This document shows positions 1 to 64,000 of a DNA stretch of 64,000 nucleotides, piece after piece. This stretch comes from Hysterangium stoloniferum (taxonomy: Eukaryota > Basidiomycota > Agaricomycetes > Hysterangiales > Hysterangiaceae): positions 1 through 64,000 of the forward strand of contig WHVD01000046.1 in NCBI GenBank assembly GCA_015178975.1. The letters are read 5' to 3'. A program made the position numbers and the translations under genes. A model generated the notes under the pieces. The model searched no databases. It was not told the DNA's origin and saw only the letters and a list, made by a program, of their open reading frames with translations. How positions within the stretch are numbered: position 1 is the stretch's first letter; every line of letters begins with the position of its first letter.

Positions 1-3000
1 TTCTTCTAAGGAACCTCAACCTTTGACCTTCACCGTCAATAAGGCCCCTTTCGGAGGCATGAGAAGGAGTCATCCAAACTCACCTCTCTCCCCGATAAAG
101 GTGTGCGTACTGAAAGAGTCGTGCGAGCCTTGGAGGATTGCACTATCGATCCAGAGTCAGCCAGATTAGTGCCTATTTTTGTTGAAGATCTAAAGGGCGA
201 GGAATGGATTGTTGAAGGAATCGTACTGCAAAACGAGGACGGTTCTATATTAGCCACACCAATCACGGCAATTTCAAGGAATAGTGCGGCAGTACCTTTA
301 GCCAATCCATCGCTAACCCCTAAGACTATCCGACGAGGGGAGACAATAGGGATAATTCATGACCCCACTCGTTGGGCTCACAAGCCCAGGTCACTCGAGG
401 AGAAAGGTTTAATGGTAATAGGGCGACCAAAATCGCACACCTTATTGAAAGTCTCTCTCAACTTGAGGAGGACCGTCAGGTCGCCTCAGAAAGGCCTAAA
501 CCACCTGTTGAACCAGATTTCGAAACCGCCTGGTCCTAAGACGGCTGCAGTGGCTGATAATGAGAAATTTGCCTCAGAGGATCTTCACAAGTTAGTCAAT
601 TTGGGACCGGATATACCAACAGAGGTCCTGCCACGTCTCAGATCAGTTTTGACTGAGAACGTTAAGGCTTTTGGAGTCGACGGACGGTTAGGGCAAGTGG
701 AATGTAGAGTCCCTGTCCCCTTGAAAGAGGGAGCCCAGCCCATATCCATGCCTATGTTCCCTTCGTCCCCTGCCGATAGGAGAGTTATAGACGAGCAAAT
801 GGATACCTGGTTCGAACAGGGTGTCATTGAGCCATCTAAAAGCCCCTGGGGAGCGCCAGCCTTTGTAGTATATCGCAATGGTAAACCGCAGGTGGTCATC
901 GACTATCGGAAACTTAATCATCTCACTGTGCCAGACGAATTCCCTTTACCACGTCAATCGGAGATTATGCAGGCGCTGTCGGGGTCAAATGTTCTTTCTT
1001 CTTTCGATGCGCTAGCCGGGTTTACTCAATTAGAAATGTTGGAGGACGATAAGCCCAAAACAGTCTTTAGATCCCATAGAGGGCTGTGGCAATTTAAAAG
1101 GATGCCATTTGGGCTCAGAAACGGCCCTCCACATTTCAACGCGTCATGCAAACAGTTTTAGCACCCTACTTGTGGATTTTTTGTTTAGTCTACATCGATG
1201 ACATAGTCATATTCTCTAAGAACTGGGATGATCATTTGCTTCACCTGAATCAGGTGCTTAGCACTATCGCTTCGGCCGGTATCACTCTCTCTCCCAAGAA
1301 ATGTTTTATCGGATATAATTGATATTGTTATTGGGTCATAAGGTATCTAGACTGGGTTTTTCAACCCACCAAGAAAAAGTTCGCACTATATTGGAATTGG
1401 CCCCACCCACCAAGGTTTCTGATCTACAACGTTTCCTTGGAATGGTCCTTTACTTTTCAGCATATATACCATTCTATTCATGGATGGTGTCCCCTTTATT
1501 CTCGCTCCTAAAAAAGGGAACACCTTGGACGTGGACTGCTGAACATGTCCGAGCTTATGAGGATGTTAAAACCGCATTAGGATCAGCTCCAGTGCTGGGA
1601 CATCCAGTTAGTGGGATGCCCTACCGATTGTATACAGACGCTTTGGATTTTGCCTTGGGTTGTTGCCTCCAACAAGTCCAGAAGATGGCTTTAGGAGACT
1701 TAGTGGACACTAAAATCTATGCCCAAGCCAAATTGGCTTTTGACCGTGCGCAGGACGTGCCATCCTTTGTTCATCGGTACAAAACCAAACAGCCTGAGAT
1801 TGAGTGGTCAGATTCGTGGGGATCCACTTTTGAGGCGACCGAAGTTACTGTTGAACGAGTCATTGCATATTGGAGTTGCATGCTGAAAAGCGCTGAGCGT
1901 AACTATTCCGCTACTGAACGGGAAGCATTAGCAGCAAAGGAGGGACTAGTCCACTTTCAACCTTTCATTGAAGGTGAACATGTCCTGCTCATTACGGACC
2001 ATGCAGCTCTGCAATGGGCTAGATCTTACGAGAACACTAATCATTGACTAGCCGCATGGGGGGTGATATACGCTGCATTTCCAGGTCTCGAGATTTTGCA
2101 TCGAGCAGGGAGAGTTCACAGCAATGTGGATCCACTGTCCAGACTCCCTCGGGTACCAGCCTTCGTGAGCCCTATTAGAGATGATTTACAGGCTATCACC
2201 TCGACCTCTCTGGACAAGAGTACTGAGGAAAAATTATGGAAGGACGAACCCGCTAAGAAAGCGGTCTTCTCTACCATACTCGATTCCATGGAACCTTTCG
2301 GAGTAACTCAAAAGGTCCGACGGTCAGAATGGGATTCTCATAACGCAATAAGGAATGACCAGGAAGACGAGTCTGACTTCGCATTGCATCATCCTCAGCT
2401 ACTAATCAGCATTGAGGAGGGATATATAAAGAAATTTCTAGAGGGTTATTCAAGGGACCCGGTTTTCAGGAATCTCTACGCTTTAGATACCCCTTCACCC
2501 AACGCGGTTGTTACTCCTTCTCACTACTTCGTGGGAACAAACCGACTCCTGTACTTTCACGACTCGGACTGGAAAAGTCGAGTCTGTGTACCCAGAACCA
2601 TGATTAACTCGATTCTAAGGTTGGTACATGATAACCCTTTTGAGGGAGCACACGCCAGAGGCCAGCGGTTGTTCAACCTGATGAAAGACCGGTTCTTTTG
2701 GCCAAGAATGCTACAAGATTGCGTGTCGTACGCACGTACCTGCGATATCTGCCAAAAAACCAAGGTCGATCGCACCGCTAGTCAAGGAGCCCTCAGACCG
2801 GCTGACATACCTTTTAGGCCATTCGAGGTAGTTTCTATGGACTTAATCACTGGACTACCTGATTCAGGAAAGGATTCGTATTCCGCAGTCTTCATCGCCA
2901 TTGATAAATTGGCGCGTTACGCTATCACAATACCTACCTTTTCGAACCTTACGGCTGAAGGATTCGCACGAATATTTGTCAAACAGGTAGCAAGCCCTTT

Positions 3001-4261
3001 CGGACTGCCCTCTCGAATAATCTGTGATCGGGATAAGAGATGGACCTGCAGGTTTTGGCGAGAAGTCTGTAAGATCTATGGTACCACCCTTGCGGTATCT
3101 TCGGCTCATCATCCTCAAACGGATGGGCAAATGGAGAATATGAATGCGACCATTGAACAGATGCTTCGAGCCTATTGTGCCTCTGCTAAGGAAAGCTGGT
3201 CCCAGTGGATTGAGGTAGTTGTTCACGCATACAACTCGACTGTTCACAGTTCCACAAACTACGCCCCGGCCTTCTTATTAATGGGATACCTCCCAAGAGG
3301 AATGTCTCGAGTCCTAGGAGGCGATGAGCCCCTAGTTCCTAGAGAACTATCAGACAGCCCTATGGCAGACCAATGGATCCTCGAGCTAGAAAATCATCGG
3401 CAGATGGCGCGAGATTCAATCGCTCGAGCCCAAGAGATTCAAGCACGAGCGTACAACAAGAAGCAAAGACCCGTAGAAGATATCTCTGAGGGAGACTTTG
3501 TATTGGTGAACCCCCACTCCCTCGAACTGGTGGAAGTCAAGGGAACGGGGAAGAAACTAATACAAAGATGGATTGGACCATTCGAGGTCCTTGAGAAATT
3601 GAACTCTCAAGTATTTAGGCTTAAGATTCCCCCGGAGTATCCTATGCATCCAGTCATTAATCGGGATCATCTGCGGAAATATCAACCCTCTCCTTCCAAG
3701 CTAGGTCCGAGACCCCAACTTGAGAACCTAAGAGAGTTGAAATCAGATCATGAAGAATATGAAGTCGAAGCTATTGTTGGACATAGGAAACAGTGAAATC
3801 GTCTGCTATTTAGGGTGCGCTGGAAAGGTTATGGACCCGAGGAGGATTCGTGGTTAAGCAGCACTGACCTTAGAAATGCTCCGGCACTTCTGAGGGCGTA
3901 CAAGGTGCTGTTCAACATTTAACGGGATATATGCGCTCAAGGAATCATCTATTCCATCTCTTTTGTAACTTCCTTTCAGAAATATCTCAGTTATTCAGTG
4001 AGCCATCTCATTGGCTTTTATTCTTTTTTCATTTTTCTATCCCTTCGGTCGATTGGGACAACCATTAATTGGCAGCGGACACATTTCCCCAAAACCCGGT
4101 CACAATTAATGAATTTTATTTAACGACCAACCGAGCGGAGTTTCAATTCAATATATATAAAAAAGTACACGTAAATTCGCATAAATTTTCTTTATCTTTC
4201 ACACCACGTCCTTCACCTATCTACAGCCCTTCCCTCTATCTTTAACTTCACCACTTTTATC

Positions 4262-6251
4262 ATGCTATCATGCTCCCTTTCCAACAAAGCAAGCAAGTCC
4301 TCCCTAAGTTCAAAAAGGTCCCGCGAGCCCCGACAGCCAGTACATCCACGACCGGCGGGGGATTCATCACCCACGTGCCTCGTACAGACAATGTCAAGAG
4401 CAATTGGGGTACCCAAGAACCAACCCCCCTGTCGACTTTCTCCTTTGGTGATGAGCCAGGGAAAAATACCGGTACGGATTGGAGCAAGCCGCTAGGCCCC
4501 TCCGTCAGACCGTCATCTGAGGAAGTCGCTGCTATCATGCGGAAACAGGAAATGTTTATGGAAGAACACAACGCAAGGAGGCTCATCCACAAAAGAGAAA
4601 GGCGTGCTGAGTATAGAAGTCAACAGGAGGCGAGGGGAGCAAGAGAAGGAGTCCCCTCCAAGTGACAGCGGCGTGAGTACAGAGAGCAACGCATAAACAG
4701 AGCCTCCGCGCCGATCATTCCCCCCCCCGGGAGAGAAATGGGCCGACTTCGCGGAGACCGATGATAGTGAGGGTGGGACGCCTTGCATTAGGACGACGGG
4801 AACCAAGAGCTGGAAGGAGAAGGAGGGTACCATTTTTTACGACTGGGAGCTACTTCGACGCATTAAGTTGCAACGCATAGTTCTTACCCAAGGGGACGGT
4901 CAAACGTTGTCCCAACGAGAAAAAGGATACCGTAGGGGACCAATTGAGTTTTCCTCGGATGAGGATGAGGAGGAGGACGAGAACAGGAATGACGCGTATA
5001 GCATCCGATCTCTGGGAGAGGATTGCCACGAAGGGTTCCTTCTCCCGTCTAAAGTTCGCTTTGTAACCAGCGACCCCAACCAAAGACAAACGCGGAGACC
5101 GTCATCCAGAGTATGGAGGGGTCACCACCCTAGTCAACAGTCACTGGAATGTGAACCTTCCACGATTCCGGTCCCACATCTCTCGCCTCATTTACCTCCC
5201 TCTTCAAAAGCTGTACCAGTCCCAACCTCACTTAGGACATCGAGGCCCCTCCCATCCTCCACCCGGCACACACTCCCTCAGCCCAACGCGAACCTTCCCC
5301 GATTCTGGCGCCTCGTCTCTCTCCCTCCCCAAAAGCTATACCGGTACCGACCCAACTTCCGCCATCACCGGGTATCCCTCCTGACTCCCCGTATTCATAT
5401 TGTGTGTCTTTGGGTAGCCCTATCCAGGACCTTCCACCAGAGCGAATGGATGTCGATTTGGACCCCCTACACCGGACGTCATCGATCCCATGGCAAACAG
5501 AAAGGCGAAGGAGATGCAGATAGCCACCTCTCCTCTCCGAGAACAATCCCCTATTCCCATCCCTGACAGCCCGGTTCCCCTCACTGAGCCCGTATCCACA
5601 ACTTTCTGGATGCGAGTAGCTGTCAACTACCCTTCTGAACAGTTTCCTGTCAGAAGGGTGCTATCACAGCTCGTGCCAGTACTTCAGCAACCGGTCCTTC
5701 AAGGGAGCCTCAAGGGTTGTCGCGGTCTGGCTCCGTTGTCGGAGATAATGGAGGATTTCTATCTCTCCTTCGAGGATCTCGCAGAGGGGAAGAACTTTGC
5801 ACAAGCAGCACAGGATATTAAACTCTCTATGTTCCGGCACATCATAGTGGAGCTTCACCGTCTGCCCCCAGACTCAGCGAATGTCCTCTCTATTGCTGGC
5901 TTAGTAGATTTACTCGAGGCCCTCATCCTGATGCCTCCCACAGAGACCACCATGCAGCCACACATTCCTGCCCCACTGCCCGCGTCTTCGTTTCCCCTCC
6001 CCAATGCTCCTCTCCTCGCACCGATTTCCGCTCCACCGGTTAGTGTCCGCGCAGTCGTTCGTTGCAGAGAGAAAGCCTACAGACGATGGGCCGACTCCTT
6101 GTACAGGAATTCCAGTGCTTTGACTCAGGCGAGAATAGCTGACGCCTTCAGAGTAAAAAGGGAACGATGGGGAAACATCATTTTGGACCTTGGGGGATCC
6201 TCACAGGAAGCTTGGGGCGGCGTCCCAGATGCTCTTCAACACCTAGTATAG
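4262..6251 (+). other. Unrecognised ORF block between pol and the 3' LTR of Gypsy element 1
   Basis: Two or three open stretches lie here (4270-4665, 4868-5566, 5490-6251). The last encodes about 250 residues with no domain I recognise. The middle part is Pro/Ser/Thr-rich. A TATA-like AT stretch lies at about 4150-4160, roughly 100 bases before the first ORF. The block ends 25 bases before the polypurine-like tract, so it seems to belong to element 1 and not to host DNA. It could be a gag-like ORF in an unusual position or an extra third ORF; the sequence does not decide. Part of the block is an imperfect tandem duplication (see 5153-5360). Treat it as part of a fossil. Confidence 0.45.
5153..5360 (+). 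repeat. Imperfect tandem repeat, period about 144 bp
   Basis: A segment beginning near 5153 (motif GATTCCGGTCCCACATCTCT) recurs near 5297 in diverged form (GATTCTGGCGCCTCGTCTCT). In both copies a CAAAAGCT(G/A)TACC motif follows, offset by about 140 bases. The repeat lies in the low-complexity Pro/Ser-rich part of the extra ORF block of element 1. Confidence 0.6.
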
Positions 6252-6278
6252 CACATCCCTTCGAACTGGGGGGCACTG

Positions 6279-6915
6279 TAAAGGGTATGCATATATTACC
6301 TGGACTAAGGAATAATAGCGGGATTATAGTACTTTATTATTTGACTTTTATTCTCTTTCTTATATTCTTTCTATATTTCGAGCACACCTTGATTTCGTAG
6401 TTCGAAGCTTTGTGTATACGTATGGGCACTCTCGGCACCAAAAGAGACAGACACTTTTTACCCAGCAGACACCACCTCGTAACGACTCAGACGTCAAATA
6501 GCGAGAGGTGTCAAGGGTAGTATCTCAGCTACCATAAGGGTAGCAATCTCTAGGCTACTAATAGCCTTTGGACTCGAACCGCTAAGGTCGAGTTCCGCCT
6601 TCAAGACTTTGCGCTCGTCAACACTGTAGTCGACTCGCGCTACTATTACTCTATCCTAGATACTCAGTCTTTAGCTGAGTATCTTACTTACTTCTAGTTA
6701 CTAGTTGTACCGTAAAAGGTCAACTCATTATCTTACGGTTCTAAGCCGCCACGAGCAACTATACAGTTGCTCTTTAAGCGTGCAGTGCGTTCTTATACTA
6801 GTACTAATAGTCTAGTAGTCAATAGTATTGTACTGACGGTCAATACTCTCTAATAGTAGTTGAATAAACACTATTCTTCGTATATTGAGCGGTCAGAATC
6901 TAACGACTCTTCACA
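6279..6915 (+). repeat. Candidate 3' LTR of Gypsy element 1
   Basis: The segment begins TGTAAAGGG directly after a GGGGGGCACTG purine-rich stretch and ends ...TCTTCACA immediately before Gypsy integrase coding sequence resumes (6916 on). The TG...CA ends and the position support an LTR of about 637 bp. The interior is rich in short inverted repeats, for example ACTCAG...CTGAGT near 6661-6682, and in TA-rich 3-6 bp palindromes. The 5' LTR is outside the window, so the boundaries cannot be confirmed by comparison. Confidence 0.6.
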
Positions 6916-7719
6916 CTACCGCTAGCCGAATTTGCATACAACAACGCACCGAATGCCACTACTGGCATCTTGCCTTTCTTTGCAAACAAAGGCTACAACC
7001 CCAACATTGCAATCCACCTGGAACGCGATCTTGCATCCACCTGTGCTCAAGACTTTGTTACAAACCTTGATGAGCTACATCAAGAACTTCGTAAAACCAT
7101 CGCAATGGCTCAAGAACGATACCAACGGTCTGCGGATAAGAATTGACTTCCACCTCCTGATTTCAAGATCGGAGACCGAGTATTCGTTAAAGCCGAGTTT
7201 TTCCGAACTACTAGACCCTCTAAGAAGCTCTCTGAAAAATATTTAGGTCCTTTTGAAGTTATAGCACAAGCCGGCATGCTTTCATGGACGCTTCGGCTCC
7301 CCGACAACATGCATGCAGTGCACCCGGTATTTCATGTATCCATGTTAGAACCTTGTGTTGCTAACAGTATACTGGATCACATACAACCACCACCTCCACC
7401 TGTGATCATTGATGGAGAACCCGAATTCGAGATATCAGAAATCCTAGACTCAAAAATCGATAATCACCGACGCTCATGCAAATTACTTTATTTGGTTAAA
7501 TGGGCTGGCTATGAAGGTACAGATGAAGAAACTTCATGGATCCTAGCTACAGAGCTTGGTAATGCCTCGGAAATCATTTTAGGGTTCCACCAAGCTTACC
7601 CGAATAAACCCAGTCCTCTAAATTCTTTATAAGTCTCTCATGTGGTATCCGACCTTTTCCCAACTATGCCTTAAGTTTCACGCTTTGTTTGTTTTGTTTT
7701 AAAAATCATTATATTTTAC

Positions 7720-8703
7720 TATCTAAAGGTTTCCTCCACAACCTCTCCTTCCTCTGCGGCCTCCGAACCTCCTCCCGTATCAACAGCCACCAATACCATT
7801 CCACTGGCCGTTTCTGAGACCCCAATCCTGTGCCCATTTCCATCGCAACTCAAGACTTCTAAATACTGCTCAAGTTGTCCTCCAAGGGACTCGATAATGC
7901 TGGTCTGTTTTTCCAGCCCGATGTCCAAAAGTTGCAACTGCTTGGTTATGAGCCCTTGTTGTCACAGTGTCTCGAATCGGAACCTTGTCATCTCCGAGAA
8001 GTAAGTCCGCATAAGGCGGTTTTGCTCTTCCAGAGCATCGGCCTGTTGCTCCTGGAATGATCCGTCGGCCCCCAGGAAGACGCATCCAAGCTTCTGATCG
8101 GCACACTCTTGACAAGTGCAGCCCTGACCATTGGCCCGAGGATGGCAAGTTCGACCCCATTTTGTGCACCAGTTGCACTTAGGGTCATTTTCAGGCCCCG
8201 CCTTGGGGGCCTGTTTTGGTTTCTATAGGAAAATTATTAGAAGAGTTTTTATTTAGGAACCCGAACCTACCTTGGGGCTCAATGGCCCCGGTACATCCTC
8301 CTCGTCCTCCTCTTCCTCTTCGTCATCGGACTCCGAAGGCGTTGCAGCCTTGCGCTGAAAAAATATATAAGTCAGCAAGGCTCGCAAAAGACACTGGAGC
8401 TGACTTACCTTTCCCTCCCATTTCTTCTTGGCCACCTCCTCTTGCACCCGATTGGCCTCTTGCTGTTTTTTCTTTGCAAGCACTGCATCCCAGTGCTTGC
8501 ATGCAGCCTCCTCTGCTGCCAGCTTTTTCTCCTCGGCCTTGATGGCCACCAGCTCCTCTTTCTCTTTCTGCTCCTCCTCTTCACGCGCCTTTCTCTTCTC
8601 CTCGAGTAACCGATGACGTTCCTGTGTGTTGGGTAGCCTACTTGGTCCCGACATGGGGGCGACAGTCAACCGAACTGGGAATGGTTTCGACCCCGACCCT
8701 ATG
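7720..8703 (-). other. Antisense Cys-cluster / coiled-coil gene carried inside Gypsy element 2
   Basis: Read on the minus strand. A start at 8703 or 8654 gives a long charged Lys/Glu coiled coil (about 8650-8410), a likely intron (about 8409-8356), an acidic Glu/Asp run (about 8355-8270), a second likely intron with GTAGGT donor (about 8269-8222), and a third exon with a cysteine cluster: CNWCTKWGRTC, then CTCQEC about 13 residues later. An amphipathic C-terminal helix with Gln/Leu repeats follows. The cysteine spacing suggests a zinc-binding site. From memory, similar short proteins recur in many agaricomycete genomes, which would fit carriage by a mobile element. It lies wholly between the chromodomain end and the polypurine tract of element 2 and runs opposite to pol. 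It is part of a fossil and does not look whole. The function is unknown. Confidence 0.6.
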
Positions 8704-8882
8704 GTCATGGTGGTCAAGGGAAGAGAAGTGAAGAATCTAGTGCCAGGACCCCTCAAATTTTTATATGTAATTTTTTGCTGAGTCACATGATGTTTTGACA
8801 CACCCAACCGTACCCGACGAGTTTTTACATATGGGATCTAGATTTTTGGCCTCCTTGGGATTTCGGCCAAATGGGGGGATAC

Positions 8883-9597
8883 TGTTACAACCGTGTCGCA
8901 ACCCTATCGGTCCCCGAGGTTATCGCCACTTATCGACAATTCGAGTTACTATTCAAGTCACCACATCAGAAACCATCAGCCCCCAAAGCTGACATATGCT
9001 TTCGCGATGATCAAACTCTGTTTACGCCCACGTCAAAATATACTCATACTATCTGGTTAAACTTTTGATACATCCCCTTTTATTATCATGATCCGTTCTA
9101 TCCTATGCTTCACATATGTCTATCTATATTTGTAGTCCTCAAACTATTTCCTTTTTTCATAATTCCACTCTCGGTTATCTCATCGGCCTCCAAACTAATC
9201 ATAAACTTCCCGTTCCTCGTCAAGCTTATTGTTAATACCGTTTTCTGCCTTTCTCCCCGTTAGTAATTTCTAGATGCCTGTTACTTGTATATGAACCCGC
9301 TGTAGTTGTAGTTACTAGGCAATCAGAATATCGACTCAGAATACCCTCATACGTCTGTAGCAGTCTCATACTAAGAATCCCCTCTTCCGCCTTTGCGTGT
9401 GCTTGCCTACTCCCGGTCCCGACCCCTTGGCCCGACACTCGACTTATCCTTCGGTCCCGATTGGTATCCTGCTGAAAGGAACTCCTTAGGATTAGTCTTC
9501 ACCCATCTGAAATTTAAGGACACTACGGATATTTGCAAGGGCGCAGCACATAAGCTGAAGCCAAGTCCTTCCGATCGGTCCCTGTCGGCCACCAACA
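8883..9597 (+). repeat. 3' LTR of Gypsy element 2
   Basis: The segment starts TGTTACAACC directly after the purine tract ATGGGGGGATAC and ends ...GGCCACCAACA at 9597, giving matched TGTT...AACA ends. The next base begins continuous Helitron helicase coding sequence. The length is about 715 bp. No second LTR copy is in the window for comparison. Confidence 0.7.
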
Positions 9598-10551
9598 TTA
9601 GTCAGTTTTCAGTTCTTAACACATGGGGTGGTGGCTTTCAACAGACATTGCCTGTCATTCCTAAAGGTTCAAAAGAAGATATTATTGGTGCATGTATTTC
9701 ACAGTCTCACCTTTGGCACATTGTCAAGATTCTGTTTTTGACTGAGAATATGCATGTAGACCTACTGATCAAGAGAGTGCTGTTTTTGCTCAGTGGCTTT
9801 TGGATATTTGACATGGAAAGGACATGCCTCTTGATCATATGTTTAAAGTCCCTGAACACATGCTATGTGGACCAACAGTGGATAATTTAGTCTCAACTAT
9901 TTATCCAAACATACATGATCCTGAGGTTCTTACTGATGAGTCTTTCTTGAAGCGGGCCATTCTCTGTCCTCGAAATACAGATGTAGATCAAATCAATGAC
10001 ATGCTCTTTGAAAAATTTCCAGGGATTGGGCAGACCTACCACAGTGCAGACAGTGTCAAAGATAGAGCCAATGAGACATTATGTATATCTTCCTGAGTAC
10101 TTAAACTCAATCAACTTTGGAGGATTGTCACCAAGTAAATTGCATTTGAAACCTCCGAAACTTGGATCCAGGACAAGGACTCTGTAATGGAACAAGACTG
10201 TGGTTAATACAAATGACTCACAGAGTACTTGAAGTAAAGATCATTACAGGACCTTCAGCAGGAGAGCTGGCATTCATTCCTCGAATAACAATTATTCCAA
10301 CTACAAAACAAGTGCCATTTGAACTGCATCGTCGGCAGTTTCCAGTCAGGCTAGCATTTTCTATGATCAATAAGTCACAGGGTCAATCTTTAAAATTAGT
10401 TGGGTTGGATCTGCATAGTCCTGTGTTCTCACATGGACAGTTTTATGTTGGTGTTTCAAGAGGGACAAATTGGGGAAGAGTGAAAATCCTACTCCATGAC
10501 ACTGATATGACTGCAAATGTAGTGTTTAAGGATGTTATTATTGATCCATGA
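9598..10551 (+). pseudogene. Helitron Pif1-like helicase, C-terminal fragment
   Basis: Several frames together encode a Pif1-like helicase of the Helitron Rep/helicase type: VLNTWGGGFQQTLPVIPKGS and KILFLTENM, then AQWLLDI-like sequence and LKRAILCPRNTDVDQINDML, and finally the conserved C-terminal helicase motifs FSMINKSQGQSLK and HGQFYVGVSRGTNW. These match helicase motifs Q/III to VI in the right order. The reading shifts frame around 9800-9890 and 10090-10160 and carries in-frame stops, so this copy is dead. The N-terminal Rep and early helicase parts are missing, probably displaced leftward by the Gypsy insertions. The last codons (VVFKDVIIDP) recur at 16085, where a further helicase tail is found. 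Confidence 0.85.
10525..10551 (+). repeat. Left copy of a 26-bp imperfect direct repeat flanking the tyrosine recombinase block
   Basis: The right 14 bases are TTATTATTGATCCA. The whole 26-mer differs from the copy at about 16085-16111 at three positions, all transitions. It encodes the end of the helicase (VFKDVIIDP). The position suggests an insertion-site duplication or a recombination site. Confidence 0.65.
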
Positions 10552-12280
10552 GTAAGTACCTTTATTCGTCAAAATTTACACCCTAGGCGCATAAATCCCG
10601 TCAATCGTGTAAACGCGGAACCAGCCTGGCTGCTGACAGCATCTGCTTCCACATTTAGGATACTTCGGCGGATGCAAGATTATCATGACCACCCGTGAGA
10701 GAATCCATAACGATGTTTGGGTGTGACCTTGAAAGTGGGCACCGTGCAACAACAGTATCGCAATGTTTCCATGCAATTGTAGTTCTAATCCCTGTCTTTT
10801 TTATTTATTTATTTATTTATCTACCATGAGCAATGAATGTATATTTATCTACCATTTAATCCTGGACATTATGAAATTGCTACTCGCCATTTTGGGTCTA
10901 GTTGACTCCTCTGGTTGCTGAAACAGTGAACCATTCCATGAGCCAGTCCACAGGAGTATGCATTTCTGTTAGTTTAGGGACAGATTACACTTTCAGAATT
11001 GGCGCAATATTAATTTCTGGCTACACATAAGTCTCGTAAATCAGTTGTGGTGGAGTTTCAACTGGCCACACTAATATGCAACTGGGAAAAATATAGTATC
11101 GCAGTGTGATTTCTCATCTAAACCCTAATATAATGCTTTGTAAATCATTGATAATAGTTTTATGACAATGCCAGTCAAAAAAGTCCCCTTCCGAACTTGT
11201 CTTTAATGAGAATTTACTGTGTAAATTTTCACAGTAAATATAAGTTCCACATAGACTTATGGACTACTTATTTTACTTATTGTGTAAATTCTTGTGCTCA
11301 AGCCCATTTAATGACTTATAAACTATATATGAATTGAGTCACATATTGTAACTAATATGAGGTGTCTAATATTTGTGTGACGACAAGCAGTTGGGGTTGA
11401 TGTGTTAGGCCTGAGATGCTTTCGACCATTTCAATGCTGAGTCCTGGATGTTGAACCTATCCATGCCAGGAGGGGCTGACCGTATATTCCAAGTGCAAGC
11501 TACTACAATGATTAGCTTATTATAACAAAGCATCACAAGTCAGAAATACGACAAACCTTCTCCAGCTGATCCAATCACTGCTTTATGACAAGTTGATTTG
11601 AGTGACTATCTGATTCTGATATCTAGACATAGGGTCAATTCGTCAACATAAAGGCAACATCTACCAATTGCAGTCTGGTGCATGGAAAAACCCATACCAA
11701 TGCATCTATCCCAATTAGGTGTGCTCGATTGCTGTGGTAATTGACCATGAATCTTGATTGTACAGCGGGTTTGGTTAGCGACTCGGGTTGTGGTTGCTAT
11801 GAGGAAGTAGGGATGAGTAAAGTTTAAATCTCGTTGGAGGCACTCCTAGAGCTAGCTATCTGTCAGGAAATCACATAAGTTATTGAAGAAATATAGAATA
11901 CAAAGTAGCACATAAGACTTCTAATTCACTGCAACCCGATTGTGGTTTGGATAAGCATTGCGGCTGTTCGCCAAAGGCACCCAACAACGACTGTGTGTGG
12001 GTGCTCTTCATTAGCCTAAGAGCTGGTATTATATGTATAGTTGAGTCCATTAAATGGGCAATGACAATGATTATGCTTACTTGGAAATTGATGCAGGCGA
12101 CTTGTTTGATTGCACCCCCTTAGCAGGTTTACGCCATGCTGTTTCATCACACAACATGTCACAATTCCTCAGTCTAAGATTACATAATTTACAACCAAGC
12201 ATGGAGAAATGTGTCTGTCTATATACAAAATAAATTATAGAATACAATGTAAGATCATGCAGAAATATTCACAACATCCC
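10552..12280. other. Non-coding stretch inside the Crypton-bearing block
   Basis: No ORF over about 70 codons with recognisable content was seen on either strand. The sequence is AT-rich and holds a (TTTA)n microsatellite at about 10798-10822. It lies between the Helitron helicase tail and the repeats before the tyrosine recombinase. It is probably the left non-coding part of the inserted block or decayed host DNA. Confidence 0.5.
10798..10822 (+). repeat. (TTTA)n microsatellite
   Basis: Five consecutive TTTA-type units are visible in an AT-rich non-coding region. Confidence 0.8.
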
Positions 12281-12299
12281 TGACACATTGCCTCTTGGT

Positions 12300-12525
12300 A
12301 CCCCTCCACACATCTGCTATACGTCACAAAATTGGCACCCTGTCCTCTATTACACATCTGTGAATCCACCCCACAGCCTGACTCGTAGTGTTCAAATGCC
12401 AACGCCATTTCCCCTTTCGATACCTATGTTGCCTACACGGGTCAAATTGACAAACCCTCCACACATCTGCTATACGTCACTCTTGCCACATCTGTGAATT
12501 CACCCCCCAGCCTGACTCGTAGTTG
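12300..12525 (+). repeat. Imperfect tandem duplication, period about 150 bp
   Basis: CCTCCACACATCTGCTATAC occurs near 12303 and again near 12456. Each is followed by CACATCTGTGAATYCACCCC and then AGCCTGACTCGTAGT. The second copy is shortened by about 50 bases. Confidence 0.75.
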
Positions 12526-12624
12526 TTGTACATTGCCCTTCATATCAGGACCACCATCAGGTTCAATGGCACATTTCCTCTTCTCACCAGCCTCTGCTGC
12601 ATCGTCTCGTTTAGCCTCCCCATT

Positions 12625-12812
12625 TCATCCGCCGCCACATCCACCACCACGTCCACCACCATGTCCACCACCACATCCACCACCACATCCGCCGCCACGT
12701 CTGCCACCACATCCGCCGGCCACATCCACTACCATGTCCACCACCGTGTCCGCCGCCACATCTGCTGCCACGTCCACCACCACGTCCACTGCCATGTTTG
12801 CCTCGACCGCCC
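12625..12812 (+). repeat. 12-bp minisatellite (CCACCACRTCCR-type)
   Basis: About 15 degenerate units of a 12-mer, CCACCACATCCA/CCACCACGTCCA and close variants, run across this stretch. Long ORFs on both strands (Pro/His-rich one way, Val/Asp/Gly-rich the other) result from the repeat and are not evidence of genes. Confidence 0.9.
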
Positions 12813-13269
12813 CGTCCACCACAGCCTCCACAAGCCCCACGACCTCCATGACCTCCACCTCGCCCTCCAGAGCCATGATTGTCGCTATTGGAGATAACCC
12901 GTTGGGTGGCTGCTTTGCACGCTCAATCTGGAATGCTTTTTCTGTCTCCTCTGGAAAATGCCTTGTCGAACGTGCTCTACATGATAGACAACGAATTAAA
13001 CCAACATACCATCAGGGACTTCCCATTCAACTGCATTGTCATTCCACTATGCTGGGTCGGAAAGGCAGTTTACCTCTAAGCACAAAGTCCATCATTTCAA
13101 TATCACTCATACCTGGTTTAGGTCTGATGAGAAGGCCAGGATTGGGAACTAGTGCATTTATCAAATCAAGCAGAGTACATGATGTAGCAGTTAGAATAAA
13201 ACATGGACAATAGATTCCTAGTTTGGTTAGTCCCAAAAAAAAGGATCTGCTGATAGGACACAATTTACC

Positions 13270-15500
13270 ATGCCTGCTGCTCGCCAAAGCAAATCCTCTG
13301 TAAATGGCAAGAAATACAATGCCAAAACAGTCACAGAAAAGATATCTCTGAAGACTCTCATATCTACTGCGAAAGCTTCAAAAGACGAACATGGCTTCTC
13401 CAAGAGTACCCTTGGCTCTTACAAAAGAGCCCTCTGCCAAGCCAGAAAATGGTTGCAGGAGCAACTTGAAGCTGAAGCCTCTTTCGAGTGTCCGCCTGGT
13501 TGTCCAGATATTATCGAACCGTCAGAAAGCTGGACTTTGGAAGAACTTAGATACGCTTTTGACCAGAAACCAAATGGAGCATCACCAGCAGCTTTAACAC
13601 TATTCATTGCAACAAGATGTTTTACAAAAGGATTTAATGGGAAAGAATTAAAGAAAGGAATTGCAGAACAAACATATTCAGCCTGGAAGAAGTTCTGGGA
13701 TAATTCATTTGTGCTCCTTGGCATTCCTTTCTTGGAAATGTTTTGGCTAAAGTTAGAAATACGCTGACAGTGACCCAAATGGATTATATTGTGGGGTATG
13801 GCACTGGGATCCAGAAAAGAAGATTGCCAGGGGAAATCCGGCTTCTGCCCCAGAAGTCAAAGAAATTGTCAAGGCAGTAATTGCAAGAGACGCGGCTTTA
13901 GGTGAATGGCAGCATTCAGCAGCAATGTCCAAAGAATTTATGGATCGTATAATGGCTTGGTCTAATGAGGAGTGTCCAAAAGAAATGTTGGTTTCACTCA
14001 CACCATGCCTGAGTGACTTTGTGAAAGTACGGCTCAAAGTAACTAAACATTTATTCATGTGAGCCTTTTCTTCAAGTGGTTGGACCCTCTGGACAAGGCA
14101 GGCACTAAATCAATCCTATGTGTACATGATATTGATTTATTTTTAGGAATTTTGAGCTTGCAAAACTGCAGGCTAAGCACTATAGACGGAACTTGCAAAC
14201 TCGAGATGAGTATCAATGGAAATATGATGAATGTCATCTTGAGCAGCGGAAGGGCTGGCAACATCACATTAGTAAAGAGGGTGACCTTGAAAGTAATGTA
14301 CCACTCAAAGGCCTCACTTAATGTAACGAGATTAATGCATCTTCCATCTAGGTCACAGATACGAAATTCATCCACAGCCAGACATGCCGTCAGTAGACAT
14401 GCATTTTCACATGAACTCTTGGATTATATTTTTGGAAGCCTTTGTATATGGCCATGAATTGGAGCCAAATGATTTTATATTTCCAAGTGTAACTTCAACA
14501 GGAACTGTACAGCCTGGGACACCTATCTCTCATGACACAATCCAAAAGTGGCTTGATGAGTTTGTGGAAGGTGCTAATATTGAGCTTGGTACTACAAAAT
14601 TAACGACACACTGCTTTCGTTGAGGTGGTGCACAGTATAGGTTCATGTACGCACCTGTAGGTAAGCGTTGGAGTCTTGCAACAATTCGCTGGTGGGGTGG
14701 CTGGGCTCAAGGTGAACATGTGATTACTTGATTTGATTCTACTTTCAATTCGAGATGCTAATACATCCATATTTCAAGCGAGATACACTAATTCACTATT
14801 TGCTGGATGAACTTTATCATTATGAGGAAGGTCATGGTGATGCATTGCGTCCTATAAAAGTGGAAAAGGATGCATCCTTTCTCAATGAACATAGCAGTGT
14901 GCAAGTGCCAACTCTCATGGGTTGGACCCAAATCATCAAGGCTTGCCTTGATGAGTTCCATCAGCATTTATACCAAGACCTCCAAATGCCGAGCCACAAT
15001 TCTGATTGTGCCACCAGTAATAATATTTGGCACCGTGGTGAACAGAATTCAAATCCAGCACCTCCCCAAATTCATCTTCAATTTGAATCTACTATACCAC
15101 ACCAGGATACCAATGAGATGTCTTATTCTACATCTGCAGGACCACCCGGTGATCCTAAAATAACCTTGCGTATCCCTAAAATCATCAAGCGTCAAAAGAA
15201 CAATCTGGATGTGCCGCCAGGATGGAAACAGGCAGTAGACCACTGGGTAAAAGGAGATCCAAGCCAGAACTCACCTGCATTGAAAGATTGGAACCCAGAA
15301 TGGACGAAGGGTAAATATAAGAAAATGTACGCGGAAGCCTATTATCAGTGCAAGGTCGTTGCCCTTGAATTCCTCGAGAGGTGAGGTATACTTTAACTTT
15401 GGAGTTGAAATGTATGATCTAAGTGATACATACATAGATTTAATGGCAATGAGGCTGCATTTCTGGATGCTTGGCCTCAAGCTTCCAGAGGATTCTCAAT
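13270..15500 (+). pseudogene. Crypton-like tyrosine recombinase with GCR1_C-like C-terminus
   Basis: The first exon (13270 to about 13710) encodes a basic N-terminus and a SAM-like core-binding region. After a likely intron, blocks such as GNPASAPEVKEIV and HSAAMSKEFMDRI follow, then DMPSVDMHFHMNSWI and FPSVTSTGTVQPG. Next come the YR catalytic boxes: THCFR-(stop)-GGAQYRFMYAPVGKRW, then RWWGGWAQGEH. A C-terminal half (14755 to about 15500) contains YLLDELYHYEEGHGDALRPI and a GCR1_C-like domain (DWNPEWTKGKYKKM and VVALEFLERFNG). The order matches fungal Crypton YR proteins, which cut and rejoin DNA through a tyrosine and circular intermediates. A TGA sits where an Arg codon (CGA) is expected in the HxxR box, and there are frameshifts around 14050-14380, so this copy is inactive. 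It lies in a block that splits a Helitron helicase tail. Confidence 0.8.
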
Positions 15501-16084
15501 ACTGTTTAACGCAATAATCGACGATCAGAAAGCAAGGGGTCTGTCCAAGGCCTGCAACAGTAAATACGGCTCTCCAGAATCAAGAGCAAAGGACCGGAAT
15601 TATTAAAATTATATTTTTAAGACTTGAAGCCGCTCAGGCATTGCATTTGAATCTTAGTAGTGTTAATTGAAACATATATATATTTATCCACCCTATCTTT
15701 GTTTGAATAAAAGTCGTGACACGATGACACTTGGTTAGTTACTGTAATAGTAGTTAATCTTAATCCTATTAAAATTATATTTTTAAAGATTTGAAGCCAC
15801 TCAGTTGCGACACGTCAGTTAATAGTAATTAATCTTAATCTCGGATACGGTCAGGATAGTGTGCTTACATACGGTTCAATGCCGCTGCCACCCAGCACCG
15901 CGGGAGCAAATCCCGTAAATTCAGCGAAATAAGTATTCAGTAACATTCCAAAAGGAGACTGACTTATGTTTTTTAGGCTCAGTGAATTTACAAATGTATA
16001 TAATGTATATAATTCTGAATAATGTAAACTTTAATCACTTTAAAATAAGTCTCTGAATCAGAATAAGATATAGCTGTTGATGTA
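15501..16084. other. Non-coding stretch after the tyrosine recombinase
   Basis: Apart from the short direct repeat at 15597-15812, the stretch is AT-rich with no usable ORF. It ends at the second copy of the helicase-tail repeat. Confidence 0.5.
15597..15812 (+). repeat. Short direct repeat in non-coding DNA
   Basis: TATTAAAATTATATTTTTAA followed by a GA(C/T)TTGAAGCC(G/A)CTCAG motif occurs near 15600 and again near 15769, about 170 bp apart. It may mark the right end of the Crypton-bearing block. Confidence 0.6.
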
Positions 16085-16136
16085 TGTTTAAAGACATTAT
16101 TATTGATCCACCAGGTCGCAAAGTGACCGAGTAAAG
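16085..16136 (+). pseudogene. Helitron helicase terminal fragment (right part of the split tail)
   Basis: The fragment encodes VFKDIIIDPPGRKVTE followed by a stop, extending the tail seen at 10525-10551 by the expected last few codons. The simplest reading is that one helicase tail was split here, with the first 26 bp repeated on both sides of the inserted block. A second decayed Helitron fragment is the alternative. Confidence 0.6.
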
Positions 16137-16154
16137 TTGTGGGGTGGTAGTGTG

Positions 16155-16173
16155 GTGGGGGCTTGCCCCCCAC
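16155..16173 (+). other. GC-rich hairpin, candidate Helitron 3' subterminal stem
   Basis: GTGGGGGC-TT-GCCCCCCAC forms an 8-bp stem with one extra C, about 20 bases after the helicase stop codon. Helitrons carry such a hairpin a few bases before their 3' end, but the canonical CTRR terminus is not visible within 15 bases. The call is therefore weak. Confidence 0.35.
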
Positions 16174-16264
16174 GGGTCACAGCCTTGTGTTATTTCATGG
16201 CTCGCATTGTTTATTGCGTAGTGATGGTTTGGATGATGCGTGTGTGGATGTGGTGGGGGCCCCC

Positions 16265-16279
16265 TCACATGACCTCCCT
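16265..16279 (+). repeat. Target-site duplication of the LINE, left copy
   Basis: TCACATGACCTCCCT here matches TCACGTGACCTCCCT at 22302-22316, with 14 of 15 bases identical. The single difference lies in a CG dinucleotide and is a transition. The left copy directly abuts the poly(T) run that represents the LINE poly(A) tail. Confidence 0.85.
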
Positions 16280-16634
16280 TTTTTTTTTTTTTTTTTTTTT
16301 TTTGATATATTTGTATCCCGCTTCAAGTAACAAGGACTAACTGCGGCCAGGGGCATGGTGTCCCCACTAAACTATGCTACGGAATTACAAAGTGCCAAGT
16401 GAGCTACATGGGTATGAGGGATTTTGGTGGGAGGGAAGCAGTCTGGGTTTTCGGTGTGAGGTGGGAAGTGGGGGTTGTACGCACAAAAAGAAAGAGACAC
16501 AAGAGGATAATACAAGGATGCGAAGGGGATATAAGTACGTGAAGGAAATACAAATAGCTAGAAGGAGACTTTTCTGTGTCCAGGAGATAGGAGGCGTAGA
16601 TCAAGTGGGAGGTCCGTGGCAAGGTAGGGGGCCT

Positions 16635-19600
16635 CTAGGGTGGGTCGTGAGTCTGTGTGGTTTCAGGCATGCCAGGTTGGGTCGAAATGGGGTTCTGAGG
16701 TCTGTTAGGCTGTTTCGCAAAGGCAGCAGTTTGGCAAATGAACTTAGAAACCGCCCTGAGCCCCGACTTCGTGCCCAAGAGGAAGGCTAGGTCGAGTCCA
16801 TGCGAGACCTTGCGCAGGAGGGAGCGGTGTCCTTCAAAGAGGGAGCAGCTGGTGAGGATGTGTTCGCGCATCTGGAGAGGTGCGGAGCCACATGGGCAGG
16901 CAGTGGAGAGGTTGGGAAGAAAGCGAGAGTAGTACTCCCCAAGGAAGCCATGCCCGGTGATTGCTTGGATGAGGCGGGTGTGTTGCGCTCGGGAGCCGGG
17001 GAAGTCCTTGTGGATGGGAGAGAGTTTGAGCAATGGCGGGCTAGTGAGGACCAGAGCTGAGGCATTCGAGTGCGGTTTGGCGGCCCAATCCCTGCCCCAT
17101 TCTCTAACTGAGCGGACTTTGGCCCTTTCCCGGGCCCAAGTGATAGTCGAGTGCAGTACTGGCCTGGCAGAGGTGGCCTGCTTTGCCAGTGTGTCAGCGC
17201 GTTCATTGCCTTGAAAGCCCGAGTGGCCTGGGACCCACGATATTTCCAAGGAGGTGCATCAGGAGGAGGTAAGCAGGGAATCAACATGTTTGCGGAATAA
17301 GGCTGAGCACAGTTGTGCTGGGTGCGGTGATGGATCGAGAATAGACAATATTGCTGCCTGGTTGTCAGCAAAGAATGTTACACATGTTATGGAGGGGAAC
17401 TGGTCAATGATTCCTGGCAGGCGGGCGGCAGCACCAGCGAGAGCAAGCATCTCAGCATCGAAGACGCTTGCCCTGCGTCCCTGGCCCCATTGGCCGGAGG
17501 CTACCTCCGTACCAAGATGTACTGCCAAGAAGCCGCATCCTGTCTGTTTATAGCCATTGGATCGTCGTCTTGATCCATCAGTGAATACGGCCAGGTGAGA
17601 CGGGTCAGTAGATATTACTTTGATGCGGCTCTTGAGCTGGTTGATGAACCTTTGGCGTTCTTCATCAGAAGAGCGTGCAGCTGGGAGGATGGTTTGGAGG
17701 CGGTCACCCCAGGGGTTCTCTCTCTCCCAGGGTGGTGGGGTGTATGGGGAGATTCTCTCCAACTTGGCACTCATGAGGGCAGCCAAACGGTGTATGATGG
17801 TAGGAGGTGGAGTCTTTCCCCCCCTCTTGTTTGATCGGCGCACGGCCTGGGGGTGTAGAGGAAAGGTGGGATCGTGCTCATCCCAGTGAGGAGGGAGACG
17901 GGCTAGAACCTGGGATGTGACCAGGAGGGCCCGGAACCGCGTTGCAGTATTCGAGGACAGGTGCTTTAGGAGAAATGGGATGGGGATAATGGAGGCCAGA
18001 TGGTGCATTTCTGCGATTGGGGTAATGCGAAAGGCCCCAAGGAGCCAGCGAAGTCCAACGGCTTGGGCACACTCCAGGGGCTTAATGAGCTCTTTTTGAC
18101 GGACTCCTGTGTACCACACAGCGGAACCAAAGGTGAGAATTGGGAGGATTACAGTGATGTAGAGAAGGCGGGCATTAGTAACAGAGAGGCCTCACACACA
18201 ATTGGCAAGGATTCGAAAGCCAGCTACGGCAGAGAGGGCCTTGTTTGAGACCTCAGAGACGTGTCGCCTGAATGTGAGATGGCTATCGAACCACACCCCT
18301 AACCACCTGATAATGGGCTGGGGGTTGACATTGAAAGGTTGAGAATGGGGTGGGTGGATGGTGAGTGGCATGTCTGATGAGGGCATTGTTTTGGGACGAA
18401 AGAAATGAATAAGCTCCGTCTTGTCAACATCTGTGGAGAGCCCAAGTGCACTGATTGTGGAGAGCACGGGTTTGAGAGCCTCACCTAGCAGGTGGACATT
18501 GGATTCCAGAGAGTGTGAATAGGCCAGGATGAGCACATCATCGACATAAGACTTCACATTTGTCCCAGGGACTGCTGTAGAGAGACAGAGGATGGGCGAT
18601 GCGTAGATTGTGGAAAGAATGGGAGAGAGGAGGGACCCCTGGGGTATGCCAACCTCAGCGAGGGGGACGATGGGACCAGTGGATCCATCCACCCAGACTT
18701 TGACGCTCCAATGCGAGAGGAAAGACTTGACCCACCCAATGAGGTGGGGGGCGAAGCCTAGTAATTCCATGGTGCGAATGAGACGGGGATGATTGACAAA
18801 ATCAAAGAATCCTTTAATGTCGAGTGTAACCGCTGTGGCCACCTGTCTGGTACTCCAGGCGGCTTGAATGTCATGTGTTAGTGTGAGACACGCATCAATA
18901 ACCGAGGATTTATCTCGGCCACCAAACTGGTTGGATGGAACCAGGTTGAGTTTCCCAACCTCAAAGGTGACACGTTGGGCAACAAGCTTTTCGAGAAGCT
19001 TGCTGAGGCATTCAAGGAGGGAGATAGGACGATAAGAGCGGGGGTTAGACATGTCCGCCTTCCTGGGCTTAGGGACAACAGTGACAATGGCAGTCTTAAG
19101 GCGTGTTGGGTGGTGTTGGTGGGTGACACATCCATTTAGGAGTTTCGTTATCACATCTGGGTTGACCTCAAAGGCCCACTTGATGAGTCTCCAGTTGATG
19201 CCTGACTCACCGGGTGCAGATCTGTTGGATGTGGAGGATAAAGAGTTCCGGATCTCACTCTGAGTGAAGGCAGGGAAGTCCCGGATCGGAAGGGGCGGTG
19301 GGTCGTCAGGTAAGTCGATCAGAGCTGGTGGGGCTGCGGTGGGAAAGAAGGCTTGGGCAAATGCACGGCCCTGCTCCTCGGGGTGGGTGGAGACACCTGT
19401 GGCGGAGCGGATAGGGGGAGTCCGAGAGCGGCGGCTCCCCGTGGCCCACTTGGTGAGGCTCCATATTTCTGTGGGGGCCGTGTCACAGATGATATCTGTG
19501 GCCCACTCCCGTTTGGCAGTGCGGACTACGCCTCAGAACCTACTCCTGGCAATGCTTTTGTTTACTCGAGCAGCCGTCTGGATGTCCAGGAGTGCTGAGT

Positions 19601-20597
19601 CGCATGCGTCGTTCCACCAGGGAGCACAGTGCTTGAGTTTTGTCTTACTTTTGGGCATGACACCCTCTGTGGCATTGAGTAGGGCTTCGAACAATGTGTC
19701 GAAGGCGTGGTCGAGGTCCTGGGTAGAAAGCAGGGGGAGGGAGTTGACCCTGTCAAGGAGGGGGGAGACCCGTTCTTTCCAAGGCCCCATCTTCGAAGGG
19801 TCAATGCGGAGATGAGGCTTGTCCAGGGTCGGGAGGGGGGGAGGAGTCTGATCCACCATGATGGACCACGAGATGGCGTTATGGTCAGAGTTTAGAGCAA
19901 AGGCGTCCTGGCATTTCCAGGAGGAGACCAGGTCTGTTTCAGAGGCGGCAAAGTTTGCTAGTGTGAGGTCGAGTACAGAGTCGGATTGGTTTGCGTGGCC
20001 TCTACGGGTAGGGCACTCTGGGTCGTTCAGTATGGAGAATCCCTGGGTGACCGTCCACTCGAAGAAATCCACCACAGCTCTGGATGGCTCGCGAGTGAGG
20101 TTGGGGGACCATGCAGGGTGGTGGAGATTAAAATCCCCAGCAACGACTGTGGGGATGGATGGGTCCAGACTAGTGTCGAATAAGGTATGAATTGTCAGGT
20201 CACTGCCCCGGGACCTGGAGTTATAGATATTGATTAGTATAAAGGGTTGAGACCCATACTGTACATGTAGCGGGAGCATATCTGGTGAGGCAGGAGAGTC
20301 AGCGAGAAAGTGAAAAGACAGGTGGGGGGTACCCCTGCGTATATACGAGGCAACCCGTGGGGTGTGTGTGGAAAGGTTAACTTGAGGGGTGAGGCACTCC
20401 CACGCAACGTTCGAGACTGTCCCACGGACTGGTGTGCCCTCCGGGGAGGAGGATGAGCGGGCTGTTCCTATCTTACCGAACCAGGGTTCCTGTACCATGA
20501 TGATATCTACATTTTTGAGCGTATTGAGGAGGCCATGCAGGCGCCAGTTGGCTCTGGCAACGTTGAGCTGAACTACTTTAAGGGGCCATAGACTCAT
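16635..20597 (-). pseudogene. LINE ORF2: AP-endonuclease, reverse transcriptase, RNase H
   Basis: One frame of 1,320 codons runs from 20597 to 16635, interrupted only by TGA codons at about 19533-19535, 18192-18194 and 17259-17261. Domains in order are AP-endonuclease (20590 to about 19850; LKVVQLNVARANW, VAGDFNLHHPAW, LNSDHNAISW), RT (about 19120-18200; SYRPISLLECLSKLLEK, GIPQGSLLSPIL, catalytic SYVDDVLILA) and RNase H (about 17600-17150; AVFTDGSRR, FDAEMLAL, FFADNQAA, WVPGHSGFQGNERAD). A CPCG...HILTSC zinc-type motif follows at about 16900. All three stops fit CGA to TGA transitions at CpG. No frameshift is seen, which indicates a fairly young copy. Confidence 0.9.
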
Positions 20598-22300
20598 TGA
20601 GACATGTGGGTGTCTTCGGCAGGGGGGGGGTTAGCAGGGATTGCGGGGCAGGCAAACTGCCGACGTTTAACACATTCAGCCGCATCTGCAAAGTGTCCGT
20701 CCTGGCAATTTCGGCACTTCGGGGGGTGGGCACATGGTTGTGGGGTTGGCCTGTTCTCTGCCCAGCATGCTGAGCATTGCACACGGTGTGATTCCTCTGA
20801 GTGGGGCCCTCCGCACTTTCTGCACCGAGCAGAGGGGGATTTGCAGGTGATGAGTGAGTGTCCAAGGGCCCAGCATTTGGAGCACTGTCGGAGTTTGGGT
20901 TTTTCGGCCCATTTCCGTGTCCTCACTGGGCTTCCAAACATGAACAGCCTAGTGTGGGTGCCAAGCAGTGTCTTGAGCAGTGATCCGTCAGCATCTTCAA
21001 AGGCAAGCACAACTGAAGACTTGTATCCGTCAATGCGGTCAGCAGGTCGGATGAATCTTGGGGGCTGGGTGATTTTTAAAGACTGTAGGGAAGGGTTGGC
21101 CATTACCTCCTCCAGCAGGGTTTCCTCTGAAAAGACCTCTTCACCTGGGTAAGAACGTGTGAGGACATTGGTCAGGGTGATTTTTGACCACGGCGTATCT
21201 TTGGAGATGATTGTATTAGGAGGGAGACCCAGAGCAAGGCGGATCGTTGGCAGGTGGTCTTCAACAAGGCCAGCAGATGTGTGGGGGGGGAAGGAGAGTA
21301 TAATATTTTGAGAGGTGTTCCAATGGGAGCCCAAAACATGTAGTCCTTTGGCAGTGGGGACCAGCGCAAGGGCCCTGTTAACATTCCAGGATATAGCTAG
21401 GGCTTCCTGCCGCTCGGTAACAGGGGGGGGTTCACCACGGAATCGCACAATGTAGCGCAAGGGTTCGCTAGATGGGGAACTTCGGCGGGCTTGCACCCTG
21501 GGGCCAGGTGGGCTAGGGGCCTGCGATTGAGGGCTGGGTGGGGTGGCAGCAGCAACAGCGGCGTAGGATGTCGCAGTGTTCCCAGCTGCCTCAGGTGCCA
21601 GCCGAGTCGCAGGAGGTTGGTGCTTGAGCCCGCGTGGACTTTGGGCATGATGGGCATCGAAACGTTGTTCAAAGCGTGTGAGTTGCGATGTGATGGAGTT
21701 CCTGATGTCCACCATGGACTTGGACAGAAAATCCATGATAGGGCGCAGGATTTGGTCAGGGCTGTATGGCTGGGATGGGGTAGGCTGTGGGGTCCGGGCG
21801 ACAGAGTAGCTCTCACCCAGAGACCCCAGTGTATCGTCGGGGCTTTGAATGTGGGAGGGAAGGTCACGGAGTTTGGTGATGCAGGCGAGGGCATCACTTG
21901 TAATCTCGTCAGAGCTGTGGAGAGCGCTGTTAAGTGTGTCCACAAGCACCTTGATGAGGTCAGAGGCAATCTGCTCTAGGGATAGCGGTTGGTAGAGGGA
22001 TTCATCATCCCAGTGGGACGCCAGCGCCCGGACCTTGGAAATGAGGCTAGGAACAGGGTCAACCGGGGGGCAGAGGGGCTCGGGGAGAATGGCAGGTACG
22101 GGGCCGTGGTTCGAAGCGGCCTTCGGTCGCTGGGGTGGTAGCGGCCCGTTTTCTGTTGTTAGAGGGGTCAAGGGGGCCCTGAGGGGCCTTAGGTCCAGGG
22201 TCTTCGAGAGAAGGATCCATTGGGGAGGTGATGGAGCCAGAGTCGGGGTTGAGAGAGGCAGCCGCGAGAGCAGGTGGTGGGAGTGAGAATAACCAGCCAT
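20594..22300 (-). CDS. LINE ORF1, gag-like RNA-binding protein
   Basis: An intact frame of about 568 codons from the ATG at 22300 (or 575 from 22321, which would lie in flanking DNA). The N-terminal third is Pro/Ser-rich and the middle probably carries an RRM-like fold. The C-terminus carries three Cys/His knuckles: CSKCWALGHSLITC (CX2CX4HX4C), CRKCGGPHSEESHRVQC, and CRNCQDGHFADAAEC. ORF1 proteins of this type bind LINE RNA and form the transposition RNP. The stop codon overlaps the ORF2 start as ATGA (20594-20597). The initiating ATG lies at the element edge, so the true start could have been lost by 5' truncation. Confidence 0.85.
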   Translation of the reverse strand: MAGYSHSHHLLSRLPLSTPTLAPSPPQWILLSKTLDLRPLRAPLTPLTTENGPLPPQRPKAASNHGPVPAILPEPLCPPVDPVPSLISKVRALASHWDDESLYQPLSLEQIASDLIKVLVDTLNSALHSSDEITSDALACITKLRDLPSHIQSPDDTLGSLGESYSVARTPQPTPSQPYSPDQILRPIMDFLSKSMVDIRNSITSQLTRFEQRFDAHHAQSPRGLKHQPPATRLAPEAAGNTATSYAAVAAATPPSPQSQAPSPPGPRVQARRSSPSSEPLRYIVRFRGEPPPVTERQEALAISWNVNRALALVPTAKGLHVLGSHWNTSQNIILSFPPHTSAGLVEDHLPTIRLALGLPPNTIISKDTPWSKITLTNVLTRSYPGEEVFSEETLLEEVMANPSLQSLKITQPPRFIRPADRIDGYKSSVVLAFEDADGSLLKTLLGTHTRLFMFGSPVRTRKWAEKPKLRQCSKCWALGHSLITCKSPSARCRKCGGPHSEESHRVQCSACWAENRPTPQPCAHPPKCRNCQDGHFADAAECVKRRQFACPAIPANPPPAEDTHMSQ

Positions 22301-22301
22301 G

Positions 22302-22316
22302 TCACGTGACCTCCCT
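22302..22316 (+). repeat. Target-site duplication of the LINE, right copy
   Basis: TCACGTGACCTCCCT matches the copy at 16265-16279. It lies 22 bp before the ATG of the NTPase gene at 22339 and contains a CACGTG E-box-like core that the left copy has lost through one transition. Confidence 0.85.
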
Positions 22317-22338
22317 GTCATCTCTGCCCACCACTATC

Positions 22339-25300
22339 ATGTCCAATCGACCACAGCTCCCTCATGATACCCAGCGGTCTTCATCCTCGCAGTCTGCTAA
22401 CCAATCCTCAACCAAGAAACTTCTTCATACGACCACACGACGCACCTCTCTTGAAGACGAGCAGAGGCAAGATCGTGAGGTGTTGGAGGATTCTAATATC
22501 GCTATGATCCTCAGGGGCGTCAAGTCGGGCGCGGATAAATTCAGCTTGCCATTGGCTATCGCCCTTCTGTCTCAAATTGCTGAAACGGCCAATCCACCTC
22601 TCCTCCCCGCCCTAGACAACCGTCGCAATGTTCGCAAGTGTATCGAGGAGAACGATGAGCTCTTCAACTTATTGGGCGAATGTTTACAAAAAGAATCGTT
22701 TTCAGAGATTCGGAGCCTTGGTTAGTTTCTAGTATATTACACTCTCTCCATCTGTCCTCATCGCTCTTATTAGAGATGCTCCAACCTGACCATAGCGAAC
22801 CCCCGCACACCCCAAAACAAGAAGGAAAGGTTGTAGCCAAAGGTAGGTGGTACATTTCCAAGTGTGGATGACATTGTAAATAGTTTTCGTTAGATGACTC
22901 CCCTCGCCGTCTCACATACAACGAGACGAAAGCTACGATGGCACCCGCAATTAAAAACTATGAGAACTACATTGAATACCTGGCTGTTGGGAAGTTGGAT
23001 GGATATCTTGACTCGATCCGACGTGAAGACAAAGTTACAGACCTCAAGGTGATGCTTCCCCTTGACCCAATTCTTCTCCTTCACGACCTCGGCAACCACC
23101 CAGACATGGTTCGGGTCGAACAATTGTTCACCCGTAGCACAGTGTTCGTGGCGTTTTGACAATTTCACAGACAATAAATCATAATCATTTCCTTTCCAGC
23201 CATCTATTCGGCGTCTCTGGTTCAGGTAAAACACGCCTTGCACTTGAGGGTCTTTGCTTGAATTGGGGCCTTTATATTTCGTGCAGAAGCACACGAGGTC
23301 CAGCATCTGGCTCCAAAGACTTCGAGGTGGCGACGGAAGAAATATTGCCAACTTTAAGCACTTGGCACACAGAAGAAGCCGATGAGCATAAAAAGAACGC
23401 TAAAGCTGCAGACCGAGTCTTTGCAATGTTATTGTGCGCGCGCATCTTTATCTTGAAGCAATTTGTGCAACACGTTCCTGTTAACACAGATGCCACGTTA
23501 GCTCGCCGGCGATGGGTTCTTGGTCAAGTTTTGCCACCCTGGTCGGACAATCGGGGTAAGGATCTGTTTGTCAGCGTGCTCGAAACCCTCCGGCCTGCCG
23601 ACACGGAAGTCATGCGTGACATTATCAGCTCCACCCTACGTGAGCTCAAGACTAAGAGGAAAGATTTGTTTCCAGATGGATCCAACACACCTCTATTCGT
23701 CGTGATCGACGAGGCACAGGTGGCTGCCGATAGGCTGAAGGAGTACTTTCGCTCCAACGCAGGGACTGATATGCGCCCCGTTCTTCGTGAAATGTATAGA
23801 TTCTTTCTGGAGACTCGATTCTTCACTGGGTTTATTCTCGCGGGAACTGGTCTGTCGATGAAAATGGTGGAAGATGCCGTTGGTTCTGTTGACGCGAAAA
23901 ATGTACCTGGTGGTGGTTCACGTGTCTTCACTGATATTGGGGGTTTCACGGAGAACGATTCTTCTCAAGTGGACTATATTCGCCGGTACATCACTCTCTC
24001 CGAAAATTACTCAGATCGACGATTGTTGGAACGCATGGTGTACTGGTTTTCTGGCCGGTATGTCTATCGTTTGACGCTAAGAGATTCCTTTTTTATGATT
24101 GAAATTGTAGCCACCGCCTGACAGCTAGCCTTATTGAGCTGTTTATCGGCTTGAAAAGTGTCCCGCGCCACCGTGTCCTTACCTCGTTGGTTGAACACTT
24201 GACTGGATTTAGAGTCACTGACGCAATTGAACTTGAGGATGATGAACCCCCCATTTCCCCCGAGCTGTCCGTGTTAATCGACGAATATCGACCCCTTAGC
24301 GGATCGAAGCGCGTTTTCGAAAATAATAGTCAGTGTAATATCTCTTTTACTAATGCAAGAACTAACCGCGTATTTGATAGGAGAGGAGTTGATACCATGC
24401 CTAGTTGAAATTCTTATGCGGTGGACTTTGGCAAGCGAACCCACGACCGTCGCCGTCGAAAACCATATGCACGACATAATTGGGTATGGCGTAGGTTCTT
24501 TGAAGAAGATAACGGGCCGTTGGAAATTCAAAGCTACAACGAACTATCCTGTATACATTTGCGAACCATTGGTAATTCTCGCCCTCAGCTCGCTTTTCGA
24601 AGATCACAGTCACACAATGAGGAAGACATGGATGGCCAATGCACTTCGCAGTGCTAGTAACCCCTCGGTACTTGGTTATCTGTTTGAACAGGCGATCCTT
24701 CTCGTGCTGATGGAGACTTTTGGGGGGGAGTTCAAACCTCTCTCGCACGCCTTCCACTGTAGCGAGTCATTAGGGTCGAGGAACGTTACCTTAGTAACGC
24801 TGAAGCGTATGGCTGATGACGTAATGCAATGCTACCCGGTATCGTGGAAGACAGGCGCTTCTGACCGCTTGGGTCTCAAGGCTAAGTCCCCTGAAGAAGT
24901 TCTCGCTTTCTTGCACAATCCAGATGGAAAGCCCTTTCTTTTTCCAGATAACCACATGGGCCCCGACGTGATGTGTACCCTTCAAGACAAGGAGACGAAG
25001 GAGCTGATTATTCTTGCAGTGCAAGCAAAAGTTTCACCAACCCTCAATGCTCAGAAATGGCGAGATGCCATCAATTCTGTTACGCCCAGATTCTTTTACA
25101 CGGTACAGGTAGGTATTAAACCTCGTAAACCCTATTGCACTCAACCTTTATTCTCATATTTATAGAAAGGAGGGACACGGGATCGATATGCACCAGTGTC
25201 TTACCCAAATCTCATCGATGATCTGACAGGGAGTTTGGAGATGGTTCTCGGGCCAGCCGTATACACGCCAATAGCTAACAGTTATCGCAGAAAACTCCGC

Positions 25301-25549
25301 AGCAGCATCCGAGCTCAGCAGCAATCTGCCTCGCACTCAGTGCGACAGACCCCCAGATTCCTTCGCATCATTGCAACCCCTGACGATGAACAGCAGAAAC
25401 GTCTGAAAGGGGAATGGAATGGTGATGTAGCCGTTTTGCGATGGGATGTTGTGGAACGTTATATTGGTTCAATGGCCGATATACTGAAAGCTAGGATGCC
25501 CCATTCCAGTCAAAGTAACCCACACAAGAGAATTAAAACTGTGCGGTGA
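22339..25549 (+). CDS. P-loop NTPase with PD-(D/E)XK-like C-terminal domain (Crinkler-like architecture)
   Basis: The gene looks intact and multi-exon. Likely exons begin 22339-22720, 22774-22842, 22894 to about 23143, 23200-24057 and 24111 to about 24331, and continue to 25549 with a last intron near 25110-25166. A disordered Ser/Thr N-terminus (about 60 aa) is followed by a helical region (LTYNETKATMAPAIKNYENY), a Walker A motif FGVSGSGKTRLALEG, a Walker B-like motif LFVVIDEAQ, and sensor-like sequence TGFILAGTGLSMK. The C-terminal third has GPDVMCTL followed by LIILAVQAKV, which resembles a PD-(D/E)XK nuclease core with QxK. NTPase plus REase-like domains are the arrangement described for eukaryotic Crinkler-type proteins. 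The molecular role here is not known. The start codon lies only 38 bp from the LINE edge. Confidence 0.75.
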
Positions 25550-25699
25550 ATGTCAAGTTTTTTGATCAAATTGACTCGGAATGTTTAGATAAGAGTTTCC
25601 TCGTTGCTTAATTTATGTCGTTCCCCTGCTATCTTGTAGAAGTGTATGTTTCAATTACCAAATATACAAGTAACCTTGTTGATCAACGGTTGTGTCAAC

Positions 25700-26900
25700 T
25701 CAAGGAAAAATGGGGGAAGTTCATGTGAACAGGATTCTTACAATGCGTCGCCTGTCAACGGTGGGATTCTTCCGGACGTATTCGAGAGAGTTCCCATGGG
25801 CTGCCCAAGGCGATATCATGAATAAACAATATTCGTCTAATTCCCAACATCCCCAGAAAGGTAAGAGTTTGGGTGGCGCAGTTGGCTCCAGAACCTAACT
25901 TCGCGACAGAACATCTACAAATAATCAATACCTATGGTTTCACTACTCCACAGAAAAGGCTGACCTTCCTCATATTATCAGAAGCATTAACAAAGACGCG
26001 GAGCTGTTTAAGCGCAACTTTTGTAGTTTCTTTGTGGCGTTGTAACTCTCCTATATATATGTCGCAGTATCTTCCACCACACACTGGACCGTTGACTATA
26101 GTGATGTCTCCGGTAGGAACCCGTGGGTATCTTCCTTTCGTTAGACTAAGTGTCCGGCCCACAATGTCCGTAAACCATTTTGGATGGACATTGTAGCTAT
26201 CTGCAGCGGAAGATGGAGGCGTGACCAGCAAAATCGGATGGGATAGAAATATATTTCTCGAAGGTGTCCTGGCCGAGTTCATGGGAAGAAGACTGAAAAT
26301 CGTATTTCGCGCGGCCCGCCCCCATGCGAGGAATATTTTCAATCTGTGAAAATGGTATTGGAAATCCTGGGACCGGAGGCGAGGCAAGGTCCTGAATACG
26401 CAACACGATAGAACCACATTGAATCGATTCCAAAACATACGCCTCATCAGGCCAACGATCAAGTGTAAGCGTCAAGACTGGACAGCTGAATAGTAAATTA
26501 TGGATCGCAACATCAGAAAATGAGTACATGCCATCATTCATAGATTGCATAAGGAGAAACCTCCGAACAGTACACATGAACGAGCCTTGTAATGTAGGCT
26601 GTTCTGTAAGCCCTTCTACATTCCATACATTGATCACTACAGGATCTCCGTCCTTCACTGATTCACTGTTACGAAGATAAGTTGACCGAGAGACGAAAAT
26701 GACGTGAGATGAAATTAATGTCGTACAAAATAAATTCACTGTTCCACACCGGATTCATTGATCCTTTCTCCGCAAGCGGCGTCCTGACTTGTTGCCCGGC
26801 TATAGATATACATGCATAGGGCATCCGATCATGGTTGTTCGCGGATATGTACGTCAAATTAAATGCCCCTAAAACTGTTGTGATTCAGTCGGAAAAGCTT
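25700..26900 (-). pseudogene. Truncated C2 / tyrosine-kinase-like (TKL) protein kinase gene
   Basis: Minus strand. A C2 domain starts near 26890 (AFNLTYISANNHDRMPYACI, then NPVWNSEFIL before an intron, then VKDGDPVVINVW). Next is a linker containing ADSYNVHPKWFTDIVGRTLS, then the start of a kinase N-lobe with GGRYCDIYIGEL (Gly-loop-like), KVALKQLRVF (the Lys), RHPNS/LLPFWG-type sequence and MISPWAAHGNSLEYV. Reading stops near 25735 before any HRDLK or DFG motif, so the catalytic C-lobe is missing. Frame changes occur within the N-lobe around 25870-25940. This family is expanded in agaricomycetes. The truncated end converges on the NTPase gene. It looks like a decayed host gene. Confidence 0.7.
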
Positions 26901-27172
26901 ATTGGGGGGGTGATAATAAAGCATACTTTGCACAAGTAGCCGCCTTTCGACGTCACTGAATGATGTCGCAGTTGTGGGAGTGGTGACAGCAGTTTCAAAC
27001 GAAGATAACGGAGATGGCTAAATTACTTTTAATTTATGGGAAAGTACATAAAAGAGACAGAAATGGACCTCTGCATATCGCAATGCAAACTCCCAAGTAG
27101 GATGGGTATCGTCACGATTCTTCCATTTATCACCAACGCGCCGCAGTGATGATTGTTTTATCTTTCGTCTTA

Positions 27173-27778
27173 TTAGAGGGGCCAGAGGCTCAGATGCGTG
27201 ACGACCGTGGCCAATCTGACGCTATTAATAATACGTTGGGAATTATAGCCAACGGGAAAAAACGATGCTTTGCGTACAGTCCGGGAGCCTACATCCTGTA
27301 GCATTTCGGTTGGTTGAAACACCATTTGATCTTCGGGAGTAAGAACACGCCACCGAAAGGATCTGGGGTCCCAAATATACACCCTTGGAGAAGGCGGAAG
27401 GTCCAATGATGTCAATGAACGAGAAACATTGTTCAGGATAGGACTATCTCTATACAGAGAATAATCAGATCTCTGCCGATGTCCACGAGGAGACTTCTGT
27501 GGAAAACTGTCTGGAGAGGTTATGGTCAAGTCGGGCAGATTGCTAGGTCGGGACCGCTCGGGTATTCTTTGAGTTGCAGCGGAAGGCGACGCAACCGGCA
27601 ATCTCGGAGATGGAGAAAAATAGGCAGAATATATGTCTTCTAATGGGTACGAATTCGGAGAATTTGCCACAATTTGCACCTTCAACTCGCTTTTGCGGTT
27701 CTTCATGGCAATTGATAGAGAGTTGTTGTTTGAGCAATGCTTAGTAGATGTCTCTCCTATGTAGAGGGCAGAGAGCAA
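27173..27778 (-). CDS. Hypothetical protein fragment, Ser/Pro-rich
   Basis: An open frame of 201 codons with an internal Met after about 24 residues. The middle is Ser/Pro/Arg-rich and the C-terminal part is more ordered (SPRVYIWDPRSFRWRVLTP). It could be the first exon of the truncated C2-kinase gene downstream (same strand, about 270 bp away) or a separate gene. No domain is recognised. Confidence 0.35.
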   Translation of the reverse strand: MLSALYIGETSTKHCSNNNSLSIAMKNRKSELKVQIVANSPNSYPLEDIYSAYFSPSPRLPVASPSAATQRIPERSRPSNLPDLTITSPDSFPQKSPRGHRQRSDYSLYRDSPILNNVSRSLTSLDLPPSPRVYIWDPRSFRWRVLTPEDQMVFQPTEMLQDVGSRTVRKASFFPVGYNSQRIINSVRLATVVTHLSLWPL

Positions 27779-28489
27779 CAGGGCCGCTCTTAGTTGCCAT
27801 CACAATGAAATACGTATCCGAGTACCATGTCAGCATTTCAGAAAGAGGAAGCCAGCCTGAGAAGCGATAGCCCCAGACAGGAGAGACAACCACTTGATAG
27901 TATCCATACTACCTGCGTATTTGAAATATGAAGTCTATATAAAACATAACCAATAAGCGAACGTGTCGATCCTGACAGCATAGCATGGATATCTCAAGAA
28001 TCAAGAAGAAATCTGAGACTCAAAATTGAGTAGGCTCAACTCTGAGATAAGTTTATTTTTTAATTTTGATAGCATTAGAGTTTATAGGTGAATCAGCCAT
28101 TTATATGCTTGCTGGTTTATATAACCAAGCAGAAGGCGTCCGAAGTTTCTTTTCCTGTAGACACTGACAATCAGGGTTGATTGCAAATCACGCGCCATGT
28201 ACTATTTATGGGTCGTTGTTCGGATCCTGTAGACAGTGAGAAATAACTTGGGTTACCAGCGCAACCTCTCGGGCTGTGGGTTCAGCTGTATACATGCAAA
28301 GTAGTGCTTTCTAAAGAACTGTCCGCACGAGTAACAACACCCTTTAACTAGCAAAAACAATCATATGAAACAAATGAGAAATGGCAAGAACGATTTAGAG
28401 TTTTTTTTCTGCCATTCAGGCCCACAACACACCATCCTAATATAATCGACAAGCATTTCAAATTGTGGATTAAGCTTCGTACAAGTAAA
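27779..28489. other. Non-coding, nothing recognised
   Basis: AT-rich sequence with many stops in all frames. No repeat ends, RNA gene or conserved coding stretch could be seen. Confidence 0.5.
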
Positions 28490-28725
28490 TTTTCGATGGG
28501 AGATGTGACACTCTGAGAACGTATAGTCCCAATGATACAATGGTACGGGAACGCACACCACACAGACAGGACCGAGCAGCAAATGAGAAAGCAATGCGAG
28601 ACAATCAGATAATACTCCACGAATAGTAACCGAAAAAAGATAGGCCTATTAACCAATCACCAGTACTGATGAGTGATGGTTGGTCAGACGCCACAGCCCT
28701 CTGATGAGGCTGCGTGTAATCTGTA
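28490..28725 (-). repeat. Diverged copy of the segment at 32840-33065 (5' side of NTPase gene 2 plus tail of CN-hydrolase gene)
   Basis: GGGAGATGTGACA, then CACAGACAGGA, then GAGACAATCAGATAATACTC and CAGACGCCAC(A/G)GCCCTCTGAT occur in the same order and spacing as at 32848-33058. I estimate about 80-85 percent identity over some 220 bp. The 33005-33060 part of the source is the 3' coding end of the CN-hydrolase gene, so this copy holds a relic of that tail. Confidence 0.8.
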
Positions 28726-29642
28726 AGAGTCGAGTTCGTCCTGTCCATTTAAGGAAGTTTGAATAATTACCGGCTGTAATCCTGGTGCCCCCAGTCTTAC
28801 GCACGGACCCTTTAGTTTTACGTGATTACATAATCATCGTGTTGTAGGTATAAGTAGCCGGGAAGTTTTCAGGACCCTTAGATCTTACCGTACGCTGCAC
28901 TTGCCTGTATCCTGTTCTGTTCTGGACAATACACCGTGGTCCTGTCAACTTGTGTGACCGCCAGTGATCCCTATTGACGACGGGATTACACCGGCTCAGC
29001 TACGAGGCCCATTGACAGCGAGCATTTGTCTTTATTTCCGCAACTCCAATATTATCCACAAGTGCTGGAAAGGTAGAGAATGGTACTGATGGAGGGAGAG
29101 AGCTATGCTAGTAATATTAGTGGCTGTGGGGACTGCATGTGGTCATTTAATATATATAATCAGAGAAATGAGATACGAGGGAAAGTAGGAAACAAAACTG
29201 GTGGTGAGAAATGGTGAAGAGGTACCAGCTGGTACTGCATGAATTGGATAGTGTCCCACGAGGACCTGTGGGTATGTAGATGATGCACAGAGCTGTATTA
29301 TAATATACTACTGGACAGCCCGGCATGCGCCACAAACCTCGGTTGTCATATGTGGTATGGAGACTCAGTCGAGCTTTGAATCCCAACAGTGCAGTCTTCA
29401 ATACTCTGCTTTCAGACGACACATTATTTCTACTATATATTAGTCTAGTTAAGAATAGTTAACCTTACTGGTGATTTTGAGTCATATAGACCCCTGTCGG
29501 AAGGTGCCATTTTTTCTATTTTTCTGACTTACTTCCAGCGGCATACAGATCCCACTAGCAGCAAACTGATATCACCAGAGCGATGTTATTTTCATAAAAA
29601 TAACTCTAATAGTAATAGGAAAATACGCTTTGATCTATTTAT
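28726..29642. other. Non-coding, nothing recognised
   Basis: No supported ORF. A 91-codon minus-strand frame at 29147-29422 has no recognisable features. AT-rich tracts are common. Confidence 0.5.
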
Positions 29643-29714
29643 TTGTCAAGTATAAGGTCCATTGAGCCTTCTGATCTTTGTACAGAAATGAAAGGATCCC
29701 CCCTGATTGGTCGC

Positions 29715-29800
29715 GACCGCACCCTGGAAGATCAGGGCAGTAAGATATTCCCGACCAATGATTTTCTATTCATGAACCTTAATGAAATGACTAGTAGTGG
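29715..29800 (-). repeat. Short duplicated piece of NTPase gene 2 beyond its stop codon
   Basis: GAAGATCAGGGCAGTAAGAT and the following roughly 60 bases also occur at 30305-30378. The copies differ at only a handful of positions and are about 580 bp apart. The copy sits at and beyond the 3' end of NTPase gene 2, as a tail-proximal partial repeat of an upstream exon segment (REYLTALIF). Confidence 0.8.
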
Positions 29801-32728
29801 CGGTACCAGTTCGACCAGTGCCTATCGGACACCCCAGCTCCTGGGTTTTCAGAACGTCTCAAATCTGACACTGTGGGATGACCTTCGTAAATCTTGTTCC
29901 ATGGCCTCGAAGCCTGTAGAAGTGCCTCCCAGGTGCTTTGCTCTTGTGCCCTGATCGGTCCCAAAAATTTCGTGGAAAGCCCCGCTGACCAGAAGTCAAA
30001 CGACGTAAATTTAGATGATGTCTTCGAGGGTGGCATCCGAGTAAAACCCTCCCTCGGAGAAGCGAGTGCAAAGACGATCCTGATGATTGGGATGGGGGAC
30101 TCGCTTTCCTTGAAAATGCCGAGTTGGTAGGGGTCCATCAGCGAGAACAGCTCTGGCTGAGGGACGTCTGTAAAATCAGGGTCGTTCTTTAATTGCATCA
30201 GAATAACGCTAACAGAGGTCCGCTGGATCTTCTTGTCTTCATACAAAAATGGAATGATCGCATCAATGCCCTTTTGACTGTTCGCACACAGTACGGCCGC
30301 ACCACGGAAGATCAGGGCAGTAAGATATTCCCGACTGGTGACCTTGTATTCACGAACCTTAATGAAATGACTAAAGTATATCCACGAATTTTCGAAAGTC
30401 TGTTTGAAAGTTCTTTTTTCATTTTTATTGAAGATTGATGGTCCGAACGTGTGGTTGTTTTTTATGTTGTTAAACAAATTCGACATAAAGTGAAAGACAG
30501 TCGCAACGCGCGTCGGATGGTCCTCGTCGCAGATTGTCATATCCCGCGCGAGGCAGAGGAGAAGTAAGCCCAAAGGTTCACCGCGATCCCCTTTGTGGAT
30601 AGAAAAGTCCTCCAAGACGCACTTGAGCGCTTCAGGTGCTTGAAAGCCATAATCACCATACATCAATTGGGCCGCAGCTTCAGCCAATATGGGTTCGGAA
30701 GGGGAGACTGTCTTCATACTTTCGAAAGATTCGTCAACGCTGAGACATACGCGCATATGGCGCTCGACCTGCTCCTGTTCCTGACAGTGCCCAGTAAAAG
30801 TGGTAGAGTTAAATTCAAGAGCGAGTCGTACAGATAGACAAGCAAAACATTGTTCTTTTGTAAGACCAACGGGAGCACGTGAGGGCTCACAATTGATAAG
30901 CTTCAGCTGCGCAAACCGGAGAATATCATTTTTCATATCTTGGTCCCACGCAGCATCATACCGCGTGCCAAAGCTGGTGTTTGGTCAGAAAGATGAAGAT
31001 GAAAAAGCTATCACGTACAGGGGGCGCCCGAGATGCGCCATGAACCCCAACTCAGCCACTTGATCAATAGTATGACTACCATCGCATGCTTCACGCCCCT
31101 TCATGGATTGATCAAAACCAAGATCCATGTAGGGTGGAATGAGGTGAAGTCGACCTTCCATTAGCCTCGTTGATGAGTCTACAGCGCGGAATGGGGTGAA
31201 TTGGGATATTTTCCCAGTTGTAGATAAGAAAAATGAAAAAACTGGTGAAGAATGCATCATCCGAAGAGCACGCCGCAATTCAGAGAAGTGTGAGTGTCCC
31301 CTCTCTTCCCTGAACGTTTCTTTGTCGGTTAGTAAATGTGCCTCGTCGAACTCGAGGAAGATAATCGGAAAACTAGGCTCTTGTTGCTTTTCCTGTTGTC
31401 TAGTCCCGGGTGACTCTGGGTAACCTAGATCTTCAATAGCAAGCCGCAAACCGTGCGCCGCAGAAACAATTTCATCTCTATGTTCAGGTGATGCAAAAGC
31501 AGCACCTCCAATTTTCCTTGTCAGCTCGGCTGTTCCCAAAATCTGAAGCAGGAACATGAAGCAGGAATAAAGTCTATCAGCAACTGGCCAACTAATTAAC
31601 TAGTTAACAAACCTTTTTTGCCCTTTGTATGACATTGTCGTAAAATGTTTTTCTGTCCGGACCCGGCTCAACCATTGTCTGGCCTTTCGTCATGAACTCT
31701 CTAAATGCTGCCGCGAGAGTCTTTAGCGTCAAAGACTGTCTCGGTAACGAAGTTCTCAAATCGTTTACTGTGATTGTGGCAGTTATAAAGAGTGACATCA
31801 GAAAGGCATATGCACGATGATATGAGGCATCTCGATCTGTCTCTGCGACAAGGAATTCTCGAAGGTTGTCGTCGGGGGGAGGGAAGCCTGGATCATGTGT
31901 GAATGTGGGATTGAAGATATACAATTATATATCAACTCACCTCCGGTGTTCGCTCCACGAAGATTCATACGGATGACGAAATGAGATTTTGCAAATTCAT
32001 CGATTAGGCGTGACTTCCCCATGCCCGATGATTGGATAATGGATGTGTAGTGAGCATAATGCATTTTCTCGGTTCCTTCAACGTTTGTTCTGTAGTACTT
32101 TTTAATATGAAGTTCCAAACCCTCGACAGCCGTGCCGACATAATCTTGCTCCCAAGCACGCTGAGTGGCTATAAGGAGGTCGATAAGGATCGACCTCAGA
32201 GAAAACAATGGAGAGATATGATACCTTTTGCCTGAATCGCGACAGGTCCCTGTACCACAGCTGAAAAGAAACTTTGATACATGTTCAATCGTAATTGAAT
32301 TAGTGACTTACCGGCGCCTGTAGATGGCTGAGGATGCAGCAGGATTTCTAGTTGATTGAGAATATAGAAGAGACGTTGGCGGTAGTAGATGACGTACCTA
32401 GGTTTCTCATCTCTTTAAATGTCCTCTGATTGAAGCCATTCTCCAACTCTCCCCTGAGAGTCGGGTGTTGTATAAGGAGTGTGTCGGCCTCATCGTATGT
32501 CAATTTCTTCAGTTTACCGCCAGCAGCAGTCACCAACACGAGGAGGGCAACTGGGATAGGCATTATATTGAATTTTACGTTCAACGACAAGAGTTCTAGG
32601 ATTGTATTGTCTAGTGCCTCATTCTCTTTATCGGTGTACGCATAGCTGACGCGTCGTAAGTCTGGGTGGTCTTCAGTGACAATTTGGTTGGAGGGGGCGC
32701 CGGTGTTACAGACAAATGGATCATTCAT
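29791..32728 (-). CDS. Large P-loop NTPase family gene 2 (Crinkler-like, agaricomycete-expanded)
   Basis: A minus-strand multi-exon gene. Visible coding blocks are 32728 to about 32399, a small exon near 32349-32312, about 32270 to 31950, about 31890 to 31612, 31545 to about 31011, and about 30965 to 29791. Walker A is SSGMGKSRLIDEF, reached from YAHYTSIIQ. Walker B is FPIIFLEFDEAHLLT, with the sensor region VFSFFLSTTGKISQF. The C-terminal half contains APEALKCVLEDFS and LGLLLLCLARDM and is Leu-rich and helical. Introns such as the one at about 31010-30966 (GTACGT...CCAG) join the blocks in frame. The first exon encodes KLTYDEADTLLIQHP-type sequence. The family has many copies in mushroom genomes, but its function is not established. 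An inverted, rearranged partial copy lies at 41725-42700. Confidence 0.65.
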
Positions 32729-33004
32729 GATTTGATTGATGTAGTAGGTGACAATATAAACACTCCCTGATTATGTATGTAGGCCGGGTGGGGTGATGGT
32801 GGCGCCGCGCTGTCGGTACCCGTATAATTTCTGGACTAAACTTCCACTTGGGAGATGTGACAAACTGAGAACATATAGTTACAGTGATACAATTACATGG
32901 GAAACGAATACCACAGACAGGACGGGATAGCAAATGGGAGAGCAATGTGAGACAATCAGATAATACTCCATGAATAATAAACCTGAAAAAGATGGGCCTA
33001 TTAA

Positions 33005-34732
33005 TTAATCACTGGTATTGATGAGCAATGGCTGCTCAGACGCCACGGCCCTCTGATTCTGCCCTGTTATGGCACGAACACGAGTAGCAATGCCCTCGAT
33101 ACGTAGCTTACTCCATGCGATGACCGAAACAGGTATACGTTTGATGTCAGGCGTCCCATCCTGAACGATCCACAAGGATCCGAAAATTCCCAAAAGCAGA
33201 GCAAGGGGGAGCCAATCGCCGCAAGCCCCATATACAGTCCTGCTGTCATTCGCAGGACTTGGCACACCTATCGTTTTGACCCAGGACCCTGGGCCTACTT
33301 GAACATCCCCCGCGACGCCACTCAAGCCTTCTTTACCCCCATCGCACCACAAAATTTCTGCGCCAATTTCCTCACCGCGGGCACGGGCAAGCTGGTACAT
33401 TGCACGACCAACGTCCACATGCCATGTGTTTGCAGGGGCGAGAACAAGTTCGGGACGAGACGTGAGGGCTGTGAGTGGAGTAGAAAAATCGAGGCAGATA
33501 CTTGCACTAAGAGAGATAGGTTGAGTGGCCGTTTTTTCACCAGCAATGGGTACATCGATCTTATATACTACGGGATCATCTCCCGGAGTAGTCTGGGAGA
33601 AGGATTCTGCGACTATTTGGTCATGCAGGGTTATTGACAGGACTTCTCAAATTTATATACACTTACTCGGGACCAGGTTCCGCTTATAATACACGATTTC
33701 TTCTTGATTGCTATCGGGACCGATTAGCCTGAAACCATTGAGACTCCTTCTCTCAACGCTTTTGTTGCCGCCGTCCTGAAATGATACGCCAATCCACGTT
33801 TTAGAGGATGATGCGATTTGCTGTACAGCTTCGAACGCAGCGGTTTTCTCGGAGCTTGTTTCAAAAGTGACTGCGCTCTCTGGCCAGATGAGGATTTTGG
33901 CCTGCGGGGTGTAATGCTTTGTCTCGTCGAGGAATCGCGTAAGCTGGGAGGCTTCGGATGAAGGTGGAAGGATACAAGCCACTTTAAATGCGGTTGTGTG
34001 TTCAGAAATCGGCGGCAATGGAAGGGGATTCACATAGAACGAGGGAAGAGCAAGTGCCAAAAGAATTACTATGGATGGCACAAGGTGTCCTGATGGTCTT
34101 TTGACAGGCGAAGGAGTATCGTTGTCATCTTCAAGATTTATCAGTGGCGATTCTTCTTCCCGTTCAGCGATCATGTTGCCTAAGCCTTCCGCTGCGACAC
34201 TCGCCCACATCGCCGTTACAAAGTCTATGCCTGAAAATCCCAGATATCTACGCAACCATTGATATGAGGTGATGCCACTCAAAGGCGTCCACGTTACCAA
34301 ACGTCCAAGGGGACTGAGACGAGACACCACGAGCCATGTCATCGTCCATAAGACAGGAAATACGAACATTTGAGCTCGCGAGCCTCCGAGCCTTATAGAA
34401 TTCCTGCTGACAATTGGAATCAAGGCGATAATAGATGATGAGGCCGAAAGCAGTGAAAGTGATGCTACGGAACTGAGTGGCGAAGAGAGTGCGCTAATCG
34501 ATGGCCGGAGATGTGAAGTCGCTATTGACACTGTAAGCGTTATCCAGACAGAAATAATTTTAGGGGCCGCATAATTGCCAAGGGCATGTGTTCTTGTATA
34601 GAGGAGCAAGGTGGTAAGGAGAAAAATCAGGGAAATGAAGGAGGGGGTCAAGGAAAGACTGAAAAATGCGGAAGCACATGTGACCGGGAGTAATGTTAAT
34701 GCAGGCCGTCTCGCTACCAAAGAAGACAACAT
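33005..34732 (-). CDS. Carbon-nitrogen hydrolase (nitrilase superfamily) multi-pass membrane protein
   Basis: Exons 34732-33667 and 33612-33005 are joined across a 54-bp intron (GTAAGT...ATAG), giving YYKRNLVP-IAESFSQ. The N-terminal 180 residues hold several hydrophobic segments (for example FISLIFLLTTLLLY and ALIPIVSRNSIRL), and another lies near residues 215-235 (SIVILLALALPSFYV). The C-terminal domain carries the nitrilase triad: Glu in ILIWPESAV, Lys in YYKRNLVP, and Cys in LSASICLDF. Membrane segments before a CN-hydrolase domain recall bacterial apolipoprotein N-acyltransferase, and related fungal proteins exist, but the substrate is unknown. A start at 34732 is preferred over the upstream 34771. 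A C-terminal hydrophobic segment (LALLLGIFGSLWIV) may be a last anchor. The gene is divergent from mS23, with 238 bp between start codons. Confidence 0.85.
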
Positions 34733-34970
34733 CTGAATATAATGTAAATAATTGAATAATTGAATAACCAATAATTGAGGAAGGAGTCACCGTTCAGTAC
34801 CGATACTCAGAGTTGCAGTGCTCGTAGTGTGCCGCCGTGAGTGACAGGTTGTGTGACGCGCGTGACGCGGGATTAAGAGATTCTTCGAGGCTATCCTCAT
34901 TCGGTATGTTCTCATAGGCCATTGAACTGTTTATCAATGTTTTAAAATAATATTTTAGCAGTTTAATTAA

Positions 34971-35885
34971 ATGACGCGTCGTGTTGCGTCAAAGGTACAC
35001 CAGCAGGTCTCCAGACTCGTAGGAGCTGGTTTGCTAAAATCTCCGCCATGGCTGCAAGCAGTAATAGACCATCCTCCACTTCCTTTACCTCCCAAGGTTC
35101 CTGCCAGGCGAGATGCATATGATCTACCGCCAGAAAAGCCGTCTTCCCATTCGCCGACAGCCCGCCATATACCCACCAAGCACCTTCGCCCACCAAAAGC
35201 CCTTCCACTACCGATACACTATCTGGAGGACAGAGTACGAAGACAGTTCTTTAAGGATCGTCCTTTTGAAGCTTTTAGGGCCGTGACCCTAGTAGAGGAA
35301 GGTAGGATCGAGGAAGAACACTCAGTCAGAGGCCATGCTTGGACGAGACTACGACAGCGCGGACGCAATCCTATAGCAGAAGAGTACGTGGTATAACGCA
35401 TCCGTATTGTCTCATTGCTGAAGGTGCACAGCGCTATTCGTTTCGCCGTCCATTTACACCAAGTGCACAAACAACCACTCACTTCCGCATATCGAGCAGC
35501 GGTCACCCAATTCGACGCTCTACGGTCGGAGCAATACATAATGACACGTTTTGCGGTTCTGGAAGCCGAGGCTCATGGTGCTGTGTTTGTTTCGAAGGAG
35601 ATTGAACGTGGTTTCAAGTTGGAGGAGAGGGCATTGGAAAGCTGGGAGGTAACGGCGGCGGCGGATGATGGTGCAAATGCCGCCCGGAAGCGGTGGAAAG
35701 CTGTAGCAGAACGTCGCGACCCCGGAGAGTGGACGGGTGGTCGCGACTATGTCCGACTTTGGAAGCAAGGAACACGCCCGAATTACTCCCCAATGCTCTC
35801 AAGCGAAGATATCCCTCCTTCAGAAACATTGGATATGACCAAGGACGAGAATTTTGTGTCTACATCATCGCTATTCCGTAGCTAA
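34971..35885 (+). CDS. RSM25: Mitochondrial small-subunit ribosomal protein mS23 (Rsm25 family)
   Basis: Exons 34971-35383 and 35432-35885 are joined over a 48-bp intron (GTACGT donor, GCTGAA branch region, CACAG acceptor), giving NPIAED-AIRFAVHLHQ and a protein of 288 aa. The N-terminus VHQQVSRLVGAGLLKSPPWL is the hallmark start of fungal mS23, which joins the small subunit of the mitochondrial ribosome. The middle has IHYLEDRVRRQFFKDRPFEA, and the part after the intron (FAVHLHQVHKQPLTSAYRAA) also fits the family. The C-terminus is an acidic/variable tail. The basic N-terminus may serve as the import signal. I am fairly sure of the family. Confidence 0.85.
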
Positions 35886-38384
35886 ATGGTGTTGTACCAT
35901 GGTTGCCTGCGGTCAATATTATGTTCGCTTTGGAAACAGTAGCGTAGAGGACACCGCGTTTGCTGCATGAGAGTCTGATGATGGTACCTGACAATAAACA
36001 ATTCAGTCTCTCACATGCTCAGAGACGATTTTTATACTAGAGGATAATACACAAAATTCCACTATTTTCCACGTACTTATTTAATATGGCAAATTCTTCA
36101 AAATTTCTTCAAGAACTCGATGAATATCATTAACATACACAATGCACAGGGCTGCATAAAACTAGTCAATAGTCCCCCGCCGCCTAGGCTACTGCTTGCG
36201 TCGCCAAAACAAGTCAGGTCCATTGGCATACTGTGAAATAAGTAGTTATCATGGCTACGATCGTGGCACCAAATCTTTGATGGGCTCGGGGACAACCATG
36301 TACTAATACTCCGAAGTCGACTCCAGAAACATCTTGGGAATCTCCATTTTTAGTTTAAATACAAAGAATGCACGCGAAGTTTAAGTAATGCTTTGGGTTT
36401 ATTAGTTATTATGAGATACAACAACTAAGGTATATATATATACAATACAGCTCCAAGATATATGTCATGCTATGTATATGAGATAATTGGAGCGAATGAC
36501 GAAATGAGCATAAATGGTAATACATGTTTATACAACCTATTTTGGTAATCGATTGACGGAATACGCGCAGGCTTGCAATTCCAACATCCATTGGGTTACA
36601 CGCTCTTAAAATATAAATGGGCTCCTTCCCGATTAATAGGAGTGCACAGAAGCGCACTATACTTATGATTCCTCCGCTGAGACATCAGGACGTTTACCGT
36701 CCAGTAGTAAACCAATTTGTGAAGCCATGAACCTGGAACCTGGCTACTTTGCAACAAGTTTCCCACAGGATTCCCGGGATAATTGGCATTGTATCCGTGT
36801 CTAATATGTACCGATAATTGTAATATAATAAGTGACTGATGTTAATTAATATATTCCCTTCATTTAATAAGTTCTAATTTTTTTATTAGGCTTCACAGTT
36901 GGTGAGGAAGTTCTGCGAAAGCCCTTCTATTCTGGGATTAAACCCACTCAAAGCTTAAGGCTTTCAGAGAAGGCTAAACTCTGTACTTTTGAAGGTATTT
37001 TTCCCGCCTCAGACGACATTTGCCGCGGCTCGAGCAACCATACATATGTCTGACGAAAACCACAAGAAGGCAGCGGGTGCCCGAACTAAATACATCAGCT
37101 GCTAATAATTATAAGTGCATAAGTAGAAAAATCACCTCAGTCGCTGCCTATGATGGCTATGAAAAATGATTGAGGTATTAAGGAAATAATTCCCTTACTT
37201 ATGTATATGGGTAGAAGCTGTGCTAGTAGCATGAGGTGACACGGGGGAACGAGCCCGGTACAAGATTATAGTGGCTCGATGCGGTCTAGTCGGAAGTCTG
37301 AAAGAGGCATAGCGCGATCAAGAGCAACGTGCTCTCTGGGAGTGTTTCGGCAATACTGTTGTGTCACCACATTTTGTCAGTATCAACCTTGCGATACTTC
37401 TTGACATGTTCGTGCTTGTGCAGTTATGGGTGGTTGGGAGGGATTGAGATCAATTGATTTGAGCCCTAGGCTTAAATACTCTACCAGTAGTAAGTGATGC
37501 CTCCTCTTTAAAATGAGAAATCCTAGCATTTTCAAAAACACCGGGAATGGTTTTTCGGAAGATTCCTTGGGGGAATATCTCCCCAGGTCAGAATGTTATT
37601 CATAAAAGTAATTCCTAGCAATTGAGGCTATTATGCCTTCCTTGGAGTCAAATTTGACATAAGGATTTCTTTACTATCGCTCTAAAGACAGAAGTTGTAC
37701 TGCCGTTGCTTATGTATAAGGGAGGACTAGATTTTGCTTTGCCCACACCTATGTCTAAGCATTGTTAGGAATCGTCAAATCAATTTATTATAAATTCATA
37801 TGCTGGAAAGGAAAGACCTTGGATAAATAAATTGAATTAACTCTAATAATTACAAAGTGAAGTATACTCTTGGGATTCTCCCGTTGTTGCTATGTGGCTG
37901 GGCATTCAAGTTTATTACAGTCTATCTCGGCCCTGACAAGATACCGATAATTTGCCGGCCAGAAGCATTCAAGCTCTAAGAGTTCATGCGCGATTTCAGC
38001 CGAGTTGACATATAACAGAGGAGGAGCCCAAAACATTGAGATAAACAAGGTCACCTAAGAGAAATACAGACCTACATTAAGCTCGTACCGGGAGAACACT
38101 TGGTGTGCTACTTCCTTTGCCATCCAGATGATGTTTCCCATTCGTGATGGGATGTTACATGCCGTAGATTTAATCCTGGTGGAGGAATGCGTGGTTAGTA
38201 TAGGACTGTGTGTACCAGGTACACTAACAAACCTTTAGGAATCTGTGTTCGAAATATTATTCGCAATGTCACGATCGGCGTACTAATGGCAGGGAAAGTG
38301 TTTACGACATTAGATGAGAGCACCGTGGGGAGTGGGAGCGAAGCTGCTATACTCATTTAAGTGAAAGCGAGTTCTCTTCTATTG
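35886..38384. other. 2.5-kb gene desert
   Basis: AT-rich with short scattered ORFs only, none with recognisable content or intron-linked continuity. No terminal repeats, RNA genes or transposon ends could be identified. It separates the conserved mS23 gene from the inverted-repeat-bounded SF3A2 segment. Confidence 0.5.
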
Positions 38385-38660
38385 GTAGACTCGCTAGGAC
38401 TCACACGTCAACCCTCACTTTCCGCAAGTTAGATCATGACTAAATCATATTTCGACTTTCGATTGTAACTGAATGTTTTTTTTGGCATTTTTTGAGCTTT
38501 AAGACCTAGATATGCAATCCTCTTAGGACGAATGCAGCAAGCTGCAATCCTTTTTTTTTTTTTTCGAATGCTCTCTAAAGTTGCTTGTAATCGTAATGTA
38601 GGGCGTTGAATTGCGCTACTCGTTTGTATGCGAATGAGATGTGTGGTCGATGGTTACGTA
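38385..38660 (+). repeat. Left arm of a long inverted repeat flanking the SF3A2 copy
   Basis: TAGACTCGCTAGG, CACTTTCCGCAAGTTAGATC, AAATCATATTTCG, CTTGTAATCGTAAT and CTACTCGTTTGTATGCGAAT appear here in order and recur as reverse complements at 40145-39880. The arms are about 270 bp and perhaps 75-80 percent identical, with long T/A runs at matching places. Confidence 0.85.
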
Positions 38661-38943
38661 TTACAGTCGAACTTCGCATAATGCACAGAGTTGAACTTGG
38701 GCTTGGAGCGACATCGACGCACGTCACACATGTCCCATCATATAACCAACCTATAACCCATAATACATACTTCTCATTGCATGACACTAGGTTGGGAACC
38801 GAGGCCATGCATTATGAGAAGGTCGACTCTATAATGGATCGGTTCCGAATTGTGACGCGTGACATCGTGGCACTGTGCTTTCTCTTCTGTCATGGGTGAG
38901 ATTTCCTATTCTACAGTTCTTAGACAACGCTAACCTTATTCAA

Positions 38944-39771
38944 CTAGATTTTCAGGTGAATAAAACACAACGACACACTAAAAACTCCTATTAATTGTTT
39001 TGTATCTCAGAACCGAGTGGGCTCCAAGTTCGGTGGTGGTGGTGTGGCTGGTGCATCTGAAGCCAATGTCGACCGTCGTGAGCGTCTTCGGAAGCTTGCG
39101 CTTGAAACCATCGATCTCGCAAAGGTCAGGCTTCACATATATCATGCCCGTCTTTCCAATTAACCTCTTCACGCCCAGGATCCATACATTCTTCGTAACC
39201 ATCTCGGTTCGCTCGAATGCCGTCTTTGCCTAACTCTCCACACAAATGAGGGCTCATACCTGGCCCACACACAAGGAAAAAAGCACCAGACCAATCTTGC
39301 CCGGCGTGCAGCCCGTGATGCGAAGGATTCTCAGCTAATGATTGCTCCCACCCAGAGCAACATTCAGCGCAAGGTCTTCTTAAAAATTGGACGTCCTGGT
39401 TACAGAGTGACCAAGGTACGGGATCCCATACAGAGAAAAGAGGGTATGATGGTGCAGGTCCATCTGCCACAAATAAAAGACACTGTTTTGCCTAGAAGGA
39501 GGTTCATGAGCGCTTGGGAGCAAAAGCGAGAGCCGCCGAATAGAGCTTATCAGTATCTCATTGTAAGTTGCTTTTTCCCCGTCTACCCCGAACGCCCTAG
39601 CTAATAATTGTTTAGGTGGCTGCGGAGCCGTATGAGACTATTGCGTTCAGGATTCCATCTAGGGAGATTGAGAACGAAGATGAAGATGAAACTGGGTGGA
39701 ATTGGTCGCATTGGGATCCTGACACAAAGCAGTATAGCTTTCAGTTCATGTTCCGTGAACCTGCCTATTGA
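38944..39771 (+). CDS. SF3A2: Splicing factor 3a subunit 2 (SF3A2 / Prp11) copy without an ATG
   Basis: Exons 38944-38955, 39011-39124, 39179-39562 and 39616-39771 join in frame with good GT-AG introns, giving about 221 residues. The sequence has the family start (x)DFQNRVGSKFGGGGVAG, RERLRKLALETIDLAKDPYI, the U1-type C2H2 zinc finger (CRLCLTLHTNEGSYLAHTQGKKH split over CX2C and HX5H) and the C-terminal AAEPYETIAFRIPSREIE. SF3A2 is part of the U2 snRNP and is essential for branch-site recognition. Where the family has ATG before GATTTTCAG, this copy has CTA. The frame is open upstream to a stop at 38860 with no ATG. All introns are kept, so it is a DNA-level copy. Either initiation is non-AUG or this is a displaced, non-functional copy. 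Confidence 0.85.
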
Positions 39772-39879
39772 AGTTCTAGGTTTCACCAGCTATGGGGGTG
39801 ATATTTGTATTTTATGTATGCTTCATAAATGATAATGTGTCGCACACGCGTATCGCTGATTACCATAATGTATGTGACA

Positions 39880-40150
39880 TTGACCATCGACCATCGACCA
39901 CACATATCATTTGTATACAAACGAGTAGAGCGATTCAAACAGATTCCGTATTACGATTACAAATAACTTTAGAGCATTCAAAAAAAAAAGGATTGGGGCT
40001 TGCCCTATTCGTCGCAAGAGGTTTGCAAATCTAGGTCTTAACGCCAAAAAAAAAACCATTCAGTTACCATCGAAAGCCGAAATATGATTTAGTCCCGATC
40101 TAACTTGCGGAAGTGAGTGTCAGCCCTTAGCGAGTCTATCAGTGAAGTCA
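39880..40150 (-). repeat. Right arm of the long inverted repeat flanking the SF3A2 copy
   Basis: This is the reverse complement of the 38385-38660 arm. See GACCATCGACCACACAT, CGAGTAG, TTACGATTACAAATAAC, GAGCATTC followed by an A-run, and CTTGCGGAAGTGAGTG, then AGCGAGTCTATCAGTG at its outer end. Confidence 0.85.
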
Positions 40151-40667
40151 TTGTATGACCCAAATTGAGATGGTGGTTGGAGAGAAAGAGAGAGAGATTC
40201 AATCCAGGTGCTTGAAGCACCAATGCACTTATGGTGCATCATAACTATATTATCTATACATGGGGCAGCCTAGAGTGACTGAAAGAAGATTTGGCTTAAA
40301 GATAAATAGGTGAGAGAGAAATGTGTATGACAAGCCTGGCCTTTGGGGAGGCTGGAGATATGGCTCTAAACCTGCCATCCATTTTGGTTCTTGGAATCAT
40401 GGGAATCTCATTCTCTTGCAACAGAGGGATCCTGCCACTGGTCCCTCAGTGGAGGGCAGCAGCAAGGACAGTAGAGGGCAGCAATGAGGGTAATGGGAGG
40501 CAGTAGGGTAGTGCAAATGAGTCTGTAGAGGCAAAGGTCAGCATGACAGTGCAGATGTTTGGAATGTATCAATTGGTGGCAATATTGAGGTAGTCTTTGA
40601 ATCTGGTGGTGGCAGCAATGAATTTGGGGATGTGGAATATAGTTTTTGAGTTGCTAAAGAGCCTGGT
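40151..40667. other. Non-coding, purine-rich, nothing recognised
   Basis: A short GA-rich run (GAGAGAAAGAGAGAGAGA near 40180) and G-rich degenerate sequence are present. There is no supported gene. Confidence 0.45.
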
Positions 40668-41058
40668 TGTTAAGATCCAAGTAGGGGGGCAAAGGGGGCT
40701 CTATGTCAGAGGGCTGACAATAGAGACCATACTAGTTGGGAGGGTGGGAACTTTATACAAAGGTGTAATGGATGAGCAGAGGTCCAATCAAGGAAGCAAG
40801 AAGTAGTGACTGGTTGAAGGAAGCATGGAAAGGGGTAAGGATTAAACTAAAAGTGAATAAAATGTAATTAAAATATACTAAAAGGTATGAGGTGGAAAAG
40901 TATCATTTACATGTTGAGTGGGTAACAGGAGAGCATCAGAACAGAGATGGGACAGAATGCCCAAAGGATGATCTACGGTGAAACAAGTGTCAGGGCACCA
41001 CAGGTTGTGACACTGTGGTCAGGGTACCAATAGCAGAATGCCAGAGGGTAAGGAGGGT
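40668..41058 (+). repeat. Truncated LTR-like sequence
   Basis: The segment begins TGTTAAGATC and shares a diverged order of motifs with the next segment (41059-41568), including ACTAGT(T/C)(G/A)GGAGG, CCAATCAAGGAAGCAA and GAAACAAGTGTCAGG. It stops where the next TGTTAAGATC starts. It is a fossil of the same LTR family. Confidence 0.6.
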
Positions 41059-41568
41059 TGTTAAGATCTAAGCTAAAAGGGGAAGGAAGGCTCTAAGTCA
41101 GAGGTTTGATGATTGGAAACAAGCTAATTGGGGGACCAATGATAGAGATCATACTAGTCAGGAGGAAAGGGACTGGGAACTAATAGGGGGTAATCTAAGT
41201 CTATTTTTGAACTCAAGAACTGTAGCATACATGAAGAAGATTTATACTACAATGAGATGGATGACTGGAGGGCCAATCAAGGAAGCAAAGAGTGAAACAG
41301 ATCATAAGAAGTTGATGACAAGGTGGGGAGACTAAATGTAAAGTACTAAACAATACTAAAGGGGTCTGAGGTGGCAAGAGAGACATGTAAAGGGAGACAG
41401 TGATGGGACAGAGATGGAATGGAAGGCTAGAGAGTTAATTACCATAATGAAACAAGTGTCAGGGGCACTGTGAGCAGTGATGCCTTGGGTGGGGGTTCTG
41501 ACAGTGAGTCAACAGAGGGCTTTGAGTCTAAAACAGGTTGTGGGGGTCTGAACGATGGGATCCTAACA
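41059..41568 (+). repeat. Solo LTR-like fossil, about 510 bp
   Basis: The segment starts TGTTAAGATCTAAG and ends GGGATCCTAACA, giving inverted terminal ends TGTTA...TAACA with GATC inside each, typical of Gypsy LTRs. No internal coding region is attached on either side. It is clearly diverged from the neighbouring truncated copy, so it is old. Confidence 0.65.
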
Positions 41569-41724
41569 CATCCTTCTATACTGTACTTTGACAGTTGTTG
41601 AGAAAATTTGATCCATGTCAGGTCCATAGACCATGTTGAGATTGCCCTGTATTTGCACGGTATATGCCAAATAGCTGAGATGAAGCTAACTCCAACCAAA
41701 CTGTCACTGAAGACCACCCAGACT

Positions 41725-42700
41725 TACGACGTGTCAGCTATGCGTACACCGATAAAGAGAATGAGGCACTAGACAATACAATCCTAGAACTCTTGTCGTT
41801 GAACGTAAAATTCAATACAATGCCTATCCTAGTTGCCCTCCTCGTGTTGGTGACTGCTGCTGGCAGTAAACTGAAGAAATTGACATACCATGAGGCCGAC
41901 ACACTCCTTATACAACACCCGACTCTCAGGGGAGAGTTGGAGAATGGCTTCAATCAGAGGACATTTAAAGAGATGAGAAACCTAGGTACGTCATCTACTA
42001 CCGCCAACATCTCTTCTATATTCTCAATCAACTAGAAATCCTGCTGCATCCTCAGCCATCTACAGGCGCCGGTAAGTCACTAATTCAATTACGATTGAAC
42101 ATGTATCCAAGTTGCTTTTCAGCTGTGGTACAGGGGCCTGTCGTGATTCAGGCACAAGGTATATCTTCATTGTTTTCTCTGAGGTCGATCCTTATCGACC
42201 TCCTTATAGCCACTCAGCGTGCTTGGGAGCAAGATTATGTCGGCACAGCTGTAGAGGGTTTGGAACTTCATATTAAAAAGTACTACAGAACAAACTTTGA
42301 AGGAACCAATAAAATGGATTATGCTCATTACACATCCATTATCCAATCATCAGGCATGGATGTGTAGTGAACATAATGCATTTTCTTGGATCCTTCAAAG
42401 TTTGTTCTGTAGTACTTTTTAATATGAAGTTCCAAGTTCATGACGAAAGGCCAGACAATGGTTGAGCCGGGTCTGGACAGAAAAACATTTTACAACAACG
42501 TCATACAAAGGACAAAAAAGATTTGTTAACTAGTGAGTTAGTTGGCCAGTTGGTGATAGACTTTATTCCTGCTTCATGTTCCTGCTTCAGATTTTGGGAA
42601 CAGCCGAGCTGACAAGGAAAATTGGAGGTGCTGCTTTTGCATCACCTGAACACAGTTCACATGAAGATGAAATTGTTTCTGCTGCACACGGTTTGCGGAG
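41725..42700 (+). pseudogene. Inverted partial copy of NTPase gene 2, rearranged
   Basis: The first 300 bp closely matches the start of NTPase gene 2 on the opposite strand (DHPDLRRVSYAYTDKENEAL... in both; the exon 1 to exon 3 order including intron sequence is kept). It continues through EQDYVGTAVEGLELHIKKYY, then changes into a fold-back inversion, then resumes with later gene sequence and a piece corresponding to LGTAELTRKIGGAAFASPEH. Introns are retained, so this was a DNA-level duplication. It is broken and partial, with a few rearrangement joints, and is treated here only as a relic. Confidence 0.85.
42261..42434. repeat. Fold-back inverted repeat (78-bp arms, 18-bp spacer)
   Basis: Left arm 42261-42338 and right arm 42357-42434 are reverse complements with about 5 mismatches in 78. 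The left arm begins TGGAACTTCATATTAAAAAG. The right arm ends with its reverse complement, CTTTTTAATATGAAGTTCCA. The single-copy parent segment is at about 32040-32120 in NTPase gene 2. Confidence 0.95.
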
Positions 42701-44933
42701 AAACAGAAAGAATGTGGTAACAAAAGAACAACACACAAAAGGGACAATGCACAATAGAACAAGTAAGACTGAAGAATATGTGGCGGACCATTGTTCTTGA
42801 CCCTGCAATAACTCCGAGTGTATAACGTGCTTGATAATCCAACACCCATTTCGTAAATAGTGTGCCGTTGTAGCGGTATTTCAGATGACAGTTAGTGTTT
42901 GTCACGCTTTGGTTTCGTGACAGGCGCGTCGCGGTCCGGCACCAACTGGTGGGATCCTGCATGGCAGCGGCGCGACTTCCCTGCATCAGCGTTCAAGTGA
43001 TTGTTTGCTATCTTTTATGTCACATACTAACTCTCCTGCGTACGGGAACGTCTGGAGGAGTCGAAGGCCGAGTTGCACGAGTACATTCAGTTGTTTCTCA
43101 TGTCCTGACCCGGAAATCACTCTGGGTGTCGATCCTTACACCCCAAGTCTCAACTCGAAACGATGCTGTGTTACAATGTATAATAATTAGGCTATCGATT
43201 CGGCAGAAGGCCCTAACTGAAAGATTCTCGATAGCTCTAGAGCTTTGGAAAATTTTACTAGGTGCTTTCTAGGAACATGTCAATGACGATACTTCCCCCG
43301 CCCGAAGCCTTATTTATACGCACCGTAGTTTGGTCGTATCGGCAGACGGGTCTCTGTTAAGGGTGTCACAGCGTTCTAAACCGGCAAGTACCCATGGAAT
43401 AGTCAGTATAGCATATCATTTCAATTTTAGAAACGGGTAAGAGCGAAATGTGCGAAGCGGTACAAGTGCTGACTCCAATGGCTGCGCTGCAGCCGAGAGA
43501 TCCGAGTTGACATTGAAAGTGCCACATGAGAAAACGATATACGATGCCAAATGACAAGACGTGACAACGTCTTGCATAGTGTACATATCTCCATCAGACC
43601 CAGAAGAGAGCTTCACGGCCCAATTTCACCAACTGAATTGACAATGCATCACGAATGCGCCCGGAGTCCGGCGACGCTGATCGGAAAATTGCGAAGCGCT
43701 GCGAGGCAACCCCCTGAAAATGCAGAGAATTTCCAAAATAACTTGCAAAAAATAGTGCGTTTGTAATACTCAATGAACTGAGGTGGCCCTGGAAGATCTT
43801 GATCGTGTGGAGTTAAATATGGGGCAAGCATTCTTGAAAATTTGACCTGTGACGGACTGGGTGGATGCTAGACACTATGTTGTTAATAAAATGCTTACTC
43901 CTTTAGCTGTGTGAACGACCAGCAGTAGGAATTGCGAAACATTTGAAATCAGAGATCGGAAAGTCGCTGGGGAACCAGGAAATTCAGAATGGCTATACCC
44001 ATTCAAATGTGCTGTGCTGCTTGAGGTGGAGATTTAAGTGGATCCATTCATATTTTGATAGTCAGCTGAAGGTATCTTCAGGTGTTGTAGTACCATGGAA
44101 CGGGGACAATAGGCGCAGCTAAGAGTAGACTATTAATGGTATACCCAGTGCCTTTTAATCGTGATTATTATCATCCATTTCAAGACTTGATTATTTTAAC
44201 TCAACGTGGCACGGTTCAATTTGAAGTTCAAAGTAGCCCTGTATCCTTGGATGATTGCATAAGGGGTCCCCAACCGATGGACCCCATGCCATTTATAGTA
44301 GAAATGGTTGCGATGTTTATAGCAAGGGTAATATGACATTTGTGGGGCACATCGGAAGAGCGATGCGGGAAAGCGCTGGAGAGTCGCCTGTTAAGGAAGT
44401 CAGTATCCACATACATCGGCTATCCGCAATTAACAAGTTGATTGTACAAACCGCGAGAAAGTATTTATCCTTTGATATGGTAGGCGAGATCCGATGCTCC
44501 GATGGTTAGGAAATATGATAATCTGCGGCTTGGTACTCGCCGCTAGGAAGTGCATTATGACCAGCCGTTGGATCATGAAGAAGTGAAAACGAGACCAGAA
44601 AATGACAGAAGGGGGTATTATATTCAAGTGGAAGTACAAGCTTGATGTACGGGTCACACACCAATGGAAAATCATAACTGGAAGCTTCTCAGCAGTGCTA
44701 TTATTGGAGGTCCTGACAGATGTCAGTCACACTAAGGCGGATCCATATGGGTCCACGGCGGCAAACAACCTGTAGCTGATTTCAACATCACAACCGCGGT
44801 CTGCCCTCGGTCGTCGCCCATACCATCCATAACGACGACGACTGTGGCGGCCTTGACCTTGACATAACACTTACTTTTACAACCATTTATTTTAAAAACG
44901 TCGTTTCTTCTTGGTAGGAAGAAATCGCAGAGG
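42701..44933. other. Non-coding stretch, nothing recognised
   Basis: Frames are short on both strands with no family similarity that I can see. Some G+C-richer parts (about 42900-43360) may be decayed repeat sequence. The last 150 bp before 44934 should hold the promoter and 5' leader of the Kelch gene. Confidence 0.45.
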
Positions 44934-47900
44934 ATGTCCTTCTTCTCCAGGAAGAGACAACCCAGCAACACTGCTACTACTACGGTCACTGTTGCTCAGT
45001 CACCTAGTCAGGCTCTTGCCCAGACAAGGGAGACACAGCAACTGTTGCAGCAACAACAGCAGCAACAGCAGCAACAGCAGCAACAAATGCAGCAGCAGAT
45101 GCAGATGCAGCAGAAGCAGCAGCAACTGGCACAACAGCAGAAGTAGGTCTACTATCGTGTCGAATTGTATCTGTATTGACATCCCATTAGTGGTTCAGCG
45201 CCGCCTTCAAAGCCCCAGACAGCGCCAGCGCCGACTCCAGGCCATAGTTCGAATCCATCAGGTAGCAAGCCATCAACTCCATCTGGTAGACCCACAACTT
45301 TTCCTTGGTCCACTCGTCGTCTGACGTTTCCGCCGCCCATCACATTTGATCCTATCGTGGATCTCGATGGAAGACCCTTGCCGCCTCAACCATCGCCAAC
45401 GCCTTTTCCACGCTACGGCCACGCCGTTCCACTCACGGCTACCCCAAGTGGCGAGCTCTATCTCTTTGGAGGTCTGGTGCGGGATGCGGTTCGCTCAGAC
45501 ATGTATCTCGTCTCGACTCGCGATGTTAGTGCGACTCTTGTCGAGACTATGGGCGACCTCCCCCCTCCCCGAGTTGGCCATGCAAGTGCGCTCGTGAGCA
45601 CCGTAGTTATCGTTTGGGGAGGCGATACCAAACAGGACGGACTCGCTAGCCCGGATGATCCACACGACAATGCCTTATATCTATTCAATACCTGTAAGTC
45701 TGCTTGATGGTATCGATGCGAAAATTTCTCACGCCTCGAATTAAGCCTCACGTGAATGGACCAAAGTGTCCACTACAGGAGATACGCCATTGGGTCGATA
45801 TGGCCACACAGCTACTATGGTCGGAACTCGATTTTTCATATTTGGAGGTCAAGTTGAGGGACGCTTCCTCAATGACCTCTGGTCATTTGATCTCAATACC
45901 CGTATGTGCTGACGCTCCTCACTTTTGTTGTGCTGATTTTACCGTGCTAGTAAAAGTTGCCGCCCCGGTGTGGGAAGAATACCCGCCCTCCGATGGCGTC
46001 ATCCCTCCCCCTCGTACGGGTCACATTTGTGTGACTTATAATGAAAAACTCTATATGTATGCTCTCTCCTCATTGATATTCCGCTAGACATCAATTTTCC
46101 CTTGCAGCGTCGGAGGAACGGATGGACGCTACCACTATAATGATACCTGGTGTTATGATGTGGTGACTCGCACGTGGAAGGAGTTGACATGTATTGGTTA
46201 TATACCACTCTCACGCGAAGGCCATGCAGCTGCCCTCGTCGATGATGTTATTTATATTTTCGGTGGGCGTGGCATGGATGGTAAGGATCTAAACGATCTC
46301 GCCGCTTTCAAAATATCCAGTAAGTTTGTATTACTATTATTTTATGCTAGGGCTGATGTTTTGCAGACCAGCGATGGTACATGTTCCAGAATATGGGGCC
46401 AGCGCCGAGTGGGAGATCAGGCCATGCCATGGCGTCGTCTGGTACACGCGTCTTTGTCTTGGGTGGCGAAGCCTTCGGAATGTCCAAGGGTGAAGATACC
46501 AACGTCATACATGTTCTTGATACCAGTGTGTACTCTCAATTAATCCCTTCAACCCCCTTTTTTTAAAGGTCTATCAGAGCATATCAAATATCCCGCAAAA
46601 GAAGCGTCCACTAATACCCCGAACAATGATGCTCAACGGGTCTGTAATTTGCTTGCATACCTGGGCTTATTCCTCATTATATCTGCAGGCTGCCACGGGC
46701 CAGCCTTCAGGCCCACAACGGGCGGTCTCTCCGTCAGGTATCATAGAGTATGAGCGTGCTTTATCGCCTACTAACACAAATTCACGAGTCCGCCCCGTCA
46801 ATGGTGTGACCATGCAGCCCTTTCCCGTGACTGGTGTTCCTCCACAACAACAGTTGCAACAAGCAGCCCCAGCAAGACCGAAGCGCACCGACGACATGTG
46901 GGACGATCGTCAGCCAGGGCCTAGGACGGACTCACCCTTACTACAGCGAGGCGAACGTGACAGAGCTGTATCACCTGATCCATCGCGTGCAAAGAGTCAG
47001 GGTGCTGCTGCACCTGCTGCAACGACACGTGCCATGTCACCTGCACAACCGCAACCGCAACCGCAAGCCCCTGCGGCGAATCAACGACCAAATATGACAT
47101 CTGTAACGATGGCGCGGAACGGCCCAGCAGCTCTCGCTGAGCGTAGTCCGTCCCCTAACGTAGATAGGAGCCAACCCCCACCAGATGCCTTTTACACACT
47201 GGGCGCTAAGTCTCCGACGGCTCAGAACGGGTTTCCAAACGGGGCTCGCCCGTCTTCGTCCGGACGTCCTTCGTCGGGACGTCCCGGGTCGGGCGGGAGC
47301 GTCATTGTTGATATGCTGAAGCAAAAGGAGGCCGAGCTTGAGAGTGCGAAGCGACGGGAAGCATGGATGCGCGCAGCACTGACAAAGGCAAGCAAGGCTG
47401 GCTTTGTGTGGGATACGAATCTTCTGTTGGATAACGAAACAGACACTCCGAGGATGGGTGATGATGGGGAGACTCAGAATTTGGCCGACCTTGTGATCGC
47501 GTTAAAACGTGATCGTGCGAGGATTCAGGTATATCCCCCTTTGCTTTCTTGTTATCCGCTTGCTCTACTAACGTTTTCACCGTAGACGATTGTAGCTGAG
47601 CAAGCCCGGATGGCCTCCGAGAGGTTCGCAGACGTTGACCGTGTGCGCAATAGCGCAATGCAAGAAGCAGCCTTTTACCGTGCCAAACTCGCTGCCTACG
47701 AAAGTGGCAATGCTGCAGATGCTTCGCGTTTGGAGAGAGAACGTGCCACACAGCTTGAGAAACAACTGGCCAATGTTGCTTCTAGCAAGACCTTGCAGGA
47801 TCGCAAGATCGCGGAGCTTGAGGCGGAAGTCGCAACTCAGATGGATCTTCGAGAGCAAGCGGAGGCTTGTGCCAGTGATGCTGTGAAGCGGGCTGAACTT

Positions 47901-49834
47901 TTGGAGGAATCGCATGGACAAGTAACGGATGATCACAATGCTCTCCACAACAAGCACGTCGAGATGGAGGCTTCACTTCGCGAGCATGCAGAGAAGCTCA
48001 TTTCTTTCAACTCTCTGAATCAACAACATGATGTCGAGCAGCGGAATATTCAAGACCAAATTGAGTTAATTACTGCCTCTCGAGACCAGCATTTGAAGGC
48101 TTTGGAGCAAGCTCAAGGCGCACTGCAAGCGTCTGCTGGGCGGAACGAAGAGTTGGTTACGCAGTGGAGACGTGCGAGCGAGAAGATCGCCCGACTAGAG
48201 CAGGATTTAATAGAAGTACGGGCTGAACTTGATGCGCGGACAGCAGAGGCAGCATCAGCACAGGATAAACTCATGGAAGTTGAGAACTCCTGGACAGCAT
48301 CCCGTGCGGAGGCGGATTCGCTTCGTACTCTTACTACGTCCGGTCTCGGTCAGTTATTGGATAGTCATCGAGATTTGAAAGCAGACGAAGATCGTGTTTT
48401 GCGCAGTCAGGAGGAGAAGTTCGAAGCCTTGGAGAACGAATCTGTCTCGTTTCGCGAAATGCTGAAGGAGGCTAACCATCGTCTTCGTCAGGCTGAAGAT
48501 AACGTCAGCGAGCAGCGTCAACGTGTGCAGTCGTTGCAGACGGAACAACTGTCGTTGAGGTCACAGCTTGTTGGTTTGAGAGCGCAACTTGCCACTTCTA
48601 TGACCGAAAATGGACGCTTGCGCAAAGATGTCGCCCAGAAGGAGGTGGAGCTTCGCGATAAATCGAAAGTTTTGGGGGAAATTGAAGTACGCTTGAATAC
48701 TTTCAGGAATTACCTAGCCGAAAATGGGCTCGTTATCGATGAAGATGAAATATCTAGTCAGCTTGGTGAAACGCCAGCACGTCTTTATGAGCTCGAACAA
48801 AGACTGGCTGAGCAAACTCGATTGCACGAGGAGGTCACTCGCCAACTTGAAATGGCTAATCGTCGCCATAAGGATGCTGAAGCCCACGTAGTCTCTCTGT
48901 CTAATCAGTTGGATGAAGTGCGTTCGAGCTCACGGTCAAGTCCAGCTGACCAGTCATCGGATGCTCGCGTTGAGGCTGCAGAGCAAAAGCTTGTTGAAGC
49001 TGAAGATAATCACAAGAGCCGGATGGCGCAGATGGAGGAAGATTATAAGACCGCTGTCCACTATGTCAAGTAAGTATGATCGCAGGAAGGTCCAGAGCGG
49101 AACAAACTGACCTGTTTAACAGGCATACTGAAAAAATGCTACGAAAGATGAAGGACGAGCTCACCAAAGCTAAGAATATCAATGGGGAATTGCAGTCTGA
49201 AATCACTGTTCTACGGGGAGGATCTCCTGCAGGATCACGACTCCGTAACATCAACGGTCGCTCAACTCCTGGTTCTGAGGACGGCACTGACATTCTACGC
49301 GGCCAATTGAATGATTTGCAAAGGCAAAACCAGCGTCTAACTCAGGACAATGCTAATCTCCATCGTAAACTGGAGAATACCATGGATGAAGTTGAACGTG
49401 TACGGGAATCGCTTATAGACGCTCAGCGTGAAGCGGACGATCGCCTGCTTAGTGTGCAGGAGCTCGAGGGAGAAGTAGAAGGACTGCGTGCTTCTCTTGC
49501 TGCCGCGCGAGGGGACCACGATCAAAGTTATTTGGAGCACCTTAGTAGTGAGAACGCAATTCTCAGGCGGGATAATGAGCAGCTGACCCATAAAATTGGG
49601 CTGCTACTGGAAGTTGATCAGGATAATTTTGGACGTAACAGGCCGCTTTCTGGCATCTCGGAACGGCGGGGCAGCCATTCCAGCGAAGAATTGGATACGT
49701 TGTCTCGTGATTTTGAGACTTGGCAGAGGCGGATGACTGGGTCAGAGTCGCAATCACACTCTCGTCACCCAAGCGATAATTATGCCACAGATTACACTTC
49801 ATCTGGGCATGAACGGACACGTTCACGCTCCTAA
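44934..49834 (+). CDS. Kelch-repeat / coiled-coil cell polarity protein (Tea1-like)
   Basis: Ten exons fit in one frame with GT-AG introns: 44934-45142, 45191-45693, 45746-45901, 45951-46056, 46108-46320, 46368-46525, 46569-46639, 46689-47528, 47586-49069 and 49123-49834. Together they encode 1,483 aa. A polyglutamine tract lies at residues about 38-65. Six or so Kelch blades follow (for example RYGHAVPL/LYLFGGLV, RVGHASAL/VIVWGGD, RYGHTATM/FFIFGGQ, REGHAAALVDDVIYIFGG, RSGHAMAS/VFVLGGE). A Ser/Pro-rich linker and about 700 residues of coiled coil come next (from about exon 8 to the end). Tea1-type proteins ride microtubule plus ends and mark growth sites, which fits hyphal tip growth. The assignment rests on architecture. 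Confidence 0.9.
45051..45140 (+). repeat. CAG/CAA polyglutamine-coding repeat
   Basis: Mixed CAG and CAA codons with a few ATG and AAG encode a Gln-rich run in exon 1 of the Kelch protein gene. The mixed codons argue for selection on the amino acid, or at least against recent slippage. Confidence 0.85.
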
Positions 49835-49998
49835 AAGTTAGTCTCGCTTGTGTTATTATATCCATGTAGTAACTACAACCACCATTGTTCCTTCATTACT
49901 AGTTCCTCCCGTTCTTTTACTGTCAAGTCTCCTTGTTCAATTTATGAGCTTCTTTTGCATCGTGTTCATGTTAAGTATTTTCGTACGAATACATGTCA

Positions 49999-52900
49999 TC
50001 AGCTGGCGCCAGCGCTAGCTTTACCTGTCCATTCAACAGCCTTCGTTTTCACAGCGTTTTCACCCTCCTCGTCTCCCAATCGCTTCTCTATATCCAGCCA
50101 CTTCTTAAAGAAGGCCCTATAAGTCGTGTGAGGATTTGTCTATCTCGGCATAAAAATCAATGACATACTTGGCCTTGTGGCTTGTCATTTTGAATGCAAA
50201 CACACGGTCAAAGATATTCCTAAAAGCAGTAAATAATAAATGTGCCAGGCAAAAATGAAAACGTACCGTATAGCTAGTATATTTTTTTGTGTCGCCTCCA
50301 TGTCTACATAGATAGACCACAAGTCCCAGCGTTTAGAATGGGAGTCCACAATACCCTCGAAGATTGTACGACCCCGTTCAGCATCTCCATGTCTGTACTC
50401 CATTTGCGCAAATTTAGTTATCGTCTTCAGATCTGATCAAGTGGTCAACAAGACGTAATCAAGATGACAGGGAACGACTCACGTTTGCGTTTTTCTAAGC
50501 TTAAGAGACTGCGTGGCAGTAGTTGCCTAGCTGCCTCTTGCTCTCCCTGCTTAAAGTAGTATTCGCCAAATAACGTCCATACTTTAGAACTCTTGCTGAA
50601 TTTTTTACATGTCTTTTGGTGCTGTTCCACGGCCTGCTACAGATCTCATTAGCTATTGAGGGTTGATAACTTGCCTAGATGACCCACATCATGGCGCCCT
50701 GTTTCGTCAAAGATGGAGGCAAGTCGTAGGTGGATGGTCTTGGAATCATTATGGCGGGCTGCATCTTTGAAGACAACATCGAGGGATTCGTCCGTGCCAT
50801 ATTTATTCTCCAAGTTTAATATGGCGATCCAAACATTCATTTTTTCGCCTTCTTCTCGAAAGTTAATCGTCTTAAGAGCGCGTCTCCCAACTTCCTTAGC
50901 CTTCTCGATCTCAGCGAGCTGCAACTGAAAAGACATATATTGAACCCAGAGATAAGATGAATTCGGTGATCCAAGCAATAAGCGTTCGAAATCTGCGGTG
51001 GATTCTGGTTGTCGTGTGTGCATATGGGCAGTCAGGTCATACTCAATCGTCTTCTTTTTCTTTTTTGAAGATTGAATGTTAGGATTCGAGTCAGAATCTT
51101 CCTCTGAGCTGCTGTCGGATGCAGCTGCTTCTTGCGTATCCGCTTGCGCTGACCATCGGAAACCTCCTGGAATTTTTATAATGGGCGCTACTTCTGAAGT
51201 CGGTAATGCCATTGGAGTTGGTACTTCTACCTCCATCATATCACTGGGCATATTAACAACCTAAAAGTGAAGTAGGTGAGCGTACCATCAAGTTAGAATT
51301 AAGAGAGCGCACCTCTTCATCTTCGTCACTCTCGGATGCACCATTTTTCTCCCCAACCGTGGCAGGTTCTGCTGTATTTTCTTCAGTTTCTTCCACATCG
51401 GGACTATGCATTTCAAAATCATTATCCGTAAAGTACGATGGTTTAAGGCCGAACGCAATTCGACCCTTTACGTGATCAATCGTTAAAATTATGGCCTTGA
51501 CAGAATCGCCTTCTTGGAAATTACTGAGTATCTCAGAGACATCTGCGTCACTATTGTCAGAAATCTAGGCGGTTGTCAGACAGGATGTAATATCTCTTAA
51601 GCGATTGATAATACCTGTGACTTGTGGCAGAGACCACTGATCTTGGTATTCTTTATCTGGATGAACACGCCATATGGTTCGGACTTTCTAATGATACCAT
51701 CCACCTTCTGATCCTTTTGGAAGTCATTCAATGCTAATTCGACAGGCTTTGAGCGTAATGTCATTTCGACCTGATTTTTTTCTGGATCAACCCTGTCGAG
51801 GGTAATAAGTCTAGGAAGAATCTTGTGCCGAGAAGGGGAAGCAATGCATACTTGAGAATCTTCCCTTGCACAAGTTGGTTCACTACGAAACGGGGCTTCC
51901 AGTCTTTGATGTACTAAATATAAAAATAAGTTAATACGAGACCATAGCTACCTTCAATCACGTACTTCGTCAAATAGCTCCTTAATCTGAATCCGAGCAT
52001 CTATATTTCGCCCTATGGAGACAAAGAGACCGTGATCGGCAATGCTCTTGATAAACCCTCTCAATGAGTCTCCCACTTTAAGAACCTTGACATCTGAAAT
52101 CTCCCGATCTCGAGGAACAATTTCGTTGGATGGGTTCAGTCGCGAAGGGCGTGTTGAGACTACAATCAGTCGTCTAGCAGGGTCCAGGCTCATAACTACA
52201 CCCTCAACGACAACGCCATTGGGCGGGAAAGGCTCGCCTGACTCATAATCATCACAAGTGTCTGTTGGATATAAAACCCCCTTCACACCACTGGCAATGT
52301 GTAAACCGGTTCCTCCGCGCGCAATGCCCGTGACACGACCGAAAACGGCTTCCCCGACCTTTACAGCTTTGAACGTTAGACCGTCGTTTCCGGGTACTGT
52401 CTTGGTAGGCTTCGATTTTGGCCGTTTACTGACGATTACTATACCCTTGTCAGGATTTTGAGAAAGTACGATGAGATCGTCTACAGTTTCGCCGACGGCT
52501 ATTGTCGCACGCAATTGGGCGTCCGTCGTATTACGACTGTTGGCGAAATTCTTCACGGAGAGGAGGGCTGTAATGCCTGTTGGTTTAAGTGTGACAACGA
52601 CATGCTCTTTGTGGATAGCTTTGATGGACCCCTCCACTGTTTCACCGACTTCCACGCCATGTACGTTGGCAGCCTCGACTACCTTTGAATTTCCTTGACG
52701 GATACTGGCCTGCATACGACCGGTTTCACGATCGACATGAATGATCCGGACTTTAACTGGTTTCCCAATCGCAAATGCCTCTGAAAGGTTGGCGAGGGGT
52801 GTTTCACTACACAAACCTCAGAACATTAGTATACTACAAGAGTTTGACGTACCTAGCTTCTTTCGCTGGCACTAATGCATTCAAATTGTTATAGAATTCG

Positions 52901-55215
52901 ACCAGAACAGCATTGCTCAGAATCTTGTAGACAACGGCGTGGGTCACCATGCCAACTTTAACATCATCCAAACTGGTGATAACCGGAAGCTCCGATTCCA
53001 CTAGCGTCTTTTTAGCAGTCAAAGCGATCCTTTTACGGTCGGCATCGACAACAAGTACCTTCAACAAGCAGGTTGGTTGGTTGGTTTTATCGATCAAAAA
53101 AGGACACCCACCCTGCATTTAATAGTCGATCCTTCTTTGAATCGTTTTTGAGGATGCTTAAGGGAGATATCAGCATAATGGTTTGGCCAAATAACGCCAT
53201 CTACGCTCCCAGACAATGAAACGAACAACGCATCATTCGTAAGCTTTTTGACAGTCGCCTATTTGACGGTGAGTACATCCAATTACGATTAAATGTGACT
53301 TTTACGGACCTTGAGCACTTCGCCAAGTTCCACGTCTTGCACTTGAAGGAATTTTTGCTCTAGCACAGATGGCTGCAAAGAAAGTTGCAAGATGCCGTCC
53401 AACGCTTGAAACCCAATAACGCGTGCACAATGAACCGTCCCAACCTTCCAATGGCCACTACTTGGCGAAAGTGACGGGACATGGTCGTCAGACACATGCC
53501 TAATCTATATGTGGGGCTCAAGTTTATCGCGAATAAATAATATTCAGACTAAAAACCCGCACATGAACATATCCTAGGACGCCATCTTGGATTTGCATCA
53601 CCAAGCCGCGCTCTACTTCTACTCGCACAACTTTTACTGCCTCGAGTGTTATCCCAATCGGGAAGGCCTCTTGGTGTGGCTGTTGATCCTTAAGACGTGG
53701 AACATCGAGATCGACGACATGGGGGAGAAGAGATAGGGCGAATCGCCGTGGCTCGGTGTTCCCGATTTCCCATAAAATCCGTGCTTTGACCTATATGCCA
53801 TGTCTTAGCGTTTGAAGATCATATAGTTGCAAATAACGATGCCTTATCACCGAGTTTAAACCGAGAGCTAATACCACCCGACGGTAAGTGAAAAAGATCA
53901 ATAGTGCCTTCAAAATACCCCAGAAGCTGGACATTAAGGCCACTACCAACAACGGCTGTCACTAATGCCTGGACAAGTGTCCCAGGTAGAATAGAGGTGA
54001 CGCTGGTGATTTCAGACATCTGGTTTCATGATTTATTAGTATCATTTACTTGGTTTGGCCAAAGAAAAATCTCACGAAGTTGGTGGCCATCCGCTTCAGC
54101 TCGATGGAAACATTACAGGTTCGCCCATTCTCAGCGACACTGGTGATACAAACATCGAGAACAAGTCCGGCTGGCAGCTTATTCGGATATGGCCCTTTCT
54201 TCGCATCCTCAAAAGACAGGAATCCAGATACCTTGGATATTCCAAAATCCAGGATATAGCCATGATCTTCTACCGATTGTATGGCAGCAGGTAGAACCTA
54301 AAGAGAAATTAAGTATTAGTGAACTAAATTAGTCGTAATACACGGACGAACAAAACCACTAGTTAGGTCCGCCTTGGACACTCCCTTGTTGATATGATCC
54401 GGAATGATACTGAGTTCTACGCGCTGGCTGGCACGTTCATTTTCGTCCATTCTACGATTTGACCCAATCACACCGCGGGCTGAGGCGCCTGCAGGTTGAA
54501 CCCCTGTGACAACAGCTCGCAAGTATTGCCCAACTCGAAACATCTCGAAAAGCTCGGGTGGTCTTCGTATATCATCTTCTTGATCACTCAGATTTTCCGC
54601 ACTTTCGTCTAATGCTTCAAGTTGTTTTGTAAATTGGGTGGAAATTTGTGTTATAGGTACATGTCCGACCAGTTGGCAAGGCAGAGAGACAATAAGTGCT
54701 AAAGGCCGGATGGCGATAATTTGACATAAAATATTCATGCCTTCGACCACACGCTATCCACCAATTTGGTCAATGATATTAAGACTAACATTCTCTCAGC
54801 ATTTACCTTGTAATTGAGGTGCTCGACCCGAATGTTCTCGCCTTTAGACTTTTCTCCATCTTTTTCCTTTCGGTTTTTAGATGATTTTTTTGCATCGGAC
54901 CCACGAGACTTTTGACCCTTTTTAATTTTCTTTCGAGATTCTGAATTCTAAAGTCCGGTGTGGGCTAGTAAAAAAGGCAAGAGAGCTCGAAATCGCACAT
55001 ACCTCGAAGACAAGTTCCGCATCGGCCTCCTTCACAGCTTCTGCCCTCACATTCTTGTACTCCAACGGTGTCAGAGCTGTCCCGCCACCTCTAGGAAAGT
55101 CTATCTCAGTCCCTACGAGGTTTGAGGTAGTAGTTTTCAATTCGTCGTTGGTGAACTTGATTTTTTTTGGTTTAGGGCCCGACTTCACATCCTCTAGCTC
55201 GCGCTTCTTAGGCAT
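49999..55215 (-). CDS. RRP5: rRNA biogenesis protein RRP5 (S1 repeats plus HAT repeats)
   Basis: A minus-strand gene of many exons (first 55215-55003, second about 54947-54807, third from about 54753, last ending at 49999). The N-terminus is MPKKRELEDVKSG followed by Lys-rich nuclear sequence. Numerous S1 RNA-binding domains fill the middle (for example VGETVEGSIKAIHKEHVVVTL, KVGEAVFGRVTGIARGGTGL, KVGDSLRGFIKSIADHGLFV). Acidic sequence and HAT/TPR repeats close the protein (TADFERLLLGSPNSSYLWVQ, EKAKEVGRRALKTINF), ending FFKKWLDIEKRLGDEEGEN. RRP5 acts in the nucleolus, where it is needed for processing of both 18S and 5.8S rRNA. The 3' end converges on the Kelch gene with about 164 bp between stops. 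Confidence 0.93.
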
Positions 55216-55457
55216 TATGAAATAGTAGGAATAAAGGCTTGAAGGGAATTCGTAGGTGAGCGAACACTTGAACAGAGTTCTTTAAGTGTGACTGTGACGT
55301 GACAAATCCAAAATATCACAATAACAATTTACAGCCATCTCACTCCCCTCAAATAATTAATGAATTTGGATGGCTTTAATGGATTGTGAGAAAAACACTC
55401 CTTACAGCATGCATACAAATGGTACAAGCAATATTACATGCTTAAAAGTAACAGAGC

Positions 55458-56728
55458 CTATTTAGATTTCAAGAATTTCGCATGAACTGTAGAGATGGAT
55501 GAGTATGCAATATGAAATATGGGAGATGCAGGACTTGCACTTGATATGGTCTGAAGCAAAGCTGGAAATCTAGTATACATTGAAGTAAGACTAGACGAAA
55601 AAGGAAATAGGAATTTATTGAAAACTCACAAAATAATATCCGTGATCATATCCAGGTTGGACACGGACCTGCAGTTCATCGGTGCCATGTCCTGCATTTT
55701 CTGCAGCCTTCACGAAATTCTCTGGAAGAAGCTGTCTATCGTGATAAAATTTATCACCATCTCCCTATATATATTTTTAGTCTAGAATTAAACGTCCACA
55801 AACTTGCTCTTACATAGTCAACCAAAATATTTACTTTGCTTTTCACCTTGCCGACCAATTCGGTTGCATCATGGGCCTTTCCTTCCTCTATCCCGCCTTC
55901 TAAATATCCCTGGAAGACCTTATGACCCCATGAGCACTTGGTAGGATTTGAAACAGGGGCAAATGCCGATACAGAACGGAAGGGGTTTGGGGAGTCGGCA
56001 GTCTTGAGATAAATTGTTAGAGCACCGTGTCCTCCCATAGAATGTCCGAAAATAGACCTTCGAGTCAAATCCTCAAGAATCGAAATAAGAGCAAGCTACG
56101 TCAATACCAATTGGTGGGACTAACAATGGGGAAATTTTGTTTTTGCAGCATATCAGGAATCTCAGAGGTGACATGAGTATACATATTATAATATTTGGAC
56201 CATTTGGGAGAGGTTGCATCAATATAAAATCCAGCACCTTATCACCCCATTGAATATAATATTGTAGGTCACCAAAAAAAAATACTAGTTGCGACTCACC
56301 GGATCCAAAGGTCCAATCATCGTCTTCGCCGTCTATTCCTGCACCACGGGGAGAGGTATCAGGAAATATAAGCGCTATTCCTTCGGCGGCGGCATCCTTC
56401 AAGAAACCGCCTTTCTGAGGACTGGTTTCACGATCAATAATGAGGCTCTAACCACCATGGAATTAAATTATTCAATACCCTTGATCCTCACTACATTCCA
56501 ATCCTGATAAATAGTACAATACTGGTGCTTTGTTAGTATCTGAGACTCCTCCCGGAATGAAAATGTTAAATTTCGCAGTTGTATGTCCTAAGACCGGAGA
56601 CTGTTGAGATGGATTTCTGTTAGCTCAAGCAAGCAATCCCAGTTTAATTGCAGCCGTACTTGGAATTTATACTTTGTGAGTACTCCACCAAAGGCTTTGT
56701 TAGAAGATACTTTCTCCAGAGTGCTCAT
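55458..56728 (-). CDS. S-formylglutathione hydrolase (esterase D family)
   Basis: The start MSTLEKVSSNKAFGGVLTKYKFQ at 56728 fits the family N-terminus. Exons continue through FNIFIPGG...APVLYYLSG, then KGGFLKDAAAEGIALIFPDTSPRGAGIDGEDDDW, then SKYYNMYTHVTSEIPDMLQKQ and the nucleophile elbow FGHSMGGHGALT (catalytic Ser). VDYV, then GDGDKFYH (the Asp region) and VQPGYDHGYYF (catalytic His) follow. The enzyme hydrolyses S-formylglutathione to formate and glutathione in formaldehyde detoxification. Exon structure is dense (about seven exons). The last intron (55487-55538) seems to use a GC donor, giving the expected DHIKFHAKFLKSK ending. It is divergent from LSG1, with 128 bp between start codons. 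Confidence 0.9.
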
Positions 56729-56856
56729 GGTTTGGATCAGAATACCACTTGGTTCAACTCTCACCGTTTGTAATATCGATTTCGCGAATCTGCTCCTACT
56801 TCACGTGACCCTTTGCTGAGGTAAGGTCATTAACCTTCATTTTCAGTGAATCCATC
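56729..56856. promoter_or_regulatory. Shared divergent promoter region of SFGH and LSG1
   Basis: Only 128 bp separate the two opposite start codons (56728 minus, 56857 plus). Both 5' leaders and core promoters must fit or overlap here. No clear TATA element was seen. Confidence 0.6.
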
Positions 56857-59315
56857 ATGGTGAGTTCCACCTAGTTAGTTCTTCTCTATGATACTGATGA
56901 TTCTCCTTATGGAATGACTTAGCCACCCAAGTCAAAAAATCAGCACGGTTTGGGTCGTGCAATTATCAACAAACAGGCAAAGGATGCACGCCAGTCGAAT
57001 AAAACAGATCTTGTCAGTAGAACTGGTGTTTCTCTATGGATGTCAGCTTATTTGTCTTCTCAAGTACACCACAGACCTTGAATCTCGGCTAAAGTCAGTG
57101 ACCCAGGAGCGGGATTTAGATGAATTTTTGAATACCGCCCAGCTTGCGGCAACGGATTTCACGGCTGGTTTGTTCTATATATCTTTCACTGATATGCATT
57201 TTTACGCACCTCTTTAGAAAGACAAAATGTCAAAATCATCCAATCACCCTCGTTAACCGCATCTACCGCACATAACCCTTTCTTATTGAGTGCCCAAGAA
57301 GAAAGAGACGCACTAAACCGCCATAAAGAGAATCGTGACAAATTGCGGGTGCCCCGAAGGTATTGTCCTCCATTTGGTGCTTGAAACTATCTAAATGTCT
57401 TATAGGCCGCCGTGGACAAGGGATCTTACCCCAGAACAACTCGAACGGCAGGAACGAGATTCCTTCCTTAATTGGCGACGAAGCCTCGCTGAGTAAGCTG
57501 TTTCACCTGAAAACTGGTGAATTCATTCCTCAAACTAAACTATTTTAGATTGGCGGAGGAGAAAGAATTATTACTTACTCCCTTTGAACGGAACATCGAA
57601 GTTTGGCGGCAGCTGTGGCGTGTATTGGAGCGCTCACACCTAGTCGTTCAAATTGTCGATGCACGTAACCCGTTGAGATTTAGATGTGAAGATCTGGAAT
57701 CGTATGTAACGGATATTGAGGGCCCTGAAGGCGAGAGTGGCACTGCGACGGAAGATTTTAGGCGGAAAAACCTGTTATTAATCAATAAGGCTGATTTATT
57801 AACAAATGAACAGCGGTGGGTGGAAATTCAAGTGTGCAATAAATAACGCTGAAAAATAACCTAGGCGACAATGGGCTGATTATTTTGATCAACAAGGCAT
57901 TAAGTATGCTTTCTTCTCGGCTGCCCATGCTACGGCATTACAACAGGCGAGAAAGGAAGCTGCCGCATTGGCTGATGCTAAAGCCCCAGTGACAGAGGAC
58001 CTGGAGGGGGACTCTGGATCTGACAATTCCGACAATGACGAAGAGGAGGTTGAAATTGAACCATCTGAGGAACAACTTAAACGTATTGATGAACCTCTCT
58101 CGTCATCGAGTGATTCTGAATTTGATGACGAATTCGATGAAACACTATATTATTCGGCTGAGGAAGATACCTCTGACGACGTCCGTGTCAAAGTGCTTTC
58201 CGTGAATGAATTGGAAGAGCTTTTCATAAAGTCAGCTCCGAAGCTACCACGTTTGTGCTGTTACTGAATGCTGCCGTTTATCACTCATTACTTTATCAGC
58301 TACAACCAATAACCATCCAATTCGATTCACAGTTGGCCTTGTGGGTTACCCAAATGTCGGCAAATCTAGTACCATCAATTCTCTTCTCGGAGAGAAAAAG
58401 GTTTCTGTATCAGCCACGCCAGGAAAGACAAAACATTTCCAAACGATTCATCTGTCGCAGGACATTGTGCTATGTGATTGTCCGGGGCTAGTATTTCCAC
58501 AATTTGCGACGCAAAAAGCAGAGCTAGTCTGCGATGGTGTCCTCCCCATAGATCAGTTACGCGAAGCCCATGGACCAGTCGGACTATTAGCTAAAAGAAT
58601 TGGACGGGAAGTTTTGGAGGCCACCTATGGTTTAACCATTCGAAGACGAGGCGAAGAGACGGGGTTCGAGACGAATGTTGTCACGGCGGAAGATCTTCTC
58701 ATCGCCTATGCAGGTAAGCATGTAGTTGTCCGTTGCTACAATTTATATAACTGTATCAACCCAGTTGCCCGAGACTTCACTCGAGCAGGGCAAGGAAACC
58801 CCGATGAATCGCGTGCAGCTCGTTATCTCTTGAAAGACTACGCCACAGCCAAACTCTTGTTTTGCCACCCCCCGCCTGGCATTTTAGAGGAGGATTTCAA
58901 CGCCCCCACCAAAAAGAACGCCATTCGGCGGATGGAAGAGGCAGGGAAGAAAAAGGCTCCTGTGACCCGTGTGGGCAAAGGGGCTGATACATTCATGGCC
59001 CCGATTTTACCTCATAACGCTGATGGTCCTGCGGAAGGCCAAAAATCTCAGGTATTGGATACTTCGTTTTTCGCGAATGGGACGGGCCTTTCGGCTCGCC
59101 CCTTTGTGCGTGGTAAGGAGTTCACTCGTGCGAAGGCTTTTCCCCACCAGCATTCGGTTGCTGATGATGGGACGCCGATATCTGGACGACGTGCGAGGCT
59201 GTTGGCGGTGTTGGCGAATAACCCTGAGGGTGTGGGTGTGGGTGCGACTCGGGACAAGAAACATCATAAAGGGCACAAGAGAGTTAAGCAGCGGAGTGGC
59301 AAGGGATATGACTGA
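56857..59315 (+). CDS. LSG1: LSG1-type circularly permuted GTPase (60S subunit export/maturation)
   Basis: Nine exons fit one frame: 56857-56859, 56923-57012, 57065-57167, 57218-57359, 57406-57492, 57549-57815, 57865-58250, 58300-58713 and 58765-59315, giving 680 aa. The first exon is only the ATG. The G motifs are in permuted order: VVQIVDARNPL, then G4 LLINKADLLT, then G1 GYPNVGKSSTINSLLG, G2-like TPGKTKHFQTI and G3 DCPGLVFP. A long acidic insert (exon 7, Glu/Asp/Ser-rich) lies between G4 and G1. The C-terminus is basic (HHKGHKRVKQRSGKGYD). In yeast, Lsg1 acts in the cytoplasm to release Nmd3 from the 60S subunit. Family membership is secure. Confidence 0.95.
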
Positions 59316-59723
59316 TTAGGAGACGACATTCGTTTACATTATTTACATCAGGAGGTGGAATTCGAAGCTGCTTGCGTTCAACCATCTAAGTTTACTAAAT
59401 TTCTTAATTCCCTAAAACACGTCAAGTATGTATTAAGACTAAACAGGCCTTGGAACCCTTGCTCTGCTGCTCGGCGTTCCTCGCAACTACACCCCCGCGA
59501 GCCATGGTCCGGCTGTTGGGGGACTTTGATCGCCCCCCCACAACTTTATTCTGTAGCAGCAACTTTAAGCACTCATGAGAGCGATGTGTGACATAGTTCA
59601 TTGTATTATATGACTATCTAGTTTTTATTCCTGCATTACTACTTCCGTCGAAATTCCACGAAGATTACGTAATACCCACCTTGCCGTAATCTACTGGCCA
59701 GTCGCAGGTAACGACGAGCAGAC
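59316..59723. other. Intergenic region LSG1-SEC8
   Basis: A 408-bp stretch contains the 3' UTR of LSG1 and the promoter of SEC8. No ORF of note or repeat was found. Confidence 0.6.
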
Positions 59724-62700
59724 ATGTCGAGAGCCGTGCCGCCATTCCAAACATCTAATGGCGATTATAGACGAGCCAAGTCACCTACTAATGGTCTTCC
59801 TACTAATCCATATAATAACAGTTCTGGACAATCAACGCCCCCATTATCTATCAATCGACCTTCACAGCGACCCACCACTCCCAATTCCGTAGCTGGCTCC
59901 TCGAAGGCCTTTACTAGTCCTCTAAGGCCCAGCCGATCAGATTTGAGAGCCAGACAAGGCAGCGGTGAACCCGTACGCTCACGCCTTGACTATAACATCG
60001 ATACAACCCCCAAGCGTCCGCGTTACGAACGTGATGGTAATAATGGTGCACCATCAGATGACACTGGCTTGTCACCTACATCACCTCAAATGTCAGCTGT
60101 TGCTGCTGCCTTTCAGAGTGCTGGCGCTGCGCGAAGGGCTATGATGAATGGAGATACTGACCGGGCTCAAGAGAGAGAGCGCGAGATGGCCAGGGAGAAG
60201 GAGAGGCAGCGTCGCCTGCGGGATAAAGTCCAAGGTCGAAGAACTAATGGAAAAGCTAAAGCGGGTGATATCGATGGTGCGTAATACGTGTCTGGCTTGG
60301 CGCGAACTAATATGCCTCAGCCGTCCTGGACCAGATTTCGGACGAGTGGGAGGCCGTTTTGGATCCGGAGGTAGGTTGTCGCCTAACTTCATATATTTTA
60401 TCTTTAATCCTGGACAGTTTAATCCTGTGGACCTAGCTCTATCCTTGATGGACGATTCGTCGCTCGGAAAGGACATGACTTCGTTCCAAGAGACGAAACG
60501 GTTACTCGAAAAGACTCTCAGAGGAACCGTGAACAGTAAGAAGACATTTACGATGTTTTTTTTTTTACCGTATAATAAATTTATTTGCGGATTAGAACAC
60601 TATCAATCTTTTGCCGCTGCCCTTCCCCGCCACGCTTCCCTTCTAAATTCTCTAACCTCTACACAAACACAAATAGGTGATATGCGTACTTCTTTACAAG
60701 AAGTTAAAGAAGCTCTTGGAAGCAAACGGGCTGATTTAGTCCAGTTGTGGACGAGAGGCCAAACACTTGAGGAGATGCTTCGCCTATTGGACCAAATGTA
60801 TGTTGCGCTCAAACTGTTAGCTCTATCTCGTTTACAATAACCGATTAGCGAATACTTGAAAGCCATCCCTGACACGCTTGAATCACTCATGTCAGAAAAG
60901 CGTTTACTGCAGGCGTCCGTACTCCTTGTCCGAAGTCTTAAGACAATAGGTCGACCGGACATGCTAGAGATCGGTGCTGTTGCCGACTTGCGGAGTTATC
61001 TATCTGGACAGGAAACAGTGCGTAGCCCGATTGCTTGACTCTATCTTAGTCCCACCTTTCCCCTAGGCACTGAAGGAAATCTTGATTGAAGAGCTCCATG
61101 CACATTTGTATCTTAAAACATTCTGGTGCGAGTCCCGGTGGTCTCCGTACTCTCCTGGTCAACAAACTAGTACGTTCATTCCAATTAATTGGTATACGTA
61201 CTAATTCAAAGCTAGTTCCTACGGTTGAGTACGAGAAAAATGGTGCCGCGAATGAACCTCCGAAAGCTCCTTCTCTCGAACTATATTCACGACCACAACG
61301 TTTGATACGCTTCATTCATAGCCTCATGATCCGTCCCAATCAACATCCAGTCAACGTCTCAGAAGACCCCATAGCGATGCGCCGGCAATCGACTGGGGCT
61401 CCCGTCACGATCTCGACTGATTCATCTTCGGGTAACCCAGAGAGCGATTCGTTCTCGTACATCGAGACAGTACTCGAGTCACTTGCCGTACTGGGAGAAC
61501 TCGGGAACGCACTAGATGTCGTAGCGCAACGTCTACCCGTCGAGATCTATTCATTGGTAGAGACCACTATTGAAGAGGTGAACGAACGAGCGGAGTTTAA
61601 CAAGCGTATGTTATCACTAGCTCCAGGGACATCGTCGATGGGACGTCCATCCAACCTCATGGGAGGCTCGCGCAATCTGACCATCACGTTAACTGGCTTA
61701 CGGCTAACATCATTGGAGTCTTCTGTAAAACCTGCTGATCAGGAGATACTGCGGGATATGTTTTGGACCCTATACTCCAAATTGGATGCTGTCCTTCAGA
61801 GTTTGAGAGTTGTCTACGAGGTTGCTAACCGAATTGGTTCGGTGGGTGCTTGTAACTTCGACGGCCCTAGCCCTTTTAATAATATATGATTAGCGGCGAG
61901 ATTTCAAAGACTCTGCTGGTGCAAAACCTGGAGCCATCTTTCCTTTAGCTGAACTATGGCATCCGATACAGGCAGAAGTGGGTATTGCGGCACTCGCCAA
62001 CGCCCCGGACTAACCCTTTGAACAGATCCGATCCCTTTTGCATGACTATCTAACGGATGAAGAGCGTGGCGTCAGCTCTGGCCGCAATTCGATAAAATCG
62101 ATCAGTGAGGTACTCCGGGAAGGGAGAATAACACGCGATAAAACAAAAGTCAGTGTTCAATTATCCTTGCCTTGTTGCAGCTTTCTGATATGTTCCCTTA
62201 TTAGCCCGTTTTCCGCTTTGCCGATTCAGATTCCAAGCTTGCTACCAGGAGTCTAAAGCAGCATGAAGACGAACTTATTCGTGTGTTGAAGCAGTCCGTT
62301 CCAGGCTTAGTCCAAGGGACGGGCGAACAGGCAGCGCAGTCGACACTGACACAGATAGGAACAGATGAACGCTTCCTTGAAGTTGGTCGTCATCGCGTCC
62401 TCGTCAGACCAGACGCATTCCATGTCGGCGTCCTATTCCAGCCTACTTTGTCGTTCCTTGACAGGGTTGTCGAAATCTTGCCGACAGGGGTGGATGCTGC
62501 TCGAGCTTCCAGTGCATTCTTGGACGAATTTGTCTTGAACGTGTATCTACCACAATTGGAAGAGAAAGTTCAGTCGATATTCACCCACGCTGTGTCAGGT
62601 ATGTTCCATTCTTGCCGTTGGGTCGGCTTCACGTGTCTGTTTTTTTTCAGATCCTGACGCATTCCAACCTGATGCGATATCAACTGCTTTATCGGCTCAG

Positions 62701-64000
62701 CCATTGGTCAAGGTGAGCCATTTGACTCCTTGTGCCAGGTTTGAAACTGAAGGCTGCGTGTAGGCAAGTACACAATTAACGGGGCTAACGAGTTCGCTTT
62801 GTGCGATGTTACGGACTACTCCTTTCCATCGTGAAAACTACTCGCGTCTCATTTTGGGCGTGATTATCCAATTTTATCATCGCTGTAGTGACTACTTCCG
62901 AGAGCTTGTGTCAAGGCCGGGCTCGAATAACATTACCGACGAAATGCAGATATCCACTTCTGCAGTATGGGCCCAACGTCCAGAAATTACCGCATGTCTG
63001 TCTGCTTTGTATAGTGATATGGTATGTGATGGCGATATTTCGAGGTTGGAGCAGTGATTGATGGCCACATAGGTGGAGGACCCTAAGAAGAGACAAAATC
63101 TGTGCCGGCAAGAAGCTCGAGTTGAGCTTGGACTTCTTGGAAATGATACAATCCCGTACGATGACCTGATTACTGCAAATCGAAAACTGGAAGCGTTGGG
63201 TAACCTGTACCACAGTCTGGTTAGTGGGGCAGTCGTAACAATTTCACCTAATGTCTTACAGTTTTTCGAAGAGCTGGTTCATTCAGCAGCTATCTGCCTT
63301 GAAGATTTTATCGGAGGAGCCTGTTTCTCCCGGCAGTGGCGATGTACTCGAACCACCTACTGCTCGAACGCCCTATACGCCCCGTATACCCATGATACCG
63401 CCCGTTCTTCCTCATGAACAACCACGATTGCCACTCACTCGGGCTATGGCATTGTAAGTACCGCGGAGGTGGCTTCGCATATTACGGACTGATAAATCTG
63501 TATAGGCGGTTCGATGCACTGCTCAAGACATATGAACAATTGGCAGAAATGGTGCTGTTCACTTTTCGAACGGACATACGCTGTCGGGCCATCCATTACC
63601 TTAATTTGTCTCTTCGTCGGGTAAGCAATTTCACGCTTTACCAAGATCTCTGCAAAGTAAAATTTTTTCGTATGCCGTATCTATAGGGTAATTACCAACT
63701 TGAACATGAGCCAATCGAGCCAGATCCACATATTGTTGAACTGAACATCGAAATCGGAAAGTGTGATGATGCTGCGGTCGCTTCTCTGCCTGAAAAAGAA
63801 AGAAGGTACGTTTTTTCTGTCCTGTTATGCTGTGCAATTTTTAATGAAAACGTAGATTCGTCTTTGAAGGGCTAGGAACGCTGATGGAACAAGTTTTAAT
63901 CTCCGGTTCTCGCCAGCTCCGTTTCGTGAACGAACATGGTGTTAAGAAGATTCTGCGAAATGTCGTCTCTCTCCAGCAAAACCTTAAGACTTTGACAGAC
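59724..64000 (+). CDS. SEC8: Exocyst complex subunit SEC8, partial at right edge
   Basis: The first exons are 59724-60276, 60321-60370, 60418-60535, 60596-60797, 60849-61017, 61067-61170 and 61217 to about 61834. More follow with similar short introns up to the window end. The N-terminal 185 residues are Ser/Pro/Arg-rich and disordered, longer than in animals. The conserved part begins AVLDQISDEWEAVLDPEFNPVDLAL and continues with LLEKTLRGTVN, YQSFAAALPRHASLL and EMLRLLDQIEYLKAIPDTLE, then LEEL-type helical repeats typical of Sec8. Later conserved blocks are EILRDMFWTLYSKLDAV and VDAARASSAFLDEFV. Sec8 is a core subunit of the exocyst, which tethers secretory vesicles at growth sites. The 3' end is outside the window. 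Confidence 0.93.

Follow-up and report, generated by a model that had tools for sequence, protein, structure and literature searches.

An intron-bearing antisense gene under purifying selection in Ty3/Gypsy chromoviruses of Hysterangium stoloniferum

Near the 3' end of a Gypsy-type element in the fungus Hysterangium stoloniferum, the strand opposite to pol can be read as a gene with introns, and the question is whether such a gene belongs to the element, is maintained by selection and serves its carrier. Introns that lie antisense to the genomic RNA have no splice sites there and are thus retained through retrotransposition. We followed this locus from the window, i.e., the whole stretch of 64,000 nucleotides analyzed here (contig WHVD01000046.1, positions 1 to 64,000, forward strand), into the 111-Mb genome.

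The antisense gene between pol and the 3' LTR

The pol frame of the window copy ends with a stop at 7632, and the part that is present (6911-7632, plus strand) holds the integrase C-terminus with an SH3_Tf2-1 domain (Pfam, E = 1e-19) and a chromodomain (Chromo, E = 2e-6). Downstream follow a polypurine tract, read from the sequence as AAATGGGGGGATAC (8869-8882, plus strand), and the 3' LTR of about 739 bp (TGTTACAACC...TTCTTAACA; 8883 to about 9621, plus strand), delimited by its sequence and by comparison of copies. The first-pass annotation had proposed a gene with two introns and a cysteine cluster on the minus strand between the end of pol and the polypurine tract, and this is what we find: three exons occupy 8708-7719 on the minus strand. 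Exon 1 (8409-8708; 100 codons) probably begins at the upstream ATG at 8708, which is conserved in all 36 aligned copies of the family described below, and encodes a charged, repetitive stretch, for which Pfam gives weak matches of low-complexity appearance; exon 2 (8271-8354) adds 28 codons. Judged by eye, exon 1 resembles a coiled coil and exon 2 is acidic. Intron 1 (8355-8408; 54 nt, GTAAGT...CAG) and intron 2 (8223-8270; 48 nt, GTAGGT...TAG) are both in phase 0, and each has GT-AG ends in 34 of the 36 copies, with both intact in 33. Exon 3 (7719-8222) encodes the cysteine cluster and the C-terminal part of the protein. In the window gene, the cluster reads CNWCTKWGRTC-x10-CQECADQKLGC, and its spacing, C-x2-C-x6-C-x10-C-x2-C-x6-C, is of the Zn(II)2Cys6 type, a point that the first-pass annotation had missed.

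The 5' region of the gene (8709-8882, minus strand) is a candidate promoter, with a TATA-like sequence, CATATAAAAA, at 8758-8767 and, in the antisense reading, TGACTCA at 8779-8785. An in-frame TGA at 7964-7962, within exon 3, makes the window copy a pseudogene. This copy lacks everything of its element 5' of the pol end; similarity to other copies starts only at 6911, where the LTR of another element appears, by eye, to end. The premature stop and this truncation lead us to regard the window copy as dead.

Linkage to a chromovirus and presence in a second family

A genome search with window positions 7720-8880 as the query produced 368 candidates, of which 40 matches were scored, including the window itself; the others are 84-88% identical to it. 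Thirty-six copies of this family (family 1) were aligned, namely, the window, L009-L028 (20 of the 39 other matches), and L029-L043 (15 of 40 matches from a second search). Although the 35 fetched copies were chosen by the antisense segment alone, pol was reached in 34 of them (the exception being L022), and the start of the LTR was likewise reached in 34 (the exception being L020). We therefore discarded a separate insertion with its own boundaries, as the sequence runs on into the element on either side in 34 of the 35. The gene travels with a Gypsy element, as had been claimed, and the converse possibility, that homologs sit at ordinary gene loci with no flanking pol or LTR, does not apply to the fetched copies. 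When several gene searches were pooled, the matches listed covered at least 88 distinct genomic places of the family-1 gene. Three of the copies, L012, L013 and L016, are near identical (0-0.9% apart) on different contigs and have common early stops and a shortened 5' part; they represent either segmental duplication or haplotypes that the assembly failed to collapse.

The carrier has LTRs of about 739 bp (TGTTACGACC...TTCTTAACA) with TG..CA ends, and 9 of the 20 ten-kb copies show two LTRs with identical 5-bp flanks, i.e., a target duplication. In L028, whose LTRs are 96.8% alike, gag, protease, reverse transcriptase, RNase H, integrase, SH3_Tf2-1 and chromodomain are all present; the order gag-PR-RT-RH-IN-chromodomain was read in this copy only. 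Since this copy contains the full set of domains, the carrier is a Ty3/Gypsy chromovirus. Inside the element of L018, reading frames on the minus strand (4469-5515 in the oriented sequence) resemble, by eye, a transposase of Tc1/mariner type, and we take them to be a nested insertion.

The association was also visible from the side of pol. When the genome was searched with the pol C-terminus, at least 26 of the 40 best-scoring places adjoined a match to the antisense gene (one of these, C541, has only part of the gene, with about 690 bp missing), and the other 14 lie beyond the gene matches listed. Distances between copies in pol and in the antisense gene are correlated (r = 0.58), a value reached by none of 2000 permutations. 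The first-pass annotation had named absence of the segment from other copies of the element as evidence against its proposal; such absence is contradicted by these 26 copies and seen in one related element. This element, in L019 (raw positions 3800-5400, minus strand), has a chromodomain about 78% similar, a similar junction of polypurine tract and LTR, and a spacer of about 640 bp in which no Cys6 gene is recognizable (best tblastn match, E = 0.02), reflecting either a loss or a family without the gene.

Two independently made lists gave the same picture. For at least 69 of the best 150 of 2638 SH3_Tf2-1 candidates, one of the best 150 of 1324 candidates for exon 3 of a second family (see below) lies within 3 kb downstream on the opposite strand, and for none is it on the same strand or upstream; the distance from the SH3 domain to the gene, listed for 66 of the 69, is 478-494 bp in all of these. 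Among the 31 SH3 matches located in frames of at least 1190 amino acids, 22 have the gene among the matches listed. The nine long-frame matches that have no listed gene include some near contig ends and some with other frame lengths, and the latter may be other families. By our own count, 107 of the best 150 antisense-gene matches contain no stop, and 21 have one common score of 272.2 bits, which fits recent copies and suggests that these elements are young. Many elements with a long open pol frame also have an uninterrupted exon 3. The generality that the first-pass annotation considered thus holds within this genome, for family 1 and for the many matches to the second family alike.

This second family came to light in the L023 locus. 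A different chromovirus lies there, whose chromodomain shows 74% identity over 204 bp and whose antisense gene is divergent. Ten copies (L044-L053) were sampled. The family-2 gene has three exons, with introns at the positions and in the phase of family 1 (GK^xKAA and P.K^K); the ATG is conserved in 9 of 10 copies, GT-AG ends of intron 1 in 8 and of intron 2 in 9, and the Cys6 cluster was found by pattern in 7. The exon-3 profiles of the two families match (hhalign, E = 2.1e-5, probability 77%). Between families, exon 3 shows 26-29% identity to L035; all six cysteines align, except that L015 has W in place of one, and they belong to the small set of residues that both families retain. The gap between exon 1 and exon 3, taken from 35 pairs selected for matches on the same contig, is 144-180 nt and is spread over the three frames (13/11/11), as two introns flanking a short exon require. 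The gene therefore moves with its element, and its two small phase-0 introns are conserved between two divergent families.

Purifying selection on the antisense reading frame

Codon patterns were analyzed in the 36 family-1 copies by comparing variants common to at least three copies, most of which predate insertion, with singletons, most of which are later. Shared variants fall on codon positions 1, 2 and 3 in 68, 72 and 134 cases and singletons in 53, 51 and 62, and the ratio of silent to changed codons is 131:143 for shared variants versus 51:115 for singletons (p = 0.00046). The same test gave p = 0.82 in each of the two other antisense frames and p = 1.0, 1.0 and 0.81 for the introns and the 5' region read in an arbitrary frame. 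Taken by exon, the signal resides in exon 3 (p = 0.0008), with exon 1 (p = 0.29) and exon 2 (p = 0.48) not significant. It is preserved when the near-duplicates L012 and L016 are left out (p = 0.001, and p = 1.5e-6 for variants common to at least six copies). In family 2, where a variant was counted as shared when found in two or more copies, the ratios are 130:141 for shared variants versus 69:207 (p = 3e-8), compared to p = 0.27 and 0.92 in the other antisense frames; here, exon 1 (p = 0.0001) and exon 3 (p = 0.0009) both contribute, exon 2 being not significant (p = 0.31). Because shared variants are enriched for silent changes in the gene frame of both families and in no other antisense frame, we conclude that the antisense protein evolved under purifying selection.

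The C-terminus of pol served as a control in the same copies (n = 32, after four with a short pol were dropped). Its ratios of 27:31 and 24:43 do not differ significantly (p = 0.27), and the silent share of shared variants is alike in the antisense gene (131/274) and in pol (27/58). Overall divergence is twofold higher in the antisense gene (0.121 versus 0.058). Indels per 100 bp per copy amount to 2.6-2.8 in the introns, which contain slippage-prone runs, 0.33 in the 5' region and 0.04-0.15 in the exons. Substitution levels of the exons (0.140, 0.092 and 0.112) are not clearly below those of the introns (0.156 and 0.101) or the 5' region (0.094), and the case for selection thus rests on the codon pattern and the indels. 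A stop or frameshift before 7740 is found in 31 of the 36 family-1 copies, the window included, and five are open through 7740.

A gene on the sense strand was considered and dropped, as exon 3 has stops in all three sense frames in every copy; opposite exon 1, 22 of 36 copies have one sense frame that runs through without a stop. The silent/changed test covered antisense frames only.

Nature of the protein and comparison with known antisense genes

Fungal DNA-binding clusters of the Zn(II)2Cys6 type (PF00172) have the spacing C-x2-C-x6-C-x5-12-C-x2-C-x6-8-C, and the cysteines of the antisense gene fit this pattern. The coiled-coil-like stretch in the same protein is a further likeness to this class; in contrast, the cluster lies mid-protein, after the acidic stretch, and matches to Pfam Zn_clus stay below the gathering score of 21 bits, the best being 20.3 bits (L052, family 2). 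In family 1, one of four exon-3 proteins matched, with E = 0.83. Profiles of solved structures (PDB) gave chance-level matches only, and no relative was found in the viral contigs scanned with family-1 exon 3, pol and family-2 exon 3. TATAAA occurs between the ATG and the polypurine tract in 31 of 36 family-1 and 8 of 10 family-2 copies, and given the TATA-like CATATAAAAA upstream of the ATG, the gene probably has its own promoter there. Close to this candidate promoter, at the tip of the LTR (window 8883-8903 and other copies), we observed an imperfect inverted repeat, GTTACGAC-NNN-GTCGYAAC, the arms of which agree at 5-8 of 8 positions in 16 matches found with a pattern that itself favors agreement; it was not among the repeats found by a separate repeat search. 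This repeat is a candidate site for a dimeric protein.

The antisense gene is far beyond chance, given the 40 scored matches at 84-88%, the window among them, and the frame-specific codon patterns. A DNA-binding regulator with its own promoter is the likeliest reading, and we consider it reasonably probable that a group of chromoviruses has a selected, antisense, spliced third gene encoding such a regulator of the element. In related Ty3/Gypsy chromoviruses of this fungus, the gene occupies the space from the chromodomain to the polypurine tract, on the strand opposite to gag-pol. A TATA promoter of its own, a short way inward of the 3' LTR, would drive its transcription, and the transcript would be spliced. 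The introns survive retrotransposition, since in the genomic RNA, which has the opposite sense, they are not splice sites. The product would be a nuclear protein of about 290 amino acids that combines a coiled-coil and an acidic stretch with a Zn(II)2Cys6-like cluster; as a dimer, it would bind DNA and modulate how the element is transcribed or integrated. Its most likely target, by analogy with antisense regulators of retroviruses, would be LTR or promoter sequence. At least two element families have a selected antisense, intron-bearing Cys-cluster gene, which suggests that the element makes its own regulator.

A gene that is real and selected might still encode something other than a transcription regulator, for example, a protein that binds RNA or particles, serves nuclear import, targets integration together with the chromodomain, or blocks host silencing. 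We hold this to be rather unlikely, as the spacing of the cysteines is that of fungal DNA-binding clusters and few other residues are retained between the two families. In its favor, the Zn_clus cut-off is not reached, the basic and acidic stretches are unspecific, and the relevant passages of a 2020 review give the function of such antisense proteins as not known (PMC7264820). It is also conceivable that what counts is the antisense transcript, which might form double-stranded RNA, cause silencing or interfere with the sense transcript, and that the open frame is of secondary importance. Transcription of the two units would be convergent, and the same review describes non-coding antisense RNAs of other elements (PMC7264820). 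However, an effect of the transcript alone is improbable in view of a codon-specific silent excess that appears in two families but not in the other two antisense frames, and of the sense-strand stops opposite exon 3 in every copy.

The ordinary-looking small introns and the promoter-like region would suit a host gene captured in reverse orientation from genomic sequence, and such a gene could be riding along in one element, recently and without a function. This account of a recent passenger is highly improbable, being contradicted by the number of family-1 places and by a second family with strong protein divergence and the same introns. Any capture must, for the same reasons, be old, and selection persisted afterwards; an old capture is a possible origin of the gene. 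A chance open frame opposite low-complexity sequence could be suspected from the repetitive, charged exon 1, its low-complexity-like Pfam matches and the sense frame opposite it, which is also often open. We give this explanation practically no weight and regard it as ruled out, because codon signal is lacking in the other two antisense frames, the introns and the 5' region, and because the indel rates, the codon tests in both families and the pol-linked placement on the opposite strand all contradict it. The DNA-binding regulator thus remains our preferred reading.

Among known systems, the antisense gene HBZ of HTLV-1 is a counterpart in its proposed manner of working. The HBZ transcript is spliced. 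HBZ is a retroelement antisense gene for a regulator of DNA-binding type, and its transcript is described as coming from the 3' LTR. In contrast, HBZ is a bZIP protein and the present one a Cys6 protein, and our TATA-like site is not in the LTR but internal to the element, on the near side of the polypurine tract; no common descent is claimed. Additional antisense ORFs between pol and the 3' LTR are described for plant Gypsy elements, namely, gene23 of Grande, RIRE2, and Retand with TRP28 (PMC7264820, PMC11963269). These plant genes resemble ours in position, orientation, presence in most copies and a suspected nuclear or DNA-binding protein, and for Grande a promoter of its own is reported; they differ in that Retand is described there as a non-chromovirus and encodes TRP28 instead of a Cys6 cluster (PMC7264820, PMC11963269). 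The word "intron" is absent from the main text of both papers.

The first-pass annotation knew of no described fungal case, but one exists: Boty of Botrytis cinerea carries an antisense gene, brtn (Zhao et al. 2011, as cited in passages of PMC7264820, PMC8365987 and PMC4227169). Boty, from an ascomycete, is likewise described as a chromodomain-bearing Gypsy element of a fungus that has gained an extra gene in antisense (PMC7264820, PMC8365987, PMC4227169). With the plant cases and brtn, antisense accessory genes are thus an already known kind. A basidiomycete case was not found in the literature titles and abstract openings, whose coverage is incomplete and no proof of absence, and the word "antisense" is absent from "LTR Retrotransposons in Fungi" (PMC3248453). 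Likewise, a Cys6 gene with two introns conserved in divergent chromovirus families and selection at the codon level was not found in the titles, abstract openings and passages searched.

If our preferred reading, a selected gene for a DNA-binding regulator, is true, the range of conserved antisense accessory genes in LTR elements includes fungal chromoviruses, where the gene is under selection and has introns. It would also show that an element can keep such a gene for long, its introns being concealed by their antisense position. More tentatively, and with more doubt than confidence, we propose that fungal chromoviruses encode a spliced antisense transcription factor of Zn(II)2Cys6 type that is convergent with HTLV-type antisense regulators, old enough to have split among families and a possible source of many orphan Cys6 coiled-coil proteins in mushroom genomes. 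For annotation, there is a warning that some spliced Cys6 proteins listed in fungal gene sets may be retrotransposon genes. The abundance of elements with open copies in a single genome makes a direct test of function feasible.

The window contains further elements. Another chromovirus-type element occupies 43-6910, with integrase and SH3_Tf2-1 (Pfam) within 2048-3796. Between the end of its chromodomain (about 3921, by eye) and its polypurine tract and LTR start (near 6262-6275, by eye), it seems to carry ORFs on the sense strand at about 4246-6251, possibly a third gene in sense orientation; three of these ORFs have no Pfam match. Fragments at 9812-10551 (plus strand) resemble, by eye, a PIF1-like helicase of Helitron type. 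Finally, positions 12590-12847 hold an array of 12-bp units resembling CCACCACCACGT.
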